64,000 nucleotides of DNA, from the NCBI RefSeq assembly GCF_001551835.1, contig NZ_LODL01000039.1, forward strand, positions 1 through 64,000, given 5' to 3'. Shown here in pieces: positions 1 to 64,000 of the stretch (position 1 is its first letter; each line of letters starts with the position of its first letter). The notes beneath the pieces were generated by a model. The model worked only from the letters and a program-made list of their open reading frames with translations. It was not told where the DNA came from and did no database searches. The translations under genes were made by a program, and so were the position numbers. This DNA is from Dechloromonas denitrificans. Its GTDB lineage: Bacteria > Pseudomonadota > Gammaproteobacteria > Burkholderiales > Rhodocyclaceae.

Positions 1-1873
1 CCCAGAGAACGGCCAACTCCCGCCACAGCATCAGGTCGCTGAACGGCTCGCGCAATTCGCCCCTGGCCCAGGCCGGGCGCCGGGCCGGCTGGCTGCCCTC
101 GCCGGCAAAATCGCGGACGAACAGGATCGGCGGCTCGAAGTCGCCCGAGGCATCGGTCAGGGCGGTCACGAAGGGATCGCCCTGGGCCACCAGCAAAGCA
201 TCCGGCATGCATTGGGCGATCGCCTGGATGACCTCGTCACGGCCCGACACCCGTTCGGCCTCCAGGCCGACCCAACGCAGCATGGCCAGCCAGCTGTCGC
301 AGCGCGGCCCGGCTGGGGCGGCGATCAGCACGTAACAGTTGCGCAGCATCGGCAACCAGCTCGGCAGCTTGCGCGACGACTGGGCGATGTCGACCGGCAG
401 ATCAATGATGAAGGTGGAGCCTTCGCCGACCGTGCTCTGCGCGCTGACCCGTCCGCCCATCAGGCCGACCAGGTCGCGGACAATGGCCAGGCCGAGGCCG
501 GTGCCGCCGAAACGGCGGCTCATGCTGTTATCGGCCTGCCTGAAGGGCGAGAATATTTCCTCGAGCGCCTTCGGCTGAATGCCGATGCCGCTGTCGCGGA
601 TGGCAAATTGCAGCGCCGGCAGCGACTTGTCGGCCAAGCGGCAGCTGATGGCAATGCTGCCGCTTTCGGTAAATTTGATGGCGTTGCTGACCAGATTGGA
701 CAGCACCTGGCGCAGCCGGTGCACATCGCCGAAGATGTAGCCGGGCACGTCGCCGCCCACCTCGAACCACAGGCTCAGCCCTTTTTTGCGGGCGGCCTGG
801 GCAAAGACGGCGACGACCTGTTCGACAACCTCGCGCACATTGAACGGCAGGCATTCCATTTGCAGGGCACCGGCCTCGATCCGCGAAAAATCGAGAATGT
901 CGTTGAGCAGGTGCAGCAAGGTGTCGGCCGAGGTGTTCAGGGTCGCCAACTGGCTGCGCTGCCGGGCAGTCAGCTGGCCGGCCGCCAGCAGGTCGGCGAC
1001 GCCGATGATGCCATTCATCGGGGTCCGGATTTCGTGGCTCATGTTGGCCAGGAACTGGCTCTTGGCGCGATTCGCTCCCTCGGCTGCCTCCTTGGCCAGG
1101 CGCAGCTCCTGCGTTCGTGCCTCGACCATTTCTTCGAGATGCAAGCGATGCTTTTCCAGCTCTCGGTCGCGCTCGGCCACCTCGCCCAGCATCAGGTTGA
1201 AGGCATCGGCCAGTTGACCGATTTCGTCATCGGCCAGGCGCGTCGCGCGCTGCGAAAAGTCCTTCGATTCGGCCACCTTGCGGGCGGTTGCGGTCAACGC
1301 CGCCAGAGCGGCCAAAATGCCCTGCTGCAATTTGCCGGCAATCAGCAAGGCGACGGCAAAGGCAATCAGGGCGGCGAACAGGAACAGCGCCGAATCCCGG
1401 AGAACCTCGCGCCAGACGCTGTCGAGACTGGCCGTCAAGGCCACCGAACCGATCACGGCATCGTGCAACTGGATGGGAACGCTGACCGTGACGTGGGAAA
1501 AGTCGGCCACCCTGAACAGATTCCGGTGCAGGCGCTCCCCCTCGCGGACCTGGAGCGGCAGGACCGCGCCCGGCCGGTCGTGGCTGAAGCTGAAGCCGCT
1601 CTCGCCGCCGAGCAGGCGCGCGGCGACAATGTCGGGGTGGCTGGCCAGGGTGCTGAACAGCCGCTCGGCCCCGGGGGTGTCCTGAAACTCGACCACCGCC
1701 GAGGCGTTGAAGGCAATCACCTCGGCCATCGACTGCAATTCGGTCAGCTTGCCTTCGCGCCGGTGCTCAACCTGGCGCCAGGCAAACAGCACAAACACCA
1801 GCAGCAGGCTGACGCCGACCGAAATGGCCAGGATCTGCGCCAGCTTGCGGCGGATCGGCTGGTTCTGTTTCAT
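1..1873 (-). CDS. CHASE8-HAMP hybrid sensor histidine kinase (partial, C-terminus outside window)
   Basis: Membrane-bound sensor kinase read on the minus strand; its start ATG (1873) overlaps the stop of the YfiR-like gene by an ATGA junction, and the 3' end lies beyond the left edge. After a short basic N-terminus there is a membrane segment (about residues 12-32), a periplasmic region of about 120 residues resembling CHASE8 sensor domains, a second membrane segment and a HAMP linker. The phosphoacceptor box [13 protein letters not shown] and the ATP-binding G box [11 protein letters not shown] are intact. The following receiver-like segment (near 180-290) has [10 protein letters not shown] where the phospho-accepting aspartate is expected, so it looks like a degenerate receiver; a functional one may follow outside the window. 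CHASE8 is the domain of the cyclase YfiN/TpbB that YfiR proteins control, so YfiR gating of this kinase is a reasonable inference. Confidence 0.88.
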
Positions 1874-2412
1874 CGTGATCCTCCGCTCACCTGGCGGGCC
1901 AGTCGCAACATCGGCGAACTGGCCTTGAGCCCGGCGCGATTGACGGCATCGGTGTTGATATCGAATTGCAGGCGCCCCTCACCACGGATCAGCGCGATCG
2001 CCCCGCCATCCCGAAGAAAACCTTCGTCATCGCTGACGGTCAGGATAGGCAACTTGTCGGCCCAGTGCAGCACTGCGGCGAAACGTGCCTCTTCGTTTTC
2101 CGGGACGAACAGTTCCTGGCAGTCGGCCAATTGCTCGGCGTTGCTCACCCGGCGCACGCGCAGTTCGCGACCGGCGACCTGCCGCCCTTCGTAGCTGGCC
2201 AGATAGGGGCCGAGGCTGTCGCGGCCGAACAGGCAAATGGTCAGCGTCGGATGGCTGCCCGGCCACTCGACATACTTCAGGAAATTGACCAGATAGGCCG
2301 CCTTCAACTGCGCCTCCGACGTCGCCTGGCCAAAGCTCGGTACCCCGGCCAGCGCCAGCAGGGCGAAGGCGACCGGGAAACGCAGCAGGAGGAGCAGTTG
2401 CCGGCAAAGCAT
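1870..2412 (-). CDS. YfiR family (DUF4154) periplasmic protein
   Basis: A 180-residue protein with a hydrophobic signal peptide (about residues 1-28), then the DUF4154/YfiR pattern: [13 protein letters not shown] near the mature N-terminus, a TICLFGRD strand, a [11 protein letters not shown] segment and a C-terminal [13 protein letters not shown] stretch. YfiR proteins are periplasmic regulators that bind the periplasmic domain of a membrane output protein. The gene is translationally coupled (ATGA overlap) to the CHASE8 kinase downstream. Such YfiR-kinase pairs often follow a TonB-dependent receptor gene; here only a short scar of such a gene is seen upstream. Confidence 0.85.
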
Positions 2413-2422
2413 GGGGCGCGGT

Positions 2423-2505
2423 CAGAATCTCCCGCGCACGACCAGGCTCGGGCTGCCCTTGCCCAGTGCATCGCCGCTCGCCGGCATCGTGATTATTCTT
2501 TTCAT
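2423..2505 (-). pseudogene. Possible deletion scar of an outer-membrane protein gene (27 codons)
   Basis: A 27-codon frame starts MKRIIT, passes through a polar stretch and ends SPSLVVRGRF just before a stop codon, 10 bases upstream of the yfiR start. The ending alternates hydrophobic residues and finishes in Phe, like the last beta strand of outer-membrane barrels. My inference is that a TonB-dependent receptor or similar gene lost nearly its whole body, leaving first and last codons in one frame. The assignment rests on a short motif and could be chance. Confidence 0.3.
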
Positions 2506-2666
2506 GCGTCTACCTGATCGATGCCCTGCAGCCAGGCCGGTGGAAAAAGAAGGTCGCTAAAATCGCTGTCAAAATTACCACAAATGAATGTTTTTACCAC
2601 TTTAAGCATTACGACAAATGGCAGAACACACCACGCGGCACTCGCCACGATCAGCGCGAAAAGCAT
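2502..2666 (-). CDS. Possible small membrane protein, 54 residues
   Basis: A 54-codon frame encodes a strongly hydrophobic N-terminal segment (about residues 2-24, LFALIVASAAWCVLPFVVML) and a short polar tail. Its stop TGA overlaps the ATG of the downstream 27-codon frame. No convincing ribosome binding site is visible. The base composition here is AT-richer than the surroundings, so a chance frame in a promoter region is quite possible. Confidence 0.2.
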   Translation of the reverse strand: MLFALIVASAAWCVLPFVVMLKVVKTFICGNFDSDFSDLLFPPAWLQGIDQVDA

Positions 2667-2792
2667 TGTGACAGAGGCTTTTCGTTGATCATAGCGAGGC
2701 GGACGAAATGACAATGTTAAATCTGCTGCTGGTTTGCCCCCCAGCCCGGAAATTTCTTGATCTACCTCACCTGAAGCGCCCTGGGCGCAACC

Positions 2793-2798
2793 TATAAT
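2793..2798 (+). promoter_or_regulatory. Consensus -10 box (TATAAT) of menE-menF
   Basis: A perfect TATAAT lies 9 bases before the menE ATG with no Shine-Dalgarno sequence in between. With normal spacing transcription would begin within about three bases of the start codon, so the transcript may be leaderless. No good -35 hexamer stands at 17 bp. Confidence 0.5.
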
Positions 2799-2807
2799 CA
2801 GCCGCTT

Positions 2808-4076
2808 ATGAAGACTGCCGCCACGCTCGCCGACCACCTTCGCCATGCGGCCAGCCAGACGCCGGAAGCCACGGCGCTGATCGCTGGCGACCAGCACTGG
2901 TCTTTCGCCGCCTGGCTGGCCAACTGCACAGCCCTCGCCGCCGACCAGCAGCATACCGGCCAGCCGCTCCGTGCCACCGGCAGCAGCCGCCAACTGGCCA
3001 GACTGGCCTGTGCCGCCAGCCTGCAAAATCGTCCTTTCTGGCCGGTCGACCGCAGCCCTCGCGACAACCCGCCGACTACGGCCCTGCCCGCCGCCACCGC
3101 GCTGATCATTTCGACCAGCGGCAGCGAAGGCCGGCCGCGCGCCGTCCTGTTGAGCGCCGCCAATCTTGATGCCGCCGCCGCCGCCTCCAACCAGCGCCTG
3201 CCGCTCGGCCCCGGCGATCTCTGGCTGAACTGCCTGCCGCTCTACCATATCGGCGGCCAGTCCATCCTCTGGCGCTGCACCCGGGCCGCGGCCGGCGTCC
3301 TGCTCCACGAAGGCTTTGCCGCCGAGCAGGTCGCCGCCGATCTGGCGCGCTACCCGGTCAGCCACCTGTCGCTGGTTCCGTCCATGCTCGCCTTGTTGCT
3401 CGACAGCGGCGCCCGCCCCCCCGCCACCTTGCGCCACGTCCTGATCGGCGGTGCCGCGCTGTCACAAACCCTGTACGCGCGGGCGACGGCTGCCGGCTGG
3501 CCGCTGACGCCGAGCTACGGCATGAGCGAGACGGCGGCGCAGATCGCCAGCTGGCAACCGGCCGACGGGCCGTGGCAGCAGGGTCAGGTCGGGCGGGCGC
3601 TTGCGGGCAGCGAAATCGGCATCACCAGCGACGGCCGTATCCGCCTGCGCGGACCACAGGTCATGCTCGGCTACCTCAACGGTGGCGGCCCCGATGCCGA
3701 CGGCTGGCTGACTACCGGCGACCTCGGCCATCTCGATGACGAAGGCCGGCTGACTGTCATCGGCCGCGCCGACGACATGCTGATCAGCGGTGGTCGCAAT
3801 GTCCATCCGCTCGATGTCGAAGCCTGCCTGGCCGCCTTTCCCGGGGTCAGCGATGTTGCCGTCACCGGTCTCCCCGACCCGCTGTGGGGCGACCGGATCG
3901 TCGCGCTGGTGGTCGGTGCGGTCTCGGCCGAGGCCTTGCTGGCACATGCCCGCCTGCACTTGCCATCAGCCGCGCTGCCGCGAAAAATGGTCTTTCTCGA
4001 CCGTCTACCGCGCAACCCGTCCGGCAAGCTGGAACGGACCACACTGCGCCGGATCGCCGCCGAGGCTGCGGCATGA
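2808..4076 (+). CDS. menE: o-Succinylbenzoate-CoA ligase (MenE)
   Basis: ANL-superfamily acyl-CoA ligase of 422 residues, short for the superfamily but normal for MenE, which activates o-succinylbenzoate with ATP and CoA in menaquinone synthesis. Visible motifs in order: phosphate-binding loop ISTSGSEGRPRAV (about residue 102), SYGMSETAAQ (about residue 233), TGDLGHLDDEGRLTVIGR with the hinge region following, SGGRNVHPLDVE, and the C-terminal catalytic lysine region RNPSGKLERT. The gene overlaps the isochorismate synthase gene (ATGA), which supports the menaquinone role over a general fatty acyl-CoA ligase. It is preceded directly by a TATAAT box. Confidence 0.8.
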   Translation: MKTAATLADHLRHAASQTPEATALIAGDQHWSFAAWLANCTALAADQQHTGQPLRATGSSRQLARLACAASLQNRPFWPVDRSPRDNPPTTALPAATALIISTSGSEGRPRAVLLSAANLDAAAAASNQRLPLGPGDLWLNCLPLYHIGGQSILWRCTRAAAGVLLHEGFAAEQVAADLARYPVSHLSLVPSMLALLLDSGARPPATLRHVLIGGAALSQTLYARATAAGWPLTPSYGMSETAAQIASWQPADGPWQQGQVGRALAGSEIGITSDGRIRLRGPQVMLGYLNGGGPDADGWLTTGDLGHLDDEGRLTVIGRADDMLISGGRNVHPLDVEACLAAFPGVSDVAVTGLPDPLWGDRIVALVVGAVSAEALLAHARLHLPSAALPRKMVFLDRLPRNPSGKLERTTLRRIAAEAAA

Positions 4077-5419
4077 TCGACCGCCTGCGCCAACAACTCG
4101 CCGCCGCCGACCTGCCCGACCGGCTCCGGCAACTGGCCGCCGGCGCCCCGGCCGCCGCCCCGGTCAGCCTGACATTGGACCTCGGCAAGCTGGATAGCGA
4201 CTGGCTGCACCAGTTGCCGGCCAAAGCTCCTTTCTGGTATCGCGCCCGGCCGCAGCGCGGCGAATTCCGGCTCGGCATCGGCCATGCCCTGCAGGTCAGC
4301 AGCAGCGGCGGCAACCGGTTCGCCGCCCTCGACAACGCTTTCAGCGGCCTGTGCAGCGACTGGCGCCATACCGCCGGAGAGCCACCACCGCTCGCTTTCG
4401 CCGGCTTCGCCTTCGATGCGGCGAACCAAAATCCGCTGCCCAACGCGCTGCTCGCCGTGCCGGCCATCCTGCTCGAAAACCTTGGCGGCCGATGCCGCGC
4501 CGTGCTCACCGTGCCGGCCGGGCGCATTGCCCAGGCGGCCGATGAATGGCGGCAACTGCTCGCCCAGCCGGCCCGGCCCAGCCACACCCTGCTGCTGCCG
4601 GCCGCCCCGCAGGCGCTGACCGAGCGGGCGTGGACCGCCCGTGTCAACGCGGCGCTGCGCGACATTGCCGGCGGCAAGCTCGACAAGCTGGTGCTCAGCC
4701 GCAGTCGCCGGGTCGAAGCGGCCGGCCCCTTCTCGCCGGCGCTGATCCTCGGCCAACTGGCCGAACAGCAGCCGGACAGCCTGCTCTACGCCCATGGCCA
4801 GGGCGAACTGTGTTTTCTCGGGGCGACGCCGGAGCGCCTGGTCCGGCTCGATAACGGTTTGGCCGAAGCCGATGCGCTGGCCGGCACCGCCTGGTCCGGC
4901 TCGCTATCGCTGGCCGAACAGAAAAACCAGCACGAACAGTCGCTGGTCGTGCAAGCCGTGGTCGATGCCCTCGCCCCACTCTGCGCCGCGCCGCCGCAGG
5001 CCAGCCCGGCCACCGAACATCCGGCCGGCCACCTGACCCACCTGCGCAGCCGGATCTGCGGCCGGGTCGCAAGCGGCACGACGCTGTTCGATCTGGTCCG
5101 CGCCCTGCACCCGACGCCGGCCGTCGGCGGCTACCCGAGCGGGCTTGCCCAGGATTGGCTGGCGGCCCACGGCGAGCAGCGCAATGGCTGGTACAGCGGC
5201 GGTTTCGGAATTTTCACGGCAGCCGGCGACGGCGAACTTTCGGTCGCCCTGCGCTGCGCCCTGCTCAATGGCCGACAGGCCGAACTGCAGGCCGGCGCCG
5301 GCATCGTCGCCGGCTCCGACCCGCAGCAGGAACTAGCCGAAACCGAAGCCAAGCTCGGCACCCTGCTCACCGCCCTCGGCCCGGCCGGCGAACTCGACCG
5401 GAACGGCACCCGCGACTGA
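4073..5419 (+). CDS. menF: Isochorismate synthase (MenF/EntC family)
   Basis: A 448-residue chorismate-utilising enzyme that converts chorismate to isochorismate, the entry step of menaquinone (or siderophore) synthesis. The start ATG overlaps the menE stop. The N-terminal half is divergent; the C-terminal half has the family motifs: GKLDKLVLSR with the general-base lysine region, FLGATPERLV, ALAGTAWSG, HLRSRICGRV, HPTPAVGGYP, the FGIF segment and the C-terminal GAGIVAGSDPQQELAETEAK with Mg-binding acidic residues. Pairing with menE favours MenF. The remaining men genes are not in this window. Confidence 0.82.
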   Translation: MIDRLRQQLAAADLPDRLRQLAAGAPAAAPVSLTLDLGKLDSDWLHQLPAKAPFWYRARPQRGEFRLGIGHALQVSSSGGNRFAALDNAFSGLCSDWRHTAGEPPPLAFAGFAFDAANQNPLPNALLAVPAILLENLGGRCRAVLTVPAGRIAQAADEWRQLLAQPARPSHTLLLPAAPQALTERAWTARVNAALRDIAGGKLDKLVLSRSRRVEAAGPFSPALILGQLAEQQPDSLLYAHGQGELCFLGATPERLVRLDNGLAEADALAGTAWSGSLSLAEQKNQHEQSLVVQAVVDALAPLCAAPPQASPATEHPAGHLTHLRSRICGRVASGTTLFDLVRALHPTPAVGGYPSGLAQDWLAAHGEQRNGWYSGGFGIFTAAGDGELSVALRCALLNGRQAELQAGAGIVAGSDPQQELAETEAKLGTLLTALGPAGELDRNGTRD

Positions 5420-5430
5420 AAACTCCGCAG

Positions 5431-5520
5431 TCATTCCCGCGAAGGCGGGAATCCAGTCCAGTCGCGCTCTGGATCCCCGCCTACGATCAAAGGAAGTCCC
5501 CGTGGGACGCGGGGATGACG
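5431..5520. repeat. Palindromic intergenic repeat (REP/dRS3-like)
   Basis: About 90 bp between convergent menF and the AcuI-type gene. The left part is a hairpin ATTCCCGC-gaa-GGCGGGAAT; the right part pairs ATCCCCGC with GCGGGGAT further on. The outer ends TCATTCCCGC and GCGGGGATGA are themselves inverted repeats, so the whole unit looks like a small transposable or REP-type element of the kind common in beta- and gammaproteobacteria. It may also act as a transcription stop for both genes. Confidence 0.75.
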
Positions 5521-5551
5521 GCTCTCCCTTCAGCGAAAGGGCGTCGGCTCT

Positions 5552-6535
5552 CTAACGATTGACGTCGACGACGACCCGACCGCGCACCTTGCCTTCGAGC
5601 AGCTCGGCGCCGACGGTCAACGCCTCGGCCAAGCCGATTTCGCGGGTGATCGCATCGAGTTTGGCAATTTCCAGATCACGACCGAGACGTTCCCAGGCTT
5701 CGAGGCGGACGGCCAGCGGCGCCATCACGCTATCGATGCCGTAGAGCGTCACGCCGCGCAGGATGAAGGGGGCGACGCTGGCCGGGAAATCCATGCCCTG
5801 GGCCAGGCCGCAGGCGGCGACGGCACCCCGGTACTTGGTGGTGGCGCAGGCATTGGCCAGGGTGTGGCTGCCGACCGCATCGACGACGCCGGCCCAGCGT
5901 TCCTTGCCGATCGGCTTGCCGGGGGCGGAGAGTTCGTTGCGGTCGATGATGGCGCTGGCACCGAGCGCCTTCAGGTGTGCTTCTTCGGCAGCGCGGCCGG
6001 TCGAGGCGACGACCGTGTAGCCGAGCTTGGCGAGCAGCGCGATGGCGACGCTGCCGACACCGCCGTTGGCGCCGGTGACCAGGATTTCACCGTCGGCCGG
6101 CTTGATGCCGTGCTTTTCCAGGGCCAGCACGCAGAGCATCGCGGTATAACCGGCGGTGCCGATCGCCATCGCCTGCCGGGCGCTGAAGGCCTTCGGCTGC
6201 GGCACCAGCCAGTCGCCGCGAACGCGGGCGACCTGGGCCAAACCGCCCCAATGCGTTTCGCCGACACCCCAACCGTTGAGGATGACCTTGTCGCCGACCT
6301 GCCAGCCGGCATGGCTGCTCGCCGTCACGATACCGGCGAAGTCGATACCGGGCACCATCGGGAAGCGGCGGACGACCGGCGACTTGCCGGTGATGGCCAG
6401 GCCGTCCTTGTAATTGAGCGTAGACCAGTCGACGCGAACGGTGACATCGCCTTCCGGCAATTGCGCTTCGTCGATCTGTTGCAGGCTGGCGCGGTAGCCG
6501 GCCTCGTCCTTGTTGATCAGGATTCCGTTAAACAT
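5552..6535 (-). CDS. acuI: AcuI/YhdH-type NADPH-dependent acryloyl-CoA (quinone) reductase
   Basis: A 327-residue zinc-independent medium-chain dehydrogenase/reductase. The start is the ATG preceding [13 protein letters not shown], since AAAGGA stands 5 bases upstream; an open frame continues further upstream but lies in non-coding sequence. The substrate domain shows [19 protein letters not shown] and GIDFAGIV, and the cofactor domain [15 protein letters not shown], a Rossmann motif for NADPH. It lacks the catalytic zinc ligands of alcohol dehydrogenases. The YhdH/AcuI family reduces acryloyl-CoA to propionyl-CoA; the physiological substrate here is not shown by context. It is divergent from ppk1. 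Confidence 0.8.
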
Positions 6536-6592
6536 GGTTTTTCCTTTGGCGAAATTGAACTGCAGACTATAAGGCAGCGGCTTGAAAAATGG

Positions 6593-6616
6593 CCTTTTTC
6601 GACCGTCGACCGCCGG
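6593..6616 (+). repeat. Intergenic T8-GTCGACCGC motif, copy 1
   Basis: CCTTTTTC, four bases, then GTCGACCGC followed by CGG, located between the divergent acuI and ppk1 genes. It matches copy 2 almost base for base apart from the spacer. Confidence 0.5.
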
Positions 6617-6647
6617 CCTTTGTTCAGCGCCATCCCGGAATGCCTCG

Positions 6648-6665
6648 CTGTCATTTAACTGAAAC
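6648..6665 (+). promoter_or_regulatory. Candidate PhoB box upstream of ppk1
   Basis: CTGTCAT-TTAA-CTGAAAC resembles the Pho box, two 7-mers CTGTNAN separated by 4 AT-rich bases; the first half is perfect and the second keeps 5 of 7. It lies about 60 bases before the chosen ppk1 start. PhoB control of polyphosphate kinase is known in other bacteria. The nearest -10-like hexamer (TATACT, 6697-6702) is further away than usual for direct PhoB activation. Confidence 0.35.
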
Positions 6666-6727
6666 ATTTATGCAACAAAATGATGGGCTTGGGGAATATA
6701 CTTGAGACAACACATGGACTGCGCGCG

Positions 6728-8809
6728 ATGAACCACACTTACCTGACCCCACGCTTCCCGACCGAAAACTACCTGAACCGCGAACTCGGCCTGCTCGCCT
6801 TCAACCGCCGCGTGCTGGCCCAGGCACAGGACGAACGGGTGCCGCTGCTGGAGCGCCTGCGCTTCCTGTGCATCGTTTCGAGCAACATGGACGAATTTTT
6901 CGAGATCCGGATGGCCGGGCTGAAGGAGCAGGTCAAGGCCAATACCCGGATCACCACCACCGACGGCAAGACGGCCCAGGAAGCCTTCCGGCTGGTTTCG
7001 GCCGAAGCCCACGCCATCGTCACCGAGCAATACCTGCACCTCAACGACGTCATTTTGCCGGCGCTGTCCGAGCAGGGCATCCGCTTCCTGCGCCGGTCGA
7101 CGTGGAACGAGGGGCAGCGCGAGTGGATCCGCAATTACTTCATCCGCGAAATGGTGCCGGTGCTGACGCCGATCGGGCTCGACCCGTCGCACCCCTTCCC
7201 GAAAGTGCTCAACAAGAGCCTGAATTTCGCCGTCGAACTGGAAGGCAAGGATGCCTTCGGGCGCAGTTCCAACGCCGCCATCGTCCAGGCGCCGCGCGTC
7301 CTGCCGCGCGTCATCCAGTTGCCGGAAGAACTGGCCGGCTGCGCCCACGGCTTCGTCTTCCTGTCCTCGATCCTGCATGAATTCGTCGGCGAACTGTTCA
7401 CCGGCATGACCGTGCTCGGCTGCTACCAGTTCCGCGCGACGCGCAATTCCGACCTCTTCGTCGATGAAGAAGAAGTCACCAACCTGCGCACCAAGCTGCA
7501 GGGCGAGCTGCCGCACCGCCATTTCGGCGATGCCGTGCGTCTCGAAGTGGCCGACAACTGCTCACCGGCGATGACCGAATTCCTGCTCGCCCAGTTCGGC
7601 CTCAAGGCAGCCGATCTCTATCGCGTGCACGGCCCGGTCAACCTGGTTCGCCTGATGCAAGTGCCGGACTGGGTGGACCGCCCGGACATGAAATTTCCTC
7701 CATTCACGCCCGGCCTGCCCAAGGCGGTCGGCAAGGGCGCCAACATCTTCGAGAGCATCCGCCGCGCCGACATCCTGCTCCATCACCCCTACCAGTCGTT
7801 CGCACCGGTCATCGAACTGCTCAACCAGGCGGCCAGCGATCCCAATGTCGTCGCCATCAAGATGACGGTCTATCGTACCGGGACCGACTCGGTGCTGATG
7901 CAGTCGCTGATCCGCGCCGCGCAGAACGGCAAGGAAGTCACCGTCGTCGTCGAACTGATGGCGCGCTTCGACGAAGAAGCCAACATCAGCTGGGCGACCA
8001 AGCTGGAAGAGGTCGGCGCCCATGTCGTATACGGCGTCGTCGGCTACAAGACACACGCCAAGGCGCTGCTCATCGTCCGCCGCGAGGAAGGCGGCCTCAA
8101 GCGCTACGCCCACCTCGGCACCGGCAACTATCACCCGCGCACCGCCCGCCTCTATTCCGACTTTGGCCTGATGACGGCGAACGACGAAGTGACCCGCGAC
8201 GTCAGCGAAGTTTTCAAGCAACTGACCGGGCTGGGTCAGGCACGGACCCTGAAGCACCTCTGGCAGGCCCCGTTCACGCTGCAGCCCAATGTCGTTGCCG
8301 GCATCCAGGCCGAGGCAGCGGCAGCCCGCGCCGGCGGCAAGGGGCGCATCGTCGCCAAGATGAACTCGCTGGTCGAACCGGAGGTCATCAACGCGCTCTA
8401 CGAAGCCTCGCAGGCCGGCGTCGATATCGAACTCCTCGTGCGCGGCGTCTGCATGCTGCGCCCGGGCGTCCCCGGCCTGTCCGAAAAAATTCGCGTCCGC
8501 TCGATTATCGGCCGCTTCCTCGAACACCACCGGATCTTCTACTTCTACGCCGGCGGCAAGGAAAACGTCTATCTGTCCAGCGCCGACTGGATGGAGCGCA
8601 ATTTCTTCAAGCGCATCGAACTGGCCTTCCCGATCCTCGACCCGAAACTGAAGAAACGGGTCATCACCGAAGGCCTCAAGTTCTACCTGGCCGATAACCA
8701 GCAAGGCTGGGACATGAACAGCCAGGGCGTCTACCAGCGCCGTCGCTCAAGCCGCGCCAAGCCGCACAATGCGCAGGGCGAACTGATGCTGACGCTGGGC
8801 GGCGGCTAA
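6728..8809 (+). CDS. ppk: Polyphosphate kinase 1
   Basis: A 693-residue PPK1 that polymerises the gamma-phosphate of ATP into polyphosphate at the inner membrane. The chosen start is the ATG before NHTYLTPRF; in-frame codons upstream (from 6680) overlap the promoter region. Motifs: FLNREL-like YLNRELGLLAFNRRVL and SSNMDEFFEIR in the N-domain, PYQSF in the head, VVELMARFDEEANI, and the two phospholipase-D-like halves with catalytic histidines in VGYKTHAKALLI and RFLEHHRIFYF. Length and motifs indicate an intact enzyme. A PPK2 is encoded 51 kb away in the window. Confidence 0.93.
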   Translation: MNHTYLTPRFPTENYLNRELGLLAFNRRVLAQAQDERVPLLERLRFLCIVSSNMDEFFEIRMAGLKEQVKANTRITTTDGKTAQEAFRLVSAEAHAIVTEQYLHLNDVILPALSEQGIRFLRRSTWNEGQREWIRNYFIREMVPVLTPIGLDPSHPFPKVLNKSLNFAVELEGKDAFGRSSNAAIVQAPRVLPRVIQLPEELAGCAHGFVFLSSILHEFVGELFTGMTVLGCYQFRATRNSDLFVDEEEVTNLRTKLQGELPHRHFGDAVRLEVADNCSPAMTEFLLAQFGLKAADLYRVHGPVNLVRLMQVPDWVDRPDMKFPPFTPGLPKAVGKGANIFESIRRADILLHHPYQSFAPVIELLNQAASDPNVVAIKMTVYRTGTDSVLMQSLIRAAQNGKEVTVVVELMARFDEEANISWATKLEEVGAHVVYGVVGYKTHAKALLIVRREEGGLKRYAHLGTGNYHPRTARLYSDFGLMTANDEVTRDVSEVFKQLTGLGQARTLKHLWQAPFTLQPNVVAGIQAEAAAARAGGKGRIVAKMNSLVEPEVINALYEASQAGVDIELLVRGVCMLRPGVPGLSEKIRVRSIIGRFLEHHRIFYFYAGGKENVYLSSADWMERNFFKRIELAFPILDPKLKKRVITEGLKFYLADNQQGWDMNSQGVYQRRRSSRAKPHNAQGELMLTLGGG

Positions 8810-8817
8810 ACCGGCCA

Positions 8818-8843
8818 GGCCTGCGGTCGACGGCTGAAAAAGG
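8818..8843 (-). repeat. Intergenic T8-GTCGACCGC motif, copy 2
   Basis: Read on the minus strand: CCTTTTTC, four bases, GTCGACCGC, AGGCC. It lies directly beside the shared terminator of the convergent ppk1 and sensor-kinase genes. Confidence 0.5.
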
Positions 8844-8845
8844 CA

Positions 8846-8871
8846 AAAATGCGGCGGCAACGCCGCATTTT
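8846..8871. terminator. Bidirectional terminator between ppk1 and hybrid kinase
   Basis: Perfect 11-bp stem AAAATGCGGCG / CGCCGCATTTT with a GCAA tetraloop, giving a T-run in both directions between two convergent genes. Confidence 0.85.
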
Positions 8872-8893
8872 CTTTGGCTGGCAGCGTAGCCGC

Positions 8894-11800
8894 TCAGCCG
8901 CCCCGGGCCAGCCACTTGAGCAAGGTGGCGAACAAGGCGGCCGGATCGACCGGCTTGCCGATGTGGTCATTCATGCCCGCCGCCAGGCAACGCTGGCGAT
9001 CCTCGTCGAAGGCATTGGCGGTCAGCGCCAGGATTGGAATCTGCCCCCGCCCGGGCAAGGCCCTAATCGCCCGCGTCGCATCGATGCCGTTCATTTTCGG
9101 CATCTGCATGTCCATCAGTATCAGGTCGTAATCGTGCTCGGCAACCAGGGCCACCGCCTGCTCGCCATCCTCCGCCAGATCGACCTGCAGGCCGACCGCC
9201 TGCAGCAATTCCCGCGACACTTCCTGATTGATCGGCTCGTCCTCGACCAGCAGAATGCGTCGGCCGGCATAGGCGGCCTGCAATTGCGCATCGGCACCAT
9301 GGGTCGGGGCCTGCGCCACCACCACCGGCAGTGGCTGGCTGCGCACCAGGCGGGCGGTAAACCAGAAACGGCTGCCCACCCCGGGCTGGCTGTCGACGCC
9401 GATGCTGCCGCCCATCATCGCGGCCATCCGCTTACTGATCGCCAGGCCAAGACCAGTGCCGCCATAACGCCGGGTCAGCGAACCATCGGCCTGTTCGAAG
9501 GCGGCAAACAGGCGCTGCTGGTCGTCGCGAGCAATACCGATGCCGGTGTCCTGAACCTCGAAATGCACCAACACGTCATTCGCCGATTGTTCGGCCAGCG
9601 TGATGCGGATCGTGATGCCGCCCTGCTCGGTGAATTTAAGCGCATTACCGGTCAGGTTGAGCAGGATCTGGCCGATCCGTAGCGGGTCGCCCTGCAGTGC
9701 CAGGCCGGCCAGTTCCGGTGCTATCTCGGTGCGCAAGGCCAGGCCTTTGTCGTGGGCCTTCTGATTGATCATGCTGCCCAGATTTTCCAGCACACTGCCC
9801 AGCTTGAAGGGAATGATTTCCAGCTGGAGCCGCCCGGCCTCGATCTTTGAAATATCGAGGATGTCGTTGATCACCGCCAGCAAATGTTGCGACGCCAGCG
9901 CCACTTTGCTCAACTGGGCTTCCTGCTTGGGGTCGGTCGCCCGCCGCAGGGCCAGTTCGGTCATCCCCATGATGGCGTTCATCGGCGTCCGCAGTTCATG
10001 GCTCATGTTGGCCAGGAAAGTGCTCTTTGCCCGGTTCGCCGCCTCGGCCGCCTCCTTGGCGATCATCAGCGCCGCCGTGCGCTCTTCGACCATTTTTTCC
10101 AGATGATGGCGATGCTGTTCGAGCTCCGCCTCGTTCTGCTTGCGCTCGCTGATGTCGCGCGTGATGCCGAGGATCTGCCGCGGCTGACCGGCAGCATCGA
10201 GCAGGATGGTGGTCACCACCTCGGTCGAAATGATGTGCCCATCCTTGCACGGCTGATCGATTTCGGTCAGCGCGAAGCGGCTGCCCTGGTCGCCACCGAC
10301 CAGACCGGCCAGGCTGGCCGCCAGGGCGTCCTGCACCCGCTGGGCCGACTCCGGGGTCATCGCCGCGGCCAGCGGCTGGGCCATGATTTCCTCGGCGGTC
10401 CAGCCGCGCAGACGATAAACGGACGGGCTGATGTAGGTGAATTGCAGGCTGGGCAGGTCCATCAGCCAGATGACGTCGTTGCTGTTTTCGGTAATCAGCC
10501 GGTAAAGCTCCTGGCTGCGGTGCAGCGCCGCTTCCGTCCGGGCCCGCTCGACGGCAATGCGGGCCAGGCTGGCATAGTCCTCGATCAGTGAAATCTCGGT
10601 GGCCGAGGGCTGGCTCGGATGCCGGTGATAAATGGCGAAGGTGCCGAGCACCCGCCCGTCGCGGTCCTTGAAGGGCTGCGACCAGCAGGCGCCCACGTCG
10701 GCCAGGCGGGCCAGTTCGCGATAATCCTGCCAATACGGGTGGACCTGGATATCCTCGACGATGACCCGTTCGCCAAGATAGGCCGCCGTCCCGCAGGAGC
10801 CAACCGCCTCACCGATCACCGCACCGTCGATCGCCCGGTTATAGGCCTCGGGCAGGCTGGGCGCCGCACCGTGGCGCAGGTGTCGGCCATCCTCGTCGAG
10901 CAGCAGGATGGAACAGAGCATGCCCGGGTGCAGTTCCTCGACATGCCGGGTCAGATGCTCCAGCACCTCGCTCAGCGGCAGGCCCTGGCTGATTTCCTGG
11001 AGAATCCGGTTATGCAGCAGCACCTCATGGCCACGCTGGGCCAGTTCGCCTTCGGCCACCCGGCGGGCGGCGTCGGCATCGCTCAGCCGTTGCCGCGTTT
11101 CAGCCAGCCAGCCGATCACGCTGTCCTTGCTGCCCGCCGGCCGGCTGGTCGCCGAGAAATCGCCCTGCCCGAGGCGAACGATCTGCGCGTGCACTTCATC
11201 GACCGATCCGCCAAGCATCTGGCGCGATGCGGCGTAGCTGCGCCAAAGCACAAAAAGAGCGCCGCCGCCGAGCAGGATGAAGATGATCCGCAACATGCTG
11301 GCCCGCGATTCCGCCGCCCGGACGGCGGCTTCGGTGCGCCGGTTGACCAGCCGGTTGAACTCGTAGAGCGGCAGCATGATGCCGGCCTTGGCCTGATGGT
11401 AAGGCGCATCATGTAGCATTTGGCGGGCCTGCTCGCGGCTCGACTCGGCATCGGTCGCCGTTGATTCGGCCATCGCCATGGCGGTGAATTCAGTACTCGT
11501 CAGGCGGTCGGAATTTCGCTTCGACTCGGCCAGTTTGAGAAATTCGGCCTCGGCAAAACCGGCCTGGCGCATCAGTTCGAGCAGCGGAACGTACTGCCCG
11601 CTGGCCGGGCGCGGCGGCGCCTGGCCAGGGAAAACCAGATCCCAGTAGATGTCCTCGTATTGCGCCGGCCGCGCTTGCCGACCGTCACGGATATCGAGGA
11701 TGCTCTGGTAATGCTTCTTGTAGGCCGGATCGCCGGTCAGCACGTAGGTCCGCGCCATCCGCGTCAGGTCGTCGGACGACTGGCGCAATTCATGCGCCAG

Positions 11801-11950
11801 TCGTAGCGAAAGATGGCGCTGCTCGTTGGCGCGGTCGATGTCCTTTTCGGCCCGGATATAAATGGCGAAGACGACCACCAGCAGCAGCAACAGGCAGGCG
11901 GTCAGCGCCAGTCTTTTGGATGAGGATGGAATCTGGTTGTCGAAGGTCAC
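8894..11950 (-). CDS. Hybrid sensor histidine kinase with GAF, PAS, HisKA, HATPase and receiver domains
   Basis: A 1018-residue membrane kinase. Two membrane segments (about residues 14-33 and 222-240) enclose a helical periplasmic sensor region; then a linker, a GAF domain (about 316-465), a PAS domain (about 470-605, with [10 protein letters not shown] at its end), the phosphoacceptor box [15 protein letters not shown] (about 665), an ATPase domain with [11 protein letters not shown] and a C-terminal receiver with [11 protein letters not shown] and the phosphoacceptor [14 protein letters not shown]. All catalytic residues look present. A GTG at 11950 gives the start, without an obvious ribosome binding site, so the exact start is uncertain. 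No cognate regulator lies next to it. Confidence 0.9.
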
Positions 11951-12155
11951 AATGACTCATTTGGCGCATGGCGCGCCGGGCATTGGGAAAGGAACATTGA
12001 CGCACGGTCCGGCTCAGTGTCGATTATCTGCCTGCTTTGCATTCGCTTCCAGTATCGCCAAAAATAGAACCTCGTGATTCAGCTACATTTAACGGCAGTG
12101 ACACAGCCATGCGGTAAGATATTTCGCCTCGGCAATTACAGACAGCAGCAGCCGC

Positions 12156-12671
12156 ATGTTTCGACCGCAGTACAACCCGCTTCTTTCCGGCCTGGCCCTG
12201 AGCATCGCACTGGGCGCCTGCAGTTCCTCGCCGGCCCCGGCCTACCGGGCCGAATCCTTCGAAGCGGACACCCCTTTCCAGTTCCACAGCGAATTGCCGC
12301 CCCTGCTGCTCTGCGAGAACGGCAAGCGCGCCCTGCTCAGCCAGGGCTATGAAGTGGATGCCTCGTCGCCGCTCAATATTCGCGGCTCGAAATTTTTCCA
12401 GCCGCAGGCCGAGTTGCAGGTCCAGCTCCGCATCACGCTGGTCTGCGTGCCGACCGGCAAGGACTCGACGGTATATGCCAACGCCCTGCAGACGCGCTAC
12501 GAACTGAAATCGAGCGGCAGCAGTACCGGCCTCAGTGTCACCGGCATCGGCTCGATCTCGGTCCCCTGGCCGACCGACAAAGGCTCGCTGGTCAAGGTCG
12601 GCGAGGAAACGATCAGCGACGCCGGCTTCTACCACCGCCTGTTCGTGCTGATCGAAACGCTGCAGCACTGA
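12156..12671 (+). CDS. DUF2242 family lipoprotein
   Basis: A 171-residue probable lipoprotein: hydrophobic signal ending in LGAC (lipobox, Cys about residue 22), then the conserved DUF2242 body with QFHSELPPLLLCENGKR, a basic-poor beta-rich middle and the C-terminal GEETISDAGFYHRLF. The family is largely betaproteobacterial and of unknown function. It is divergent from the hybrid kinase gene; a TAAGAT -10-like element lies about 36 bases upstream. Confidence 0.75.
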   Translation: MFRPQYNPLLSGLALSIALGACSSSPAPAYRAESFEADTPFQFHSELPPLLLCENGKRALLSQGYEVDASSPLNIRGSKFFQPQAELQVQLRITLVCVPTGKDSTVYANALQTRYELKSSGSSTGLSVTGIGSISVPWPTDKGSLVKVGEETISDAGFYHRLFVLIETLQH

Positions 12672-12690
12672 GCCAAACAGGAGGCTCAGT
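12667..12690. terminator. Hairpin between convergent DUF2242 gene and small membrane gene
   Basis: Perfect 8-bp stem ACTGAGCC / GGCTCAGT with an 8-base loop, spanning the stop codons of both convergent genes. There is no clear T-run, so termination is only probable. Confidence 0.45.
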
Positions 12691-12868
12691 CGCGTTTCGG
12701 GGCGGCGCCGTCCGGCGTCAGGAAAAGAGCCAGGCCCAGCCCGATCAGGGCCAGCGGCCACCATTTGCGCAACAGCGCGACGAGGTCGAATTCCAGCCAT
12801 TCAAGGTTGACGGCCAGCGCCAGGGCGCCGATGACGACCAGGGCGACGGAGACAAAATTACCTTTCAC
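12686..12868 (-). CDS. Small two-helix membrane protein (LiaI/DUF5668-like)
   Basis: A 60-residue protein with two hydrophobic helices (about 5-22 and 36-51) separated by WLEFDLVALLRKWWP; the W-W-P-x-x-L-I-G-L-G pattern is typical of the LiaF/LiaI N-terminal transmembrane region (DUF5668). Its role here is unknown. It follows relA on the same strand after about 50 bases that contain a copy of the GTCGACCGC motif. Confidence 0.65.
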   Translation of the reverse strand: MKGNFVSVALVVIGALALAVNLEWLEFDLVALLRKWWPLALIGLGLALFLTPDGAAPKRD

Positions 12869-12881
12869 GGTTTTTCCTCAT

Positions 12882-12902
12882 TTTGGGCAGTCGACCGCCG
12901 GA
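12882..12902 (+). repeat. Intergenic T8-GTCGACCGC motif, copy 3
   Basis: CATTTTG, four bases, GTCGACCGC, CGG, in the 53-base gap between the 3' end of relA and the small membrane protein gene. Confidence 0.4.
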
Positions 12903-12921
12903 ACTATCCCGGTCACAAAAA

Positions 12922-15144
12922 TCAGGCGCGGCGGACGCCGACCACGCCCTCGACATCATGGATCAGCGTCATGGTCCGCGTCACCTGCTGCAGGTTGGTA
13001 ATCTCGACCGTGAAGCTCATGTGCGCCTTGCCTTGCTTGGACTGCGTATTGACGCCGACGACATTGAGTTTTTCGCGGGTGAAGATTTCCGAAATATCGC
13101 GCAGCAAGCCCTGGCGGTCATGCGCATCGACCACGATGTCGGTTGCGAAGACGCCGGTCGTCTGCACGCCCCAGTCGGTTTCGATGACCCGCTCCGGGTG
13201 CAGCGCCGCCAGGTTGGCGAAATTCGGGCAATCCATGCGATGGATCGAGATGCCCTTGCCGCGCGTGATGAAGCCCTGAATCTCGTCCGGCGGTGCCGGC
13301 TTGCAGCAACGCGCCAACTGGGTCAGCAGCTTGTCGACACCGACGATCAGGATGCCCTGATTGCCTTCGACCGGCTTGCTCGGCTTGGTCTGCACGGCAT
13401 CCGGTAGCTGGGTTTCGGCCAGCAGGTCGCCGCCGCGTGCCACCGCCTGAAACTGGCGCTGGTTCATTTCGCCGCGGGCGGCGGCAATGTAAAGGTCGTC
13501 AGCCCGCGAGAAACCGAGCTTGTGGGCCAGTTCGTCGATATTGGCGCTGGTCTGCCCAGCCCGCTGCAATTCCTTACCGACGATGCCGCGCCCTTCGGAC
13601 AGGGTTTCTTCCAGCGCCAGGTTGGAGAACCAGCCGCGCACCTTGACCCGGGCGCTCTTGGTATGGATGTAGCCGAGCGCCGGATTCAGCCAGTCGCGCG
13701 ACGGGCCACCGAGCTTGGCGGTGACGATCTCGACCTGCTGCCCGGTTTCCAGCGGCGTATTGAGCGGCACCAGATGACCATTGACCTTGGCGCCGCGACA
13801 GCGATGGCCGAGATCGGTATGGACGCGATAGGCGAAATCGACCGGCGTCGAACCCTGCGGCAGATCGACCACCTTGCCCTGCGGCGTGATGACGTAGAGT
13901 GTCTCGTCGAGCGCCGCCTGCTTGTAATGGTTGATCCAGTCCGAACTGTCGGCGACTTCGTCCTTCCAGGTCAGCAGCTGGCGCAGCCAGGCGATCTTCT
14001 CGTCGTAGTCGTCCTCGTGCGAGCGCTTGCTGCCCTCCTTGTAGCGCCAGTGGGCGGCAACGCCGAGTTCGGCATGGCGGTGCATTTCCCAGGTGCGGAT
14101 CTGGATTTCCAGGCTGCGCCCGTCCGGGCAGCGCACCGCCGTATGCAGCGAGCGGTAATAGTTGCCCTTGGGATTCGAGATGTAGTCGTCGAACTCTTTG
14201 GAAATCGGCGACCACAGGTTGTGCACGATGCCGAGCGCGGTGTAGCAGTCCTTCAGGTCGTCGACGATGATGCGCAGGGCACGGATGTCGTACACCTCGG
14301 AGAACTCGACGCCCTTCTTCCGCATCTTGTTCCAGATGCTGTAGATGTGCTTCGGCCGACCATAGATTTCGGCCTTTTTGACGCCCGCCGCTTCCAGTTC
14401 CTCGCGCACATTCTTCACTGCGTCGGTGATGAACTGCTCGCGCTCGCTGCGCTTCTCGTCGAGCATCTTGGCGATTTTTTTGTAGACGTCCGGGTGCAGG
14501 AAGCGGAAGGACAGATCCTCCAGTTCCCACTTCAGTTCCCAGACGCCCAGCCGGTTGGCCAGCGGCGAATAGAGTTCCAGCGTCTCGCGGGCGACCTGAA
14601 CGCGCAACTCGTCCGGCTGTGCAGCGTAGAAGCGCAGGGTCTGCGTCCGGCTGGCCAGGCGCAGCAGCACGACACGGATGTCCTCGACCATGGCGAGCAG
14701 CATCTTGCGCAGCACTTCGATCTGCGCCTTCATTTCGGCCGGGTTGGCCTCGCCGGCTTCGACATTGGCGGCCAGGAAACCCTTGGTGATCGGGCGCAGC
14801 TTGTTGAGGCGCGAAATGCCGTTGACCAGATGCGCCGCCGGCTTGCCGAAGCGTTCCTCGATGCGGGCGATGCCGTGTTCGTCATGCGACGGAATGGCAA
14901 AGAGCACGGCGGCGACGCGCGATTCGGCATCGAGCTTGAGACCGGCGATGATCACCGCCATGCCCAGCGCGTGCGACCAGATGCGCTCGCCGCTGCCCAG
15001 GGTCTTGTCCCCGTAACATTCCCAGGCGTACTCGACGGCCCGCTTCAGGTTGTCCGCCTCGGCAGGCGTCAAACCCTCGGCAAGGGTGACGAGAAACTGA
15101 TCGAAGTCGCTCTGGGCGGCGACGGAGTGGACGACGGATACCAT
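12922..15144 (-). CDS. relA: (p)ppGpp synthetase RelA
   Basis: A 740-residue RelA/SpoT homolog making (p)ppGpp at ribosomes stalled with uncharged tRNA. The N-terminal HD region is degenerate (FAIPSHDEHG instead of the HD-x-x-ED of active hydrolases). The synthetase domain has GRPKHIYSIWNKM and EFDDYISNPKGNYY, where E-F-D-D is the acidic signature of monofunctional RelA rather than the R-x-K-D of bifunctional SpoT/Rel. A TGS domain (LYVITPQGKVVDLPQGSTP), a zinc-finger-like region (ARCCKPAP...HRMDCPN) and a C-terminal ACT domain follow. The start ATG is chosen because coding similarity begins there; a TATAAT box stands only 7 bases upstream. Confidence 0.92.
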   Translation of the reverse strand: MVSVVHSVAAQSDFDQFLVTLAEGLTPAEADNLKRAVEYAWECYGDKTLGSGERIWSHALGMAVIIAGLKLDAESRVAAVLFAIPSHDEHGIARIEERFGKPAAHLVNGISRLNKLRPITKGFLAANVEAGEANPAEMKAQIEVLRKMLLAMVEDIRVVLLRLASRTQTLRFYAAQPDELRVQVARETLELYSPLANRLGVWELKWELEDLSFRFLHPDVYKKIAKMLDEKRSEREQFITDAVKNVREELEAAGVKKAEIYGRPKHIYSIWNKMRKKGVEFSEVYDIRALRIIVDDLKDCYTALGIVHNLWSPISKEFDDYISNPKGNYYRSLHTAVRCPDGRSLEIQIRTWEMHRHAELGVAAHWRYKEGSKRSHEDDYDEKIAWLRQLLTWKDEVADSSDWINHYKQAALDETLYVITPQGKVVDLPQGSTPVDFAYRVHTDLGHRCRGAKVNGHLVPLNTPLETGQQVEIVTAKLGGPSRDWLNPALGYIHTKSARVKVRGWFSNLALEETLSEGRGIVGKELQRAGQTSANIDELAHKLGFSRADDLYIAAARGEMNQRQFQAVARGGDLLAETQLPDAVQTKPSKPVEGNQGILIVGVDKLLTQLARCCKPAPPDEIQGFITRGKGISIHRMDCPNFANLAALHPERVIETDWGVQTTGVFATDIVVDAHDRQGLLRDISEIFTREKLNVVGVNTQSKQGKAHMSFTVEITNLQQVTRTMTLIHDVEGVVGVRRA

Positions 15145-15151
15145 GGGGGTA

Positions 15152-15157
15152 ATTATA
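15152..15157 (-). promoter_or_regulatory. -10 box (TATAAT) directly before relA
   Basis: Minus-strand TATAAT, 7 bases from the relA ATG; the intervening bases (TACCCCC) contain no Shine-Dalgarno sequence. Transcription would be expected to start at or next to the A of the ATG. No good -35 hexamer at 17 bp. Confidence 0.45.
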
Positions 15158-15234
15158 AGGCTGTTCGCCGGGCTGCGCTTTCCGGGTAAACCGCAACAAG
15201 CGCCGCTCACCGCTTCAGGCATAATCCGCCGACC

Positions 15235-16119
15235 ATGCCGAAACTGCTGACCAATCCCTACCTGCTGCTGACCCTGACCGCCCTCTTCTGGTCGGGCAAC
15301 ATGGTGCTCGGCCGGGGCATCCGGGCCGACGTGCCGCCGCTGACCCTGGCCTTCTGGCGCTGGGCCATTGCCTTGCTGCTGGTCCTGCCGCTCGCCCTGC
15401 CCCACCTGAAAAGCCAGTGGCCGCTGCTGAAAAAAGGCTGGCGACCGATCCTGATCCTCGGCCTGATCGGCGTCGGCGGCTACAACACTTTCGCCTATCT
15501 GGCGCTGCAACACACCTCGGCGACCAATGCGGTACTGCTCAATTCCTTCATTCCGATCGTCACCATCGCCATCTCCTGGGCCTTTCTCGGCAAGCATCTG
15601 AGCCGCCCGCAGGCGATCGGCGTCGTCATTTCGCTGCTCGGCGCGCTGACCATCGTCGCCCGCGGCGACCTCGACGTGCTCGCCCACCTCAACCTCAACC
15701 GGGGCGACGCCTGGATGCTGCTCGCCGTGCTGGTCTGGGCGATCTACACCGTCGGTCTCGCCTGGCGCCCGGCCGGCGTGCACCCGATGCTGATGCTGGC
15801 GGCGATGACCGGCGTCGGCCTCGCCGCGCTGGCCCCGGCCTATGCCTGGGAAATAGCCCAGGGCAGGCAGATCAACGTGCACCTCGGTTCGCTCGCCTCG
15901 CTGGCCTACGTCGGCATTTTTCCCAGCTTCCTCGGCTACATCTTCTACAACCGCGGCGTCGCCGAAGTCGGCGCCAACAAGGCCAGCCTGTTCATCCACC
16001 TGATGCCGGTATTCGGCACCCTGCTCTCGGCCATCTTTCTCGGTGAAATTCCGTTCTGGTACCACTACCTCGGTATCGGCCTGATCTTCTCCGGCATCTG
16101 GCTGACCATGAAGAAGTGA
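15235..16119 (+). CDS. EamA-family (DMT) transporter
   Basis: A 294-residue inner-membrane protein with about ten hydrophobic helices arranged as two EamA repeats, each beginning with a typical pattern (LTALFWSGNMVLGRG in repeat one, AVLVWAIYTVGLAW in repeat two) and ending FLGEIPFWYHYLGIGLIFSGI. Members export metabolites or amino acids; the substrate cannot be read from sequence. Its stop overlaps the start of mtfA, so the two are probably co-transcribed. A CATAAT -10-like element ends 9 bases before the ATG. Confidence 0.85.
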   Translation: MPKLLTNPYLLLTLTALFWSGNMVLGRGIRADVPPLTLAFWRWAIALLLVLPLALPHLKSQWPLLKKGWRPILILGLIGVGGYNTFAYLALQHTSATNAVLLNSFIPIVTIAISWAFLGKHLSRPQAIGVVISLLGALTIVARGDLDVLAHLNLNRGDAWMLLAVLVWAIYTVGLAWRPAGVHPMLMLAAMTGVGLAALAPAYAWEIAQGRQINVHLGSLASLAYVGIFPSFLGYIFYNRGVAEVGANKASLFIHLMPVFGTLLSAIFLGEIPFWYHYLGIGLIFSGIWLTMKK

Positions 16120-16901
16120 TGGGCCTGTTCGACTGGTTCAAGAGCAAGCGTCAGCCGCAAATCGACCCGGCGCTGTGGGCGAAAACGCTGGCCGGACTGC
16201 CTTTTCTGGCCAGTCTGGCGGTCGACGAGCAAAAAAGACTAAAAACGCTGGCCGAAGGCTTTCTCGCCGAAAAGGAATTCAGCACCGCCGGCGGTCTGCC
16301 GCTGAGCGATGAGATCTGCGTCGCGATCGCCGCCCAGGCCTGCCTGCCCATCCTGAATCTCGGCCTCGCCGCCTACCGCGACTGGGTCGGCATCATCGTC
16401 TATCCCGACGAATTCGTTGTCGCCCGCCGCATCGAAGATGAAAACGGCGTCATTCACGAATTCGACGACGTGCTTTCCGGCGAAGCCTGGGAAGGCGGCC
16501 CGCTGATCGTTTCCTGGCGCGACGTGCAGCAGGCCGGCGACGGCTACAACGTGGTCATCCACGAGTTCGCCCACAAGCTCGACATGCTCAATGGCGAGGC
16601 CGACGGCATGCCGGCCCTGCACTCCGGCCTCGACGAAGAAGAATGGCAGGCCACTTTCCTCGCCGCCTACGACGACTTCTGCCGGCGCGTCGACGACGGC
16701 GAGGAAACCATCATCGACCCTTACGGCAGCGACGATCCGGCCGAGTTTTTCGCCGTGCTGTCGGAGAGCTTTTTCGAGATCCCCGAGGTCATTGCAGGGG
16801 AATACCCGGCCGTTTACGAACTGCTCAAACGCTATTACCGGCAGGACCCGCTGACCCGGTCGACGAACGCGGCCAACGCCGCCAACACCGCCGCCTCCTG
16901 A
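16119..16901 (+). CDS. mtfA: MtfA family zinc metallopeptidase (Mlc titration factor homolog)
   Basis: A 260-residue cytoplasmic protein of the MtfA/M90 family. The zinc motif HEFAHKLDM (about residue 147) and the downstream acidic ligand region DPAEFFAVLSESFFE are present. In enteric bacteria MtfA binds the repressor Mlc and has aminopeptidase activity; whether an Mlc exists here is unknown. ATG at 16119 overlaps the preceding stop; a GTG one codon earlier is also possible. The last 67 bases overlap the convergent hydrolase gene. Confidence 0.85.
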   Translation: MGLFDWFKSKRQPQIDPALWAKTLAGLPFLASLAVDEQKRLKTLAEGFLAEKEFSTAGGLPLSDEICVAIAAQACLPILNLGLAAYRDWVGIIVYPDEFVVARRIEDENGVIHEFDDVLSGEAWEGGPLIVSWRDVQQAGDGYNVVIHEFAHKLDMLNGEADGMPALHSGLDEEEWQATFLAAYDDFCRRVDDGEETIIDPYGSDDPAEFFAVLSESFFEIPEVIAGEYPAVYELLKRYYRQDPLTRSTNAANAANTAAS

Positions 16902-17608
16902 TCCTTGTGCGGCGAGTGGCCGCACTGCGCCAGCTTGCGCAGTTCCGTCCCCGGCACCTGCTCGGCGATCGTCTCAATCTGGCGCATCGTCGCGTACTCG
17001 TCGTCCTCGCCCTGCAGCGCCAGTACCGGGCAACGGATCTTTGGCAAATACTCCTCGATGTTCCAGTCGCGGAAGGCCGGCGACAGCCAGGTATCGTTCC
17101 AGTCGCTGAACACCCGCTGGACATCGGCGTGATAGCGGCCCAGCTTGTGCGGCATGTCGGTCGTCGCCCAGACGTCGCGGGCGGCGCGGATACCGGCCAG
17201 GGTTTCTGCCTCGACGAATTCGTGCGGCGCCAGCACGGCAATGCTGCGCGGCACTTCGGGAAAGGCGCCGGCGAAGATCAGCGCGATGCTACCGCCGTCG
17301 CTGTGGCCGATCAGGATCGGCCGTTCGATATGCAAGGCGTCGAGCAACGCCGGCAGCGCCTCTTCTGCTTCACGATGCATGTAGCGCGGCGTGCGCGCCT
17401 CCGGCCACGGTTGCGAGCCGCCGTAACCGGCCCGTGACCAGACGATCAGCCGACAACCGGAGGCCGCTGCCAGTTTTTCCGGGAAATGCCGCCACATGCT
17501 GACGCAGCCGAGGCCTTCGTGCAGTAGCAACAGGGTCGGCCGCCCTTCGCCGGCTGCCGGGTAATCGCGGTATTCAAGCCGCAAACCATTTACGGTGATG
17601 TGTTTCAT
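16835..17608 (-). CDS. Alpha/beta hydrolase
   Basis: A 257-residue alpha/beta hydrolase. Oxyanion region LLLLHEGLGCVSMW, nucleophile elbow GHSDGGSIA (Ser about residue 99), acid in GEDDEYA and the catalytic His in CGHSPHKDQ are all visible, so the triad is complete. The substrate is unknown. Its start overlaps the stop of the second hydrolase gene upstream, indicating an operon, and its 3' end overlaps mtfA in convergent orientation. Confidence 0.85.
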   Translation of the reverse strand: MKHITVNGLRLEYRDYPAAGEGRPTLLLLHEGLGCVSMWRHFPEKLAAASGCRLIVWSRAGYGGSQPWPEARTPRYMHREAEEALPALLDALHIERPILIGHSDGGSIALIFAGAFPEVPRSIAVLAPHEFVEAETLAGIRAARDVWATTDMPHKLGRYHADVQRVFSDWNDTWLSPAFRDWNIEEYLPKIRCPVLALQGEDDEYATMRQIETIAEQVPGTELRKLAQCGHSPHKDQEAAVLAALAAFVDRVSGSCR

Positions 17609-18459
17609 GCGCTCAACAGAAAATCGCGAGCAATCGAAATCTGCTCGTCAGTCATGAACATCGGCGCGTGGCCGACCCCTTGAATTTCGGCCAATTTGGC
17701 CCGTGGACCGCGGGAACCCATCGCCTCCCAGGTCGGCCGGCTCAACAGATCGGATTCGGCGCCGCGCAGGACCAGCGTCGGGCACTTGATCTGCTCGTAG
17801 AGCGGCCACAGATCGACATCCTGATCGGCGAAAGCCGCCTTGAACGGCGCCGCGATCAGCGGGTCGTAGCGAAAGCCCCAGCGCCCGTCGCTGCGCTGGG
17901 CAATGCTGTGCTCGGTCAGATGGCGCCACTGCGTTTCATCGAGATTGCCGAACGGCGCGCTGATCAGCTTGATGTAGGCCAGCGCCTCGTCGAAACTGGC
18001 CCAGGTTGGATCGGCGCCGACATAGGTGGCGATGCGCTGCAGGGCATCGACGGTAATCAGCGGCCCGACGTCGTTGAGCAGCAACTTTTGAATCGGCGTG
18101 CTCTCCAGGCTGGCCAGCGCCATGCCGATCAGTCCGCCCATCGAGGTGCCGACCCAATGCACGCTATCGACGCCGAGTCGGGCGATCAGTGTCACCATGT
18201 CGCCGACGTATTGCGGAATGCCGTAGCCCGCCGGGTTGCGCAGCCGACTGCTCTGGCCGCGACCGACGACGTCCGGGCAGATCACCCGGTAATGGCTGGC
18301 CATCGCCCGGGCCAGTGCGTCAAAGTCGCGGGCATTGCGGGTCAGGCCATGCACGCAGAGCAGCACGCGCGGATTGTCGCGGGCGCCCCACTCGGTATAG
18401 GCCATCCGGTGCAGGCCGGACGGGCTGGCGCATTGCACGGTATTTTGCGTAAATTCCAT
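17605..18459 (-). CDS. Alpha/beta hydrolase
   Basis: A 284-residue alpha/beta hydrolase, not closely related to its neighbour. Motifs: VLLCVHGLTRNARDF (oxyanion region), GTSMGGLIGM (nucleophile elbow, Ser about residue 107), an acid around LRGAESDLLS, and the catalytic His in GVGHAPMF. The start is the second of two nearby ATGs, because GGAGG stands 8 bases before it but only 2 before the first. It shares an operon with the downstream hydrolase (4-base overlap). Confidence 0.85.
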   Translation of the reverse strand: MEFTQNTVQCASPSGLHRMAYTEWGARDNPRVLLCVHGLTRNARDFDALARAMASHYRVICPDVVGRGQSSRLRNPAGYGIPQYVGDMVTLIARLGVDSVHWVGTSMGGLIGMALASLESTPIQKLLLNDVGPLITVDALQRIATYVGADPTWASFDEALAYIKLISAPFGNLDETQWRHLTEHSIAQRSDGRWGFRYDPLIAAPFKAAFADQDVDLWPLYEQIKCPTLVLRGAESDLLSRPTWEAMGSRGPRAKLAEIQGVGHAPMFMTDEQISIARDFLLSA

Positions 18460-18484
18460 GTTCATCTCCTCCGCCGCCAATGTA

Positions 18485-20803
18485 TCACCGGCCATGCCAG
18501 TAGCGGCGATGCACGTCGCGCCAGGCGGCCAGTTCGGCCCCGCCCGGCTTCAGCACGACCTGCACGGCGCCGTCGCGGTCGGTGCGCCACACCGAACTGC
18601 CGGCGGCAGAGTAACGGGCCAGCACCTCGGCTTTCGGATGCCCGAAGCGGCTGCGATAACCGACCGGAATCACCACATCGCGCGCGTCGACCGCAGCGAT
18701 GAAGGCGGCGGTGGATGAGGTTTTCGAACCATGATGCGGTACCAGCAGGACATCGGCCGCCAGCTTGTCCGGCGCGCGGGCGAGCAATGCTGCCTCGTCA
18801 GGAGCCTCGATATCGGAGGTCAGCAGAACGCTGCGGCCGCCGGTCTCGACGCGCAGCACGCAGGAGACATGGTTGCTCTTGCCATCGGCCGCGTAGTTTT
18901 CGGCAACCGGATGCAACACTTCGAAGGCGACGCCATCCCACACCCAGCGCTGCCCGGCCAGGCAGCGCACGCCGCCATTTTCCGGCAGCGACGAGCGGAC
19001 TTCATCAACGGCCAGCGCCGCCAGCACCGATGCCGTGCCGCCCGAGTGGTCGCTGTCGCGATGGGTCACCATCAGCATATCGACCCGATTGATGCCCAGC
19101 GTGCGCAGGTAAGGCACAACCACCCGCTGCCCGGCATCCGACTCGGCGCTGTATAACGGCCCCGGGTCGTAGATCAGCGTGTGTTCGCGGGTCCGCACCA
19201 CGCTGGCCAGGCCCTGGCCGACATCGAGCACGTCGATCCACGCTTCGCCGGCCGGCGGCCTCGCCTGCGACCAGAACATGGCCGGCAGCAGCAACACGAA
19301 GCCGAGTGAACGCCCCGGCATGCCGCGCGGCAACAGGCAGATGGCGACCCCGCCGGCCGCCGCCAGCGCCGCCCACAAGGGCGGGGCTGGGGCCTGCCAG
19401 ACCGGCCAGGCGGCGCACCAAAAAAGAAAGACCATCAACCAGTCGAGCACCGTATGGGCCAGCCAGAGAATCGGCCACCACGGAATCAGCGCGGCAAGCA
19501 GGGCCAGCGGCGTCAGGATGAAGCTGATCACAGGAATCGCCACGGCGTTGGCCAGCGGCGACACCAGCGACAGTTGCTGGAAGAGCAGCAGCAGGATCGG
19601 CAGCGAAGCCAGCGTCGCCGCCCATTGCACGACACCCCAGGCCCGCAGCCGCTGGCGCCAGCCCCGGCCGGCCCCGACCTCGGCCGAGCCGACATAAAGC
19701 AAGGCACCGACGGCGCCGAAGGAGAGCCAGAAACCAGCCGCCAGAACACTCCATGGATCGACGACAAGGACGACCAGCAGGGCCAGCGCCAGCGTCCGAC
19801 TGGGCGCCACAATGCGCCCGGAAAGCATGGCCAGCGCGGCGACCAGCAGCATGTACAGGGTGCGCTGGGCGGGCACCGCGAAGCCGGCCAGCGCAGCATA
19901 GAACAGCGCCGCCAGGCAGGCCGCCAGCACACCCGCCTTTTGCGCGGGCAGCCGCAAGGCCAGCCAGGGCACCCGGCGCCAGCCGACATTGACCAGCCAG
20001 CCGAATAGCGCTGCCACCATCGTCACGTGCAACCCGGAAATGCTTAAAGCATGAGTGACACCGGTTCGATTGAAGGTCGGCCACAGGTCGCCCTGGATCG
20101 CCTTTTGGTCGCCGACGGCCAGCGCCACCAGGATGCCTGTCCACGGATAGGCTTCGGCCGGCAGCATCTCGCTAAAGGAGGCGCGGACCGCGTAACGCAA
20201 GCGTTCGATGAGATAGCCCGGCTGCCAGGTCATCGCACTCAGGAGCTCCGGCAGATTTGGCCGGACATAGCCGGTCGCCCGGATATTGCGTTCGAGCAAC
20301 CAGGCTTCGTAATCGAAAGCGCCGGGGTTGGCGTTGCCGTGCGGCCGCTTCAGGCGCACCGTGAACCGCCAGCGCTCGCCGGGCCGCACTGGCAGGCGCG
20401 CCCAGCCTTCTTGATCGCGGCTGCCTTGATAGTAGGAAAGCATGATGCGCGACGGGACCTCGATGCCTGCGGTCAACGTCTTTTCCAGATCAAATTCAAA
20501 ACGCGTGCCGTGACTGAAGTCCTGCGGCAGGCCGGCGACAACGCCGACGATCTCGACATCCCGGCCCTCCCAGGCCACCGCCAACTGATCGGCCAGCCGG
20601 ATCTCGGCCCGCCAGCTTGCCCAGGCGACACCGAGCGCGCAGCAGGCAAGGATCGCCAGCCAGCGTGTCAGCGCATGTAATTTGAACAGGCGGGGTAGCA
20701 GCAGCACGCCACCGGCTAGCGCCCAGAGCCACCAGACGGGCAAACTCGCCTGCATCTGCAGGCCGAGCACTCCGCTGGCAAAGGCGAGAATATCCAGGCG
20801 CAT
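18485..20803 (-). CDS. comEC: DNA internalization channel ComEC/Rec2
   Basis: A 772-residue polytopic protein. The N-terminal part has two membrane helices and a periplasmic OB-like DUF4131 region, the middle is the Competence domain with many helices (GVTHALSISGLHVTM is the conserved motif, about residue 240), and the C-terminal part is a metallo-beta-lactamase-like domain with VLDVGQGLA and the metal motif THRDSDHSGG. ComEC carries single-stranded DNA across the inner membrane in natural transformation. A TATTAT hexamer lies 6 bases before the ATG, so the message may be leaderless. Divergent from the DUF2062 gene by 23 bases. Confidence 0.92.
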   Translation of the reverse strand: MRLDILAFASGVLGLQMQASLPVWWLWALAGGVLLLPRLFKLHALTRWLAILACCALGVAWASWRAEIRLADQLAVAWEGRDVEIVGVVAGLPQDFSHGTRFEFDLEKTLTAGIEVPSRIMLSYYQGSRDQEGWARLPVRPGERWRFTVRLKRPHGNANPGAFDYEAWLLERNIRATGYVRPNLPELLSAMTWQPGYLIERLRYAVRASFSEMLPAEAYPWTGILVALAVGDQKAIQGDLWPTFNRTGVTHALSISGLHVTMVAALFGWLVNVGWRRVPWLALRLPAQKAGVLAACLAALFYAALAGFAVPAQRTLYMLLVAALAMLSGRIVAPSRTLALALLVVLVVDPWSVLAAGFWLSFGAVGALLYVGSAEVGAGRGWRQRLRAWGVVQWAATLASLPILLLLFQQLSLVSPLANAVAIPVISFILTPLALLAALIPWWPILWLAHTVLDWLMVFLFWCAAWPVWQAPAPPLWAALAAAGGVAICLLPRGMPGRSLGFVLLLPAMFWSQARPPAGEAWIDVLDVGQGLASVVRTREHTLIYDPGPLYSAESDAGQRVVVPYLRTLGINRVDMLMVTHRDSDHSGGTASVLAALAVDEVRSSLPENGGVRCLAGQRWVWDGVAFEVLHPVAENYAADGKSNHVSCVLRVETGGRSVLLTSDIEAPDEAALLARAPDKLAADVLLVPHHGSKTSSTAAFIAAVDARDVVIPVGYRSRFGHPKAEVLARYSAAGSSVWRTDRDGAVQVVLKPGGAELAAWRDVHRRYWHGR

Positions 20804-20826
20804 CCTGCAATAATAGAGGCGAGACC

Positions 20827-21360
20827 ATGCGCAAGCACCTGAAAAAATTCCTGCCCAGTCACGACAGCATCCACCGCAATCGCTGGTTGCGGCCGTTCGC
20901 CTCGTCGCTGCTGCATCCGCGCCTGTGGCACCTGAACCGCCATTCGGCGGCTGGCGCGGTAGCGGCCGGGCTGGCCTGCGGTCTGATTCCCGGGCCCTTG
21001 CAGATGATCGGCGCCGCCGCCTGCGCCCTGCTCTTTCGCGTCAATCTGCCGCTGGCGCTGCTGGTGACGCTGTATACCAACCCGTTCACCATCGTGCCGC
21101 TCTACCTGCTGGCCTATCAACTCGGCCGGCTGGCGCTGGGCGATGGCAACGGCTTCATCGCCCCGCCGGCCTTCAGCGCCACCCAGTTCGTCGCCTGGAC
21201 CGAAGCCATGCAGAACTGGATGCTGCTGGTTGCCAAGCCGCTCGGCATCGGCCTGGTCATTCTCGCCGCCGGCCTGGCGGTGGCCGGTTACTTCGCCGTC
21301 AAGGCGGCCTGGCGGATTTACCTGCTGGCCGCCTGGCGGCGGCGCAAACTCAGGTCCTGA
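20827..21360 (+). CDS. DUF2062 family membrane protein
   Basis: A 177-residue protein with an amphipathic basic N-terminus, then hydrophobic helices including [21 protein letters not shown] and the conserved NPFTIVPLY segment of DUF2062 proteins, and a C-terminal membrane helix. Function unknown; members sit in the inner membrane. A ribosome binding site GAGGCGAG precedes the ATG. The last 11 bases overlap the convergent chemoreceptor gene. Confidence 0.8.
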
Positions 21361-23365
21361 AGCGGGCGACTTCGCTGCTCAGGGTTTCGGCCAACTGGCG
21401 CAATTCACCGGCCGTCTCCGCGTTGCCGTAGGCCGCCGCGTTGTTCTCTTCGGCCATCTGGGCAATCCGCTCGACGTTCTGGGCGATTTCGGTACTCGCC
21501 GTCGCCTGCTCGCGCAAGGCGACCGAGATTTCGGAAACGGCATTCAGCACATTGCGCGACTGGCTCTGCACCTGGCCGATCGCCGTCCCGGCCAACTGGG
21601 CCTGTTCGACGCCGTTGGCCACCCGTTCGACGCCGCGCTTCATGCTGCTGACTGCGGTGGCGGTGCCGGATTGGATCGAAGTGATCATGCCGGAAATTTC
21701 CTGCGTTGACTTGGCGGTGCGTTCGGCCAGTTTGCGCACCTCGTCGGCGACCACGGCGAAACCGCGCCCGGATTCGCCGGCCCGCGCCGCTTCGATGGCG
21801 GCGTTCAGCGCCAGCAGATTGGTCTGATCGGCAATGTCCTTGATAGTCCCGACAATCGCCGAAATCTGGTCGGACTGCTGGCCCAGCGCCTCGACGGCGG
21901 CAGCCGATTCGTTGACGGTATCGGCAATGCCGCGGATTTCGCTGACCACGCTCTGCACGATATTGCCGCCTTGCGCCGCCACCTCGTCCGATTCACGCGA
22001 ATAATCCTGCGCATCCTGCGCGTTCTTGGCGATGTGATCGACGCCGACCGTCATTTCCTCGACCGAGGCCGCCATGCTGGACGCCGAATCGCTCTGCAAA
22101 CCGGTACTGGCGGAAATCTGCTGGCTCGACGAAGCCAGTTGTTCGGCCGCCTGACGCAAACGCTGAACATCGGTCTGAATCCGGCCCAGCAGCTTGCGGA
22201 AAGCGTGCGCCATATCGTTGAAGTCATTGCCGGCGGCATGCAGTTCATCGGCTCCTTCGCTGATGAACTCGACGGTCAGATCCCCCTCGGCCAGACGACG
22301 GGCGCCTTTCGAGAAGATCTCGACGCTGCCGATCACCGAGTAATAGGTGCCAATCCCCAGATAGCCGACGATCGACATGACGATGAAGGCGAGGCCGACC
22401 TGAAAGCTGAGAATCCGCTGCGCGCTGGCCTTGCGCTCCTCCAGCTGTTTTTCGAACTGCGGGATCAGGGTCTCGAACATCATCTTGTAGCCAAGATCGA
22501 TGATCTGGGTGGTCATTGCGAAGTATTCCTGGGGGGGGGTGGCGAATTTATCGCCGAGGATGTCATCCTGGACCAATGCGAATACTTTCTCGACGCCGGC
22601 CGAAAACTCGCGGGTCGGCCCGCTCAGCGCGTCCTTCAACGCCGGCGCATAACGAATCACCTTGTCGATATTCTTGTTCTGTGAGCCCAGGGTGCCCGTC
22701 ATCTGGGCGATCAGGGCAGTAATGTCGCGTCGGTTCTGCAGGGTCAATTCCTTGCTGGCCAGCACACCGGTGCCGCGGGCCCGGGTAATGCCGAGCGGCT
22801 CAAGCATGGCCGGCATCTTGGTGACCACGGTGTCCATGAAGTAATAGGTATCCATTACCGGATCGAGCGTCAATTGGCTCTCGTCGGCAACATCGACCAT
22901 GAAGACCAGCACCTTGGCGATCATCGCCGAATGGTGCTTGATGTTGTCCGCCGGCGCCCAGCTCAGACCCTGGCTACGGATCGTTTCCCAGTCCTGGCGA
23001 ATGGCCTTCCAGGCGCTGGACTCACGCAGGCTGGGCGAAAGTACCGCATCGGCCGCCGCGATCATGTCGGTCACCTCTTTTTCCTTGTCGGCCCGCTTCG
23101 GCTTCATCGCCTCGTTGCCATTCAGCACGCCAGAAGACAGGCCACGGTGTTGCTGCATGTACTGCGCCATGCGATTGACCGGCTTCAGCATCTGCAGCCC
23201 GGCCAGTTCCTGCTGCGCCGTCTCGATGTCGCGGTTCAGGTTGGTATACACGGTAAAGAGCAGAACCAGCATCACCAGCCCGACGGCAGTGCCCAGCAAC
23301 AGGAACTTGCTGGTGTAACGCAGGCGGTTCATCAGGGTGACCGCCGGGGCAAATAGTGCTTGCAT
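21350..23365 (-). CDS. Methyl-accepting chemotaxis protein with NIT-like periplasmic domain
   Basis: A 671-residue chemoreceptor. The start ATG (before QALFAP) is preceded by GAGGAGAG. One membrane helix near residues 18-38 and a second near residue 320 flank a large helical periplasmic domain beginning [10 protein letters not shown], which resembles nitrate/nitrite-sensing (NIT) domains. Then HAMP and a signalling domain with the conserved hairpin tip [25 protein letters not shown] sequence and [16 protein letters not shown]. No CheR-tethering pentapeptide at the C-terminus. A C9 tract in the periplasmic part could make it phase variable. Confidence 0.9.
22531..22539. repeat. Nine-base homopolymer (C9 in coding strand) inside a chemoreceptor gene
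   Basis: Nine consecutive G on the plus strand, read as ACC-CCC-CCC-CAG around residue 276 of the chemoreceptor. The present length is in frame. A one-base change would truncate the receptor before its second membrane helix and signalling domain. Confidence 0.8.
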
Positions 23366-23467
23366 TTCTTCTCTCCTCATCAAGCCATTTTTCTCGGCTG
23401 ATCTATCTGGCAATTCGTTTCAACTCAAGCAAACGCCGACAACAAGCATTTGCAATCTACTCTTTAC

Positions 23468-24145
23468 TTATTCAGAAAGCATCCCGTCGTTCAGGCGCAG
23501 GACCCGGTCAGCCTTGGCGGCGAGGCGCTCGTCATGGGTGACGATGACCAGACTGGCCTGCTGCAGGCGGACCCGCTCGATCAGCAGGTCGAACACGACA
23601 TATGCGCTCTGACTATCCAGATTGCCGGTTGGTTCGTCGGCCAGCAGACACGAGGGTTCGCTGACCAGCGCCCGGGCAATCGCCGCCCGCTGCCGCTCGC
23701 CGCCGGACAGTTCGCCCGGCCGATGCGCCAGGCGATGGCCGAGGCCGACCGCGCCAAGCATTTCCGCCGCCTGGGCCAGCGCCTGCTGCCGTTCGACGCG
23801 GCGAATCAGCAGCGGCATGGCGACATTTTCCAGCGCCGAGAACTCGGGAAGTAAATGGTGGAACTGATAGACGAAACCGAGATGCCGGTTGCGCCAATCG
23901 CCGCGGTCAACCTCGCCCAAAGACGAAAAATCCCGACCCATCAGTTTGACGCTACCGGACGATGGCGTATCCAGTCCGCCCATCAAGTGCAGCAGCGTGC
24001 TTTTGCCCGAACCGGAAGCACCGACCACGGCCACCGTCTCACCAGCCTGAATGGCCAGGCTGACATCGGACAACACCGCCACGTCCAGGCCATCGCCGCG
24101 AAAAACCTTGCCCAGGCCGCTCGCCTGCAGAATCGGCTCACTCAT
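23468..24145 (-). CDS. lolD: Lipoprotein-releasing ABC transporter ATPase LolD
   Basis: A 225-residue ABC ATPase: Walker [14 protein letters not shown]-loop region [17 protein letters not shown] typical of LolD, signature [15 protein letters not shown], Walker [13 protein letters not shown] and switch His in VTHDERL. It powers release of outer-membrane lipoproteins from the inner membrane to LolA. It overlaps the 3' end of the permease gene upstream by 8 bases. Confidence 0.92.
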
Positions 24146-25385
24146 AGCGCAGCGCCTCCGCCGGATTGACGCGCGAAGCGCGCCAACTGGGATAGAGCGT
24201 AGCCAGCAGGGCGAGCACGAAGGCGATCAACGTGACCCCCCAGACATCGCTCCACTGCAGGTCGGACGGCAGGTCGGAAATGTAATAAACCTCTTTGGAC
24301 AGGAAATGGACACCCAACATTCTTTCAATAAATGGCACGACGACATCGATATTCAGCGCCAGCGCAACACCGCCGACAATGCCGAGGCCGAGGCCGATGA
24401 AGCCGACCAGTGCGCCCTGCACGACGAAAATCGCCATGATCGACAACGGTCGCGCGCCCAGCGTGCGCAGGATGGCGATATCGGCCTGCTTGTCGGTCAC
24501 CGCCATGACCAGCGTCGAAACGAGATTGAATGCTGCCACCGCGACAATCAGCGACAGAATGATAAACATCATATTTTTCTCAATTTGCACCGCCCGGAAA
24601 AAATTGGCGTGGCTTTTCGTCCAATCGTTCAGGTAGGCATCGGCATTGACGTAGCGCGCCAGTTCGCGGGCGATGCGCGGCGCCTGGAACAGGTCGTCGA
24701 CCTTGAGGCGGACGCCGGTCACCCGGTCTTCCATCTGGTACAGCTTCTGTGCGTCCTGCAGATTGATCAGCGCCAGGCCGCTGTCGTACTCGTACATGCC
24801 GACCTCGAAAATACCGACAACGCGGAACGATTTCAGGCGCGGCACGACGCCGGCCGGCGTCACCGTGCCCTGCGGCGCGATCAGCGTCACCTTGTCGCCG
24901 GTGAAAACGCGCAGCGAGCGAGCCAGGTCGGCGCCGAGCACGACACCGAATTCGCCCGGCCGCAAATCGTCGAGGCTGCCGCTCTTGATGGTCTGCCGGA
25001 AATCGGCGACGCGGTCTTCCTGCTCGGGCAGGATGCCGCGCACCAGCGAACCCTTGACCCCGCCATCGACGGTGAACATCGCCTGCGACTGGACAAAAGG
25101 CGCCGCCGCCCGCACTTCCGGATGCAACATCGCTTGCTCGGCGAGCGATGGCCAGTCGGCCAACTCGCCGTTGATACCAGTGATCTGGATATGGGAAGCA
25201 ACGCCGAGGATGCGCGTCCGCAACTCCTTTTGAAAACCGTTCATCACCGAGAGGACGACGATCAGCGCCGCGACGCCAAGCCCGATGCCGAGCATGGAAA
25301 TCAATGAAATGAAGGAGATAAAGTGATTTCGGCGTTTGGCGCGGGTGTAGCGCAAACCGATCAGCAGTTCGTAAGGCAGGGCCAT
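24138..25385 (-). CDS. lolC: Lipoprotein-releasing permease LolC/LolE
   Basis: A 415-residue permease with an N-terminal cytoplasmic start ([26 protein letters not shown]), one membrane helix, a large periplasmic domain and three C-terminal helices, with the MacB/FtsX-like motif [12 protein letters not shown]. Together with the ATPase downstream it forms the Lol complex. Only one permease gene is present here, as in species with a single LolF-like subunit. It is divergent from the RpfE-type gene with 75 bases between. Confidence 0.9.
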
Positions 25386-25459
25386 GCGGCTCGGGGATTC
25401 GTGAAAAGTCGCTATGGTACACTCAAGCGCTTCCCCGACGCCCGCTGGCCTGGATTCCT

Positions 25460-26488
25460 GTGCATCTCACCCTGCTTGTCCCAGAACTGATCTGGCCCGA
25501 ACCCGCCGACCAATTCACCCTCGGCAAGCTCAGCGCCCCCGGCCTTGAATGGCTGCTCGCCCACGGCAACCTGCAACGCCGGCCGCGCCGCCCCTTCGAA
25601 AACGTGCTGGCCGACTGCTTCGGCCTCGATGCAGCTCCCTTCGGCGCCCTGCGCCTGCTCGGCGAAGGCAGCCCGGCCGCCCGCGCCGGCCACTGGCTCT
25701 GTGCCGACCCGGTGCATCTGCGCTTTCACCACGAACGGATCATCCTGGCCGACGCCGGCGCCTTCGATCTCGACGAAGCAGAAGCGCGCAGCCTGGCCGC
25801 TTCGCTGAATGGCGAATTTGCCGATATCGGCGAATTTCACGTGATCAGCGCCCGCCGCTGGTATCTCAAGCTGAATGCTGCGGTCGACCACCCGGTAGCA
25901 CCGATTTCCGCCGTTGCCGGCCGCCGGGTCGATGGCGACCTGAACGGCAATGCCCTGCCGCTGACCCGCTGGCTGAACGAAGTGCAAATGTTCCTGCACG
26001 GCCACCCGGTCAACGAACAACGCCAGCGTGAAGGCAAGCCGGCCATCAACAGTCTATGGCTGTGGGGTGGCGGCGCCCTGCCCAGCCCGGCCCGACCGGC
26101 CTTCTCCGGCCTGTGGAGTGACAACCCGCTGGCTGCCGGCCTGGCCCTGGCCAGCGACATCCCGCTGCATGACCGGCCGCCCAGCCTCGCCGCCTTGCTG
26201 CCGGAAGCCGGCCCGGCCCCGCTGCTCGTCCTCGACCAGTTGCTGCCGCGCGTCCTCTACGAAGATGGCGAAGGCTGGCGCAGCGCCCTGGAACAACTCG
26301 AAGCCGACTGGTTCGTACCGCTCAGGAAAGCCCTCGGCAGCCAGGTCGACCGCATCAGCCTGATCGCGCCGACCGTCTATGGCGAACTGCACGGCACCCT
26401 GACCGGCGGTGAACGCTGGAAATTCTGGAAAAAAACCGAGGCCCTCCCCGCCCTCGCCAACCGCCTCGCCGAGCAAGCCACCCAATGA
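25460..26488 (+). CDS. RpfE-type regulatory protein (COG4255-like), function unknown
   Basis: A 342-residue soluble protein starting with GTG. I recognise the betaproteobacterial family annotated as RpfE-type regulatory protein or distant phosphoglycerate-mutase-like: LTLLVPELIWPEP at the N-terminus, WYLKL and TRWLNEVQMFLHGHPVNEQR in the middle, and NSLWLWGGGALP. The biochemical role is not established. It overlaps recJ by four bases (ATGA), a conserved arrangement that suggests co-expression with the exonuclease. Confidence 0.65.
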   Translation: MHLTLLVPELIWPEPADQFTLGKLSAPGLEWLLAHGNLQRRPRRPFENVLADCFGLDAAPFGALRLLGEGSPAARAGHWLCADPVHLRFHHERIILADAGAFDLDEAEARSLAASLNGEFADIGEFHVISARRWYLKLNAAVDHPVAPISAVAGRRVDGDLNGNALPLTRWLNEVQMFLHGHPVNEQRQREGKPAINSLWLWGGGALPSPARPAFSGLWSDNPLAAGLALASDIPLHDRPPSLAALLPEAGPAPLLVLDQLLPRVLYEDGEGWRSALEQLEADWFVPLRKALGSQVDRISLIAPTVYGELHGTLTGGERWKFWKKTEALPALANRLAEQATQ

Positions 26489-28173
26489 CCAACATCGTCA
26501 CCCGCAGCAGCGCGCCGCGCACCGTCTGGCAACTCGAACAACAAGGCTTGCACCCGCTACTCGCCCGCCTCTATGCGGCGCGCGGCGTCACCGACAAGGC
26601 CGAACTCGACTACGAACTGAAGTCGCTGCTGCCGCCCGCCGCGCTGACCAATACCGATCAGGCAGCGCACATCCTGGCCGATGCCATCGAGGCCGAAGCC
26701 CGCCTGCTGATCATCGGCGATTACGACTGCGACGGCGCCACCGCCACCGCCGTCGGCATGCGCGCCCTGAAATCGCTCGGCGCCGACGTCAACTTCCTGG
26801 TTCCCGACCGTTTCAAGTTCGGCTACGGCCTGTCGCCGGAAATCGTCGAACTGGCCGCCGAACAATCGCCCGACCTGATCATCACCGTCGACAATGGCAT
26901 CGCCAGCCTGGAAGGCGTCGCCCGCGCCCGCGAACTCGGCATCGCGACGCTGATCACCGACCATCACCTGCCGGCAGCAACGCTGCCGGACGCCGACTGC
27001 ATCGTCAATCCGAACCAGCCGGGCTGCGACTTTCCGTCCAAATGCATCGCCGGCGTCGGCGTCATGTTCTACGTCGCCCTCGCCCTGCGCGCCGAACTGC
27101 GCGAGCGCGGCTATTTTGCCGACCACCCGGAACCCAATTTTGCCGACCTGCTCGATCTCGTCGCGCTGGGCACCGTCGCCGACGTCGTCAAGCTCGACCG
27201 CAACAACCGCATCCTGGTCAGCCAGGGCCTCAAGCGCATGCGCGCCGGCCGCCTGCAACCGGGCATCGCCGCCCTCTTCAAGGCGACCAGCCGCGACCCG
27301 AAACGTGCTTCGGCCTTCGACCTCGGTTTCCTGATCGGCCCCCGCCTGAACGCTGCCGGCCGCCTGGCCGACATGCGCCTCGGCATCGAGTGCCTGATCA
27401 CCGACGATGCCGGCCGCGCCCTGCAGATCGCCCAGGAACTCGACACCCTGAACCGCACCCGCCGCGAAATCGAATCCGGCATGCAGGACCAGGCGCTGAT
27501 CCTGCTCGAAGCGATGGACGTCAACGACCCCGCCCCCGGCATCGCACTGTTCGACCCGGAATGGCACGAGGGCGTCGTCGGCATTCTCGCCTCGCGCATC
27601 AAGGAAAAGCTGCACCGCCCGGTCTTTGCCTTTGCCCGCAGCGAAGGCGGCATCGTCAAGGGTTCCGGCCGTTCGATTCCCGGCCTGCACCTGCGCGACG
27701 CCCTCGACCTCGTCGCCAAGCGCGCCCCCGGCCTGCTGCTGCGCTTCGGCGGCCATGCCATGGCGGCCGGCGCGACGCTGAAGGAAGAAAACTTCGAGCG
27801 CTTCGCCGCCCTGTTCGCCGAAATCGCCGGTGAACTGCTCGCCCCGGCCGATCTGACCCGGACGCTGGAAACCGACGGTGCGCTGGAGGGCGGCTACATT
27901 TCGCTCGAAATCGCCCGCCTGCTGGAAAACGAGGTCTGGGGCCAGGGCTTCCCGGCGCCGCTGTTCGTCGACGAATTCGACGTCGAGCAACAACGCGTCC
28001 TCAAGGAAAAGCACCTCAAGCTGCGCCTGAAAAAAGGCAATGCCCGCATCGACGCCATCCAGTTCAATTTCAGCAGCCAGCCCGGCAACCGCACCCGCGC
28101 CGCCTACCGGCTGTCGATCAACGAATACATGGGCGTCGAATCGCCGCAGTTGATGATCGAATACCTCGAGTAG
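26485..28173 (+). CDS. recJ: Single-stranded-DNA exonuclease RecJ
   Basis: A 562-residue 5'-3' ssDNA exonuclease of the DHH superfamily used in recombination and mismatch repair. Motifs: IGDYDCDGATATA (motif I), a PDLIITVDNGIAS strand, TDHHLP (the DHH motif), GVGVMFYVALALR, and in the DHHA1 domain LRFGGHAMAAGATL. A C-terminal OB fold follows. Length is normal and all metal ligands appear present. The start overlaps the preceding gene. Confidence 0.95.
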   Translation: MTNIVTRSSAPRTVWQLEQQGLHPLLARLYAARGVTDKAELDYELKSLLPPAALTNTDQAAHILADAIEAEARLLIIGDYDCDGATATAVGMRALKSLGADVNFLVPDRFKFGYGLSPEIVELAAEQSPDLIITVDNGIASLEGVARARELGIATLITDHHLPAATLPDADCIVNPNQPGCDFPSKCIAGVGVMFYVALALRAELRERGYFADHPEPNFADLLDLVALGTVADVVKLDRNNRILVSQGLKRMRAGRLQPGIAALFKATSRDPKRASAFDLGFLIGPRLNAAGRLADMRLGIECLITDDAGRALQIAQELDTLNRTRREIESGMQDQALILLEAMDVNDPAPGIALFDPEWHEGVVGILASRIKEKLHRPVFAFARSEGGIVKGSGRSIPGLHLRDALDLVAKRAPGLLLRFGGHAMAAGATLKEENFERFAALFAEIAGELLAPADLTRTLETDGALEGGYISLEIARLLENEVWGQGFPAPLFVDEFDVEQQRVLKEKHLKLRLKKGNARIDAIQFNFSSQPGNRTRAAYRLSINEYMGVESPQLMIEYLE

Positions 28174-28183
28174 AGGAAGTGCT

Positions 28184-30832
28184 TTAGTCCGGCGTGCCGC
28201 GTTGCTGGGCACCGGCGATCTCGGCCGGCGGCAACGGGCGGCTGAAGTAGTAGCCCTGCACCTCGTCGCAGCCGAAGCGACGCAGCATTTCGACCTGCTC
28301 GGCAGTTTCGGCGCCTTCGGCGATGACGCGCAGACCGAGCTTGCCGGCGACGGCGATGATCGCTTCGACAATCGCCGCGTTATTGGCGTCGACCGTCAGA
28401 TCGCTGACGAAGCTCTGGTCGACCTTGAGCTTGTCGAGCGGCAAGCGCTTCAGATAAGAGAAGCTGGAATAGCCGGTACCGAAATCGTCGATCGCCAGCT
28501 TGACGCCCATCGCCCGAAAATCCTCCAGCACGGCGATCGCCCGCTCGGCATCGGCCAACAGCATGCTCTCGGTGATTTCCAATTCGAGCCGGGCAGCGGG
28601 CAGCCCGCTATCGGCCAGGGCCTGGCGGACGATGGCGACGATCTCCGGATCGGCCAGTTGCACCGCCGACAGATTGACGGCGACGATGAAGGGCGGCAAA
28701 CCGGCGCCCTGCCAGGCGACGGCCTGGCGGCAGGCTTCGTTGAGCACCCATTCGCCGAGCGGCTTGATCAGGCCGGTTTCCTCGGCCAGCGGGATGAAGC
28801 GGGCCGGTGAAATGAGGCCTTCGATGGGATCCTGCCAGCGGACCAGCGCCTCGACGCCAACCATCCGGCCCGAGGCCAGTTCGTATTGCGGCTGGTAATG
28901 GAGTAGCAAACGCCCTTCGGCAATCGCCTTGCGCAGGCGGCTTTCGAGCGTGACGCGTTCGGCGACGCGGGCGTTCATCTCCGGCTTGAAGAAACAGTAA
29001 GCGTTGCGGCCGGCCGACTTGGCGGCATAAAGCGCGACGTCGGCATTGCGCAGCAGGTGGTCGATATCGCTGCCATCGTCGGGATAGAGACTGATGCCGA
29101 TACTGGCGGTTACCAGCAACTCCCGGTCGTCGATGATGAACGGCTGCCGAACGGCATCGAGCACCCGTTGCGCGATCTGCGCCAGTGCATTGACGCTGTG
29201 CCAGTCGACGACCAGGATGGCGAACTCGTCGCCACCCTGGCGAGCGATCAAATCCTTGTCGAATACGGTCTTCTTCAACCGCCCGGCCAGTTCGCGCAGC
29301 AGTTGGTCGCCAATCGCGTGGCCCAGCGTGTCGTTGATGTGCTTGAAGTGATCTAGGTCGAGCAGCAGCAAGGCGATCCGGTTTTCCCTGCCGGCCGCGC
29401 CGGCCAGCGTCTGGGCGATATTTTCCGAGAGCAGCAGGCGATTCGGCAGGTCGGTCAGCGCATCGTGCTCGGCCAGGTAGTCGGCACGCGCTTCGGCTTC
29501 CTTGCGCGGCGTCACGTCGCGGGCGAAGCCGGCAACGCCGATCACCTGCCCGGCGGCATCGTGCAGCGGCGCGTGGACATATTCGTAGGTACGGCGCCGG
29601 CCGTCGGCGTGAGTCTGCTCGCCGACGCCTTGATGTTCGGCATTGGCGGCGATCACTGCGCTGTCCTGACGGCGATAGAAGGCGGCATGGCCGGCCGGCC
29701 AGACTTCTTCCAGCCGCCGGCCGATCACTGCAGCGCGTGATTGGCCGCAAAAGGCCAGGTAAGCGTCGTTGACCATCAGGAAACGGCCAGTACAGTCGCG
29801 CAGCCAGGCCGGATCGGGAATGCTGTCGAGCAGCGTGCGGGCCCGCCGCTCGGAATCGAGATAGGCGGTTTCCATCGCATCGCCAAAACGCAGGGCCAGC
29901 CGGTAATTGCGCTGCCAGGCCCAGAGCAGGGCTGCGAGCACCAGCCCGAGCAGCAGCGTGGAGACCCCATAGACCTGCGCCTTGACGTACCACTCCTGCA
30001 GGATATCCGGCTCGCTGCGCCCGACCAGAATGCTCAGCGGCAAGCCCTCGACCTTACGCAGCGCGAAATGGCGTTCGACGCCATCGAGCGGCGACACGGC
30101 CTGGTAATCGGCCGCAGTCTGGCCGCTGGCCAGCACGCTTTCGAAATAGGTCGCAGCAAGTTTCTTGCCCAGTTGCTCGGGGGCCGCCGGCTTGCGGGCC
30201 ACCAGGCGAATTCCATCGTCGTAAAGAGCGACGACGTCGCCCTGGTTTTTCAGCATCTGGGAAAACAGGGTCTCGAACTGGCTGGCATTGATCGCCGCCT
30301 GCACGTGGCCGACGAACCCGCCATCCGGCGAGGCCAGCCGGCGACTGAGGGTGATTACCCAGTTTTTCGTAATGCGGGCGAAGATCGGCTCGGAGAGCAC
30401 CAGGCCGGCAGCCGGATCGGCACGCAGGCGTTGAAAGTAGTCGCGGTCGAACACGGTGGCGCTGGACAGCTTGCCGCTGGCATCGAAGATGAACGAGCCC
30501 TGCGCATTGCCGACGCGCAAGCTTTGCGAATCCGGGATTTCGCGCAAATGGGCTGCCAGTTCGTCGTCCCCCTGCCCGGCCGGCCAGGCTGCCCAGAGCG
30601 GATACTGGCGGGCCACGGTACTGAGCACGATATCGATCTTGCCGAGGCGATCGCCGACATGGGTCGCCAGCAGTTCGGCCTGGGTGGCAATTTCGTGCTT
30701 GGCCCGCTCGATCTCGTGGCGGCGCGACGAAACCAGTTCCAGCCCGAGCATGGCTACGAAGGCCAACAAGGTCAGGGCGGCGGCCAGCGCATGCAGATAA
30801 GGTGCCGACGAAATTCCGCGCTGGAGAGTCAT
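28184..30832 (-). CDS. Membrane GGDEF-EAL protein with dCACHE-like and PAS sensor domains
   Basis: An 882-residue c-di-GMP enzyme. The start is the ATG before TLQRG; upstream in-frame codons lie in the repeated non-coding segment. Two membrane helices (about 13-33 and 275-298) enclose a periplasmic CACHE-like domain; a PAS domain (about 325-440), a GGDEF domain with intact RQGGDEFAIL and an EAL domain with VGVEALVRW, LEITESML and DDFGTGYSS follow. Both catalytic signatures look intact, so the net activity (cyclase or phosphodiesterase) is not predictable. A fragment of this gene's 5' end is duplicated at 38.8 kb beyond the defence island. Confidence 0.9.
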   Translation of the reverse strand: MTLQRGISSAPYLHALAAALTLLAFVAMLGLELVSSRRHEIERAKHEIATQAELLATHVGDRLGKIDIVLSTVARQYPLWAAWPAGQGDDELAAHLREIPDSQSLRVGNAQGSFIFDASGKLSSATVFDRDYFQRLRADPAAGLVLSEPIFARITKNWVITLSRRLASPDGGFVGHVQAAINASQFETLFSQMLKNQGDVVALYDDGIRLVARKPAAPEQLGKKLAATYFESVLASGQTAADYQAVSPLDGVERHFALRKVEGLPLSILVGRSEPDILQEWYVKAQVYGVSTLLLGLVLAALLWAWQRNYRLALRFGDAMETAYLDSERRARTLLDSIPDPAWLRDCTGRFLMVNDAYLAFCGQSRAAVIGRRLEEVWPAGHAAFYRRQDSAVIAANAEHQGVGEQTHADGRRRTYEYVHAPLHDAAGQVIGVAGFARDVTPRKEAEARADYLAEHDALTDLPNRLLLSENIAQTLAGAAGRENRIALLLLDLDHFKHINDTLGHAIGDQLLRELAGRLKKTVFDKDLIARQGGDEFAILVVDWHSVNALAQIAQRVLDAVRQPFIIDDRELLVTASIGISLYPDDGSDIDHLLRNADVALYAAKSAGRNAYCFFKPEMNARVAERVTLESRLRKAIAEGRLLLHYQPQYELASGRMVGVEALVRWQDPIEGLISPARFIPLAEETGLIKPLGEWVLNEACRQAVAWQGAGLPPFIVAVNLSAVQLADPEIVAIVRQALADSGLPAARLELEITESMLLADAERAIAVLEDFRAMGVKLAIDDFGTGYSSFSYLKRLPLDKLKVDQSFVSDLTVDANNAAIVEAIIAVAGKLGLRVIAEGAETAEQVEMLRRFGCDEVQGYYFSRPLPPAEIAGAQQRGTPD

Positions 30833-30997
30833 CGCCGGCTGATTGCCGAATTTTTGGACATCCGGCGATCTTAACAGCCGAGGCCCGGCTTGGGCAGCCA
30901 GAACTGATCTATCAGGCATCGGCGATCGCTGTGCGAGCGCATTTTCTGCCTTTTTCCGGCGTCGACCGCAGGCATCCGGAAAGCGGCACGCCGGACT
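30817..30997. repeat. Left copy of direct repeat flanking the defence island
   Basis: Covers the first codons of the GGDEF-EAL gene and about 165 bases upstream, ending at GGCATCCGGAAAGCGGC. A clearly similar segment in the same orientation occurs at 38850-39017. By eye roughly four of five positions agree, with long identical blocks such as GACATCCGGCGATCTTA. Confidence 0.85.
30949..30972 (+). repeat. Intergenic T8-GTCGACCGC motif, copy 4
   Basis: CCTTTTTC, CGGC, GTCGACCGC, AGG, upstream of the GGDEF-EAL gene. It is part of the duplicated segment, so it is not independent of copy 5. Confidence 0.5.
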
Positions 30998-31051
30998 GGT
31001 GAGCACCGGTTCAAAGCGTTTCGGATTGCAGCCAGCATCACCGCTGACGGA

Positions 31052-31393
31052 CTATGCGCCGAGCAGCCTCCTCGCCAGCACTGACTGCATATCACGACGC
31101 CCGTCAGCAATCAGATAGATGACAATTTGGCTGCCCGTAACCCGGTAAATCACGCGGTACGGCTTGAAGAAGGTCTGGCGGTACTCTTTGATGCCCAGGC
31201 CGACCAGTTCCTTCGGGTAGCTGCTGCGCTCTGGCAACTTCGACAAGCCCCCCACAACCTCCATCAACCCATCCAGCACATAGTTGGCGTTGGCCACACA
31301 GTCGAACTCGGAGATGTAATCGTGAATGGCTTCCAAGTCCTGCTCTGCCCCCTCGGTGAGCAGAACTTCGAACTGGGCAGGCGTGCCAGCCAT
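31052..31393 (-). CDS. RelE/ParE-family toxin
   Basis: A 113-residue type II toxin of the RelE/ParE superfamily: N-terminal strand FEVLLTEGAEQDLEAIHDYI, a helix, then KEYRQTFFKPYRVIYRVTG and VIYLIADGRRDMQSVLARRL, which matches the ParE/RelE core with conserved basic and aromatic residues. ParE-type (gyrase) and RelE-type (mRNA) activity cannot be told apart from sequence here. Its ATG overlaps the antitoxin stop by one base (TGATG). It is the leftmost gene of the island. Confidence 0.85.
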   Translation of the reverse strand: MAGTPAQFEVLLTEGAEQDLEAIHDYISEFDCVANANYVLDGLMEVVGGLSKLPERSSYPKELVGLGIKEYRQTFFKPYRVIYRVTGSQIVIYLIADGRRDMQSVLARRLLGA

Positions 31394-31668
31394 CAGGCAG
31401 TGGCCCGCTTGGCGCGCAGGCGGGCAACGACGTCGGCCACAGGTCTGAGCTTGCCAACCGCCACATCCTGGTTACCCAGTGCGAGGATTTTCAGCAAGGC
31501 CAGGGTTTCTTGCGTCTCTTCAAACGAAGCGACGTCCTGCAGGACCGCCTTGGCCTCGCCGTTCTGGGTGATGACCAAGGGCTCACGCTGCTCAGCGAGC
31601 TGCGCCAGAACCTCGGCAGCGTTGGCCTTGAGGTAGCTGATCGGTTTGACTTGAGACGAGTAGCGCAT
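31393..31668 (-). CDS. Phd/YefM-family antitoxin
   Basis: A 91-residue antitoxin. The start is the ATG before RYSSQVKPISYLKANAAEV, with AGGAG 8 bases upstream. The N-terminal half (residues 1-55) is the Phd/YefM DNA-binding fold with EPLVITQNGEAKAVL; the C-terminal half is the helical part expected to wrap the toxin. It is the first gene of a toxin-antitoxin operon and probably represses its own promoter. Confidence 0.88.
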   Translation of the reverse strand: MRYSSQVKPISYLKANAAEVLAQLAEQREPLVITQNGEAKAVLQDVASFEETQETLALLKILALGNQDVAVGKLRPVADVVARLRAKRATA

Positions 31669-31689
31669 GGTCGTGCTCCTGATTTTCAC

Positions 31690-31709
31690 AAAGACTGAAT
31701 ATAGTCTTT
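31690..31709. promoter_or_regulatory. Palindromic operator of the toxin-antitoxin operon
   Basis: Perfect 7-bp inverted repeat AAAGACT-gaatat-AGTCTTT overlapping the -10 box. It lies 22 bases before the antitoxin start. Phd/YefM antitoxins typically repress through such palindromes. Confidence 0.65.
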
Positions 31710-31726
31710 TTAAAGTCTCATGGCAA
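31698..31726 (-). promoter_or_regulatory. Promoter of the toxin-antitoxin operon
   Basis: Minus-strand TTGCCA (31721-31726), 17 bp, TATATT (31698-31703). The -35 box lies just past the jetD stop codon, so the operon has its own promoter directly behind the Wadjet genes. Confidence 0.65.
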
Positions 31727-32929
31727 AGTAACTGAATTGAGGCCCGTGCTGCCGTCAAGGAGCTGTTGAAGGCGATGGGCCAGCCAGTGGAACCCAATAT
31801 GTTCCTGCTCCAGCCGCAGTCCCGTGCGGATGCGGTTGTCGCGCAGGTCGTCGTAGAGGGCTCTCTCTTCTGGCGTCAGCCTGTGCAAGTCCGCCAACAG
31901 GGGTTTGCCCTCGTCCCCCCAGACGGCGGCATGCGCATCAAGGGTGGCCCTGTCCATCAAGAACGAATCTACGTGACCAAAGTAGCCGCGCAGCTGATCC
32001 AGGATGCCAAAACCATGGGTATCGATATCGCCCCAGTAAAGGATTGAGCAATTCTTCATCCAATGACTTCTTGCCAGTGCATCCCAACCGTAACCCGCGC
32101 CAAAAATAACGAGGGCATCACGAACCGGCGGGAAGGCCAGGAAGTTGGTTTCGTTCTCGGTGATGAATATGCGCTTCACGGCGAGTTCCAGGCGACTGAA
32201 GCTGTCGGCATTCAGTGTCACGTCGGGACATGCCGAACCAGGCACTGCCCGAATCGCAGGGTCAAGCACACGGAAGCGAATGCGCGTCGGTTTTTCCAGA
32301 AAGCCATAACGGGCAGCAAACTGGCTGATACCGGTTTTACTGATGTCCACCGCGTCAACAGGCAGAGCCAGGTCAAGTAACTCGGCCAATATGCTGCGAT
32401 GTGCCTCGATGAATTTGCTGTGCACGCCCGGCAAGTCCACCTGTCGCAAGTAAATACCGGGGCGTTGATGCTCGACAAGCCACGTCACGACGGCCAGCAA
32501 GCGTGGCCATTCGGCGGACAGTTCCAGTGCCTGCAGGGGGCGTTTTTCAAGCCAAGCCAGTAAGGCGGGGTGCGTTTTCCGGGTGGCGGAAACCTGAGCC
32601 AAGAAACGATCCCAGTCTCGACGCTTGCCCAGCCAGGTCAAGGCATCATCAATGGTCTCAATCCATACACTGGTCGGCAGTTTTTGTGTCCCCTGGACGC
32701 GGTGTCGAACCTCCTGCCACTCCACACGGACTGAATCCATAGCCGCCAATTCAGAGGCCCAAGTGCGAACAGCATTGAAGCGATCCGTGATGTCAGCTGA
32801 ACTTGGGGACTTGAGCGACAGGCGCACAGGGAAACGTGAATTGCCCGTCACCACGTCTCGCAAGAACTCACCGCGCTCCCACCACCGCATCAATTGCGCT
32901 TTCAATTCCTTCGAACCGGTCCACGTCAC
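31718..32929 (-). CDS. jetD: Wadjet protein JetD (DUF3322/DUF2220, TOPRIM nuclease)
   Basis: A 403-residue protein with the N-terminal DUF3322 region ([18 protein letters not shown]) and the C-terminal DUF2220 TOPRIM domain with [19 protein letters not shown], whose acidic residues form the nuclease centre. In Wadjet systems JetD cuts plasmid DNA that the JetABC SMC complex has extruded. The start is a GTG overlapping the jetC stop (GTGA). It is the last gene of the jetABCD operon. Confidence 0.92.
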
Positions 32930-35900
32930 TGCGCCAACTCCTGCGCAGCTTGGGTCGGCATCAACGCTTTCTGCGCCCGGTATTCCTCGATGGAAAGATT
33001 GCGCAGCTTGGAGGCCCGCCCGCCCTCGTTATGCACGAAGCCCACACTGGAGACGTAGGGTTCGATGATGTGGATCTTCTGCAGCGGCGTGACGATGAGC
33101 AACTGCAGGTTGAGTTGCCGGAACAACTTCAAACCGTATTGTGCCGACTCGTCCGAGCCGCGCCCGAACGCCTCGTCGATGACCACGAAGCGGAATGAGC
33201 GCGAACGCACTGCGCCCCACTCCAAGCCGAATTGATAGGCCAAGCTGGCCGCCAAAATGGTGTAGGCCAGCTTCTCTTTCTGCCCGCCCGATTTGCCGCC
33301 AGAGTCCGAGTAGTGCTCGTGTTCGCTGTTGTCCTCTCGCCAGCGCTCACTGGCGGCGAACAAGAACCAATTGCGCACATCCGTGACCTTGGTCGTCCAG
33401 CGGCGATCCTGTTCAGATAATCCCTCGCGCCCTCGGAAGCGGTCGATGATGGCCTTGACCTGCAAGAACTTGGCTTCGGAGTACTGGGTATCGTCCGAAC
33501 CGGTTACAGCGCCTTCGGTACAAGCGCGCAATTCTTGCTGGAAGTCGCGGATCTCGGCATCAGGGCTGATCTGCGACTCCAGCACGATATAGCGCCCGGG
33601 GTTGTAGTCGATCTCGCCCAAGGATTTGTTGATGTGCGCGATACGCTCCTTGATGGTTTCGCGCTCGCGTGCCAGTTGGGCATTGAAGTTGGCGATTTCG
33701 TTGATCGTGTTGACGTTGAGCAGTTCTTTGAACCGCTCAACAAAACGCGGCAGGTCGTCGCGGTTCAACTGCGTCAGCAGGTTTTCGTACTCAAACGCCG
33801 CCTCAAGGCTGGCATCCATCTCGGCCGTCTCCAGCTTGAAAGCCTCCTTGAACGAAGCCATGGCCTTGATGATCTTCTCGGCCAGGCGTTCGAGTCGCTT
33901 CTGTTCTGCATCGATCTTGTCTTGTAGCCATTTGCGAACTTCCTGCTCGCGGTTGTCGCAGGATTCCACGCTTAGTTGATGCTCGCCCAGCGCCTCCGCA
34001 CGCATGGATTCGAGCGTTGATGCCAGACCATCGTCGACGACAGCTCCCTGCAGCAGCGTCTCCGTTTGTTGACGAAGCTCCAGCGCGTCTGCCTGTCGCT
34101 GTTCCACCTTGGCCCGCTTTTCGCGCGCGCTCTGTAGCTCGCTGCCAGTCTCCTTCTGCGCCTTCTGCAATGCGCGCAGGTTTTCGTTCAACTGCTTGAG
34201 GACATCCGATGCCGACTCCAGCCGACTGCGCTCGTCTGTCAGTTGCGCAATCTCGGTGGCGACGCTGGCCCAATCCAATTCATCGAACGCCGTAAACTCT
34301 TCAAGGCGGGTCAGCGCATCGAGACGGCTCGTGAGTCCATCGCGCTCCTTCTGAACTTTACCGATCTGGCTGCCGAGCTCACCCAGCCGCGTTTCAAGCT
34401 GGCAGCGCTTGCTTTCCAGTGCCGCGATCTTGGCACTGTTGCTCCAGCCCAGTACATACCGGCTGCGGTCATCGATGCGGTGGCGGTCGTCTTTTTCGTG
34501 TCTGCCGCTTGGGTCTTTGATCTGGCCCGCGCGGGTAATTGCACGCGTCTCACGGCGGAACTGTTCTTGCGTGGCGCAGCAGGCCACGTCAAAGCGGTGG
34601 GCGAGCTCACGCTCCAGCCAATCGTAATGTGGCGAATCGGGCTTGATGGCCAGCTTGCGGACCAATGAATCGCGGTGCAGATCTGGCAATTCTGCAGCCT
34701 TACGTGGCCGCACATGGAAGTACACCAAACGGCCGCGCAGATGGGCTCCATCCACCCATTCGGCCACCGCCTTGTAATGGGCATCGGGCACCAACAGTGC
34801 CAAGCCGAAGCCTCGCAACAATCGTTCGGCAGCACCTTCCCAATCACGCTCATCGTCGCGCACCTGGATCAACTCACCGGCGAAGGGCATGTCATCCACG
34901 TTCAGCTCCAGCGCAGCACACATCGCGGCGCGGATCTGGATCTGCTGGTCATCGATGTTGCTGCGACGACGCTTGAGGCTGTCGATCTCAGCAGTTTGCT
35001 GATCGTGTTCCTGCCTGCCCTGACGCAAGGTCACGCCGTGCTCAGTCAGTGCGTTCTGTAGATCGGCATCGCAGTTGCGCGCCTCGTCTCGCCAGCTTTG
35101 ATATTTGCCACGCTGTGCGGCGAAGGTGGAGGCATCTGCCGCCACCGACTCGCCCAGCACGGTTGCCAACTCCCCGTAACGCCCGGCCTTGGTTTTGCGC
35201 ACATCCCGCAACTGTTCTTTCTTGTGAATCTCTGCGGCAAGGCGTTCCAGTCGGTCGCCACCGTTGTCATTGATGGCCTGCTTCAGCTCATCGACTTGCT
35301 GGCGTTGCTCCTCATGAACAGCATCGAGCTTTTGTACCTGAGCATCGACGCGCTCCCACTCTTCCGCCAGCAAACCCAGTCGCTTGTCGATCAGGCCGAG
35401 TTTCAGGCCAGCGAAGTGGGGCCGGAGATTTTCCCGGCACCCGCGCAAACTTTCGATCTCGGCCACCAACGCACGATGGCGTCCGCAGTCAGCAATCAAG
35501 GGCGTGAGCAATTCAACCTGCTGCTGGGTTTTCAGCACCGCCTGATGGGCGCGATTGAGATCGTCGAAGTGGCCGATCAAGGCCTGCAGGCGTGGGCCAA
35601 CCTCGAAAGGTTCCAGCATATGACTGCGTACGAAGTCGGTGAGGTTGCCCACCGACTTCATCGACACCGTCTGGTGAAACAGCTCCAGTGCCTGATCGTT
35701 CTCAATGCCAAAGCGCCGACGGAACCAGGCCGCATAGGGCGGGAAGCTATCGTGCAGTTCGGCCCCCACCCCGCGCAGCTTCTTGCGCAGTTGGGCAATG
35801 TCCGAACCGAAATGGGCGAAGTCAGAGGCAATCGATAGCCCGCGCTCCGCCCCCAGAAAGAAGCGTGCCGGCTGCCCTTGCACTTCCTTCATCCAGAACA

Positions 35901-36318
35901 CCTGGGCCAGCGTCACCGTCTGGTCGTAACCTGCGTTGTGGAACACCCCCAGAATGACGGAGTAGCTGTTCTGGTCGCGTAAGCTAACCGGCTTGGCCGC
36001 GCCCGTGACGTCATTGCGCTCGGATTTGTAATGCCCGAGCACGTAGGAACGCAGCGTTCGTTCCTTGCTGTCCGCGCCTGCAGCCTTGTTATAGGCAATC
36101 CGGTTGGCAGGCACCAGCAAGGTGGTAATGGCGTCCACCAGCGTGGACTTGCCCGAGCCGATATCGCCCGTGAGCAGGCCATTCTTGCCATCGAGCTGTA
36201 GCGTCCACACCCGGCTGTCGAAGGTACCCCAGTTGAATGCCTCCAGACGGGTCAGGCGAAAGCCGGACAGCGTGTCATCGGCACAGAAGTCCAGGCCCAG
36301 TGATTGCGGGTCATTCAT
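32926..36318 (-). CDS. jetC: Wadjet protein JetC (SMC-like ATPase)
   Basis: A 1130-residue SMC/MukB-like ATPase: Walker [10 protein letters not shown] at residues 51-59, two long coiled-coil stretches with a central hinge-like domain, an ABC-signature-type [14 protein letters not shown] near the C-terminus and Walker [15 protein letters not shown]. It is the loop-extruding motor that senses circular DNA size in Wadjet. The start ATG is chosen for AAGGAGG 9 bases upstream; it overlaps the end of jetB by 8 bases. The base composition is visibly less GC-rich than flanking host genes. Confidence 0.93.
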
Positions 36319-36988
36319 GGCCTGCGCCCTCCTTGGCATTGGTCACACCTGCCAGTTGCGACTGGTAAGTGGCCAGGCGCGTATCGAATTCGGCCAGCCA
36401 TTGGGCATCAATAAAGGCCTTCAGGATGCGCCGCACCTCGTAAGTGGCGAGTCCGGCCGAAGCGCCGCCGGCAGGTTTGAGTTTCTGCAGAAATCCCAAT
36501 TCGGCCACCTTGTTGATCGTGGTTTCAATCTGATCGATCAGCTTGGCTTCATTCGGGCCATCGGGCAGGAACACCCGGACCAGTTCCACGATGTTGTCGC
36601 GGCTCAGCACCAGCCGCGTGTCGCCACCGCCCGCGTCGAATTCGGCCAGCTTTTTCCGCAACAACGCCAGCAACAAACTCACCGCGAAGGACAACGGCCG
36701 GCGGGCGACCAAGCGGGGCAAGCGGGGAGCCGGATCGTCGTCGGCAGGCTCGGGGCGGCTTTTCAAGAAGGCATAGCCTTCTGCCTCATCCAGCACCAGA
36801 TCCAGATTCAGTACCGCGACGTAGTCACGCACCCGCGCTTGCAGGTTCAGCAGTGCTGCCCATTGGCGTTCGTCACCATCACGGTACAGCACGCTTTTGA
36901 GCAAGCTGATCAGCAACACCGACAAATCTGCGGCCGGCGTCACCATCAAATGTGCTGCGGGTGTTGTGTTCGAGAATTCTTCTTCCAT
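36311..36988 (-). CDS. jetB: Wadjet protein JetB (DUF4194, KleE-like)
   Basis: A 225-residue protein of the DUF4194 family: [21 protein letters not shown] near the N-terminus, a winged-helix-like middle ([19 protein letters not shown]) and a C-terminal [16 protein letters not shown] segment. It corresponds to the KleE/MukE-type subunit that bridges the kleisin JetA and the motor JetC. It lies between jetA (19-base gap) and jetC (8-base overlap). Confidence 0.92.
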
Positions 36989-37007
36989 CCCTGGCCTCAG
37001 TTCTTGT

Positions 37008-38462
37008 TCAACGCATGAAAATCACGCGTGGTAGGCGTGCGCTACGGGTGATTGCTTGGCCGTCCGCGGCCACCGTCGGCCAGCGAATCGGCTCGGGCGT
37101 GTCCTCATCCACCACGGTGCTGAAGGTCTCACTGCCCAGTTGCAGATAGGCCACCAACTCGGCCAGCCCCTGTTGCAAGGGCTGGCTGGACACCAGCTCG
37201 CCCAAGGTGATCTGCGCCCGGTCCTGCAAGGCGTGGCGGATGTGGCGGGTGAGCCGTGCCTTGTCCACCACCACCTGATCGAACAGCGCCGAAGGGTCGA
37301 TATCCTCATCACCGGCCTGCAAGGCCAGGTCGGCAATCACCGGCTTGATGGCCGGGGTGAACAAGGGGCGCTCCATCGCCAACTCGATAGCGGCGCAGGC
37401 CTCGGCCATTTCCATCACGTTGCCAGTGGGTTGTGCATCACGAAGGGCCAGCACCTTGCTCTCGATGCCGTGCAGGATGTTCATGATGCGGCGGTTTTCG
37501 AGCCAGGCCCGGTCATCCAGAAAGCGGCGCAACTGCTGCGACAAAGCGGCGACCGTACGCTGGGTGTGCTCGCCGGCCTCCATCCAGTCGTAGTGCACGC
37601 GGCGTGTCCGGCTGTCGGGCTTCAGATCGGTCACTGCAGGCAGTCCCAGCACGCGATCCAGCAGTTCGGTCAATTCTTCCTGCCGACGACTGGAGAGCAG
37701 AAAATCCCAGAAGGCGCGGAAGCTTTTGCCCTGATCGGAATCGGCAATCGCATCGCGCTCGCCCATGATGTCTTCCAGCAGCGCGCCCTTGCTGCCCTCC
37801 CACAGCGCAATACGCTCACGCACGCGCCGGTCGAGCTGGCGGAAGTTGTGCTCCACCTCGCGGAAGTCAGTGAGCAACTCGCGCGCCCCCTGCATGAATT
37901 GCTGGAAGCGATCCTTCAGCGCCGTATCGTCCAGTAGCGGCACATCGCCCGACAGCACCCGCATGATCTCGGCATCGATGTCATCGCGCTTCTTGTGCAG
38001 TTCAGCAATGCGTTTGGCCGGGTCGGCCTCGCTGCCTTCGCTCATCTGTTTGAGCAGGTCAAACAGCGTCAGCAAGCGCGACTCGGTGCCGATGAACTGC
38101 CGCTCGGCCAATTGCGCCAGCCAGGCAATGGCCTTCTCGGTGGCGGGCGTCAAATCGAACTGCGCCTCGTCCGTGCCCGGGCGGTAGAACTTGCGCAGCC
38201 AGCCCTTGTCGGGCGCCGCCCAGTCATTCAGGTAATCGAGCGCCGGCTTCGGGAAAGCGGCTTCGCCCAAGTGCAAACGCAGGGCATATAGCTCGTCTTC
38301 CAGCGCCTCAGCCAGATCCGCTGCCGCCATCACCCGCACATTAGGTAGCACGAACACCCGATGCAGAAAGCTCGCCACCAACGGCGCATGGTCCGAACGC
38401 AACAACCGCCACGCGGGGTGGTGGGTACGCAAGGTGTCGAGGGTGGCGAAGTCAAGGGTCAC
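37008..38462 (-). CDS. jetA: Wadjet protein JetA (DUF3375, kleisin-like)
   Basis: A 484-residue DUF3375 protein. The start is taken as the GTG before TLDFATLDTLRTHHPAWRLL, the usual beginning of the family; it overlaps the stop of the upstream HsdR-like fragment (TTGTGA), so translation may be coupled to that fragment. Family segments: SFLHRVFVLPNVRVM, KGWLRKFYRPGTDEAQFDLT, coiled-coil middle, and a winged-helix C-terminal part. In Wadjet it is the kleisin subunit of the SMC complex. First complete gene of jetABCD. Confidence 0.92.
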   Translation of the reverse strand: MTLDFATLDTLRTHHPAWRLLRSDHAPLVASFLHRVFVLPNVRVMAAADLAEALEDELYALRLHLGEAAFPKPALDYLNDWAAPDKGWLRKFYRPGTDEAQFDLTPATEKAIAWLAQLAERQFIGTESRLLTLFDLLKQMSEGSEADPAKRIAELHKKRDDIDAEIMRVLSGDVPLLDDTALKDRFQQFMQGARELLTDFREVEHNFRQLDRRVRERIALWEGSKGALLEDIMGERDAIADSDQGKSFRAFWDFLLSSRRQEELTELLDRVLGLPAVTDLKPDSRTRRVHYDWMEAGEHTQRTVAALSQQLRRFLDDRAWLENRRIMNILHGIESKVLALRDAQPTGNVMEMAEACAAIELAMERPLFTPAIKPVIADLALQAGDEDIDPSALFDQVVVDKARLTRHIRHALQDRAQITLGELVSSQPLQQGLAELVAYLQLGSETFSTVVDEDTPEPIRWPTVAADGQAITRSARLPRVIFMR

Positions 38463-38680
38463 AATGTAGCCCCCTCGACATCCGTGAATGGCGCATAGCC
38501 GTAATGTTCCACCAACGTGCGGATGAACTTCTGGCGCACGATCTCCTCTGGCTTGGAGATAACGTCTCGCCATTCCTTGCACAGAGGAATCCACAGCCAG
38601 TTGCCCTCCTGATGAAGTGCATCGGCAGCCGACGAAAATGACCAGTCGGGTTGATGAGTCGGTTTCTTGGTCTTGGCCAT
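38459..38680 (-). pseudogene. N-terminal stub of an HsdR-like (type I restriction) gene
   Basis: A 73-codon frame with DWSFSSAADALHQEGNWLWI and KEWRDVISKPEEIVRQKFIR followed by TLVEHYGY, which resembles the N-terminus of type I restriction R-subunit/helicase-like proteins. The family continues for hundreds of residues, but here the frame changes to unrelated sequence and stops on the jetA start codon. It is probably a truncated gene joined to jetA during island assembly; it could now act as a leader peptide for jetA. Confidence 0.55.
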
Positions 38681-38796
38681 GAGTTTGTTCTCAATCAATT
38701 TTGCTTTTGTCGTTCTACGTCCGCGCCGCCCGCACGCCCCCATTCATTGACTTCGGACAGCTGGAATTTCACAGCTGCCCCACGCGGTGCGCAAGC

Positions 38797-39017
38797 AGGC
38801 CCCTGCGCATTGCCGATACGCAAGCTTTGCGAATCCGGAATTCCGCGCAGGAGGGTCATCGCCGGCTAATAGTCGAATCTTTAGACATCCGGCGATCTTA
38901 GCAGCCGAGGCCCGGCTTGGGCAGTCAGGCAGCATAAACCAGGCATCACCAAGCGCTGGCTGCGCACATTTTCTGCCATTTTCCGGTGTCGACCGCAGGC
39001 ATCCGGAAAGCGGCTCG
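38797..39017. pseudogene. Right copy of island-flanking repeat: decayed 5' fragment of GGDEF-EAL gene
   Basis: On the minus strand the sequence reads MTLLRG joined in frame to IPDSQSLRIGNAQG. These match residues 1-6 (MTLQRG) and 99-112 (IPDSQSLRVGNAQG) of the GGDEF-EAL protein at 28.2-30.8 kb; the codons between are deleted. Behind the ATG the upstream region also matches that gene's upstream region to GGCATCCGGAAAGCGGC. No other gene is seen in 38681-39060. Confidence 0.85.
38976..38999 (+). repeat. Intergenic T8-GTCGACCGC motif, copy 5
   Basis: CCATTTTC, CGGT, GTCGACCGC, AGG, 62 bases before the STAS gene. It is part of the duplicated flank of the island. Confidence 0.5.
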
Positions 39018-39060
39018 GCATGGATGTTGCTGAATCCCGGTATCAACCAGGGAGAACAAC

Positions 39061-39465
39061 ATGGCCAGCAAATTTATCCAGATCAAAGAATCGGCAGATG
39101 AATGGCAACTTGCCTTGCCGCCTGTGCTCGATTTTGCTGCAGCGCGTCAATTACTCAGGCAAATCCGCGAACTCGCCCCGGGTCAGACGCAGGAGAGACT
39201 GTGTCTGGACTTTTCGCAGACCAGGCAGATCGACACCGCCGGCCTCGGCAGCCTGCTGTTGATCGGTGAACATTTTGGTGCAAAAACGAAATTTCGCCTG
39301 GCTGGTGCCACAGGCATGGTGCGCGAACTGCTCGACGTAGCAGGCATCGAGCAGCATCTGGCCAGACTGGGCACTGCCGGCACAAGGCGCGGCGAAGCCG
39401 GGAATTACCCGCCGGCCGACCATCGTCAGGCGCCACCGGCCCGGGCGTTTGGCTCAAGAATATAG
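39061..39465 (+). CDS. STAS-domain protein (anti-sigma factor antagonist-like)
   Basis: A 134-residue protein with a STAS fold (about residues 10-100): LCLDFSQTRQIDTAGLGSLLLIG is the typical phosphorylation loop, here with Thr (DTAG) where many have Ser. A basic, Pro-rich tail of about 30 residues follows. A good ribosome binding site (AGGGAG) precedes the ATG. No anti-sigma kinase is adjacent; the neighbouring c-di-GMP gene across the island may once have been its direct neighbour. Confidence 0.75.
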   Translation: MASKFIQIKESADEWQLALPPVLDFAAARQLLRQIRELAPGQTQERLCLDFSQTRQIDTAGLGSLLLIGEHFGAKTKFRLAGATGMVRELLDVAGIEQHLARLGTAGTRRGEAGNYPPADHRQAPPARAFGSRI

Positions 39466-39477
39466 CCCGGAGTCTGA

Positions 39478-39506
39478 CTGAAAGCCGCCGAGCGGGCGGC
39501 TTTCAG
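39478..39506. terminator. Bidirectional terminator between STAS gene and DHODH-like gene
   Basis: Perfect 12-bp stem CTGAAAGCCGCC / GGCGGCTTTCAG with a 5-base loop between two convergent genes; the stop codon of the minus-strand gene lies inside it. Confidence 0.75.
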
Positions 39507-40513
39507 TAACGCACGCCGGCCGGCGGCGTGAAGGAGTCCAGCGCGTGCAGATAGGCGGCGCGGGCGAAGGCGCTCGGGTCGGGCAGATTCTGCTGGCTCA
39601 TCGAGCCTTTCATCTGCGCCACTGACCGGTAATCGCGTTCTTCCAGCCACTGCTCGATGCCTGCCAGCACCGTTTTCAGCACGGCCGGCCCGCCGCTCAA
39701 CAGGGCGCTCGCCAGATGTACGACATCGGCGCCGGCGAGCAGCATTTTCAGCGCATCCGCCGCCGTGTGCACGCCGCCGGTCGCCGCCAGCGTCAGGCCG
39801 CTACGGCCGCGCAGGATGGCGATCCAGCGCATGGTGAGCAGGACATCGGCCGAACTCGACAATTGCACGCGGTCGACCACCGTCAAATTGTCCAAATCGA
39901 TATCCGGCTGGAAGAAGCGGTTGAACAGCGAGACGCCAGCCGCACCGGATTTTTCGGCATGGCGGACAAAATTCGGCAGCGACGAGAAAAATGGCGACAG
40001 TTTCATGCTGACCGGCAGCGTCACCGCCCCGGTCAGTTCCTGCAGCAGCGACAGGTAATGGTCTTCCAGCGCTTCGCCGGACACCTTCGGGTCGCCCGGC
40101 ATGTACCAGGCGTTCAGTTCGAGGGCATCGGCCCCGGCCGCCTGCACTTCCTTGCCCAGCTCGACCCAGCCGCTGAGTGAGGAACCGTTCAGGCTGGCGA
40201 CGACCGGGATGGCCAGGCGCTGCTTGAGCAGGCTGATCTGTTCGAGATAGCTGTCGAGCTTGCTCTGGTAGCCGTCAGCGAACGGCAGATGCCCGGTGGC
40301 TTCATCGAAGGCATCGGGATTGACCAGAAAGCGGTCGATCATCCGTTCGTCGTTGCGCACATCCTCCTCGAACAGCGAGTGCATGACGATGGCCGCGGCG
40401 CCGGCGTCTTCCAGATGCAGCACCGCGTCCAGGTTATGGCTGAGCGGCGTCGAGGACGGGACCAGCGGGTTCTTCAGCTGGAGGCCGAGATAGTTGGTGG
40501 ACAGATCAGGCAT
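39503..40513 (-). CDS. Dihydroorotate dehydrogenase-like flavoprotein
   Basis: A 336-residue TIM-barrel FMN protein: TNYLGLQLKNPLVPSSTPLS at the N-terminus, VVASLNGSS, ADALELNAWY, VSMKLSPF with the FMN-contacting Lys, LAATGGVHTAADALKML and ADVVHLASAL near the C-terminus. It belongs to the family often found next to nifJ and not to pyrimidine biosynthesis; the electron acceptor and substrate are unknown. Its start overlaps the end of nifJ by 8 bases, so both are made from one message. Confidence 0.85.
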   Translation of the reverse strand: MPDLSTNYLGLQLKNPLVPSSTPLSHNLDAVLHLEDAGAAAIVMHSLFEEDVRNDERMIDRFLVNPDAFDEATGHLPFADGYQSKLDSYLEQISLLKQRLAIPVVASLNGSSLSGWVELGKEVQAAGADALELNAWYMPGDPKVSGEALEDHYLSLLQELTGAVTLPVSMKLSPFFSSLPNFVRHAEKSGAAGVSLFNRFFQPDIDLDNLTVVDRVQLSSSADVLLTMRWIAILRGRSGLTLAATGGVHTAADALKMLLAGADVVHLASALLSGGPAVLKTVLAGIEQWLEERDYRSVAQMKGSMSQQNLPDPSAFARAAYLHALDSFTPPAGVRY

Positions 40514-43500
40514 TGCGCTCCCCTTTTTCCTCGGCACTGGCGGCCGCTGGCTGGTCGAGGGCCGTTTCCGGCAGGGCCAGCCCGGCCAGTTCGACATATT
40601 CCTGATGGCGCAGCCGGGCATTCTTTTCGGCCTGCGCCATGAAGCGCGCCGCCGCTTCCGGCTGCTGGCGTTCAAGCACGGTGAAGCGCGCCTCGTTGCC
40701 GGCAAAGTCGCGGAACGGCACGCTCGGCGCCGCGCTATCGACCGACAGCGGATTCTCGCCCGCCTCACGCCGGCGCGGGTCGTAACGCAGCAGCGGCCAG
40801 TGGCCGGCCTTGACCGCCAGATCCTGCTGCCGATGGTTGTGCGACAGATCGACGCCATGCGCGATGCACGGGCTGTAGGCGATGATGATCGAGACGCCGG
40901 GATAGCTCTCGGCATCGAGGAAGGCCTTCAGCGTATGACCATCCTTGGCGCCGTAGGCGACCTGGGCGACGAAGACGTTTTCGTAGTCCATCGCGATCCG
41001 GGCCAGATCCTTCTTGCGATTCGGCTTGCCGCCGGCCGCGAACTTGGCGACGGCGCCGAGCGGCGTCGCCTTCGAATTCTGGCCGCCGGTATTGGAATAA
41101 ACCTCGGTATCGAGGACCAGGATATTGACGTTTTCGCCCGATGCCAGCACATGGTCAAGGCCGCCGAAACCGATGTCGTAGGCCCAGCCGTCGCCGCCGA
41201 TGATCCACACGCTGCGGCGGATCAGGGTATCGGCAATGGCGGCCAGCGCCGCCGCTTCGGGCGTCGCCAGATGGCCGAGCCAGGCCTGCAACTGGGCGAC
41301 GCGTTCGCGCTGTTCGTGGATGCCGGCTTCCGTGCTCTGCTCGGCACCGAGCAGCGCCTCAACCAGGTCCTCGCCGATATCCCGCGCCAGCGCCCGCAAC
41401 TGGGTGCGCGCCGCCGCCGACAGTTGGTTGGTCGCCAGCCGCAGGCCGAGGCCGAACTCGGCGTTGTCCTCGAACAGCGAATTGTTCCAGGCCGGACCGC
41501 GTCCGTCGGCATCGGTCGTGTACGGGGTGGTCGGCAGGTTGCCGCCATAGATCGACGAACAGCCGGTGGCATTGGCGACCAGCATGCGGTCGCCGAACAA
41601 CTGCGTCGCCAGCCGGATGTAGGGCGTTTCGCCGCAGCCGACACAGGCGCCGGAGAATTCGAAGAAAGGCTGGAGCAGCGCCGCGCCCGGCACCGTGCCG
41701 CGCTTGACGAGGCGCCGGTCGTAATCGGGCAGCTTCAGGAAGAATTCCCAGTTCTCCGCCTCCTGGCGGCGCAGCGGCGGCTGCTCGGCCATGTTCAGCG
41801 CCTTGCGCGAAACATTCGACTTGTCGCGGATCGGGCAGATATCGACGCACAGCGTACAGCCGGTGCAATCCTCCGGCGCCACCTGGTAGCTCATCTGCCA
41901 GCCGGCCGGGTAATCCTTGCTGCGCGTCGGCATGTGCTTGAAGCTGGCCGGCGCGGCCGCAGCCAGTTCGGCCGGGTACACCTTGGCCCGGATGGCGGCG
42001 TGCGGGCAGACGAAGACGCACTTGCCGCACTGGGTACACAAGTCGGTTTCAAGCACCGGAATCTGCAGCGCCAGATTGCGCTTCTCGTACTTGGCGGTGC
42101 CGGTCGGCCAGGTGCCGTCGGCCGGGAACAGCGACACCGGCAAACTGTCACCCCGACCGGCGATCATCGGCAAAGTCAGTTTACGGACGAAGTCGCTGAC
42201 CTGGCGCACCGCCCCCTCGGCGAGCGCTGCGGTCGACACCGCCAGATGGGCAAAATCCACCTTGTGCAGGCAGGCCAGCGTCTGGTCGATGGCCCGGTAA
42301 TTCAGTTCGGCAATGCGCCGCCCCTTGCGGCCGTAGGTCTTTTCGACGGCATGCTTGATCGCGGCGATGGCGTCGGCCGGCGGCAGGATGCCGGAAATGG
42401 CAAAGAAGCAGGTCTGCATCACGGTATTGATGCGCCGCCCCATGTCGGCGGCCAGCGCCACCTGGTAGGCGTCGATGACATAGAACTGGATGTCCTTGTC
42501 CCGCATCTGGCGCTGCATGGCGGGCGGCAGCGTCGCCCAGACCCGGTCGGCCGGCAGGTGGGTGTTGAGCAGGAAGACGGCACCCGGCGCCGCATGCACC
42601 AGCAGATCGTGTGTTTCGAGGAAGAGCGGCTGGTGGCAGGCGACGAACTTGGCATCGCCCTCGCCCGTCAGGTAGGCCGAACGGATCGGCTGCGGCCCGA
42701 AGCGCAGGTGCGAGATGGTCATCGCCCCCGACTTCTTCGAGTCGTAGACAAAATAGCCCTGGGCGTAGAGCGCGGTTTCGTCGCCGATGATCTTGATCGA
42801 GTTCTTGTTGGCGGACACGGTGCCATCCGAGCCGAGGCCGTAGAAGACGGCGGCGAAGGTTTCGCGCGCCGCCTGCGTGCGGAAGGCCGGATCGAAAGGC
42901 AGCGACAGGCCGGTCACATCGTCGGTGATGCCGAGCGTAAAGCGGCGCCGCGGCAGGCCTGCGACCATAGAAGCAACGGCTGGCCCTGGGACCAACGCCG
43001 CAAAAACGGCCAAAACCATGGCCGGCGTGAATTCCTTGGAGGCCAGGCCGTAGCGGCCACCGATCACCGTCGGCAAGGCGGCGAAGCGCGGGGTCGGGTT
43101 GCTCATATCCTCGGCCAGCGCGACCAGCACGTCCTTGTAGAGCGGCTCGCCCTCAGCGCCCGGCTCCTTGCAGCGGTCGAGCACGGCGATGCGGCGCGTC
43201 GTCGTCGGCAAGGCGGCGAGCAAGGCGGCCGGCGCCCACGGCCGGAACAGCCGGACCTTGAGCAAGCCGACCTTTTCACCCTGGCGATTGAGGTGCTCGA
43301 CGGTTTCCTGCACCGTTTCCGCCCCGGAGCCGATCAGGATGATGACGCGCTCGGCATCGGCGGCGCCGACGTAATCGAACAGCTGGTAGTGGCGACCGGT
43401 CAGCTGGCCGAACTGGTCCATCGTCTGCTGGACGATGCCGGGGAAGGCATCGAACCACGGGTTCTGCGCTTCACGGGCCTGGAAGAAGACATCCGGGTTC

Positions 43501-44156
43501 TGCGCGGTGCCGCGCAATACCGGGTGTTCCGGCGACAAGGCGCGACCGCGCAGGGCAACGATGTCGGCCGGCGGCAGCATTTTGTGCAGTACGGCGTCGT
43601 CGACCGGCGCGATCTTGGCCACCTCGTGCGAGGTGCGGAAGCCGTCGAAGAAATGCAGCACCGGGATGCGCCCGGCCAGCGTCGCCGCCGTCGCAATCGC
43701 CGCCATATCGTGCGCTTCCTGTACCGAGTTGGAGGCGAGCAGCGCAAAGCCGGTGGCGCGGGTCGCCATCACGTCGGAATGGTCGCCGAAGATCGACAGC
43801 GCGTGGGTGGCGATGGCACGGGCCGCGACATGGAAGACGGTCGGCGTCAATTCGCCGGCGATCTTGTACATATTGGGAATCATCAGCAGCAGGCCCTGCG
43901 AAGCGGTGAAGGTGGTAGCCAGCGCGCCGGCCTGCAGCGCGCCGTGTACCGTGCCGGCGGCGCCGCCTTCGGACTGCAGTTCGACGACGCGCGGCACGCT
44001 GCCCCAGATATTGGCTTTGCCCTGCGCCGCCCATTCATCGGAAAGTTCGCCCATGCCGGACGAGGGAGTGATCGGATAGATCGCGATCACTTCGGACACG
44101 CGGTAAGCCACGTGGGCGACGGCTTCGTTGCCGTCGATGGTGAGCATCTTGTTCAT
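40506..44156 (-). CDS. nifJ: Pyruvate:ferredoxin (flavodoxin) oxidoreductase NifJ
   Basis: A single-chain homodimeric-type pyruvate:ferredoxin oxidoreductase of 1216 residues, converting pyruvate and CoA to acetyl-CoA, CO2 and reduced ferredoxin or flavodoxin. Domains in order: pyruvate-binding domain with IYPITPSSGMGE, CoA-binding central part, a ferredoxin domain with CTQCGKCVFVCP and CTGCTLCVDICP clusters, and the thiamine-diphosphate domain with GACVGCGETPY, VANATGCSSIYGGN and GGDGWAYDIG. All cluster cysteines are present. The start is the ATG before NKMLTIDGNEA. It supplies low-potential electrons under low oxygen, for example to nitrogenase. Confidence 0.94.
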   Translation of the reverse strand: MNKMLTIDGNEAVAHVAYRVSEVIAIYPITPSSGMGELSDEWAAQGKANIWGSVPRVVELQSEGGAAGTVHGALQAGALATTFTASQGLLLMIPNMYKIAGELTPTVFHVAARAIATHALSIFGDHSDVMATRATGFALLASNSVQEAHDMAAIATAATLAGRIPVLHFFDGFRTSHEVAKIAPVDDAVLHKMLPPADIVALRGRALSPEHPVLRGTAQNPDVFFQAREAQNPWFDAFPGIVQQTMDQFGQLTGRHYQLFDYVGAADAERVIILIGSGAETVQETVEHLNRQGEKVGLLKVRLFRPWAPAALLAALPTTTRRIAVLDRCKEPGAEGEPLYKDVLVALAEDMSNPTPRFAALPTVIGGRYGLASKEFTPAMVLAVFAALVPGPAVASMVAGLPRRRFTLGITDDVTGLSLPFDPAFRTQAARETFAAVFYGLGSDGTVSANKNSIKIIGDETALYAQGYFVYDSKKSGAMTISHLRFGPQPIRSAYLTGEGDAKFVACHQPLFLETHDLLVHAAPGAVFLLNTHLPADRVWATLPPAMQRQMRDKDIQFYVIDAYQVALAADMGRRINTVMQTCFFAISGILPPADAIAAIKHAVEKTYGRKGRRIAELNYRAIDQTLACLHKVDFAHLAVSTAALAEGAVRQVSDFVRKLTLPMIAGRGDSLPVSLFPADGTWPTGTAKYEKRNLALQIPVLETDLCTQCGKCVFVCPHAAIRAKVYPAELAAAAPASFKHMPTRSKDYPAGWQMSYQVAPEDCTGCTLCVDICPIRDKSNVSRKALNMAEQPPLRRQEAENWEFFLKLPDYDRRLVKRGTVPGAALLQPFFEFSGACVGCGETPYIRLATQLFGDRMLVANATGCSSIYGGNLPTTPYTTDADGRGPAWNNSLFEDNAEFGLGLRLATNQLSAAARTQLRALARDIGEDLVEALLGAEQSTEAGIHEQRERVAQLQAWLGHLATPEAAALAAIADTLIRRSVWIIGGDGWAYDIGFGGLDHVLASGENVNILVLDTEVYSNTGGQNSKATPLGAVAKFAAGGKPNRKKDLARIAMDYENVFVAQVAYGAKDGHTLKAFLDAESYPGVSIIIAYSPCIAHGVDLSHNHRQQDLAVKAGHWPLLRYDPRRREAGENPLSVDSAAPSVPFRDFAGNEARFTVLERQQPEAAARFMAQAEKNARLRHQEYVELAGLALPETALDQPAAASAEEKGERNA

Positions 44157-44227
44157 GACAATCCCTGGCAATACCCGCTGCGAACGCGATGGCTCGCAGG
44201 GTGAAGGCGGCCGGGCCGGCGCCGCCG

Positions 44228-44246
44228 CTTGCTGCAAAGCAGCAAG
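44228..44246. promoter_or_regulatory. Perfect palindrome in the nifJ leader
   Basis: CTTGCTGC-aaa-GCAGCAAG, 8-bp arms with a 3-base centre, about 70 bases before the nifJ ATG and a few bases downstream of a -10-like TAGAAT on the minus strand. It could be an operator or a leader hairpin. Confidence 0.4.
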
Positions 44247-44313
44247 TCGATTCTACGCCCGTTTCCGGCAAAAATATGCCAAGTACAAGCGGGCGCCGAT
44301 CAGCCCGGGAAAG

Positions 44314-46473
44314 TCAGGCGATTATTGCCTGCAAATAGGCGTCGACCGCAGCACTCTGCAGCGGCCGGGAAAACAGGTAGCCCTGGAATTCGTTGCAGCC
44401 GCAGACGGTGAGAATCTCGCGCTCGGCTTCGGTTTCGACGCCTTCGGCGACGATGTGCAGGTCGAGGCTGCGGCCGAGGAAGATGATCGCATGCGGGATC
44501 GCCATCGCCTTGCCGCCGCGGTTGCAGCCGGAGACAAAGGAACGGTCGATCTTCAGCGTGTCGATCGGCAGCTGCTGCAGGTAGGCGAGCGACGAATAGC
44601 CGGTGCCGAAGTCATCGACCGCGATACGCACGCCGAGCCCCTTGATCGACTTGAGGACGCGGATGGTGTGCTCCATGTCGCCCATGATCATGCTCTCGGT
44701 GATTTCCAGCTCCAGGCATTCCGGCGGCAAGCCGGAGACGGCCAGCGCATCGGAGACCAGCGCCAGCAAGCCGGGTTCGCGCAACTGCCGGGCCGACAGG
44801 TTGACGGCGACGCCCAGCGCCTGGCCATCGACCAGTGGCCAACTGGCAGCAGCCCGGCAGGCGGCATAGAGCACCTGCTCGCCGATCGCCAGAATCTGCC
44901 CGGTTTCCTCGGCCAGCGGGATGAAACGGTCGGGCGTCACCAGGCCCTGGCCGGCGCTGTTCCAGCGCACCAGCGCCTCGAAACCGCGGACCCGGCCGCC
45001 GCCATCGACTTTCGGCTGGTAGACGACGGTCAGTTCGTTGTTTTCGATGGCGCTGCCGAGCGCCGTTTCCAGCGCGAAACGGTCCTGCGCCGCCTGGTTG
45101 AGGTCGCGGGTATAGAAACAGTACTGCCCCTTGCCGCTTTCCTTGGCGTGATACATCGCGACATCGGCCACCCGCAACAGGCCGTCGAGATCCTGCGCGT
45201 CGTCGGGAAAAACGCTGACCCCGATGCTGCAGTTGATGCGCAGGCCGTGCCCGGCCAGTTCGAGCGGCGCCTGGACGGTGGCCAGCACACGCTCCAGCAG
45301 GTGTTTGGTGTCATCCGGCGAGACCTGCTCGCCGAGGATCAGCACGAACTCGTCGCCACCGTAGCGGGCGACAGTATCGAGGCCGCGCAGCGCGGTGCGC
45401 AGGCGGCTGGAGATTTCGATCAGCAACTGGTCGCCGGCGGCATGGCCAAGGCTGTCGTTGATCACCTTGAAGTTGTCGAGATCGACAAAGGCCAGCGCCA
45501 CCTTGCCGCTCTTGCGGCGGGCCAGTTGCACGGCCTGGGCCAGCCGGTCGGCAAGCAGGTTGCGGTTGGGCAGGCCGGTCAGTGGATCGTGCGTCGCCTG
45601 GTGCTGCAGCACCGACTGATGGCGATGACGCTCGGTGATGTCCTCGACCGTACCTTCGTAATAGAGAAACGTGCCGTCCGACGAGCGCACGGCATGGGCA
45701 TGCTCGGCAATCCAGATCCGGCTGCCGTCGCAGCAGATGATTTCCGACTCGAAATCGGTAACCCGGCCGTCGCGCTGGATCAATTCCTTGAAATCGTCAC
45801 GCCGCTGCGGGTCGACGTAAAGCCCGCTGGCAATGTCGGCCAGGCTGCTGATCAGCGCCTCCGGCGACGGGTAGCCGTAGAGCCGGGCCAGGGCCGGATT
45901 GGCGGCCAGATAACGACCGCTCTCGGTGCTCTGGAACATGCCGACCACCGCACTTTCGAAAATGCTGCGATAGCGCAGTTCGGTTTCCGCCAGCTGGATC
46001 TGGGCCTGAACGCGGTCGGTGATGTCTTCGAGATAGGCTTCGAGCAGGCGCAGCCCGCCTTCGTCGCGCAGGCCGACGCCGCGTTCGAGCACCCACTTCT
46101 CCTCGCCGTCGCGGCAGACGATGCGGTACTCGATGCTGTAGCGCGAACCGGTATCCAGTGCCGCCAGGATGGTGCCGCGCACCGCCGCCCGGTCTTCCGG
46201 GTGGGTCAGCGACTCCAGCGAATTCTGCCGGTTGCCGACCAGATCCTCGGCCCGATAGCCGGTCAGGCCATAACAGCCGGGGCTGACCGACAACAGCGTC
46301 CAGAACTCGTCGATCAGGCAGCGGAACAGCATGCCGTCAAGGTTGGAAAACAGCGTCGCCATCGCCGGCGCCTGCTGTACATAAGCCTGGCGCAAAGCGC
46401 AGCCCGGGCTGCCTCCGGGTTGCACGAAATGCTGGCTCTCAGGCGCGCCGGGGATGAAGTGATTGCGAAACAT
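44314..46473 (-). CDS. PAS-PAS-GGDEF-EAL c-di-GMP enzyme
   Basis: A 719-residue soluble protein with two PAS/PAC units (about residues 45-160 and 165-290), a GGDEF domain with [10 protein letters not shown] and an EAL domain with [15 protein letters not shown] and DDFGTGYSS. Both catalytic signatures are intact. It is the last gene of a three-gene operon with a NIT-like sensor and a chemoreceptor, and its start overlaps the upstream gene by 35 bases, which suggests tight coupling and a shared signal. Confidence 0.9.
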
Positions 46474-47338
46474 GGGAATAACCGCTACCTGCCTGTTTTA
46501 ACTGAACGCCGCTGTCGCCGATCCAGGCGAAGACATGATCGATCGCGCCGGAGGCGACTTCAAAATACTCCTGGGCCGCCACCGTGATCCCCGAGCTGAG
46601 CAGCATCTGGGTCCGGATGACGCGCGCCATCTGCTGCACGCCACGCGCCGCCTTGTCGGCCACCACTCCTTCGCCGCCGGCTTCGCTGGCCTGCTTGAGC
46701 AAGGCCTCGGCGCGGGCGACGAGAAACATCAGGCGGACCCGGACCACGGCCGAACAGCCATGGCGGGCGGCGACGCTCATGCCGAGGGCGCGCGCCTGGC
46801 CGAGGCATTCAGTCAGGGCCGGCAGGCGGCTGGCGTAATTGCGCACCAGGCCACGTGCCGCCGGCTCGTCGAGCAGCAATTCGACACGCGATTCGCCGAG
46901 CGCGGCCAGCCAGTGCAGCAATTGCTCGATCAGGAAACTGTGCTGGGCAATGCTCTGCTCGACCGACAGGCCGGGCAGTTTCTCGTGCAGATTCGCCCAG
47001 TTGAAGCGGAACAGGTCGAGGTCGTTCAGCGTCAGGCAGGGATGCACCCGCTCGCCTTCGCGGCGGGCGATATCGCGCAAGGACGGAATACAGGCCTCGA
47101 TTTCACGCCCCTTGCCCTCGAGCCGCTGCTTGAAGCCCTGATCGCCGGCCAGCCAGGCCGAGCTCATGCCGCGATGCTGCTGGAAATGGGCAATCAGGGC
47201 CAGCAAGGCGCGGCAGGCGGCCAGTGTCTCGTCCAGCGAGCGGCCGGCATCGCTCCGATTGCGGCGGCGATAGAGCCAGAAGCTGCTGGCCCCGACAAAC
47301 AAGGCCAGCAGACCCATCAGAATCATGATCCAGTCCAT
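46439..47338 (-). CDS. Membrane-anchored NIT-like sensor protein without output domain
   Basis: A 299-residue protein: one N-terminal membrane helix (about 4-23), a basic stretch RRRNRSD, then an all-helical domain starting [20 protein letters not shown], which resembles nitrate/nitrite-sensing (NIT) domains and matches the pattern QQHRGLSS in the chemoreceptor at 21.4 kb. No kinase, cyclase or signalling domain follows. The position of the basic stretch after the helix suggests the domain may face the cytoplasm. It sits 7 bases downstream of the chemoreceptor gene. Confidence 0.65.
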
Positions 47339-47345
47339 GACAACC

Positions 47346-48539
47346 TCACTCGTATTGGTATTTTTTAAGGGTGCCGTTGAGCTGAACGGACAAGTCGCTC
47401 AGGTAACGGGACAATTCGCTGTTCTCGCGCACCAGATGTTCGTTGGCATCGGCCAGCTGGGCGACCTGCTCGATATCACGGGCAATGCTCAGCCCCGCCT
47501 CGCTCTGCTCGCGGCTGGCGGCGGCGATATCGCGAATCAGCGCCAGCGTCTGGCCGGCATTGCTTTCGACCCGCTGCAGGTCGTCCACCGCCAGCGCCGC
47601 ATCGTTCAGGCTGGCGGCGGCCCGGGCCGACGTTTCCGCCATCGCCTCGATCATGCTGCCGACCTCCTGGCGCATGCCGTCGATCCGCTCGCCGATGTCG
47701 TGGGTGGCGTTGCGCGTCCGCTCGGCCAGCTTGCGCACCTCGTCGGCGACCACAGCGAAGCCCCGTCCCTGTTCGCCGGCCCGTGCCGCTTCGATGGCGG
47801 CATTCAGGGCGAGCAGATTGGTCTGTGCCGCGATCTCGGCAATCAGTTCGACGATGATGTCGATTTCCTGCGAGCGCGCACCGAGCCGGCTGGCGCCCTC
47901 CGAAGTCTGGCGCACAGTCGCCGCCAGGCTCTCAAGACTTTTCGCCAGCCCGCTCACCCGCTCGGCGCCGGCCTCCGCCATCTGGCCGGAAGCCTCGGCC
48001 ACCTCGGCGGCACCGCCGGCACTGTCGCTGGTCTGGCCGAGGCTGACCGTCAACTGCTCCAGCGTCGCCGCCGACGACAAGGTGATGTCGCGCTGACGGC
48101 GCACACCGTCGTTGCCGCCGCTGGCGTTGGCGCTACTCTCGCCGGCGACGCTGGAAATTTCCTGCGACATCCGGGCAAAGGCCAGAATCAGCCCGGACAA
48201 GGAACGCGCCATGCCATTCAGGCGCTCGGCCAGCGGCGCCAGCGCGCCGCAGCGCGGCGCATCGAGCCGACTGACCAGCGCCCCGCCGGCCAGATCCTGG
48301 GCAAAGCGATCAATCAAGCCGAGGGCGGATTCCAGTTCCTGCTGCACATGCCAGCCGAGGACCAGCGCGAGCAGCAGCAAACCGGCCCCCAGCCCGGCCA
48401 GCAACGCCGAACCCTGACCGGCGGCGGCCCAGGCCAGCGCAGCGGCGGCAGAGAACGCCAAGGCGCAGACCGTCAGTTGTTGCCAGCGCACAGAACGCAT
48501 GCTGGCGTGCAAAGCCGGGGCTGAATCACTCTTTGTCAT
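47346..48539 (-). CDS. Methyl-accepting chemotaxis protein without periplasmic domain
   Basis: A 397-residue receptor with two adjacent membrane helices (about 20-63) and no periplasmic sensor, then a HAMP-like linker and the signalling domain with [20 protein letters not shown] and [16 protein letters not shown]. The signal must come from the membrane, the cytoplasm or a partner; the NIT-like protein encoded 7 bases downstream is the obvious candidate. An upstream in-frame ATG (48554) is an alternative start; neither has a strong ribosome binding site. Confidence 0.88.
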
Positions 48540-48832
48540 ATATTTCGCACACATATTTACAAAACTGTCACAACCAAAGCAATTCGCTTGCCAAGCTATA
48601 CTTATATGGCATTTTTAATGCAAATCAAAAACTTACACGCCATTTTTTGCATCAATTCGGAGCAAGCGCCGCCCACCCCGCTAAAGAGCAGCCCGGTCCA
48701 GCGGGCCGGCGCACCATTCAGGTGCGTGCCTTTCCCCTACCCCGGCGCCGCGATGCCTCCGAACAGTGCAGCGCGATGCGGCTTGGCGCAGCGGCTATAA
48801 TTGAGGTTTTGCCAAGCAACGAGACGAACATC
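48540..48832. promoter_or_regulatory. Divergent intergenic region upstream of chemoreceptor operon and prfB
   Basis: About 290 bases without a gene. The left part (48540-48660) is distinctly AT-rich and likely carries the chemoreceptor operon promoter. The right part has TATAAT at 48796-48801, 31 bases before the prfB start, with no strong -35. I see no other structured element. Confidence 0.5.
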
Positions 48833-49937
48833 ATGGACGCGGAACACATCAACAGCATCGCCAACAAGCTCGACGACATCGCGCAGCGCGCGGCCGAGCT
48901 GCGGAGGTATCTTTGACTACGATCAGAAACGCGAGCGCCTGACCCTTCTCAATCTGGAGATGGAAGATCCCAAGATTTGGGATGACGCCAAACGTGCCCA
49001 GGAACTGGGCCGCGAAAAGAAATCGCTGGAAGACATCGTGCTGGTGCTGGAAGAAGTCCAGGCCGGGCTGGAGGACGGCCGCGAACTGTTCGCCATGGGC
49101 AAGGAAGAAAGCGACGACGACACGCTGCTCTCGGTCGAAGCCGACAACGCCCCGCTCGAGGAAAAGATCGCCGCCCTCGAATTCCGCCGCATGTTCAACA
49201 ACCCGTCCGACCCGATGCCCTGCTTCCTGGAAATCCAGGCCGGCGCCGGTGGGACCGAAGCCCAGGACTGGGCTTCGATGCTGTTGCGCATGTACCTGAA
49301 ATATGGCGAAAAGAAGGGGTTCACCGTCGAGGTCATGGAAGAGTCGGAAGGCGATGTCGCCGGCCTGAAGAGCGCCACCGTCAAGTTCACCGGCGACTAC
49401 GCCTACGGCACGCTGCGCACCGAGACCGGCATCCACCGCCTGGTCCGCAAGTCGCCGTTCGACTCCAACGCCCGCCGCCACACCAGCTTCACCTCGGTGT
49501 TCGTCTTTCCGGAAGTCGATGACTCGATCGAGATCAACATCAATCCGGCCGATGTCCGCACCGACACCTACCGCGCTTCCGGCGCCGGCGGTCAGCACAT
49601 CAACAAGACCGACTCCGCCGTCCGCCTGACCCACGTCCCGACCGGCATCGTCGTCCAGTGCCAGAACGACCGTTCGCAGCACCGCAACCGCGACGAAGCC
49701 TGGCAGATGCTGCGCGCCCGCATCTACGAGTTCGAACTGCGCAAGCAGCAGGCCGAACAGCAGAAGCTGGAAGATGCCAAGTCCGACATCGGCTGGGGCC
49801 ACCAGATCCGTTCCTACGTGCTCGACCAGAGCCGCATCAAGGATCTGCGGACCAACCACGAAACCGGCAACACCCAGGCCGTGCTCGACGGCGACCTCGA
49901 CCCTTTCATCGAGGCCAGCCTGAAACAGGGCGTATAA
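48833..49937 (+). CDS. prfB: Peptide chain release factor 2 (programmed +1 frameshift)
   Basis: RF2 terminates translation at UGA and UAA. The first 27 codons (48833-48913) end at an in-frame TGA (48914-48916); skipping one base and reading from 48915 continues through the whole protein, giving 367 residues. The stop-codon recognition tripeptide SPF lies in [14 protein letters not shown] and the peptidyl-transferase motif GGQ in [16 protein letters not shown]. The shift site (GGAGGTATCTTTGAC) is the standard autoregulatory signal: low RF2 leads to frameshifting and more RF2. Confidence 0.95.
48902..48917 (+). promoter_or_regulatory. RF2 programmed frameshift site
   Basis: Internal Shine-Dalgarno GGAGG three bases before the slippery CTT-TGA-C. 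It has the same arrangement as the well-studied enterobacterial prfB site; the CTT codon slips to TTT in the +1 frame. Confidence 0.93.
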
Positions 49938-49955
49938 CCTCCACCGGAGAAAGCC

Positions 49956-51182
49956 ATGCGACTTGTCGACCTCAGAATAAGCCACTATAAAAGTCTGTCA
50001 GACATTGCGTTAACTGACATTCAGCCGGTAACGGTGTTAGTTGGCTGCAACGGAGTCGGCAAGAGCAACGTGGCAGATGCCCTGCGCTTTTTGCGCGATG
50101 CGATGAGTCAGGGACTAGATCATGCCGTCAGCACGCGCGGCGGCATTGGCCTGATTCGCCAGTATTCGCCAACCAAGCCATTTCAGATTTCATTCGACTT
50201 TGGCTTTGCCGAAAAAAATAATCCGTCACACACCGCTCGTTATCAACTAACACTGACCAGCTTGCGCGAAGGTAACTTTCGCGTTGAGCGAGAGCGTTGT
50301 GAATGGTTTGGTCCAACAGGTATTTCCTTCAGTGCTGACGATGGAGAAATCGTTGACTGCGATTTCGAAGAAATGCAAGCCGAACGAAATGCTCGGGGTC
50401 TCGTAAGTCTCAAGGTAGCTGGAAATTCAGTCACATTAGACGACGAGCGTCTATTTCAGCCTGACGCTTTAGCATTTGGTAGCCGCCTAACTTGGCTTGA
50501 TATGGCTGATATACATTTTGGTCCTCAAAAATTACGCGACTCTGTTCTTAATTTTCGATTCTCGGCGATCTACCCCAACACTCTGCGCCAACCAGCACCA
50601 CCCGACACCGACCCAATCCTCAAGGAAAACGGCGCTAATTGGGCCTCCATCCTGCGCACCCTAAAAAAGACCAGTCGCGGCAAACAGGCTTGGGAGCAGA
50701 TCAGGGAGATGATGGAGATTGTCATGCCACAACTGGAAGACATCACCACACAAGCGGTAGGTGGTTTCATCATGCCTCGCTTCAAAGTGCGCGAAGCCAG
50801 CGGCGAGGCGCACCTATTCGACCCGTCGCAGATTTCCGACGGCACCCTGCGAATCCTCGGCATCCTGCTCGCCCTCTACCAGACACCGCATCCCTCGCTG
50901 ATGATCATTGAAGAACCCGAACAAACAGTCAACCCGGCCCTGCTTGCATTGCTGGCAGACGCTTTCCGGGAGGTCTCAGAACGCACGCAACTGCTTATTA
51001 CAAGCCATAGTCCGCACCTCATCGACTGTTTCGAGCCGGAAAATATCCAAGTTGTCGCCATGCAAAACGGTGAAACTCGCATCTCGCCAATCCGCGCAAG
51101 CCAGCGGGAAGCGGTCAAGGAACACCTTTTGAGTCTTGAGCAGATAATGTCCTCTGAAGGCTTGTTGCCGGAGGATGCATGA
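49956..51182 (+). CDS. AAA family ATPase (AAA_21, OLD-like) of a two-gene module
   Basis: A 408-residue ABC/SMC-type ATPase as in OLD-family defence proteins: N-terminal RLVDLRISHYKSLSDIAL, Walker A VGCNGVGKSN (about residues 30-38), a central insert without clear motifs, ISDGTLRILGILLAL (signature-like), Walker B SLMIIEEPEQTVNP and the H-loop LLITSHSPHLID. There is no fused TOPRIM domain; the overlapping downstream gene supplies one. The ribosome binding site GGAGA precedes the ATG. Base composition drops sharply compared with prfB before it and the gene at 51.8 kb after it, indicating recent acquisition. Confidence 0.88.
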   Translation: MRLVDLRISHYKSLSDIALTDIQPVTVLVGCNGVGKSNVADALRFLRDAMSQGLDHAVSTRGGIGLIRQYSPTKPFQISFDFGFAEKNNPSHTARYQLTLTSLREGNFRVERERCEWFGPTGISFSADDGEIVDCDFEEMQAERNARGLVSLKVAGNSVTLDDERLFQPDALAFGSRLTWLDMADIHFGPQKLRDSVLNFRFSAIYPNTLRQPAPPDTDPILKENGANWASILRTLKKTSRGKQAWEQIREMMEIVMPQLEDITTQAVGGFIMPRFKVREASGEAHLFDPSQISDGTLRILGILLALYQTPHPSLMIIEEPEQTVNPALLALLADAFREVSERTQLLITSHSPHLIDCFEPENIQVVAMQNGETRISPIRASQREAVKEHLLSLEQIMSSEGLLPEDA

Positions 51183-51778
51183 GACGCCTGCTGCCAATCG
51201 TAGAGGGGCATGGCGAAATCCCGGCTGTTCCCATCCTCATTCGGAACATCCTTGCCACCCGAGGCATTCACGATGTGCAGCCTCTGTCCGCTTGGCGTCA
51301 TGGTGAATATCCAAGTGTCGCCAAGAAATTTGACAGCATATTCCTGGCTGCCATCAAGGAGAATGCCCCTATTCTGTGGGTCATGGATTTCGACTCGAAA
51401 GACCACGACTGTCCGGTCAAGGAAGAGCAGAATCTGTTGGCCAGAGCAGAATCACTACGCCCCGGCTGGCCGATAAAAATTGCTTTTCTTGTCAAGGAAT
51501 ATGAAACCCTGTTCTTGATCGACGAAACTGCTACCCGCAAAGTCTTTCCGGATATTCCTGCAAAAACCTCCTTCCCCGAAAACCCTGAAAATATCCGAGG
51601 CGCCAAGGAATGGCTCAGCAAAGCGCGCCCGTCGTCGGGATCGGCCTACAAGGAAACCGTTCACCAAGCAAAAATCACCGCGCACCTCAATTTCGAGTTG
51701 TTACGCGCCCGTTCTTCCGATTTTGCACACCTTGAACGAGCTGTTGTAGAACTCGCAAATTCAGCAGTCCCTTTATAA
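51179..51778 (+). CDS. DUF4276 family protein, TOPRIM-like putative nuclease
   Basis: A 199-residue protein of the DUF4276 type. The N-terminus PIVEGHGEIPAVPIL has the glutamate expected of a TOPRIM fold and WVMDFDSKDHDC supplies the D-x-D pair; a later region with FLVKEYETLFL is also typical. It overlaps the ATPase gene by four bases (ATGA). By analogy with OLD, Gabija and PARIS ATPase-TOPRIM pairs I infer a nuclease or nuclease-like effector controlled by the ATPase. No experimental role is known to me for this exact pair. Confidence 0.75.
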   Translation: MRRLLPIVEGHGEIPAVPILIRNILATRGIHDVQPLSAWRHGEYPSVAKKFDSIFLAAIKENAPILWVMDFDSKDHDCPVKEEQNLLARAESLRPGWPIKIAFLVKEYETLFLIDETATRKVFPDIPAKTSFPENPENIRGAKEWLSKARPSSGSAYKETVHQAKITAHLNFELLRARSSDFAHLERAVVELANSAVPL

Positions 51779-51847
51779 GCAATTTGCCTTGTTTTTTGCA
51801 TTGCCTCTTTGCATTGAAAAAATGGCTTGTTGGTTGGAAAAATCCCT

Positions 51848-53083
51848 ATGACTCGCCTCCTCGCCTGGCTGGCCGGCACGCTGCTTCTGCTCGTGCTGGC
51901 TGCCGGGGGCCTGTTGCTGGCGGCGGTCGACCGCCAGCCGCTGGTCAACCGCAGCGCAACCATCGCCCCACTGGCCGTCGCCCAGGCCCGCTGGCTGTTC
52001 CAGACCAACGACCCACGCCGGCTGCGGCCAGGCGAAGCACGGCAAACCGCCATCCCGGTCGCCCTCCTCGACGAAGGTATCAACTACGCCGCCAGCCGTG
52101 GTCTGCGCGGCCGTGGCGGCCTGCTGCTCAACGGCGAGGCGGCCGAAATCCGCCTCAGCCTGCGCCTGCCCGGCGAACACTACCTGAACCTGCGGGCCAG
52201 CATTCCGCCCGGCCCCGGCGAACCGCGCCTGGCCAGCGCCGCCCTCGGCCCCCTGCCGCTGCCGGCCGGCCTGCTCGAACTGGCGCTCAGCGCGGCCATC
52301 GAAGGTGCCGGCTACGGCCGCGAATGGCAACTGGCGCGTAGCGCCATCCGCGCACTGAATTACGACGCGCCCAACCAGCGCATCCTGGTCAGCTACGTCT
52401 GGGAACCGGCCATCCTTGAACGGGCCCGTTCCATCGCCCTCAACCCGGCCGACCTCGAGCGCATCCGCAGCGCCCAGCGGCAGTTCGCCGCGCTACTCGA
52501 CCACCATGCGCGGGGCGCCAAGGTCGCCCTGCCCGACGTGCTGCAGGCGATGCTCGCCGGTGCTGGCGACGATCAGCGCCAGGCGCGCCGCGCCGCGCTG
52601 CTGGTGATGGCCGCCTACCTGGCCGAAAAAGACCTCGCCGCGATCATTCCCGACGCCCGCGACTGGCCGCGACCGCGCCAGGTCATGCTGATGCTGGCCG
52701 GGCGCTACGACAGCGCCCAGCATTTCGTCATTTCCGCCGCGCTCGCCGCCTGGGCCGGCGAACCGGTGGCCGATGCCATCGGCGTCTACAAGGAACTGGC
52801 CGATTCCCGGCACGGCAGCGGCTTCTCGTTCGCCGACCTCGCCGCCGACCGGGCCGGCACCCGGTTCGGCGAAGGGCTCAATCGCGACGACCCGAAACTG
52901 CAGGCGGCGCTGCACAGCACGCTGCGCGAGTCGGACCTGATCCCGTCGCTGGCCGGCCTGCCGGAATACCTCAGCGCCCGCGACTTCCGCCGCCAGTTCG
53001 GCGCCCCGAGCAGCCCAGCCTACCAGCGCCTGAACGCGGAAATCGAACAGCGCCTGGCCGCCCTCCCCCTTTACCGCCCGTGA
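51848..53083 (+). CDS. Hypothetical exported or membrane-anchored protein
   Basis: A 411-residue protein that I do not recognise. It has an N-terminal membrane segment (about residues 4-27, possibly an uncleaved signal anchor), then VDRQPLVNRSATIAPLAVAQARWLF and an Ala/Leu-rich periplasmic body with a conserved-looking middle (QHFVISAALAAWAGEPVADAIGVYKELAD, shown here only in part: SAALAAWAGEPVADA) and FSFADLAADRAGTRFGE. GC content is back to the host level. The start is the ATG at 51848; a TTG seven codons upstream is possible. It overlaps the cupin gene region by GTGA. Confidence 0.6.
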   Translation: MTRLLAWLAGTLLLLVLAAGGLLLAAVDRQPLVNRSATIAPLAVAQARWLFQTNDPRRLRPGEARQTAIPVALLDEGINYAASRGLRGRGGLLLNGEAAEIRLSLRLPGEHYLNLRASIPPGPGEPRLASAALGPLPLPAGLLELALSAAIEGAGYGREWQLARSAIRALNYDAPNQRILVSYVWEPAILERARSIALNPADLERIRSAQRQFAALLDHHARGAKVALPDVLQAMLAGAGDDQRQARRAALLVMAAYLAEKDLAAIIPDARDWPRPRQVMLMLAGRYDSAQHFVISAALAAWAGEPVADAIGVYKELADSRHGSGFSFADLAADRAGTRFGEGLNRDDPKLQAALHSTLRESDLIPSLAGLPEYLSARDFRRQFGAPSSPAYQRLNAEIEQRLAALPLYRP

Positions 53084-53088
53084 CGCCG

Positions 53089-53418
53089 ATGCCCGCCAAC
53101 ATTTTTGCCGATCTGCCGCGGTCGACCTTGCCGGCAGAGCAATTTTCGGAACTGCTGAGCCGGCCCGGCCTGCGCATCGAACGCATCGTGTCGACCGGCC
53201 AGACCAGCCCGCCGGATTTCTGGTACGACCAGGCGCAGGCCGAATGGGTCCTGCTGCTGCAAGGGCAGGCCACCCTGCGTTTTGAAGATACTCCGCAGCC
53301 CGTGCCGCTGGCCGTCGGCGACTTCGTCGAAATTGCCGCCCACCGTCGGCATCGCGTCGAATGGACGGACCCGGACCAGCCGACGGTCTGGCTGGCCATC
53401 CATTACGCAGCGGACTGA
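53089..53418 (+). CDS. Small cupin-domain protein
   Basis: A 109-residue single-domain cupin: [20 protein letters not shown] and [11 protein letters not shown] form the first cupin motif region, [18 protein letters not shown] the second with its histidines. Such proteins occur in many proteobacteria next to housekeeping genes; the bound metal or ligand is unknown. A GTG at 53080 that overlaps the previous stop is an alternative start. lysS follows after 92 bases. Confidence 0.75.
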
Positions 53419-53470
53419 CGCATCGCGCTTTCCCTGAAGGGCCAAATCGGCGAAAATTCAGGGTTCTACA

Positions 53471-53485
53471 GCGGTCGACCGCAGC
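53471..53485 (+). repeat. GTCGACCGC motif, copy 6 (no T-tract)
   Basis: GCGGTCGACCGCAGC, 26 bases before lysS. The core and right flank match the other intergenic copies, but the upstream sequence is not T-rich, so this copy may be chance. Confidence 0.3.
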
Positions 53486-53510
53486 AAACCTCAATTTCCA
53501 AGGATTTTTC

Positions 53511-55016
53511 ATGTCCAACGCCGAACAGCAAGCCCCGGTCCAGCAAGACGAAAACCAGCTCATCGCCGAGCGTCGCGCCAAACTGGCCGAGTGGCGCAAG
53601 AGCGGCCAAGCCTTCCCCAACGACTTCCAGCGCGAGAACACCGCCGCCAAGGTCCTCGAAGTCTACGGCGAGAAATCGGCGGAAGAACTCGAAGGTATGC
53701 CGGTCGAAGTCAAGGTTGCCGGCCGCATGATGCTGAAGCGCGTCATGGGCAAGGCCTCCTTCGCCACCATCCAGGATCTCTCCGGCCGCATCCAGATCTA
53801 CATCACCCGCGACCGCGTCGGCGAAGACGTCTATACCGCCTTCAAGGGCTGGGACCTCGGCGACATCATCGGCGTCACCGGCATCCTGATGAAGACCAAG
53901 ACCGGCGAACTGTCCATCCAGGCCGCCGAGATCCGCCTGCTGACCAAGTCGCTCCGCCCGCTGCCGGACAAGTTTCACGGCCTGGCCGACCAGGAAATGA
54001 AGTATCGCCAGCGCTACGTCGACCTGATCATGAACGAGGAAACGCGCTTTACCTTCCGCGCCCGTTCGGCCATCGTCCAGTCGATCCGCAACTACATGTG
54101 CGGCCACGGCTTCATGGAAGTCGAAACGCCGATGATGCACCCGATCCCGGGCGGCGCCTCGGCCAAGCCTTTCGTCACCCATCACAACGCGCTCGACATG
54201 CAGCAGTTCCTGCGCATCGCCCCCGAGCTGTACCTGAAGCGCCTGGTCGTCGGCGGTTTCGAGAAGGTTTTCGAGGTCAACCGCAACTTCCGTAACGAAG
54301 GTTTGAGCCCGCGCCATAACCCAGAATTCACCATGATGGAGTTCTACGAAGCGTACGCCAACTACCATACGCTGATGGACTTCACCGAAGGCCTGCTCCG
54401 CCATGCTGCGCGCGAAGCGCTGGGCAAGGAAGTCTTCATCTATCAGGGCCGCGAGCTCGACCTCTCCAAGCCTTTCCACCGCCTGACCATCTGCCAGGCG
54501 ATACAGCGCGAACAGCCGGGCTTCACCGATGCCCAGTTGGCCGACCCCGAATTCCTCAAGGCCCAGATCAAGGCCTTCGGCGAGCCGATCAAGCCGGGCG
54601 GCCTGGGCAGCCTGCAACTGCAACTGTTCGAAGCCTGCGCCGAAGCCCAGTGCTGGGAACCGACCTTCATCATCGACTACCCGGTCGAAGTCTCGCCGCT
54701 GGCCCGCGCCTCCGATTCCAACCCGGAAATCACCGAGCGCTTCGAGCTGTTCATCGTCGGCCGCGAAATCGCCAACGGCTTCTCCGAGCTGAACGATGCC
54801 GAAGACCAGGCGGCGCGCTTCCACGAGCAGATGAAGGCGAAGGACGCCGGCGACGAAGAAGCGATGTATTACGACGCTGACTTCATTCGGGCGCTGGAAT
54901 ACGGGCTGCCGCCGACCGGTGGCTGTGGGATCGGCATTGATCGGCTGATTATGCTGCTGACCGACTCGGCCGCGATCAGGGATGTAATTCTCTTCCCCTC
55001 CATGCGCCCCGAATGA
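53511..55016 (+). CDS. lysS: Lysyl-tRNA synthetase (class II)
   Basis: A 501-residue class II LysRS. The N-terminal OB-fold anticodon-binding domain (about residues 70-160) contains [17 protein letters not shown]; the catalytic core shows motif 1 ([17 protein letters not shown]), motif 2 ([19 protein letters not shown]) and motif 3 ([12 protein letters not shown]). AAGGA stands 6 bases before the ATG. In relatives it usually follows prfB directly; here four genes separate them. Confidence 0.96.
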
Positions 55017-55139
55017 TGATCGGCTGCGCTTGCCATGACCGCGTTGCAGGCGAGCTTGCATGGCCTCTACGGGCCACCCCGTAGCGCTGCTATGCGGCGC
55101 TCACCTGCGCCTTGTCCTGGCTGCGCTCGCTCGATCATC
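55015..55139. repeat. Small inverted-repeat element after lysS
   Basis: A 125-bp segment bounded by the 8-bp inverted repeat GATGATCG / CGATCATC; the left end includes the lysS stop codon. Inside is a perfect hairpin CTACGGG-ccac-CCCGTAG (55067-55084) and a repeat of GGCTGCGCT near both ends. It looks like a REP-type or miniature transposable element and may terminate lysS transcription. Confidence 0.4.
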
Positions 55140-55147
55140 GGATCTCT

Positions 55148-55948
55148 GTGAACGAAAACCTCCAATCTCTCGAAGCCGCCGCCCGGGCGGCTTTGACGAC
55201 GCATCACAGCCGGGCTCTCGTGTTCGAACATGAGGGTCGGCGTTATGTCGTCAAGAAACTGGCCGAAAAGCCGCGCAAATTGGCGCAGACGCTGTTCATG
55301 CGCTGGCTGGTCAAGCGGCTGACCGGGCAGCCGCTGCCAATGCGCACGCTGGCCCTGTCGCAAGCGGCCAGCAGCATGGATTTCGAGGCCAAGCGGCTGC
55401 AAGCGCTGGCCGCGGCTGGTGTTCGCGTGCCGCGGGTGGCGCTGGTGACGCCGGAATTCTTCGTGCTTGAATTTTGCGGCACCGTCGTCGCCACGCTGCT
55501 CGAAAAATGGACGCCGGAAATCTGGCGCCGCGAACTGCCGCGCCTGGCCAGCGAACTCGGCGAATTCCACCACGCCGGCCAGTGGCACGGTGGGGCGCAG
55601 ATCAAGAACATCACGCTGCTCGACGGCCTGAGCTACCGCATCGATTTCGAAGAGAATTTCGGCGAATTTCTGCCCCTGGCCGTCGCCCAGACCGCCGACC
55701 TCGTCCTTTTCCTGAATTCCATCTCGCTGGCTGGACCGGTCGGTGAAATGGAATCGCGCGAACTGCTGCCGCAACTGCTCCACGACTACTTCGCCGCCCA
55801 TCTCGACCCGGAAATCAAGCAGATCATCCGCCGCGCCCTGCCCTTGCTGAAAAAACTGGCCGGGCTGGCCGGGCTGTTTCAGCGCTGGTCGAAAAAAGGC
55901 ATCCGCCGTGTGCTGATCCTGGTCGATGTGCTGGCCACCGTAAAATAA
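55148..55948 (+). CDS. Small Ser/Thr or LPS kinase-like protein (BUD32/WaaP-like)
   Basis: A 266-residue protein with a minimal kinase fold: VFEHEGRRYVVKKL (Lys of the ATP site), FEAKRLQALAAAGVRVPRV, ELGEFHHAGQWHGGAQIKN as catalytic loop (His/Gln/Asn in place of the usual HRD-x-K-x-x-N) and YRIDFEENFG in the metal-binding position. This pattern resembles BUD32/RIO-like and Kdo-kinase families. The start is taken as GTG just after the inverted-repeat element; an upstream TTG at 55112 is possible. It abuts the next hypothetical gene. Confidence 0.65.
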   Translation: MNENLQSLEAAARAALTTHHSRALVFEHEGRRYVVKKLAEKPRKLAQTLFMRWLVKRLTGQPLPMRTLALSQAASSMDFEAKRLQALAAAGVRVPRVALVTPEFFVLEFCGTVVATLLEKWTPEIWRRELPRLASELGEFHHAGQWHGGAQIKNITLLDGLSYRIDFEENFGEFLPLAVAQTADLVLFLNSISLAGPVGEMESRELLPQLLHDYFAAHLDPEIKQIIRRALPLLKKLAGLAGLFQRWSKKGIRRVLILVDVLATVK

Positions 55949-56452
55949 ATGCAAATCCGCCAATTACAAATCGCCAACGACAGCGTCCAGGATCGCCTGA
56001 TGCTGCGCGTCGGCACCCAGGCCAACGAGGAATACCGGATCTATTTCACCCGCCGTTTCCTGCGCGAAATCTGGCCGCACCTGGTTGAAATGCTGAACGG
56101 CCATCTGAGCGGCCAGCCGGTCACCGTCGTCGAGGCCGAGGCGGCCCCCGGCGAAGCAGCCACTTTCGAACAGTCCTTCATCGACGACAACCCGAGCTAC
56201 CCGCTCGGCGCCACCCCGCTGCTGGCCAGCGAGGCCGTCCTCGAAGCCAGCGGCGACGGCACGGCGCGGCTGATCCTGCGCGAAGGGCGCGAACGGCGCT
56301 TTACGCTCGAACTCACCGCCGAAATTCTGCACGCGCTGTGCGCCATGCTGCGCGCCGCCAACGACCAGGCCGGCTGGGATCTGACGCTGGCCTACGACAG
56401 CCCGGCCCCGATCAGCCAACAGCCGCCCACCGGCAAAACCCTGCTCCATTAG
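55949..56452 (+). CDS. Conserved hypothetical protein
   Basis: A 167-residue protein starting [22 protein letters not shown], which starts immediately after the preceding stop. It has a recognisable beta-rich first half with [15 protein letters not shown] and a second half with [20 protein letters not shown] recognise no domain. It overlaps the mnmC start by one base, so it is probably co-expressed with the kinase-like gene and mnmC. Confidence 0.65.
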
Positions 56453-58365
56453 TGGAAAAACTGCAGCCCGCCCGCCTCGAACTCGTCGCCTACGACACGC
56501 CCTACTCGGCCACTTACGACGACGTTTATCACTCGGCACTTGGCGGCCCGGCCCAGGCCCGGCATGTTTTCCTGGCCGGCAACGATCTGCCGCAACGCTG
56601 GCAGGGCCGCCATCGCTTTGTCATTCTCGAAACCGGCTTCGGCCTCGGCCTGAGTTTTCTCGCCGCCTGGCAGGCCTGGCGGGCCGACCCGCAGCGCTGC
56701 CAGCGCCTGCATTTCATTTCCTTCGAGAAGCACCCGTTTGCGCTGGCCGACCTCATCAGTGCGCAAACCGCCTGGCCGGAATTCGCCGAACTGGCAGCCG
56801 AGTTGCAACGACACTGGCCGGCGCTGACGCCGGGCCTGCACCGCCTCTACCTGAATGGCGGCCAGGTCATCCTGACCCTGGTCTTCGGCGATGCGGCGAC
56901 GCAGATTCGGGCGGTCGACGCCTCGGTCGATGCCTTTTTCCTCGACGGCTTTTCGCCGGTCAAGAACCCCGAACTGTGGTCGCCCCACTTCTGCAAGGCG
57001 CTGAGCCGGCTGGCCGCCCCCGGCGCCACGCTGGCGACCTGGACGGTGGCCGGCCACGTCCGCCAGGCGCTGAAGGATGCCGAGTTCACCGTCGAAAAAC
57101 GACCCGGTTTCGCCGGCAAGCGCCAGATGCTGGCCGGCCACCTTCGTTCGCGCCGCCCCGACCGTTTTCCCGAGCCGTCCGAGCGCCGCGCCATCGTCAT
57201 CGGCGCCGGCATTGCCGGTTCGACCACGGCCCACCGGCTGGCCGCCGCTGGCTGGCAGGTCACCGTCCTCGAACAGGCGGCCGCCCCCGGCCAGGGTGCC
57301 TCGAGCAACCTGGCCGGCATGTTGCGCCCGCTGCCCAGCGCCGACGACAACCGCCTGTCGCGGCTGACCCGGGCCGGCTTTCTCGCCAGCCGGGCGCTGC
57401 TCGCCGATCTGCCCGCGGCTCGCTGGTCACCGTGCGGCGTGCTGCATCTGGCCCGCGAAGCGGTGCATGAAGCACAGCAGCGGCGCGCCGTCGAACAACT
57501 CGGCTGGCCGCCCGAGCTGCTCCAATTCATCGACCGCGACGCAGCCTCCCGTCTGCTCGGCCAGCCAGTCGCCAACGGCGGCTGGTGGTTCCCGAACGGC
57601 GGCTGGGTGCAGCCGCCATCGGTCTGCCAGGCGGCGTTGGCCGCTTTTCCCGAGCAGATCACGGTGCACTTCAATGCTGCGGTCGACCGCCTGGAAAAGA
57701 CAAAAACCGGCTGGCGCGCCCTGGCCGCCGATGGCGCCGTACTGGCCGAAGCGCCGGTCGTCGTCATGGCCAGCGGAGCCGCCGCGCCGCGTTTCGAGCA
57801 ATTCGCCTGGCTGCCACAACGCTCGGCCCGCGGCCAGGTCACCCATCTACCGACCGGCCTGACGCCGCCGCTCGATGTCGTACTGTTCCAGGTCGGCTAC
57901 GCCATGCCCGTCGTCGACGGCATGCAACTGATCGGCGCCTCGCTGTCCTACGATAACGACGATACGGCCGAGCATCTGGTCGATCACCGCGACAACCTGG
58001 CCCGCCTCCGGCTGACCCTGCCCGGCTTCGGCGACGGCATCGACCCGGCCGGCCTGAGCGGCCGCGTCGGCTTCCGGCCGATGTCGCCGGACCGCCTGCC
58101 TATCGTCGGCCCCGTTCCCGAGCCAGTCGCCGCCGGCAGCAACAGCCGCCTGCACGACCTGGCCCGCCAGCCCGGCCTGTGGTGCGTCCAGGGTTTCGGG
58201 GCGCGCGGCATCGTCTGGTCGGCGCTGATGGCCGACCTGCTGCTCAGCCAGCTGGAAAACGAACCGCTACCGCTCGAACGCGACCTTGTTGATGCCCTCG
58301 ACCCCGGCCGTTTCCTGCTCAAGGCGGCGCGCACCGCTGCGCCGGAGTTCACCGACCGCAGTTAG
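56452..58365 (+). CDS. mnmC: Bifunctional tRNA 5-methylaminomethyl-2-thiouridine synthesis protein MnmC
   Basis: A 637-residue two-domain tRNA-modification enzyme. The N-terminal part (about 1-235) is a SAM-dependent methyltransferase with [15 protein letters not shown] and [15 protein letters not shown]; the C-terminal part is an FAD-dependent oxidase with the dinucleotide motif [20 protein letters not shown] and a [17 protein letters not shown] ending. It converts cmnm5s2U to mnm5s2U at wobble position 34. The start is the GTG that overlaps the previous stop (TAGTG) and precedes [14 protein letters not shown]. Confidence 0.92.
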
Positions 58366-58433
58366 CAGACTGCTGCGGTCAACGCCTGCTAGACTTCATA
58401 TTTCATCCACATAAGCACAAGAGAGAGGCATGC

Positions 58434-59705
58434 ATGAAAATTGAAACCCTTGCCGTTCATGGCGGTTACTCCCCCGATCCGACCACCAAAGCGGTCGCTG
58501 TGCCGATTTACCAGACCACCTCCTACGCTTTCGACAGCACCCAGCACGGCGCCGATCTCTTCGACCTCAAGGTCGCCGGCAATATCTACACGCGGATCAT
58601 GAACCCGACCCAGGACGTGCTGGAAAAGCGCGTCGCCGCGATGGAAGGCGGCATTGCCGCACTGGCCATGGCGTCCGGCATGGCCGCCATCACCGCCTCG
58701 ATCCAAACCATCGCCGAGGCCGGCGACAACATCGTCACTTCCAGCACGCTGTACGGCGGCACCTACAACCTGTTCGCCCACACTCTGCCGCAGTACGGCA
58801 TCGAAGTCCGCTTCGCCGATTACCGCGATCCGGAAGCCTTCGAGAAGCTGATCGATGCCAAGACCAAGGCCGTCTTCTGCGAATCGGTCGGCAACCCGCT
58901 GGGCAACATCACCGACTTCGAAAAGCTCGCCGAAATCGCTCACAAGCATGGCGTGCCGGTCATCGTCGACAACACCGTGCCCTCGCCCTACCTGTGCCGC
59001 CCCTTCGAGCATGGCGCCGACATCGTCGTCCATGCGCTGACCAAATACCTCGGGGGCCATGGCAACTCGATCGGCGGCATCATCGTCGATAGCGGAAAAT
59101 TCCCGTGGGCCGAACACAAGGCCAAGTTCAAGCGCCTCAACGAGCCGGACGTGTCCTACCACGGCGTCGTGTACACCGAAGCGCTCGGCCCGGCCGCCTA
59201 CATCGGTCGCGCCCGCGTCGTGCCGCTGCGCAACATGGGCGCCGCGATCAGCCCGTTCAACGCCTTCCTGATCCTGCAGGGCATCGAAACCCTGGCCCTG
59301 CGCATGGACCGGATCTGCGAAAACTCGCTGAAAATCGCCCAGTTCCTGCAGAAGCACCCGAAGGTGAGCTGGGTGAACTATGCCGGCCTGCCCGAGCACA
59401 AGGACCACGCGCTGGTCCAGAAATACATGGGCGGCCGCGCTTCCGGCATCCTCAATTTCGGCGTCAAGGGCGGCCGCGACGGCGGCGGCAAGTTCCAGGA
59501 TGCGCTGCAACTGGTCACCCGGCTGGTCAATATCGGCGACTGCAAGACCCTGGCCTGCCACCCGGCCTCCACCACGCACCGCCAACTGTCGCCAGACGAA
59601 CTGGCCAAGGCCGGCGTTTCCGAAGACATGATCCGGCTGTCGGTCGGCATCGAGCACGTCGATGACCTGATCGCCGACCTCGACCAGGCACTGAACGCCG
59701 CCTGA
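58434..59705 (+). CDS. metY: O-acetylhomoserine sulfhydrylase (aminocarboxypropyltransferase)
   Basis: A 423-residue PLP enzyme of the Cys/Met metabolism family making homocysteine from O-acetylhomoserine and sulfide. Motifs: VPIYQTTSYAFDSTQHGADLF, YTRIMNPTQDVLEKRVA, substrate loop TLYGGTYNLF, VDNTVPSPYLCRPFEHGADI and the PLP lysine in HALTKYLGGHG. The insertion of about 20 residues after the PLP lysine is typical of MetY as opposed to MetB/MetC. GAGAGAGG precedes the ATG. I see no riboswitch in the 68 bases upstream. Confidence 0.92.
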   Translation: MKIETLAVHGGYSPDPTTKAVAVPIYQTTSYAFDSTQHGADLFDLKVAGNIYTRIMNPTQDVLEKRVAAMEGGIAALAMASGMAAITASIQTIAEAGDNIVTSSTLYGGTYNLFAHTLPQYGIEVRFADYRDPEAFEKLIDAKTKAVFCESVGNPLGNITDFEKLAEIAHKHGVPVIVDNTVPSPYLCRPFEHGADIVVHALTKYLGGHGNSIGGIIVDSGKFPWAEHKAKFKRLNEPDVSYHGVVYTEALGPAAYIGRARVVPLRNMGAAISPFNAFLILQGIETLALRMDRICENSLKIAQFLQKHPKVSWVNYAGLPEHKDHALVQKYMGGRASGILNFGVKGGRDGGGKFQDALQLVTRLVNIGDCKTLACHPASTTHRQLSPDELAKAGVSEDMIRLSVGIEHVDDLIADLDQALNAA

Positions 59706-59728
59706 GCGTAAACCGTCGCCCCACAACG

Positions 59729-59757
59729 AACCCGGCTCAATGCCGGGTTTTCTTTTT
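59729..59757 (+). terminator. Rho-independent terminator of metY
   Basis: Stem AACCCGGC / GCCGGGTT with loop TCAAT, followed by TTCTTTTT, 24 bases after the metY stop. The rest of the gap to ppk2 (to 59903) is AT-richer and holds no other gene; TACAAT and TATATT hexamers near 59771-59783 are possible -10 boxes for ppk2. Confidence 0.85.
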
Positions 59758-59903
59758 GCGGCATGACAGTACAATGAATATATTGCAACCACAGCGCTAG
59801 GCTGGTCAGGCACCGTCTGCCTTGGCAGGGAAGAGTGGTTATCAATAGGCCGGCAAGACTTGAGCAGCACCTATGAACCAATGTTTGATAGGAGACTCGA
59901 TTC

Positions 59904-60734
59904 ATGAAAAATAAAGGCAAAAATACCCTCCCAGGCCAGGCTGGTGATAGCCAGCCCAAACTCAAGGCCAAGGAATATGACAAGGCGCTGCTCAAATTGC
60001 AGGGCGAACTGTGTGCCCTCCAGGACTGGGTAGTCGCTACCGGCCAGCGCGTCATCATCGTCTTCGAGGGCCGCGACGCCGCTGGCAAGGGCGGCACCAT
60101 CAAGGCGATCACCGAACGGGTCAGCCCGCGCATCTTCAAGATCGTTGCCCTGCCCGCCCCCTCCGATCGCGAAAAGAGCCAGATGTACATTCAGCGCTAC
60201 ATGGCGCACTTTCCCGCCGCCGGCGAAGTCGTCATCTTCGACCGCAGCTGGTACAACCGGGCCGGGGTCGAGCGGGTGATGGGCTTCTGCAGCGAGGAGC
60301 AGTGCAGCCGCTACCTGGAACTGTGCCCCTTCATCGAAAAGCAGATCATTGCCAGCGGCATCATCCTGCTCAAATACTGGCTGGAAGTCGGCGATGCCGA
60401 GCAGGAACGCCGTTTCCGGGCGCGCATCAACGATCCGGTCCGGCAATGGAAACTGTCGCCGATGGATCTCCCGTCGCGCGAACGCTGGTACGACTATTCG
60501 CGGGCCCGCGACCAGATGCTCGCGGCGACCGATACCGATTTCGCGCCGTGGAACATCGTCGACTCCAACGACAAGAAGCGGGCGCGGCTCAATCTGATCA
60601 GCCATCTCCTCAAGCAGATTCCCTACGAGCACCTGCCGCGCAAGACCGTCAAACTGCCCAAGCGCAACATGAAGCATGCCTATGACGATGTGACGCCCAT
60701 GGCCAACCGGCGCTGGATTCCCATGAAGTTCTGA
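59904..60734 (+). CDS. ppk2: Polyphosphate kinase 2 (class I)
   Basis: A 276-residue PPK2 using polyphosphate to phosphorylate nucleoside diphosphates (or the reverse). Walker A FEGRDAAGKGGTIK, lid and Walker B FDRSWYNRAGVERVMGFC, and the C-terminal DSNDKKRARLNLI with WYDYSRARDQML are all typical. The single-domain length indicates class I. TAGGAGAC precedes the ATG. The next gene follows after 37 bases, forming a likely operon with an unknown coiled-coil protein. Confidence 0.93.
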   Translation: MKNKGKNTLPGQAGDSQPKLKAKEYDKALLKLQGELCALQDWVVATGQRVIIVFEGRDAAGKGGTIKAITERVSPRIFKIVALPAPSDREKSQMYIQRYMAHFPAAGEVVIFDRSWYNRAGVERVMGFCSEEQCSRYLELCPFIEKQIIASGIILLKYWLEVGDAEQERRFRARINDPVRQWKLSPMDLPSRERWYDYSRARDQMLAATDTDFAPWNIVDSNDKKRARLNLISHLLKQIPYEHLPRKTVKLPKRNMKHAYDDVTPMANRRWIPMKF

Positions 60735-60771
60735 ACACCGGGAGCCGGCGACGGCACGGAGGTAAAGCATC

Positions 60772-61803
60772 ATGCTGAAACTGTTTCAATCCATCTTCGG
60801 GGGCAATGAACAGCCGGGTCGCTACGCCGAGTCGCTGATCGAACTGGCGATCGAACGCGCCGTCGACGGCACGGACCCCAGGTTGCGGGCCGTCGCGGGT
60901 TATCGCAAGCGGCTGCGCGAGCCGATCATCCACGCCATCGATCATGTGGTTTCCCTGGTTGCACTGCTGCCCACCCCCTTGTCGGCGGCAAGCACGGAGT
61001 TTTCCAGCGATCCCCGGCTGAAGGCACTGTTCGTCTCGCCCGAGCACATGCGCGAAGTCTTCGGCAACGACCTGCTGTTGAGTGAATTTCGCGAAGGCAA
61101 TGCCACCCCGGGCGAAGCGATCACGGCGCTCCTGCTCGCCGAACGCAAGGAGAAGCAGACCTTCGGCATGGAAGTGGCCGGTGACATGCTGCGCCGCGAT
61201 GTGGCGCAAATCACGGTCAGCTTCAGCCATCATCGCCTGATCGACCTGAGCAACAGCGAGGACGAGACGCGCCGCAAGCTCCGCCACCGTGCCTTCGATC
61301 ACCTGATCAGTATCGCGCTGTCACGGATTTCCGATGCCAAGAGCGAACGGGTCGAACTCAAGCACCGGCACGAACTGCTCAAAGGCAAGCTCAAGGTCTT
61401 GCAGAAAGGTGGCTGGAGCATCGACGACAAGGCGGGCGAGCATGCCGACCCGGCCGCATTGCAGCGGGAATTCGATGAGATCGACGAACAACTGGCCGCC
61501 TTGAGCATTGATGAGCGCACCCTCGGCTGGCAGCTCGACACCCTGATCGAAGTGCTGACCGGTGCGGAACAGCAATTCTGGGCCGAGAACATCGACCTCT
61601 ACCTGGATCGCATGAACATCCGGCGCAAGGCCGGCCAAGCCGACGCCCAACTGATCAACTTCAAGGAACTGCATAACGTGCTGGGCCAGAACATGGTCAT
61701 GCTTTTTGTCTCGATCAAATCCGACGAGTTGCCGAAGCGCAAGAGTTTCGCTGAAAACGCCGACCGCTGTCTGGCCGAACTGGGTTTGTCATCGCAACGT
61801 TGA
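60772..61803 (+). CDS. Hypothetical cytoplasmic protein with coiled coil, downstream of ppk2
   Basis: A 343-residue soluble protein with no signal peptide and no domain that I recognise. The first third has SLIELAIERAVDGTDPRLRAV and a FSSDPRLKALFVSPEHMREVF region; the middle is charged and probably helical (RISDAKSERVELKHRHELLK), then a coiled-coil stretch around the LQREFDEIDEQLAAL segment; near the end QFWAENIDLYLDRMNIRRK. A strong GGAGG precedes the ATG. Co-transcription with ppk2 suggests a link to polyphosphate, which is inference only. Confidence 0.6.
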   Translation: MLKLFQSIFGGNEQPGRYAESLIELAIERAVDGTDPRLRAVAGYRKRLREPIIHAIDHVVSLVALLPTPLSAASTEFSSDPRLKALFVSPEHMREVFGNDLLLSEFREGNATPGEAITALLLAERKEKQTFGMEVAGDMLRRDVAQITVSFSHHRLIDLSNSEDETRRKLRHRAFDHLISIALSRISDAKSERVELKHRHELLKGKLKVLQKGGWSIDDKAGEHADPAALQREFDEIDEQLAALSIDERTLGWQLDTLIEVLTGAEQQFWAENIDLYLDRMNIRRKAGQADAQLINFKELHNVLGQNMVMLFVSIKSDELPKRKSFAENADRCLAELGLSSQR

Positions 61804-61811
61804 AAACCGCA

Positions 61812-61834
61812 TTATTTTCCCCGTCGACCGCAAG
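61812..61834 (+). repeat. Intergenic T8-GTCGACCGC motif, copy 7
   Basis: TTATTTTC, three bases, GTCGACCGC, AAG, between the stop of the coiled-coil gene and the DUF3300 gene (53 bases before its ATG). Confidence 0.4.
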
Positions 61835-61886
61835 CATCATTACCTGTACTCATCCTGTCGCCTCGCCGAATAAAGGAGTCCGTCCC

Positions 61887-63266
61887 ATGCCATCTGGCAT
61901 TCCACGCTTAGTCGCTGTCCTCGTTTCAGGCAGCATGGTCATTTCCGGCTGTACTGCTGCGCCCCCGGCTGCCCCGCCACCGACGACGTCGACCTCAAGC
62001 TCAGCCTCGGCGCCAAACACCGGCAGTCTGAGCCAGGCACAACTCGAACAATTGCTTGCCCCCGTCGCCCTCTATCCCGATGCCTTGCTGGCCCAGATCC
62101 TGATGGCCTCGACCTATCCGCTGGAAGTGGTCGAAGCGGCACGCTGGAGCAAGGCCAACCCGGAGGTCAAGGACAAGGCGCTCGAGGATGCGATGCAGAA
62201 GCAGGCTTGGGATCCCAGCGTCAAATCGCTGACCGCCTTTCCCCAGGTGCTGCAGATGATGAACGAGAAACTCTCATGGACGCAGCAACTCGGCGATGCC
62301 TTCCTGGCCGATCAGCAGCGCGTCATGAAATCGGTGCAAAAGTTGCGCAAGGCCGCCAACGACCAGGGCAACCTGAAGAGCAGCAAGGAGCAGAACGTCG
62401 TCGTCGAACAGGGCACCAGCGAAACCATCATCAAGATCGAGCCGGCCGATCCGGCCGTCGTCTATGTGCCGACCTACAACCCCACCGTGGTCTATGGTGC
62501 CTGGCCTTACGCCGCCTACCCGCCGTATGCCTACTACCCGCCCGGTTATGTGGCCGGGGCCGCCTTCTGGTCGTTTACCGCCGGTGTGATCGTCGGCTCG
62601 GCGCTGTGGGGCGGCTGCAACTGGGGCGGCAACAACGTTTATATCAACCATAACAACTACAACAACTTCAACCGGACCAATATCTCGGGCAACAACAACT
62701 GGAGCCACAACGCCGAACATCGCCGCGGTGTTTCCTACAAGGACCAGCGCGTTGCGCAGCAGTACAACCGTGGGACCAATAGTCGCGATGCGCAGGCCCG
62801 CGAGCAATTCCGCGGCCATGCCGAAGCCGGCCGCAGCGAACTGGGACAACGGGATGGTGCAGGCAACCGGGCGAGCACGGCGGATCGCAGCGGCCCCGCC
62901 AACCGTGATGCCGCCCGCCCAGGCGGTGGCCGGGACAGCGGCCCCAGTGCTGGCACCTCGGATATCTCGCGTGGCGGACGTGATGGCGGCCCCAGCGCAG
63001 GAACCTCCGACATGTCACGTGGCAGCCGCGATGGCGGACCGAGTGCCGGCACTTCGGACATGTCGCGTGGCGGGCGTGACAGCGCAGGCAGCCGGGATGT
63101 TTCCGGCAGTCGTCAGGCCAGTGGTTTTGGCGGCGCCGATCATGGCCGGCAAGCCAATGACTTCGGCAGCCGGGGCGCGTCCAGCCGGCAGAGCAGCAGC
63201 TTCGGCGGCGGCGGCTTCAGTGGCGGCGGGCGGGCAGGTGGCGGTGGGCGTGGCGGTCGACGGTAG
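61887..63266 (+). CDS. DUF3300 lipoprotein with Gly/Ser-rich repeat tail
   Basis: A 459-residue probable lipoprotein; lipobox VISGC (Cys about residue 22), a Pro/Thr/Ser linker, then the DUF3300 core LLAPVALYPDALLAQILMAS and TYPLEVVEAARW, a VVYVPTYNPTVVYGAWPY segment and a Tyr/Asn-rich stretch. The last 130 residues are Gly-, Arg-, Ser-rich and contain three 16-residue repeats, ending GGRAGGGGRGGRR. AAAGGAG stands 9 bases before the chosen ATG. Function unknown; the partner DUF2950 gene follows after 60 bases, as is usual for these families. Confidence 0.85.
   Translation: MPSGIPRLVAVLVSGSMVISGCTAAPPAAPPPTTSTSSSASAPNTGSLSQAQLEQLLAPVALYPDALLAQILMASTYPLEVVEAARWSKANPEVKDKALEDAMQKQAWDPSVKSLTAFPQVLQMMNEKLSWTQQLGDAFLADQQRVMKSVQKLRKAANDQGNLKSSKEQNVVVEQGTSETIIKIEPADPAVVYVPTYNPTVVYGAWPYAAYPPYAYYPPGYVAGAAFWSFTAGVIVGSALWGGCNWGGNNVYINHNNYNNFNRTNISGNNNWSHNAEHRRGVSYKDQRVAQQYNRGTNSRDAQAREQFRGHAEAGRSELGQRDGAGNRASTADRSGPANRDAARPGGGRDSGPSAGTSDISRGGRDGGPSAGTSDMSRGSRDGGPSAGTSDMSRGGRDSAGSRDVSGSRQASGFGGADHGRQANDFGSRGASSRQSSSFGGGGFSGGGRAGGGGRGGRR
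62928..63071 (+). repeat. Three tandem 48-bp coding repeats in the DUF3300 gene
   Basis: Encodes three copies of GRDGGPSAGTSDMSRG with small changes (S for G, I for M), followed by a partial fourth. The copies differ at several synonymous sites, so the repeat is not very recent. Confidence 0.85.
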
Positions 63267-63326
63267 TCGGCGGCGTCTTTTCAACCTTCCCCCATCTTCA
63301 TCTCTTTCGCCTCGGGAGTAATCCTC

Positions 63327-64000
63327 ATGTTCTTATCGAATTCATTCATCCGCCGGGCCGCAGTCAAGTCCCTGCCCCCGCTCGCCCTGCTGCTGGCCAT
63401 CGCAGCCACTCCAGTCACTGCCGCCCCGCTCTACGGGAAAGCCTATCCCTCGCCCGATGCGGCGGCAGCCGATCTGCTTGAGGCCGCCCGTTCGGGCAAC
63501 AGCAAGCGCATTCAAACCGTGTTCGGCGCCAAGGCCAAGGGCCTGGGTTCCGGCGACCCGGTCCGGGCCAGGTACGAGCGCGAGCTGTTCGTCAGTGCCT
63601 ACAACGAAAAGCATGAACTGCGCATGGAGGGCGATCAGCGGGCGACCCTCGTTCTCGGCAACAACGAATGGCCCTTCCCCGTGCCGGTGGTCAAGATCGG
63701 CAATATCTGGCGCTTCGATCCGGCCGCCGGCATCGACGAGATCGTCAACCGGCGCATTGGGCAGAACGAGCTGTATGCCATTGAGGTCCTGCAGGCCATC
63801 GTGGACGCGCAATACGAATACGCCTCGGTCGACCGTGACGGCGACGGGCTGCGCGAATACGCCCAGAAATTCAGCAGCACGCCGGGCCAGCACGATGGCT
63901 TGTACTGGCCGACCTCGGCCGGCGAGCCAGCCAGCCCGCTCGGCCCCCTGCTCGCCTTTGCCGAAAGCAAGGGTTACGCAAGAAAAAGCGGCAAACCGGC
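63327..64000 (+). CDS. DUF2950 family exported protein (partial, runs past right edge)
   Basis: At least 224 residues, with the 3' end outside the window. A signal peptide (about residues 1-32, cleavage after VTA) is followed by the DUF2950 core: YPSPDAAAADLLEAARSGNS, FVSAYNEKHEL, WPFPVPVVK, WRFDPAAGIDEIVNRRIGQNE and the acidic DRDGDGLREYAQKF, which looks like a calcium-binding or catalytic loop. GGGAG precedes the ATG. The family pairs with DUF3300 genes; both appear to be envelope proteins of unknown role. Confidence 0.88.
   Translation, partial: MFLSNSFIRRAAVKSLPPLALLLAIAATPVTAAPLYGKAYPSPDAAAADLLEAARSGNSKRIQTVFGAKAKGLGSGDPVRARYERELFVSAYNEKHELRMEGDQRATLVLGNNEWPFPVPVVKIGNIWRFDPAAGIDEIVNRRIGQNELYAIEVLQAIVDAQYEYASVDRDGDGLREYAQKFSSTPGQHDGLYWPTSAGEPASPLGPLLAFAESKGYARKSGKP

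Follow-up and report, generated by a model that had tools for sequence, protein, structure and literature searches.

Two adjacent genes of Dechloromonas denitrificans, encoding an ABC/OLD-type ATPase and a DUF4276 protein, belong by their model matches to a catalogued but little-studied candidate defence type, HEC-01, and are not new in kind; the recurrence of their close family directly behind prfB, the gene for release factor 2 (RF2), is new here. We lean modestly towards reading the pair as an anti-phage module of the HEC-01 type that was acquired into the interval separating prfB from the gene after it, would be expressed from the prfB transcript, and would act by abortive infection in a manner similar to PARIS. 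The features of this region in the window, i.e., the whole stretch of 64,000 nucleotides that was analysed, are as follows.

48833..49937, + strand: prfB (release factor 2), left flank and presumed promoter source, from ORFs and sequence
49938..49955, + strand: 18 nt separating the start of the ATPase gene from the stop of prfB
49956..51182, + strand: ATPase gene, 408 aa, ABC/OLD-type, HEC-01A, with AAA_21 and PADLOC HEC-01A matches
50160..50567, + strand: hypervariable module of the ATPase, residues 69–204, from divergence against two congeners
51179..51778, + strand: DUF4276 gene, 199 aa, HEC-01B, TOPRIM-like, with PF14103 and PADLOC HEC-01B matches
51779..51847, no strand: 3′ tail of the insert, resembling by eye the tail in genome G061, as far as the next gene's start codon
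51848..53083, + strand: 411-aa gene, right flank, adjoining prfB at many empty sites

The gene pair and its relation to known ATPase–TOPRIM systems

Reading of the ORFs bears out the coordinates given in the original prediction, as well as the overlap of the two genes by ATGA (51179–51182), and all the motifs named there are present (Walker A GCNGVGKSN, Walker B MIIEEPEQ, the TSHSPH stretch, VEGHGE, and DFDSKDHD). The search against Pfam and defence models that had been proposed as a check returned matches for both proteins. The ATPase matches AAA_21 at 2.5e-36, with HEC-01A as its best PADLOC model (PDLC04178, 3.5e-88, residues 3–407), and the second protein matches DUF4276 (PF14103) at 7.6e-10, with HEC-01B as the best model (PDLC04196, 3.3e-36, residues 1–193). 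The pair is thus not an unrecognised system. Lys36 and His351 of the ATPase are invariant in 10 aligned relatives.

HEC stands for Hma-embedded candidate, and a 2024 preprint is cited for antiviral activity of several HECs (PMC12988326); HEC-01 is listed among predicted systems (PMC12724379). The A and B models cover nearly the full length of the window proteins, and the genes are adjacent and overlapping, although the HEC-01B match is weaker than that of a protein from Dechloromonas sp. H13 (1.4e-76 in PADLOC), and the window copy lies not in an Hma, restriction, or defence locus but between prfB and the 411-aa gene. Embedding in an Hma or other defence locus is the way in which the HEC class was found, and is not known to be required of its members.

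PARIS also carries its ATPase and TOPRIM on separate genes (PMC10568477), with AriA detecting a phage protein and AriB cutting host tRNA (PMC12839542, PMC12409363). The window pair shares with it an ABC/OLD-type ATPase and a TOPRIM-like protein encoded by separate neighbouring genes, and the AriA model matches the ATPase at 7.7e-34, although HEC-01A scores far better. In turn, DUF4276 is a different family than AriB, and no AriB model is found among the 7 PADLOC matches at E up to 1. With the layout of PARIS and another TOPRIM-like family, the pair may work like PARIS without being PARIS. OLD nucleases and GajA of Gabija have in common with the pair the ATPase core and the remote TOPRIM relationship described below, but in the window the TOPRIM-like part is a separate ORF rather than a C-terminal fusion to the ATPase, and none of the 7 Pfam matches of the ATPase is to a TOPRIM family. 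A GajB-type helicase is not adjacent, the neighbours being prfB and the 411-aa protein, which has no Pfam match at 1e-5. The AbiLi model of AbiL matches the ATPase at 2.3e-23, but no AbiLii model in PADLOC matches the second protein.

The evidence for a TOPRIM relationship of DUF4276 comes from profile comparison. In 28 aligned members, Glu9, Gly10, Asp70, Glu107, and Glu109 are invariant, and position 72 is Asp or Glu. Aligned by hhalign with 13 OLD TOPRIM domains, drawn from 18 PF20469 matches, the 28-member profile reaches a probability of 52, an E of 1.4e-4, and a score of 32, compared to 16.7 for the best of 100 column shuffles, 14.7 for the reversed profile, and 15.3 for the ATPase profile; this supports the ATPase–TOPRIM pairing of the original prediction. 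Restoring two of the five left-out TOPRIM rows (one without DxD in its second motif) gives a score of 30.7 and an E of 2.3e-4, and the five-member DUF4276 alignment alone scores 26.2. Glu9 falls on the TOPRIM glutamate, and Asp70-x-Asp72 on the DxD of OLD TOPRIM. With Pfam TOPRIM models, only 1 of 10 DUF4276 members touches one, at an E of 0.17, and comparison with solved structures by sequence yielded no credible relative (best E 0.32, a designed protein). These profiles support, but do not prove, a remote TOPRIM relationship with the catalytic Glu and DxD in place, and we infer that the DUF4276 protein is the nuclease effector. A literature search by the names DUF4276 and PF14103 found no paper.

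Alignment of DUF4276 with OLD TOPRIM domains, as well as matches of the ATPase profile to the chains of TsOLD (6p74, 1.6e-15), PtuA, and GajA, would also fit a split OLD-type DNA nuclease, in which a constant complex cuts phage or plasmid DNA directly, with no abortion of the cell. OLD-like DNA cutting of this kind is the main rival of the PARIS-like reading, and we regard it as rather unlikely. OLD domains were the sole TOPRIM set compared, so the alignment expresses no preference for OLD over AriB or RNase M5, and DUF4276 is a separate Pfam family encoded by a separate gene. Being of another family and remote from OLD TOPRIM, it does not bear out the earlier OLD-type identity.

The most variable region of the ATPase comprises residues 69–204, where the window protein differs from either congener in 38% of its amino acids, compared to 4–6% in residues 1–68 and 205–408. 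At four-fold sites the corresponding divergence is 0.51–0.57 in the module and 0.24–0.48 in the flanking parts of the ATPase. Between the two congeners themselves (G061 and G021), the module differs in 29% and the rest in 6% of amino acids, with four-fold values of 0.40 and 0.32–0.36. The excess of the module is thus mostly in amino acids. Residues 69–204 are plausibly a sensor exposed to shifting selection; a possible alternative explanation is relaxed constraint. In the ATPase from Sphaerotilus most of this module is missing.

Distribution and acquisition of the pair behind prfB

At an E of 0.001, the DUF4276 protein was matched in 5 of 76 genomes, that of the window included, and a scan of public genomes identified the relatives as Azonexus and Dechloromonas. 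The stretch 3′ of prfB could be read in 69 of the 75 other genomes (the shortest being 492 nt); G017, G038, G044, G063, G068, and G070 had no usable prfB 3′ end. A complete pair follows prfB directly in two of the 69 (G061 and G021), a remnant in one (G024), and neither in the other 66, where the next gene is the 411-aa gene (34 loci), a cupin gene (15), or others (17). The pair is thus accessory in the genus. The remnant in G024 (L059/L188) consists of ATPase residues 1–61 and, after them, fragments from the second half of DUF4276; neither the 411-aa gene nor the cupin gene was found at that locus. In the interval as compared among relatives, conservation of the pair in all of them with host-like composition was not found.

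The original prediction had placed the pair between prfB and lysS. While prfB does adjoin it, lysS is not the next gene, as the 411-aa gene and a cupin gene intervene. In G010, the nearest relative when prfB and lysS are combined, the 411-aa gene starts 23 nt after prfB, so the insert can be delimited by the prfB stop and the start of the 411-aa gene. The pair is AT-richer than both flanks, as had been claimed: its GC content is 52.3% in the ATPase gene and 51.8% in the DUF4276 gene, compared to 62.5% in prfB and 72.2% in the gene downstream, and GC3 is 55% in the pair. For lysS and the two genes adjoining the pair, GC lies at 62–72% and GC3 at 85–87%. In G061 and G021, the GC content of the pair is 52–56%. 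A promoter-like match at 51814–51843, at the 3′ end of the insert and facing the 411-aa gene, is a consensus match only and may be due to chance. Rfam, at the gathering score, gave no matches in the window.

When 35 sequences of the 411-aa protein are arranged in a midpoint-rooted tree, the window groups with G010, G061 with G049, and G021 with G018 and G027, and all of these partners have empty sites. The tree of lysS (31 sequences, G061 and G021 being absent) again places the window with G010, and G024 elsewhere. Across genera the divergence of the pair tracks that of prfB, but a purely vertical origin was rejected, since the three holders each group with empty-site relatives; acquisition of the pair is supported by this grouping and by the patchy presence in the genus. 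An intergenic core, GGTGAGTCA, is common to 12 of 34 empty sites, including the 11 empty-site relatives counted in the G061 clade, which disfavours vertical origin with repeated deletion, as deletions would hardly restore a shared core.

The window and G061 have a similar tail between DUF4276 and the start codon of the next gene, yet they are not sisters, which points to one inserted segment moved by recombination in conserved flanks. The end of prfB touching the insert in G061 is enriched in differences, with 26 of 200 positions against 32 of 817 elsewhere in comparison with G014 (raw p 8e-6), and 17 of 200 against 36 of 817 in comparison with G049 (raw p 0.03). The end of the 411-aa gene touching the insert differs from that of G049 in 28 of 200 positions against 65 of 1042 (raw p 4e-4), whereas in the control pair G049–G014 the same end-versus-rest tests give p of 0.11 and 0.8. 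Such a sign of co-import is seen in G061 only, tests of the window and G021 flanks giving p of 0.05–1, with the 0.05 in the opposite direction. Direct or inverted repeats above 8 nt were not present at the insert ends in six loci. When the window is compared with either holder, the pair is more diverged at four-fold sites than its flanks are; in the comparison of G061 with G021, the ATPase (0.36) is slightly under the 411-aa gene (0.39). With divergence mostly above the flanks, no very recent transfer is indicated among the three.

Recent carriage by plasmids or phages is unsupported. A scan of viral contigs with DUF4276 gave no confirmed relative among 88 stretches, and searches of plasmids and phages yielded three Streptomyces records (25–28% identity) and one record (30%), respectively.

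Close relatives, wider family, and other genes at the site

Further holders were found in Zoogloea (66% identity) and Sphaerotilus (49%) by a scan of named genomes, and in G197 by a search of the order, and in all three the ATPase starts behind prfB. The ATPase is separated from the prfB stop by 18 nt in the window, G061, and G021, 29 nt in Zoogloea, and 28 nt in Sphaerotilus and G197. Thus, seven of the eight close members (~45% identity or more, four genera, the G024 remnant included) lie directly 3′ of prfB in the same orientation, although the eight are not independent draws, as some may share one insertion. The eighth, G388, adjoins an ABC-F-like gene, by eye EttA. G505, which comes next in similarity with 40% in the ATPase, also lies beside an ABC-F-like gene. 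These ABC-F-like neighbours of the two nearest members away from prfB (L121:3605-5272 and L127:4106-6103) are two cases, noted post hoc.

The DUF4276 protein of Zoogloea (L102:7001-7573) has an unrelated C terminus, probably due to a frameshift, and the DUF4276 frame of G197 looks broken. These second genes, together with the G024 remnant, suggest that loss can be survived, which argues against a toxin–antitoxin-like addiction cassette that would punish loss and provide phage defence as a by-product. Such a cassette would explain the overlapping genes, the patchy presence, and the fixed site, but we consider it distinctly improbable.

Matching genomes at 1e-6 numbered 18 of 395 sampled in the family, 7 of 399 in the order, and 4 of 398 in the phylum, and at 1e-10 they numbered 3 of 369 in the class, the window genome being counted each time. 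In the small families of G197 and G388, one of four and one of nine genomes match, these being G197 and G388 themselves. None of the 31 distant loci (3.5 to 14.6 kb each, with L129, L164, and L165 partial or short) contains prfB. A second, divergent HEC-01 pair is present in the genome of the window itself (L099:4785-6526, contig C21), where it is preceded by a gene for a type I methyltransferase and by what is probably its specificity gene. With a threshold of 1e-10, PADLOC models were matched by all eight neighbouring proteins picked from six loci of the wider family, the models being those of type I, type III, type IIG or DrmMI, DrmD, and restriction-type systems (REase_II, PD-T4-1); the proteins were chosen for their defence-like look, with L153 and L155 left out, and are an illustration rather than a rate. 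This restriction-gene setting is that of the wider family, the neighbours of prfB-linked copies having been scanned in part in G197, Zoogloea, and the window. The earlier proposal of a defence role is supported by these neighbours, as well as by the HEC-01A and HEC-01B matches.

The same data bear on whether the pair could serve release factor 2, or translation, as a housekeeping accessory that stays next to prfB for functional reasons and not for defence. The position of seven of eight close members, and the ABC-F-like genes next to G388 and G505, would agree with such a role, but the pair is absent from 66 of the 69 congeners read, its GC content is unlike that of the host, and its wider family stands beside restriction genes, making this explanation very improbable.

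The original prediction had also proposed an insertion hotspot, for which there is some support. Among 93 ORFs scanned within ~2.6 kb or less 3′ of prfB, from the 32 loci that lack both the pair and the 411-aa gene, G065 (L034) stands out in having Cas1 (1e-152) and Cas4 (5.8e-78, PADLOC) behind prfB, together with a 37-nt repeat present in two exact copies and a partial one.

L034: 387-567, 1042-2130, 2072-2719, facing prfB: Cas1/Cas4 genes and short repeat array of G065

In G197, JetA of Wadjet (2.6e-185, L122:2069-3511) lies behind the prfB-linked pair, and in Zoogloea a JetC-like SMC protein is encoded 3.3 kb further downstream (L102:10914-13715). On the other hand, most congeners scanned have ordinary genes there, the commonest Pfam families in the 93 ORFs being of the lysyl-tRNA synthetase type, nucleoside-gate, AcrB, and two-component. 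Kinase-type models (PD-T4-6, mad6) were also matched among these ORFs in PADLOC. Past the 411-aa gene, ORFs were inspected visually, and in some of the loci only. From these matches, the site behind prfB appears to accept defence genes now and then.

Proposed function and the link to prfB

In the PARIS-like reading that we favour, the ATPase would assemble with the TOPRIM-like protein and hold it, and residues 69–204 would recognise a phage trigger. The trigger would activate or release the DUF4276 nuclease, which would then cut nucleic acid, the probable target being host RNA, for instance the tRNA that AriB cuts in PARIS, and the infection would abort. The link to prfB would reflect targeted spread, in which homologous recombination between species would be anchored in the 3′ end of the highly conserved prfB, which would also supply transcription.

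The linkage may be such an anchor and promoter only, or it may carry a function. The prfB gene contains a programmed +1 frameshift site (AGGTATCTTTGAC) immediately before position 48918, and this site is present in all eight prfB genes inspected, six of which adjoin an intact or broken pair, one a remnant, and one an empty site. We can speculate that this branch of HEC-01 is a downstream cistron of frameshift-controlled RF2, its dose following the termination state and its nuclease acting on the translation machinery. With RF2 scarce, ribosomes would shift frame and read through prfB, and transcription would reach the pair; with RF2 ample, an early stop at UGA would leave ~1 kb of prfB unread, and polarity would silence the pair. 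That prfB precedes seven of the eight close members, and that the two nearest exceptions adjoin ABC-F-like genes, fits a functional position but is no proof of it, and we hold this reading to be improbable. Judged by titles and abstracts, a literature search returned no report of a link between prfB and defence.

If the favoured interpretation is right, several genera carry a two-gene defence cassette recurrently at a single housekeeping locus, and, with no integrase or end repeats seen, searches built around islands would tend to overlook such a setting. The analysis also proposes a TOPRIM relationship for DUF4276, and the possible coupling of defence to the RF2 frameshift switch is directly testable.
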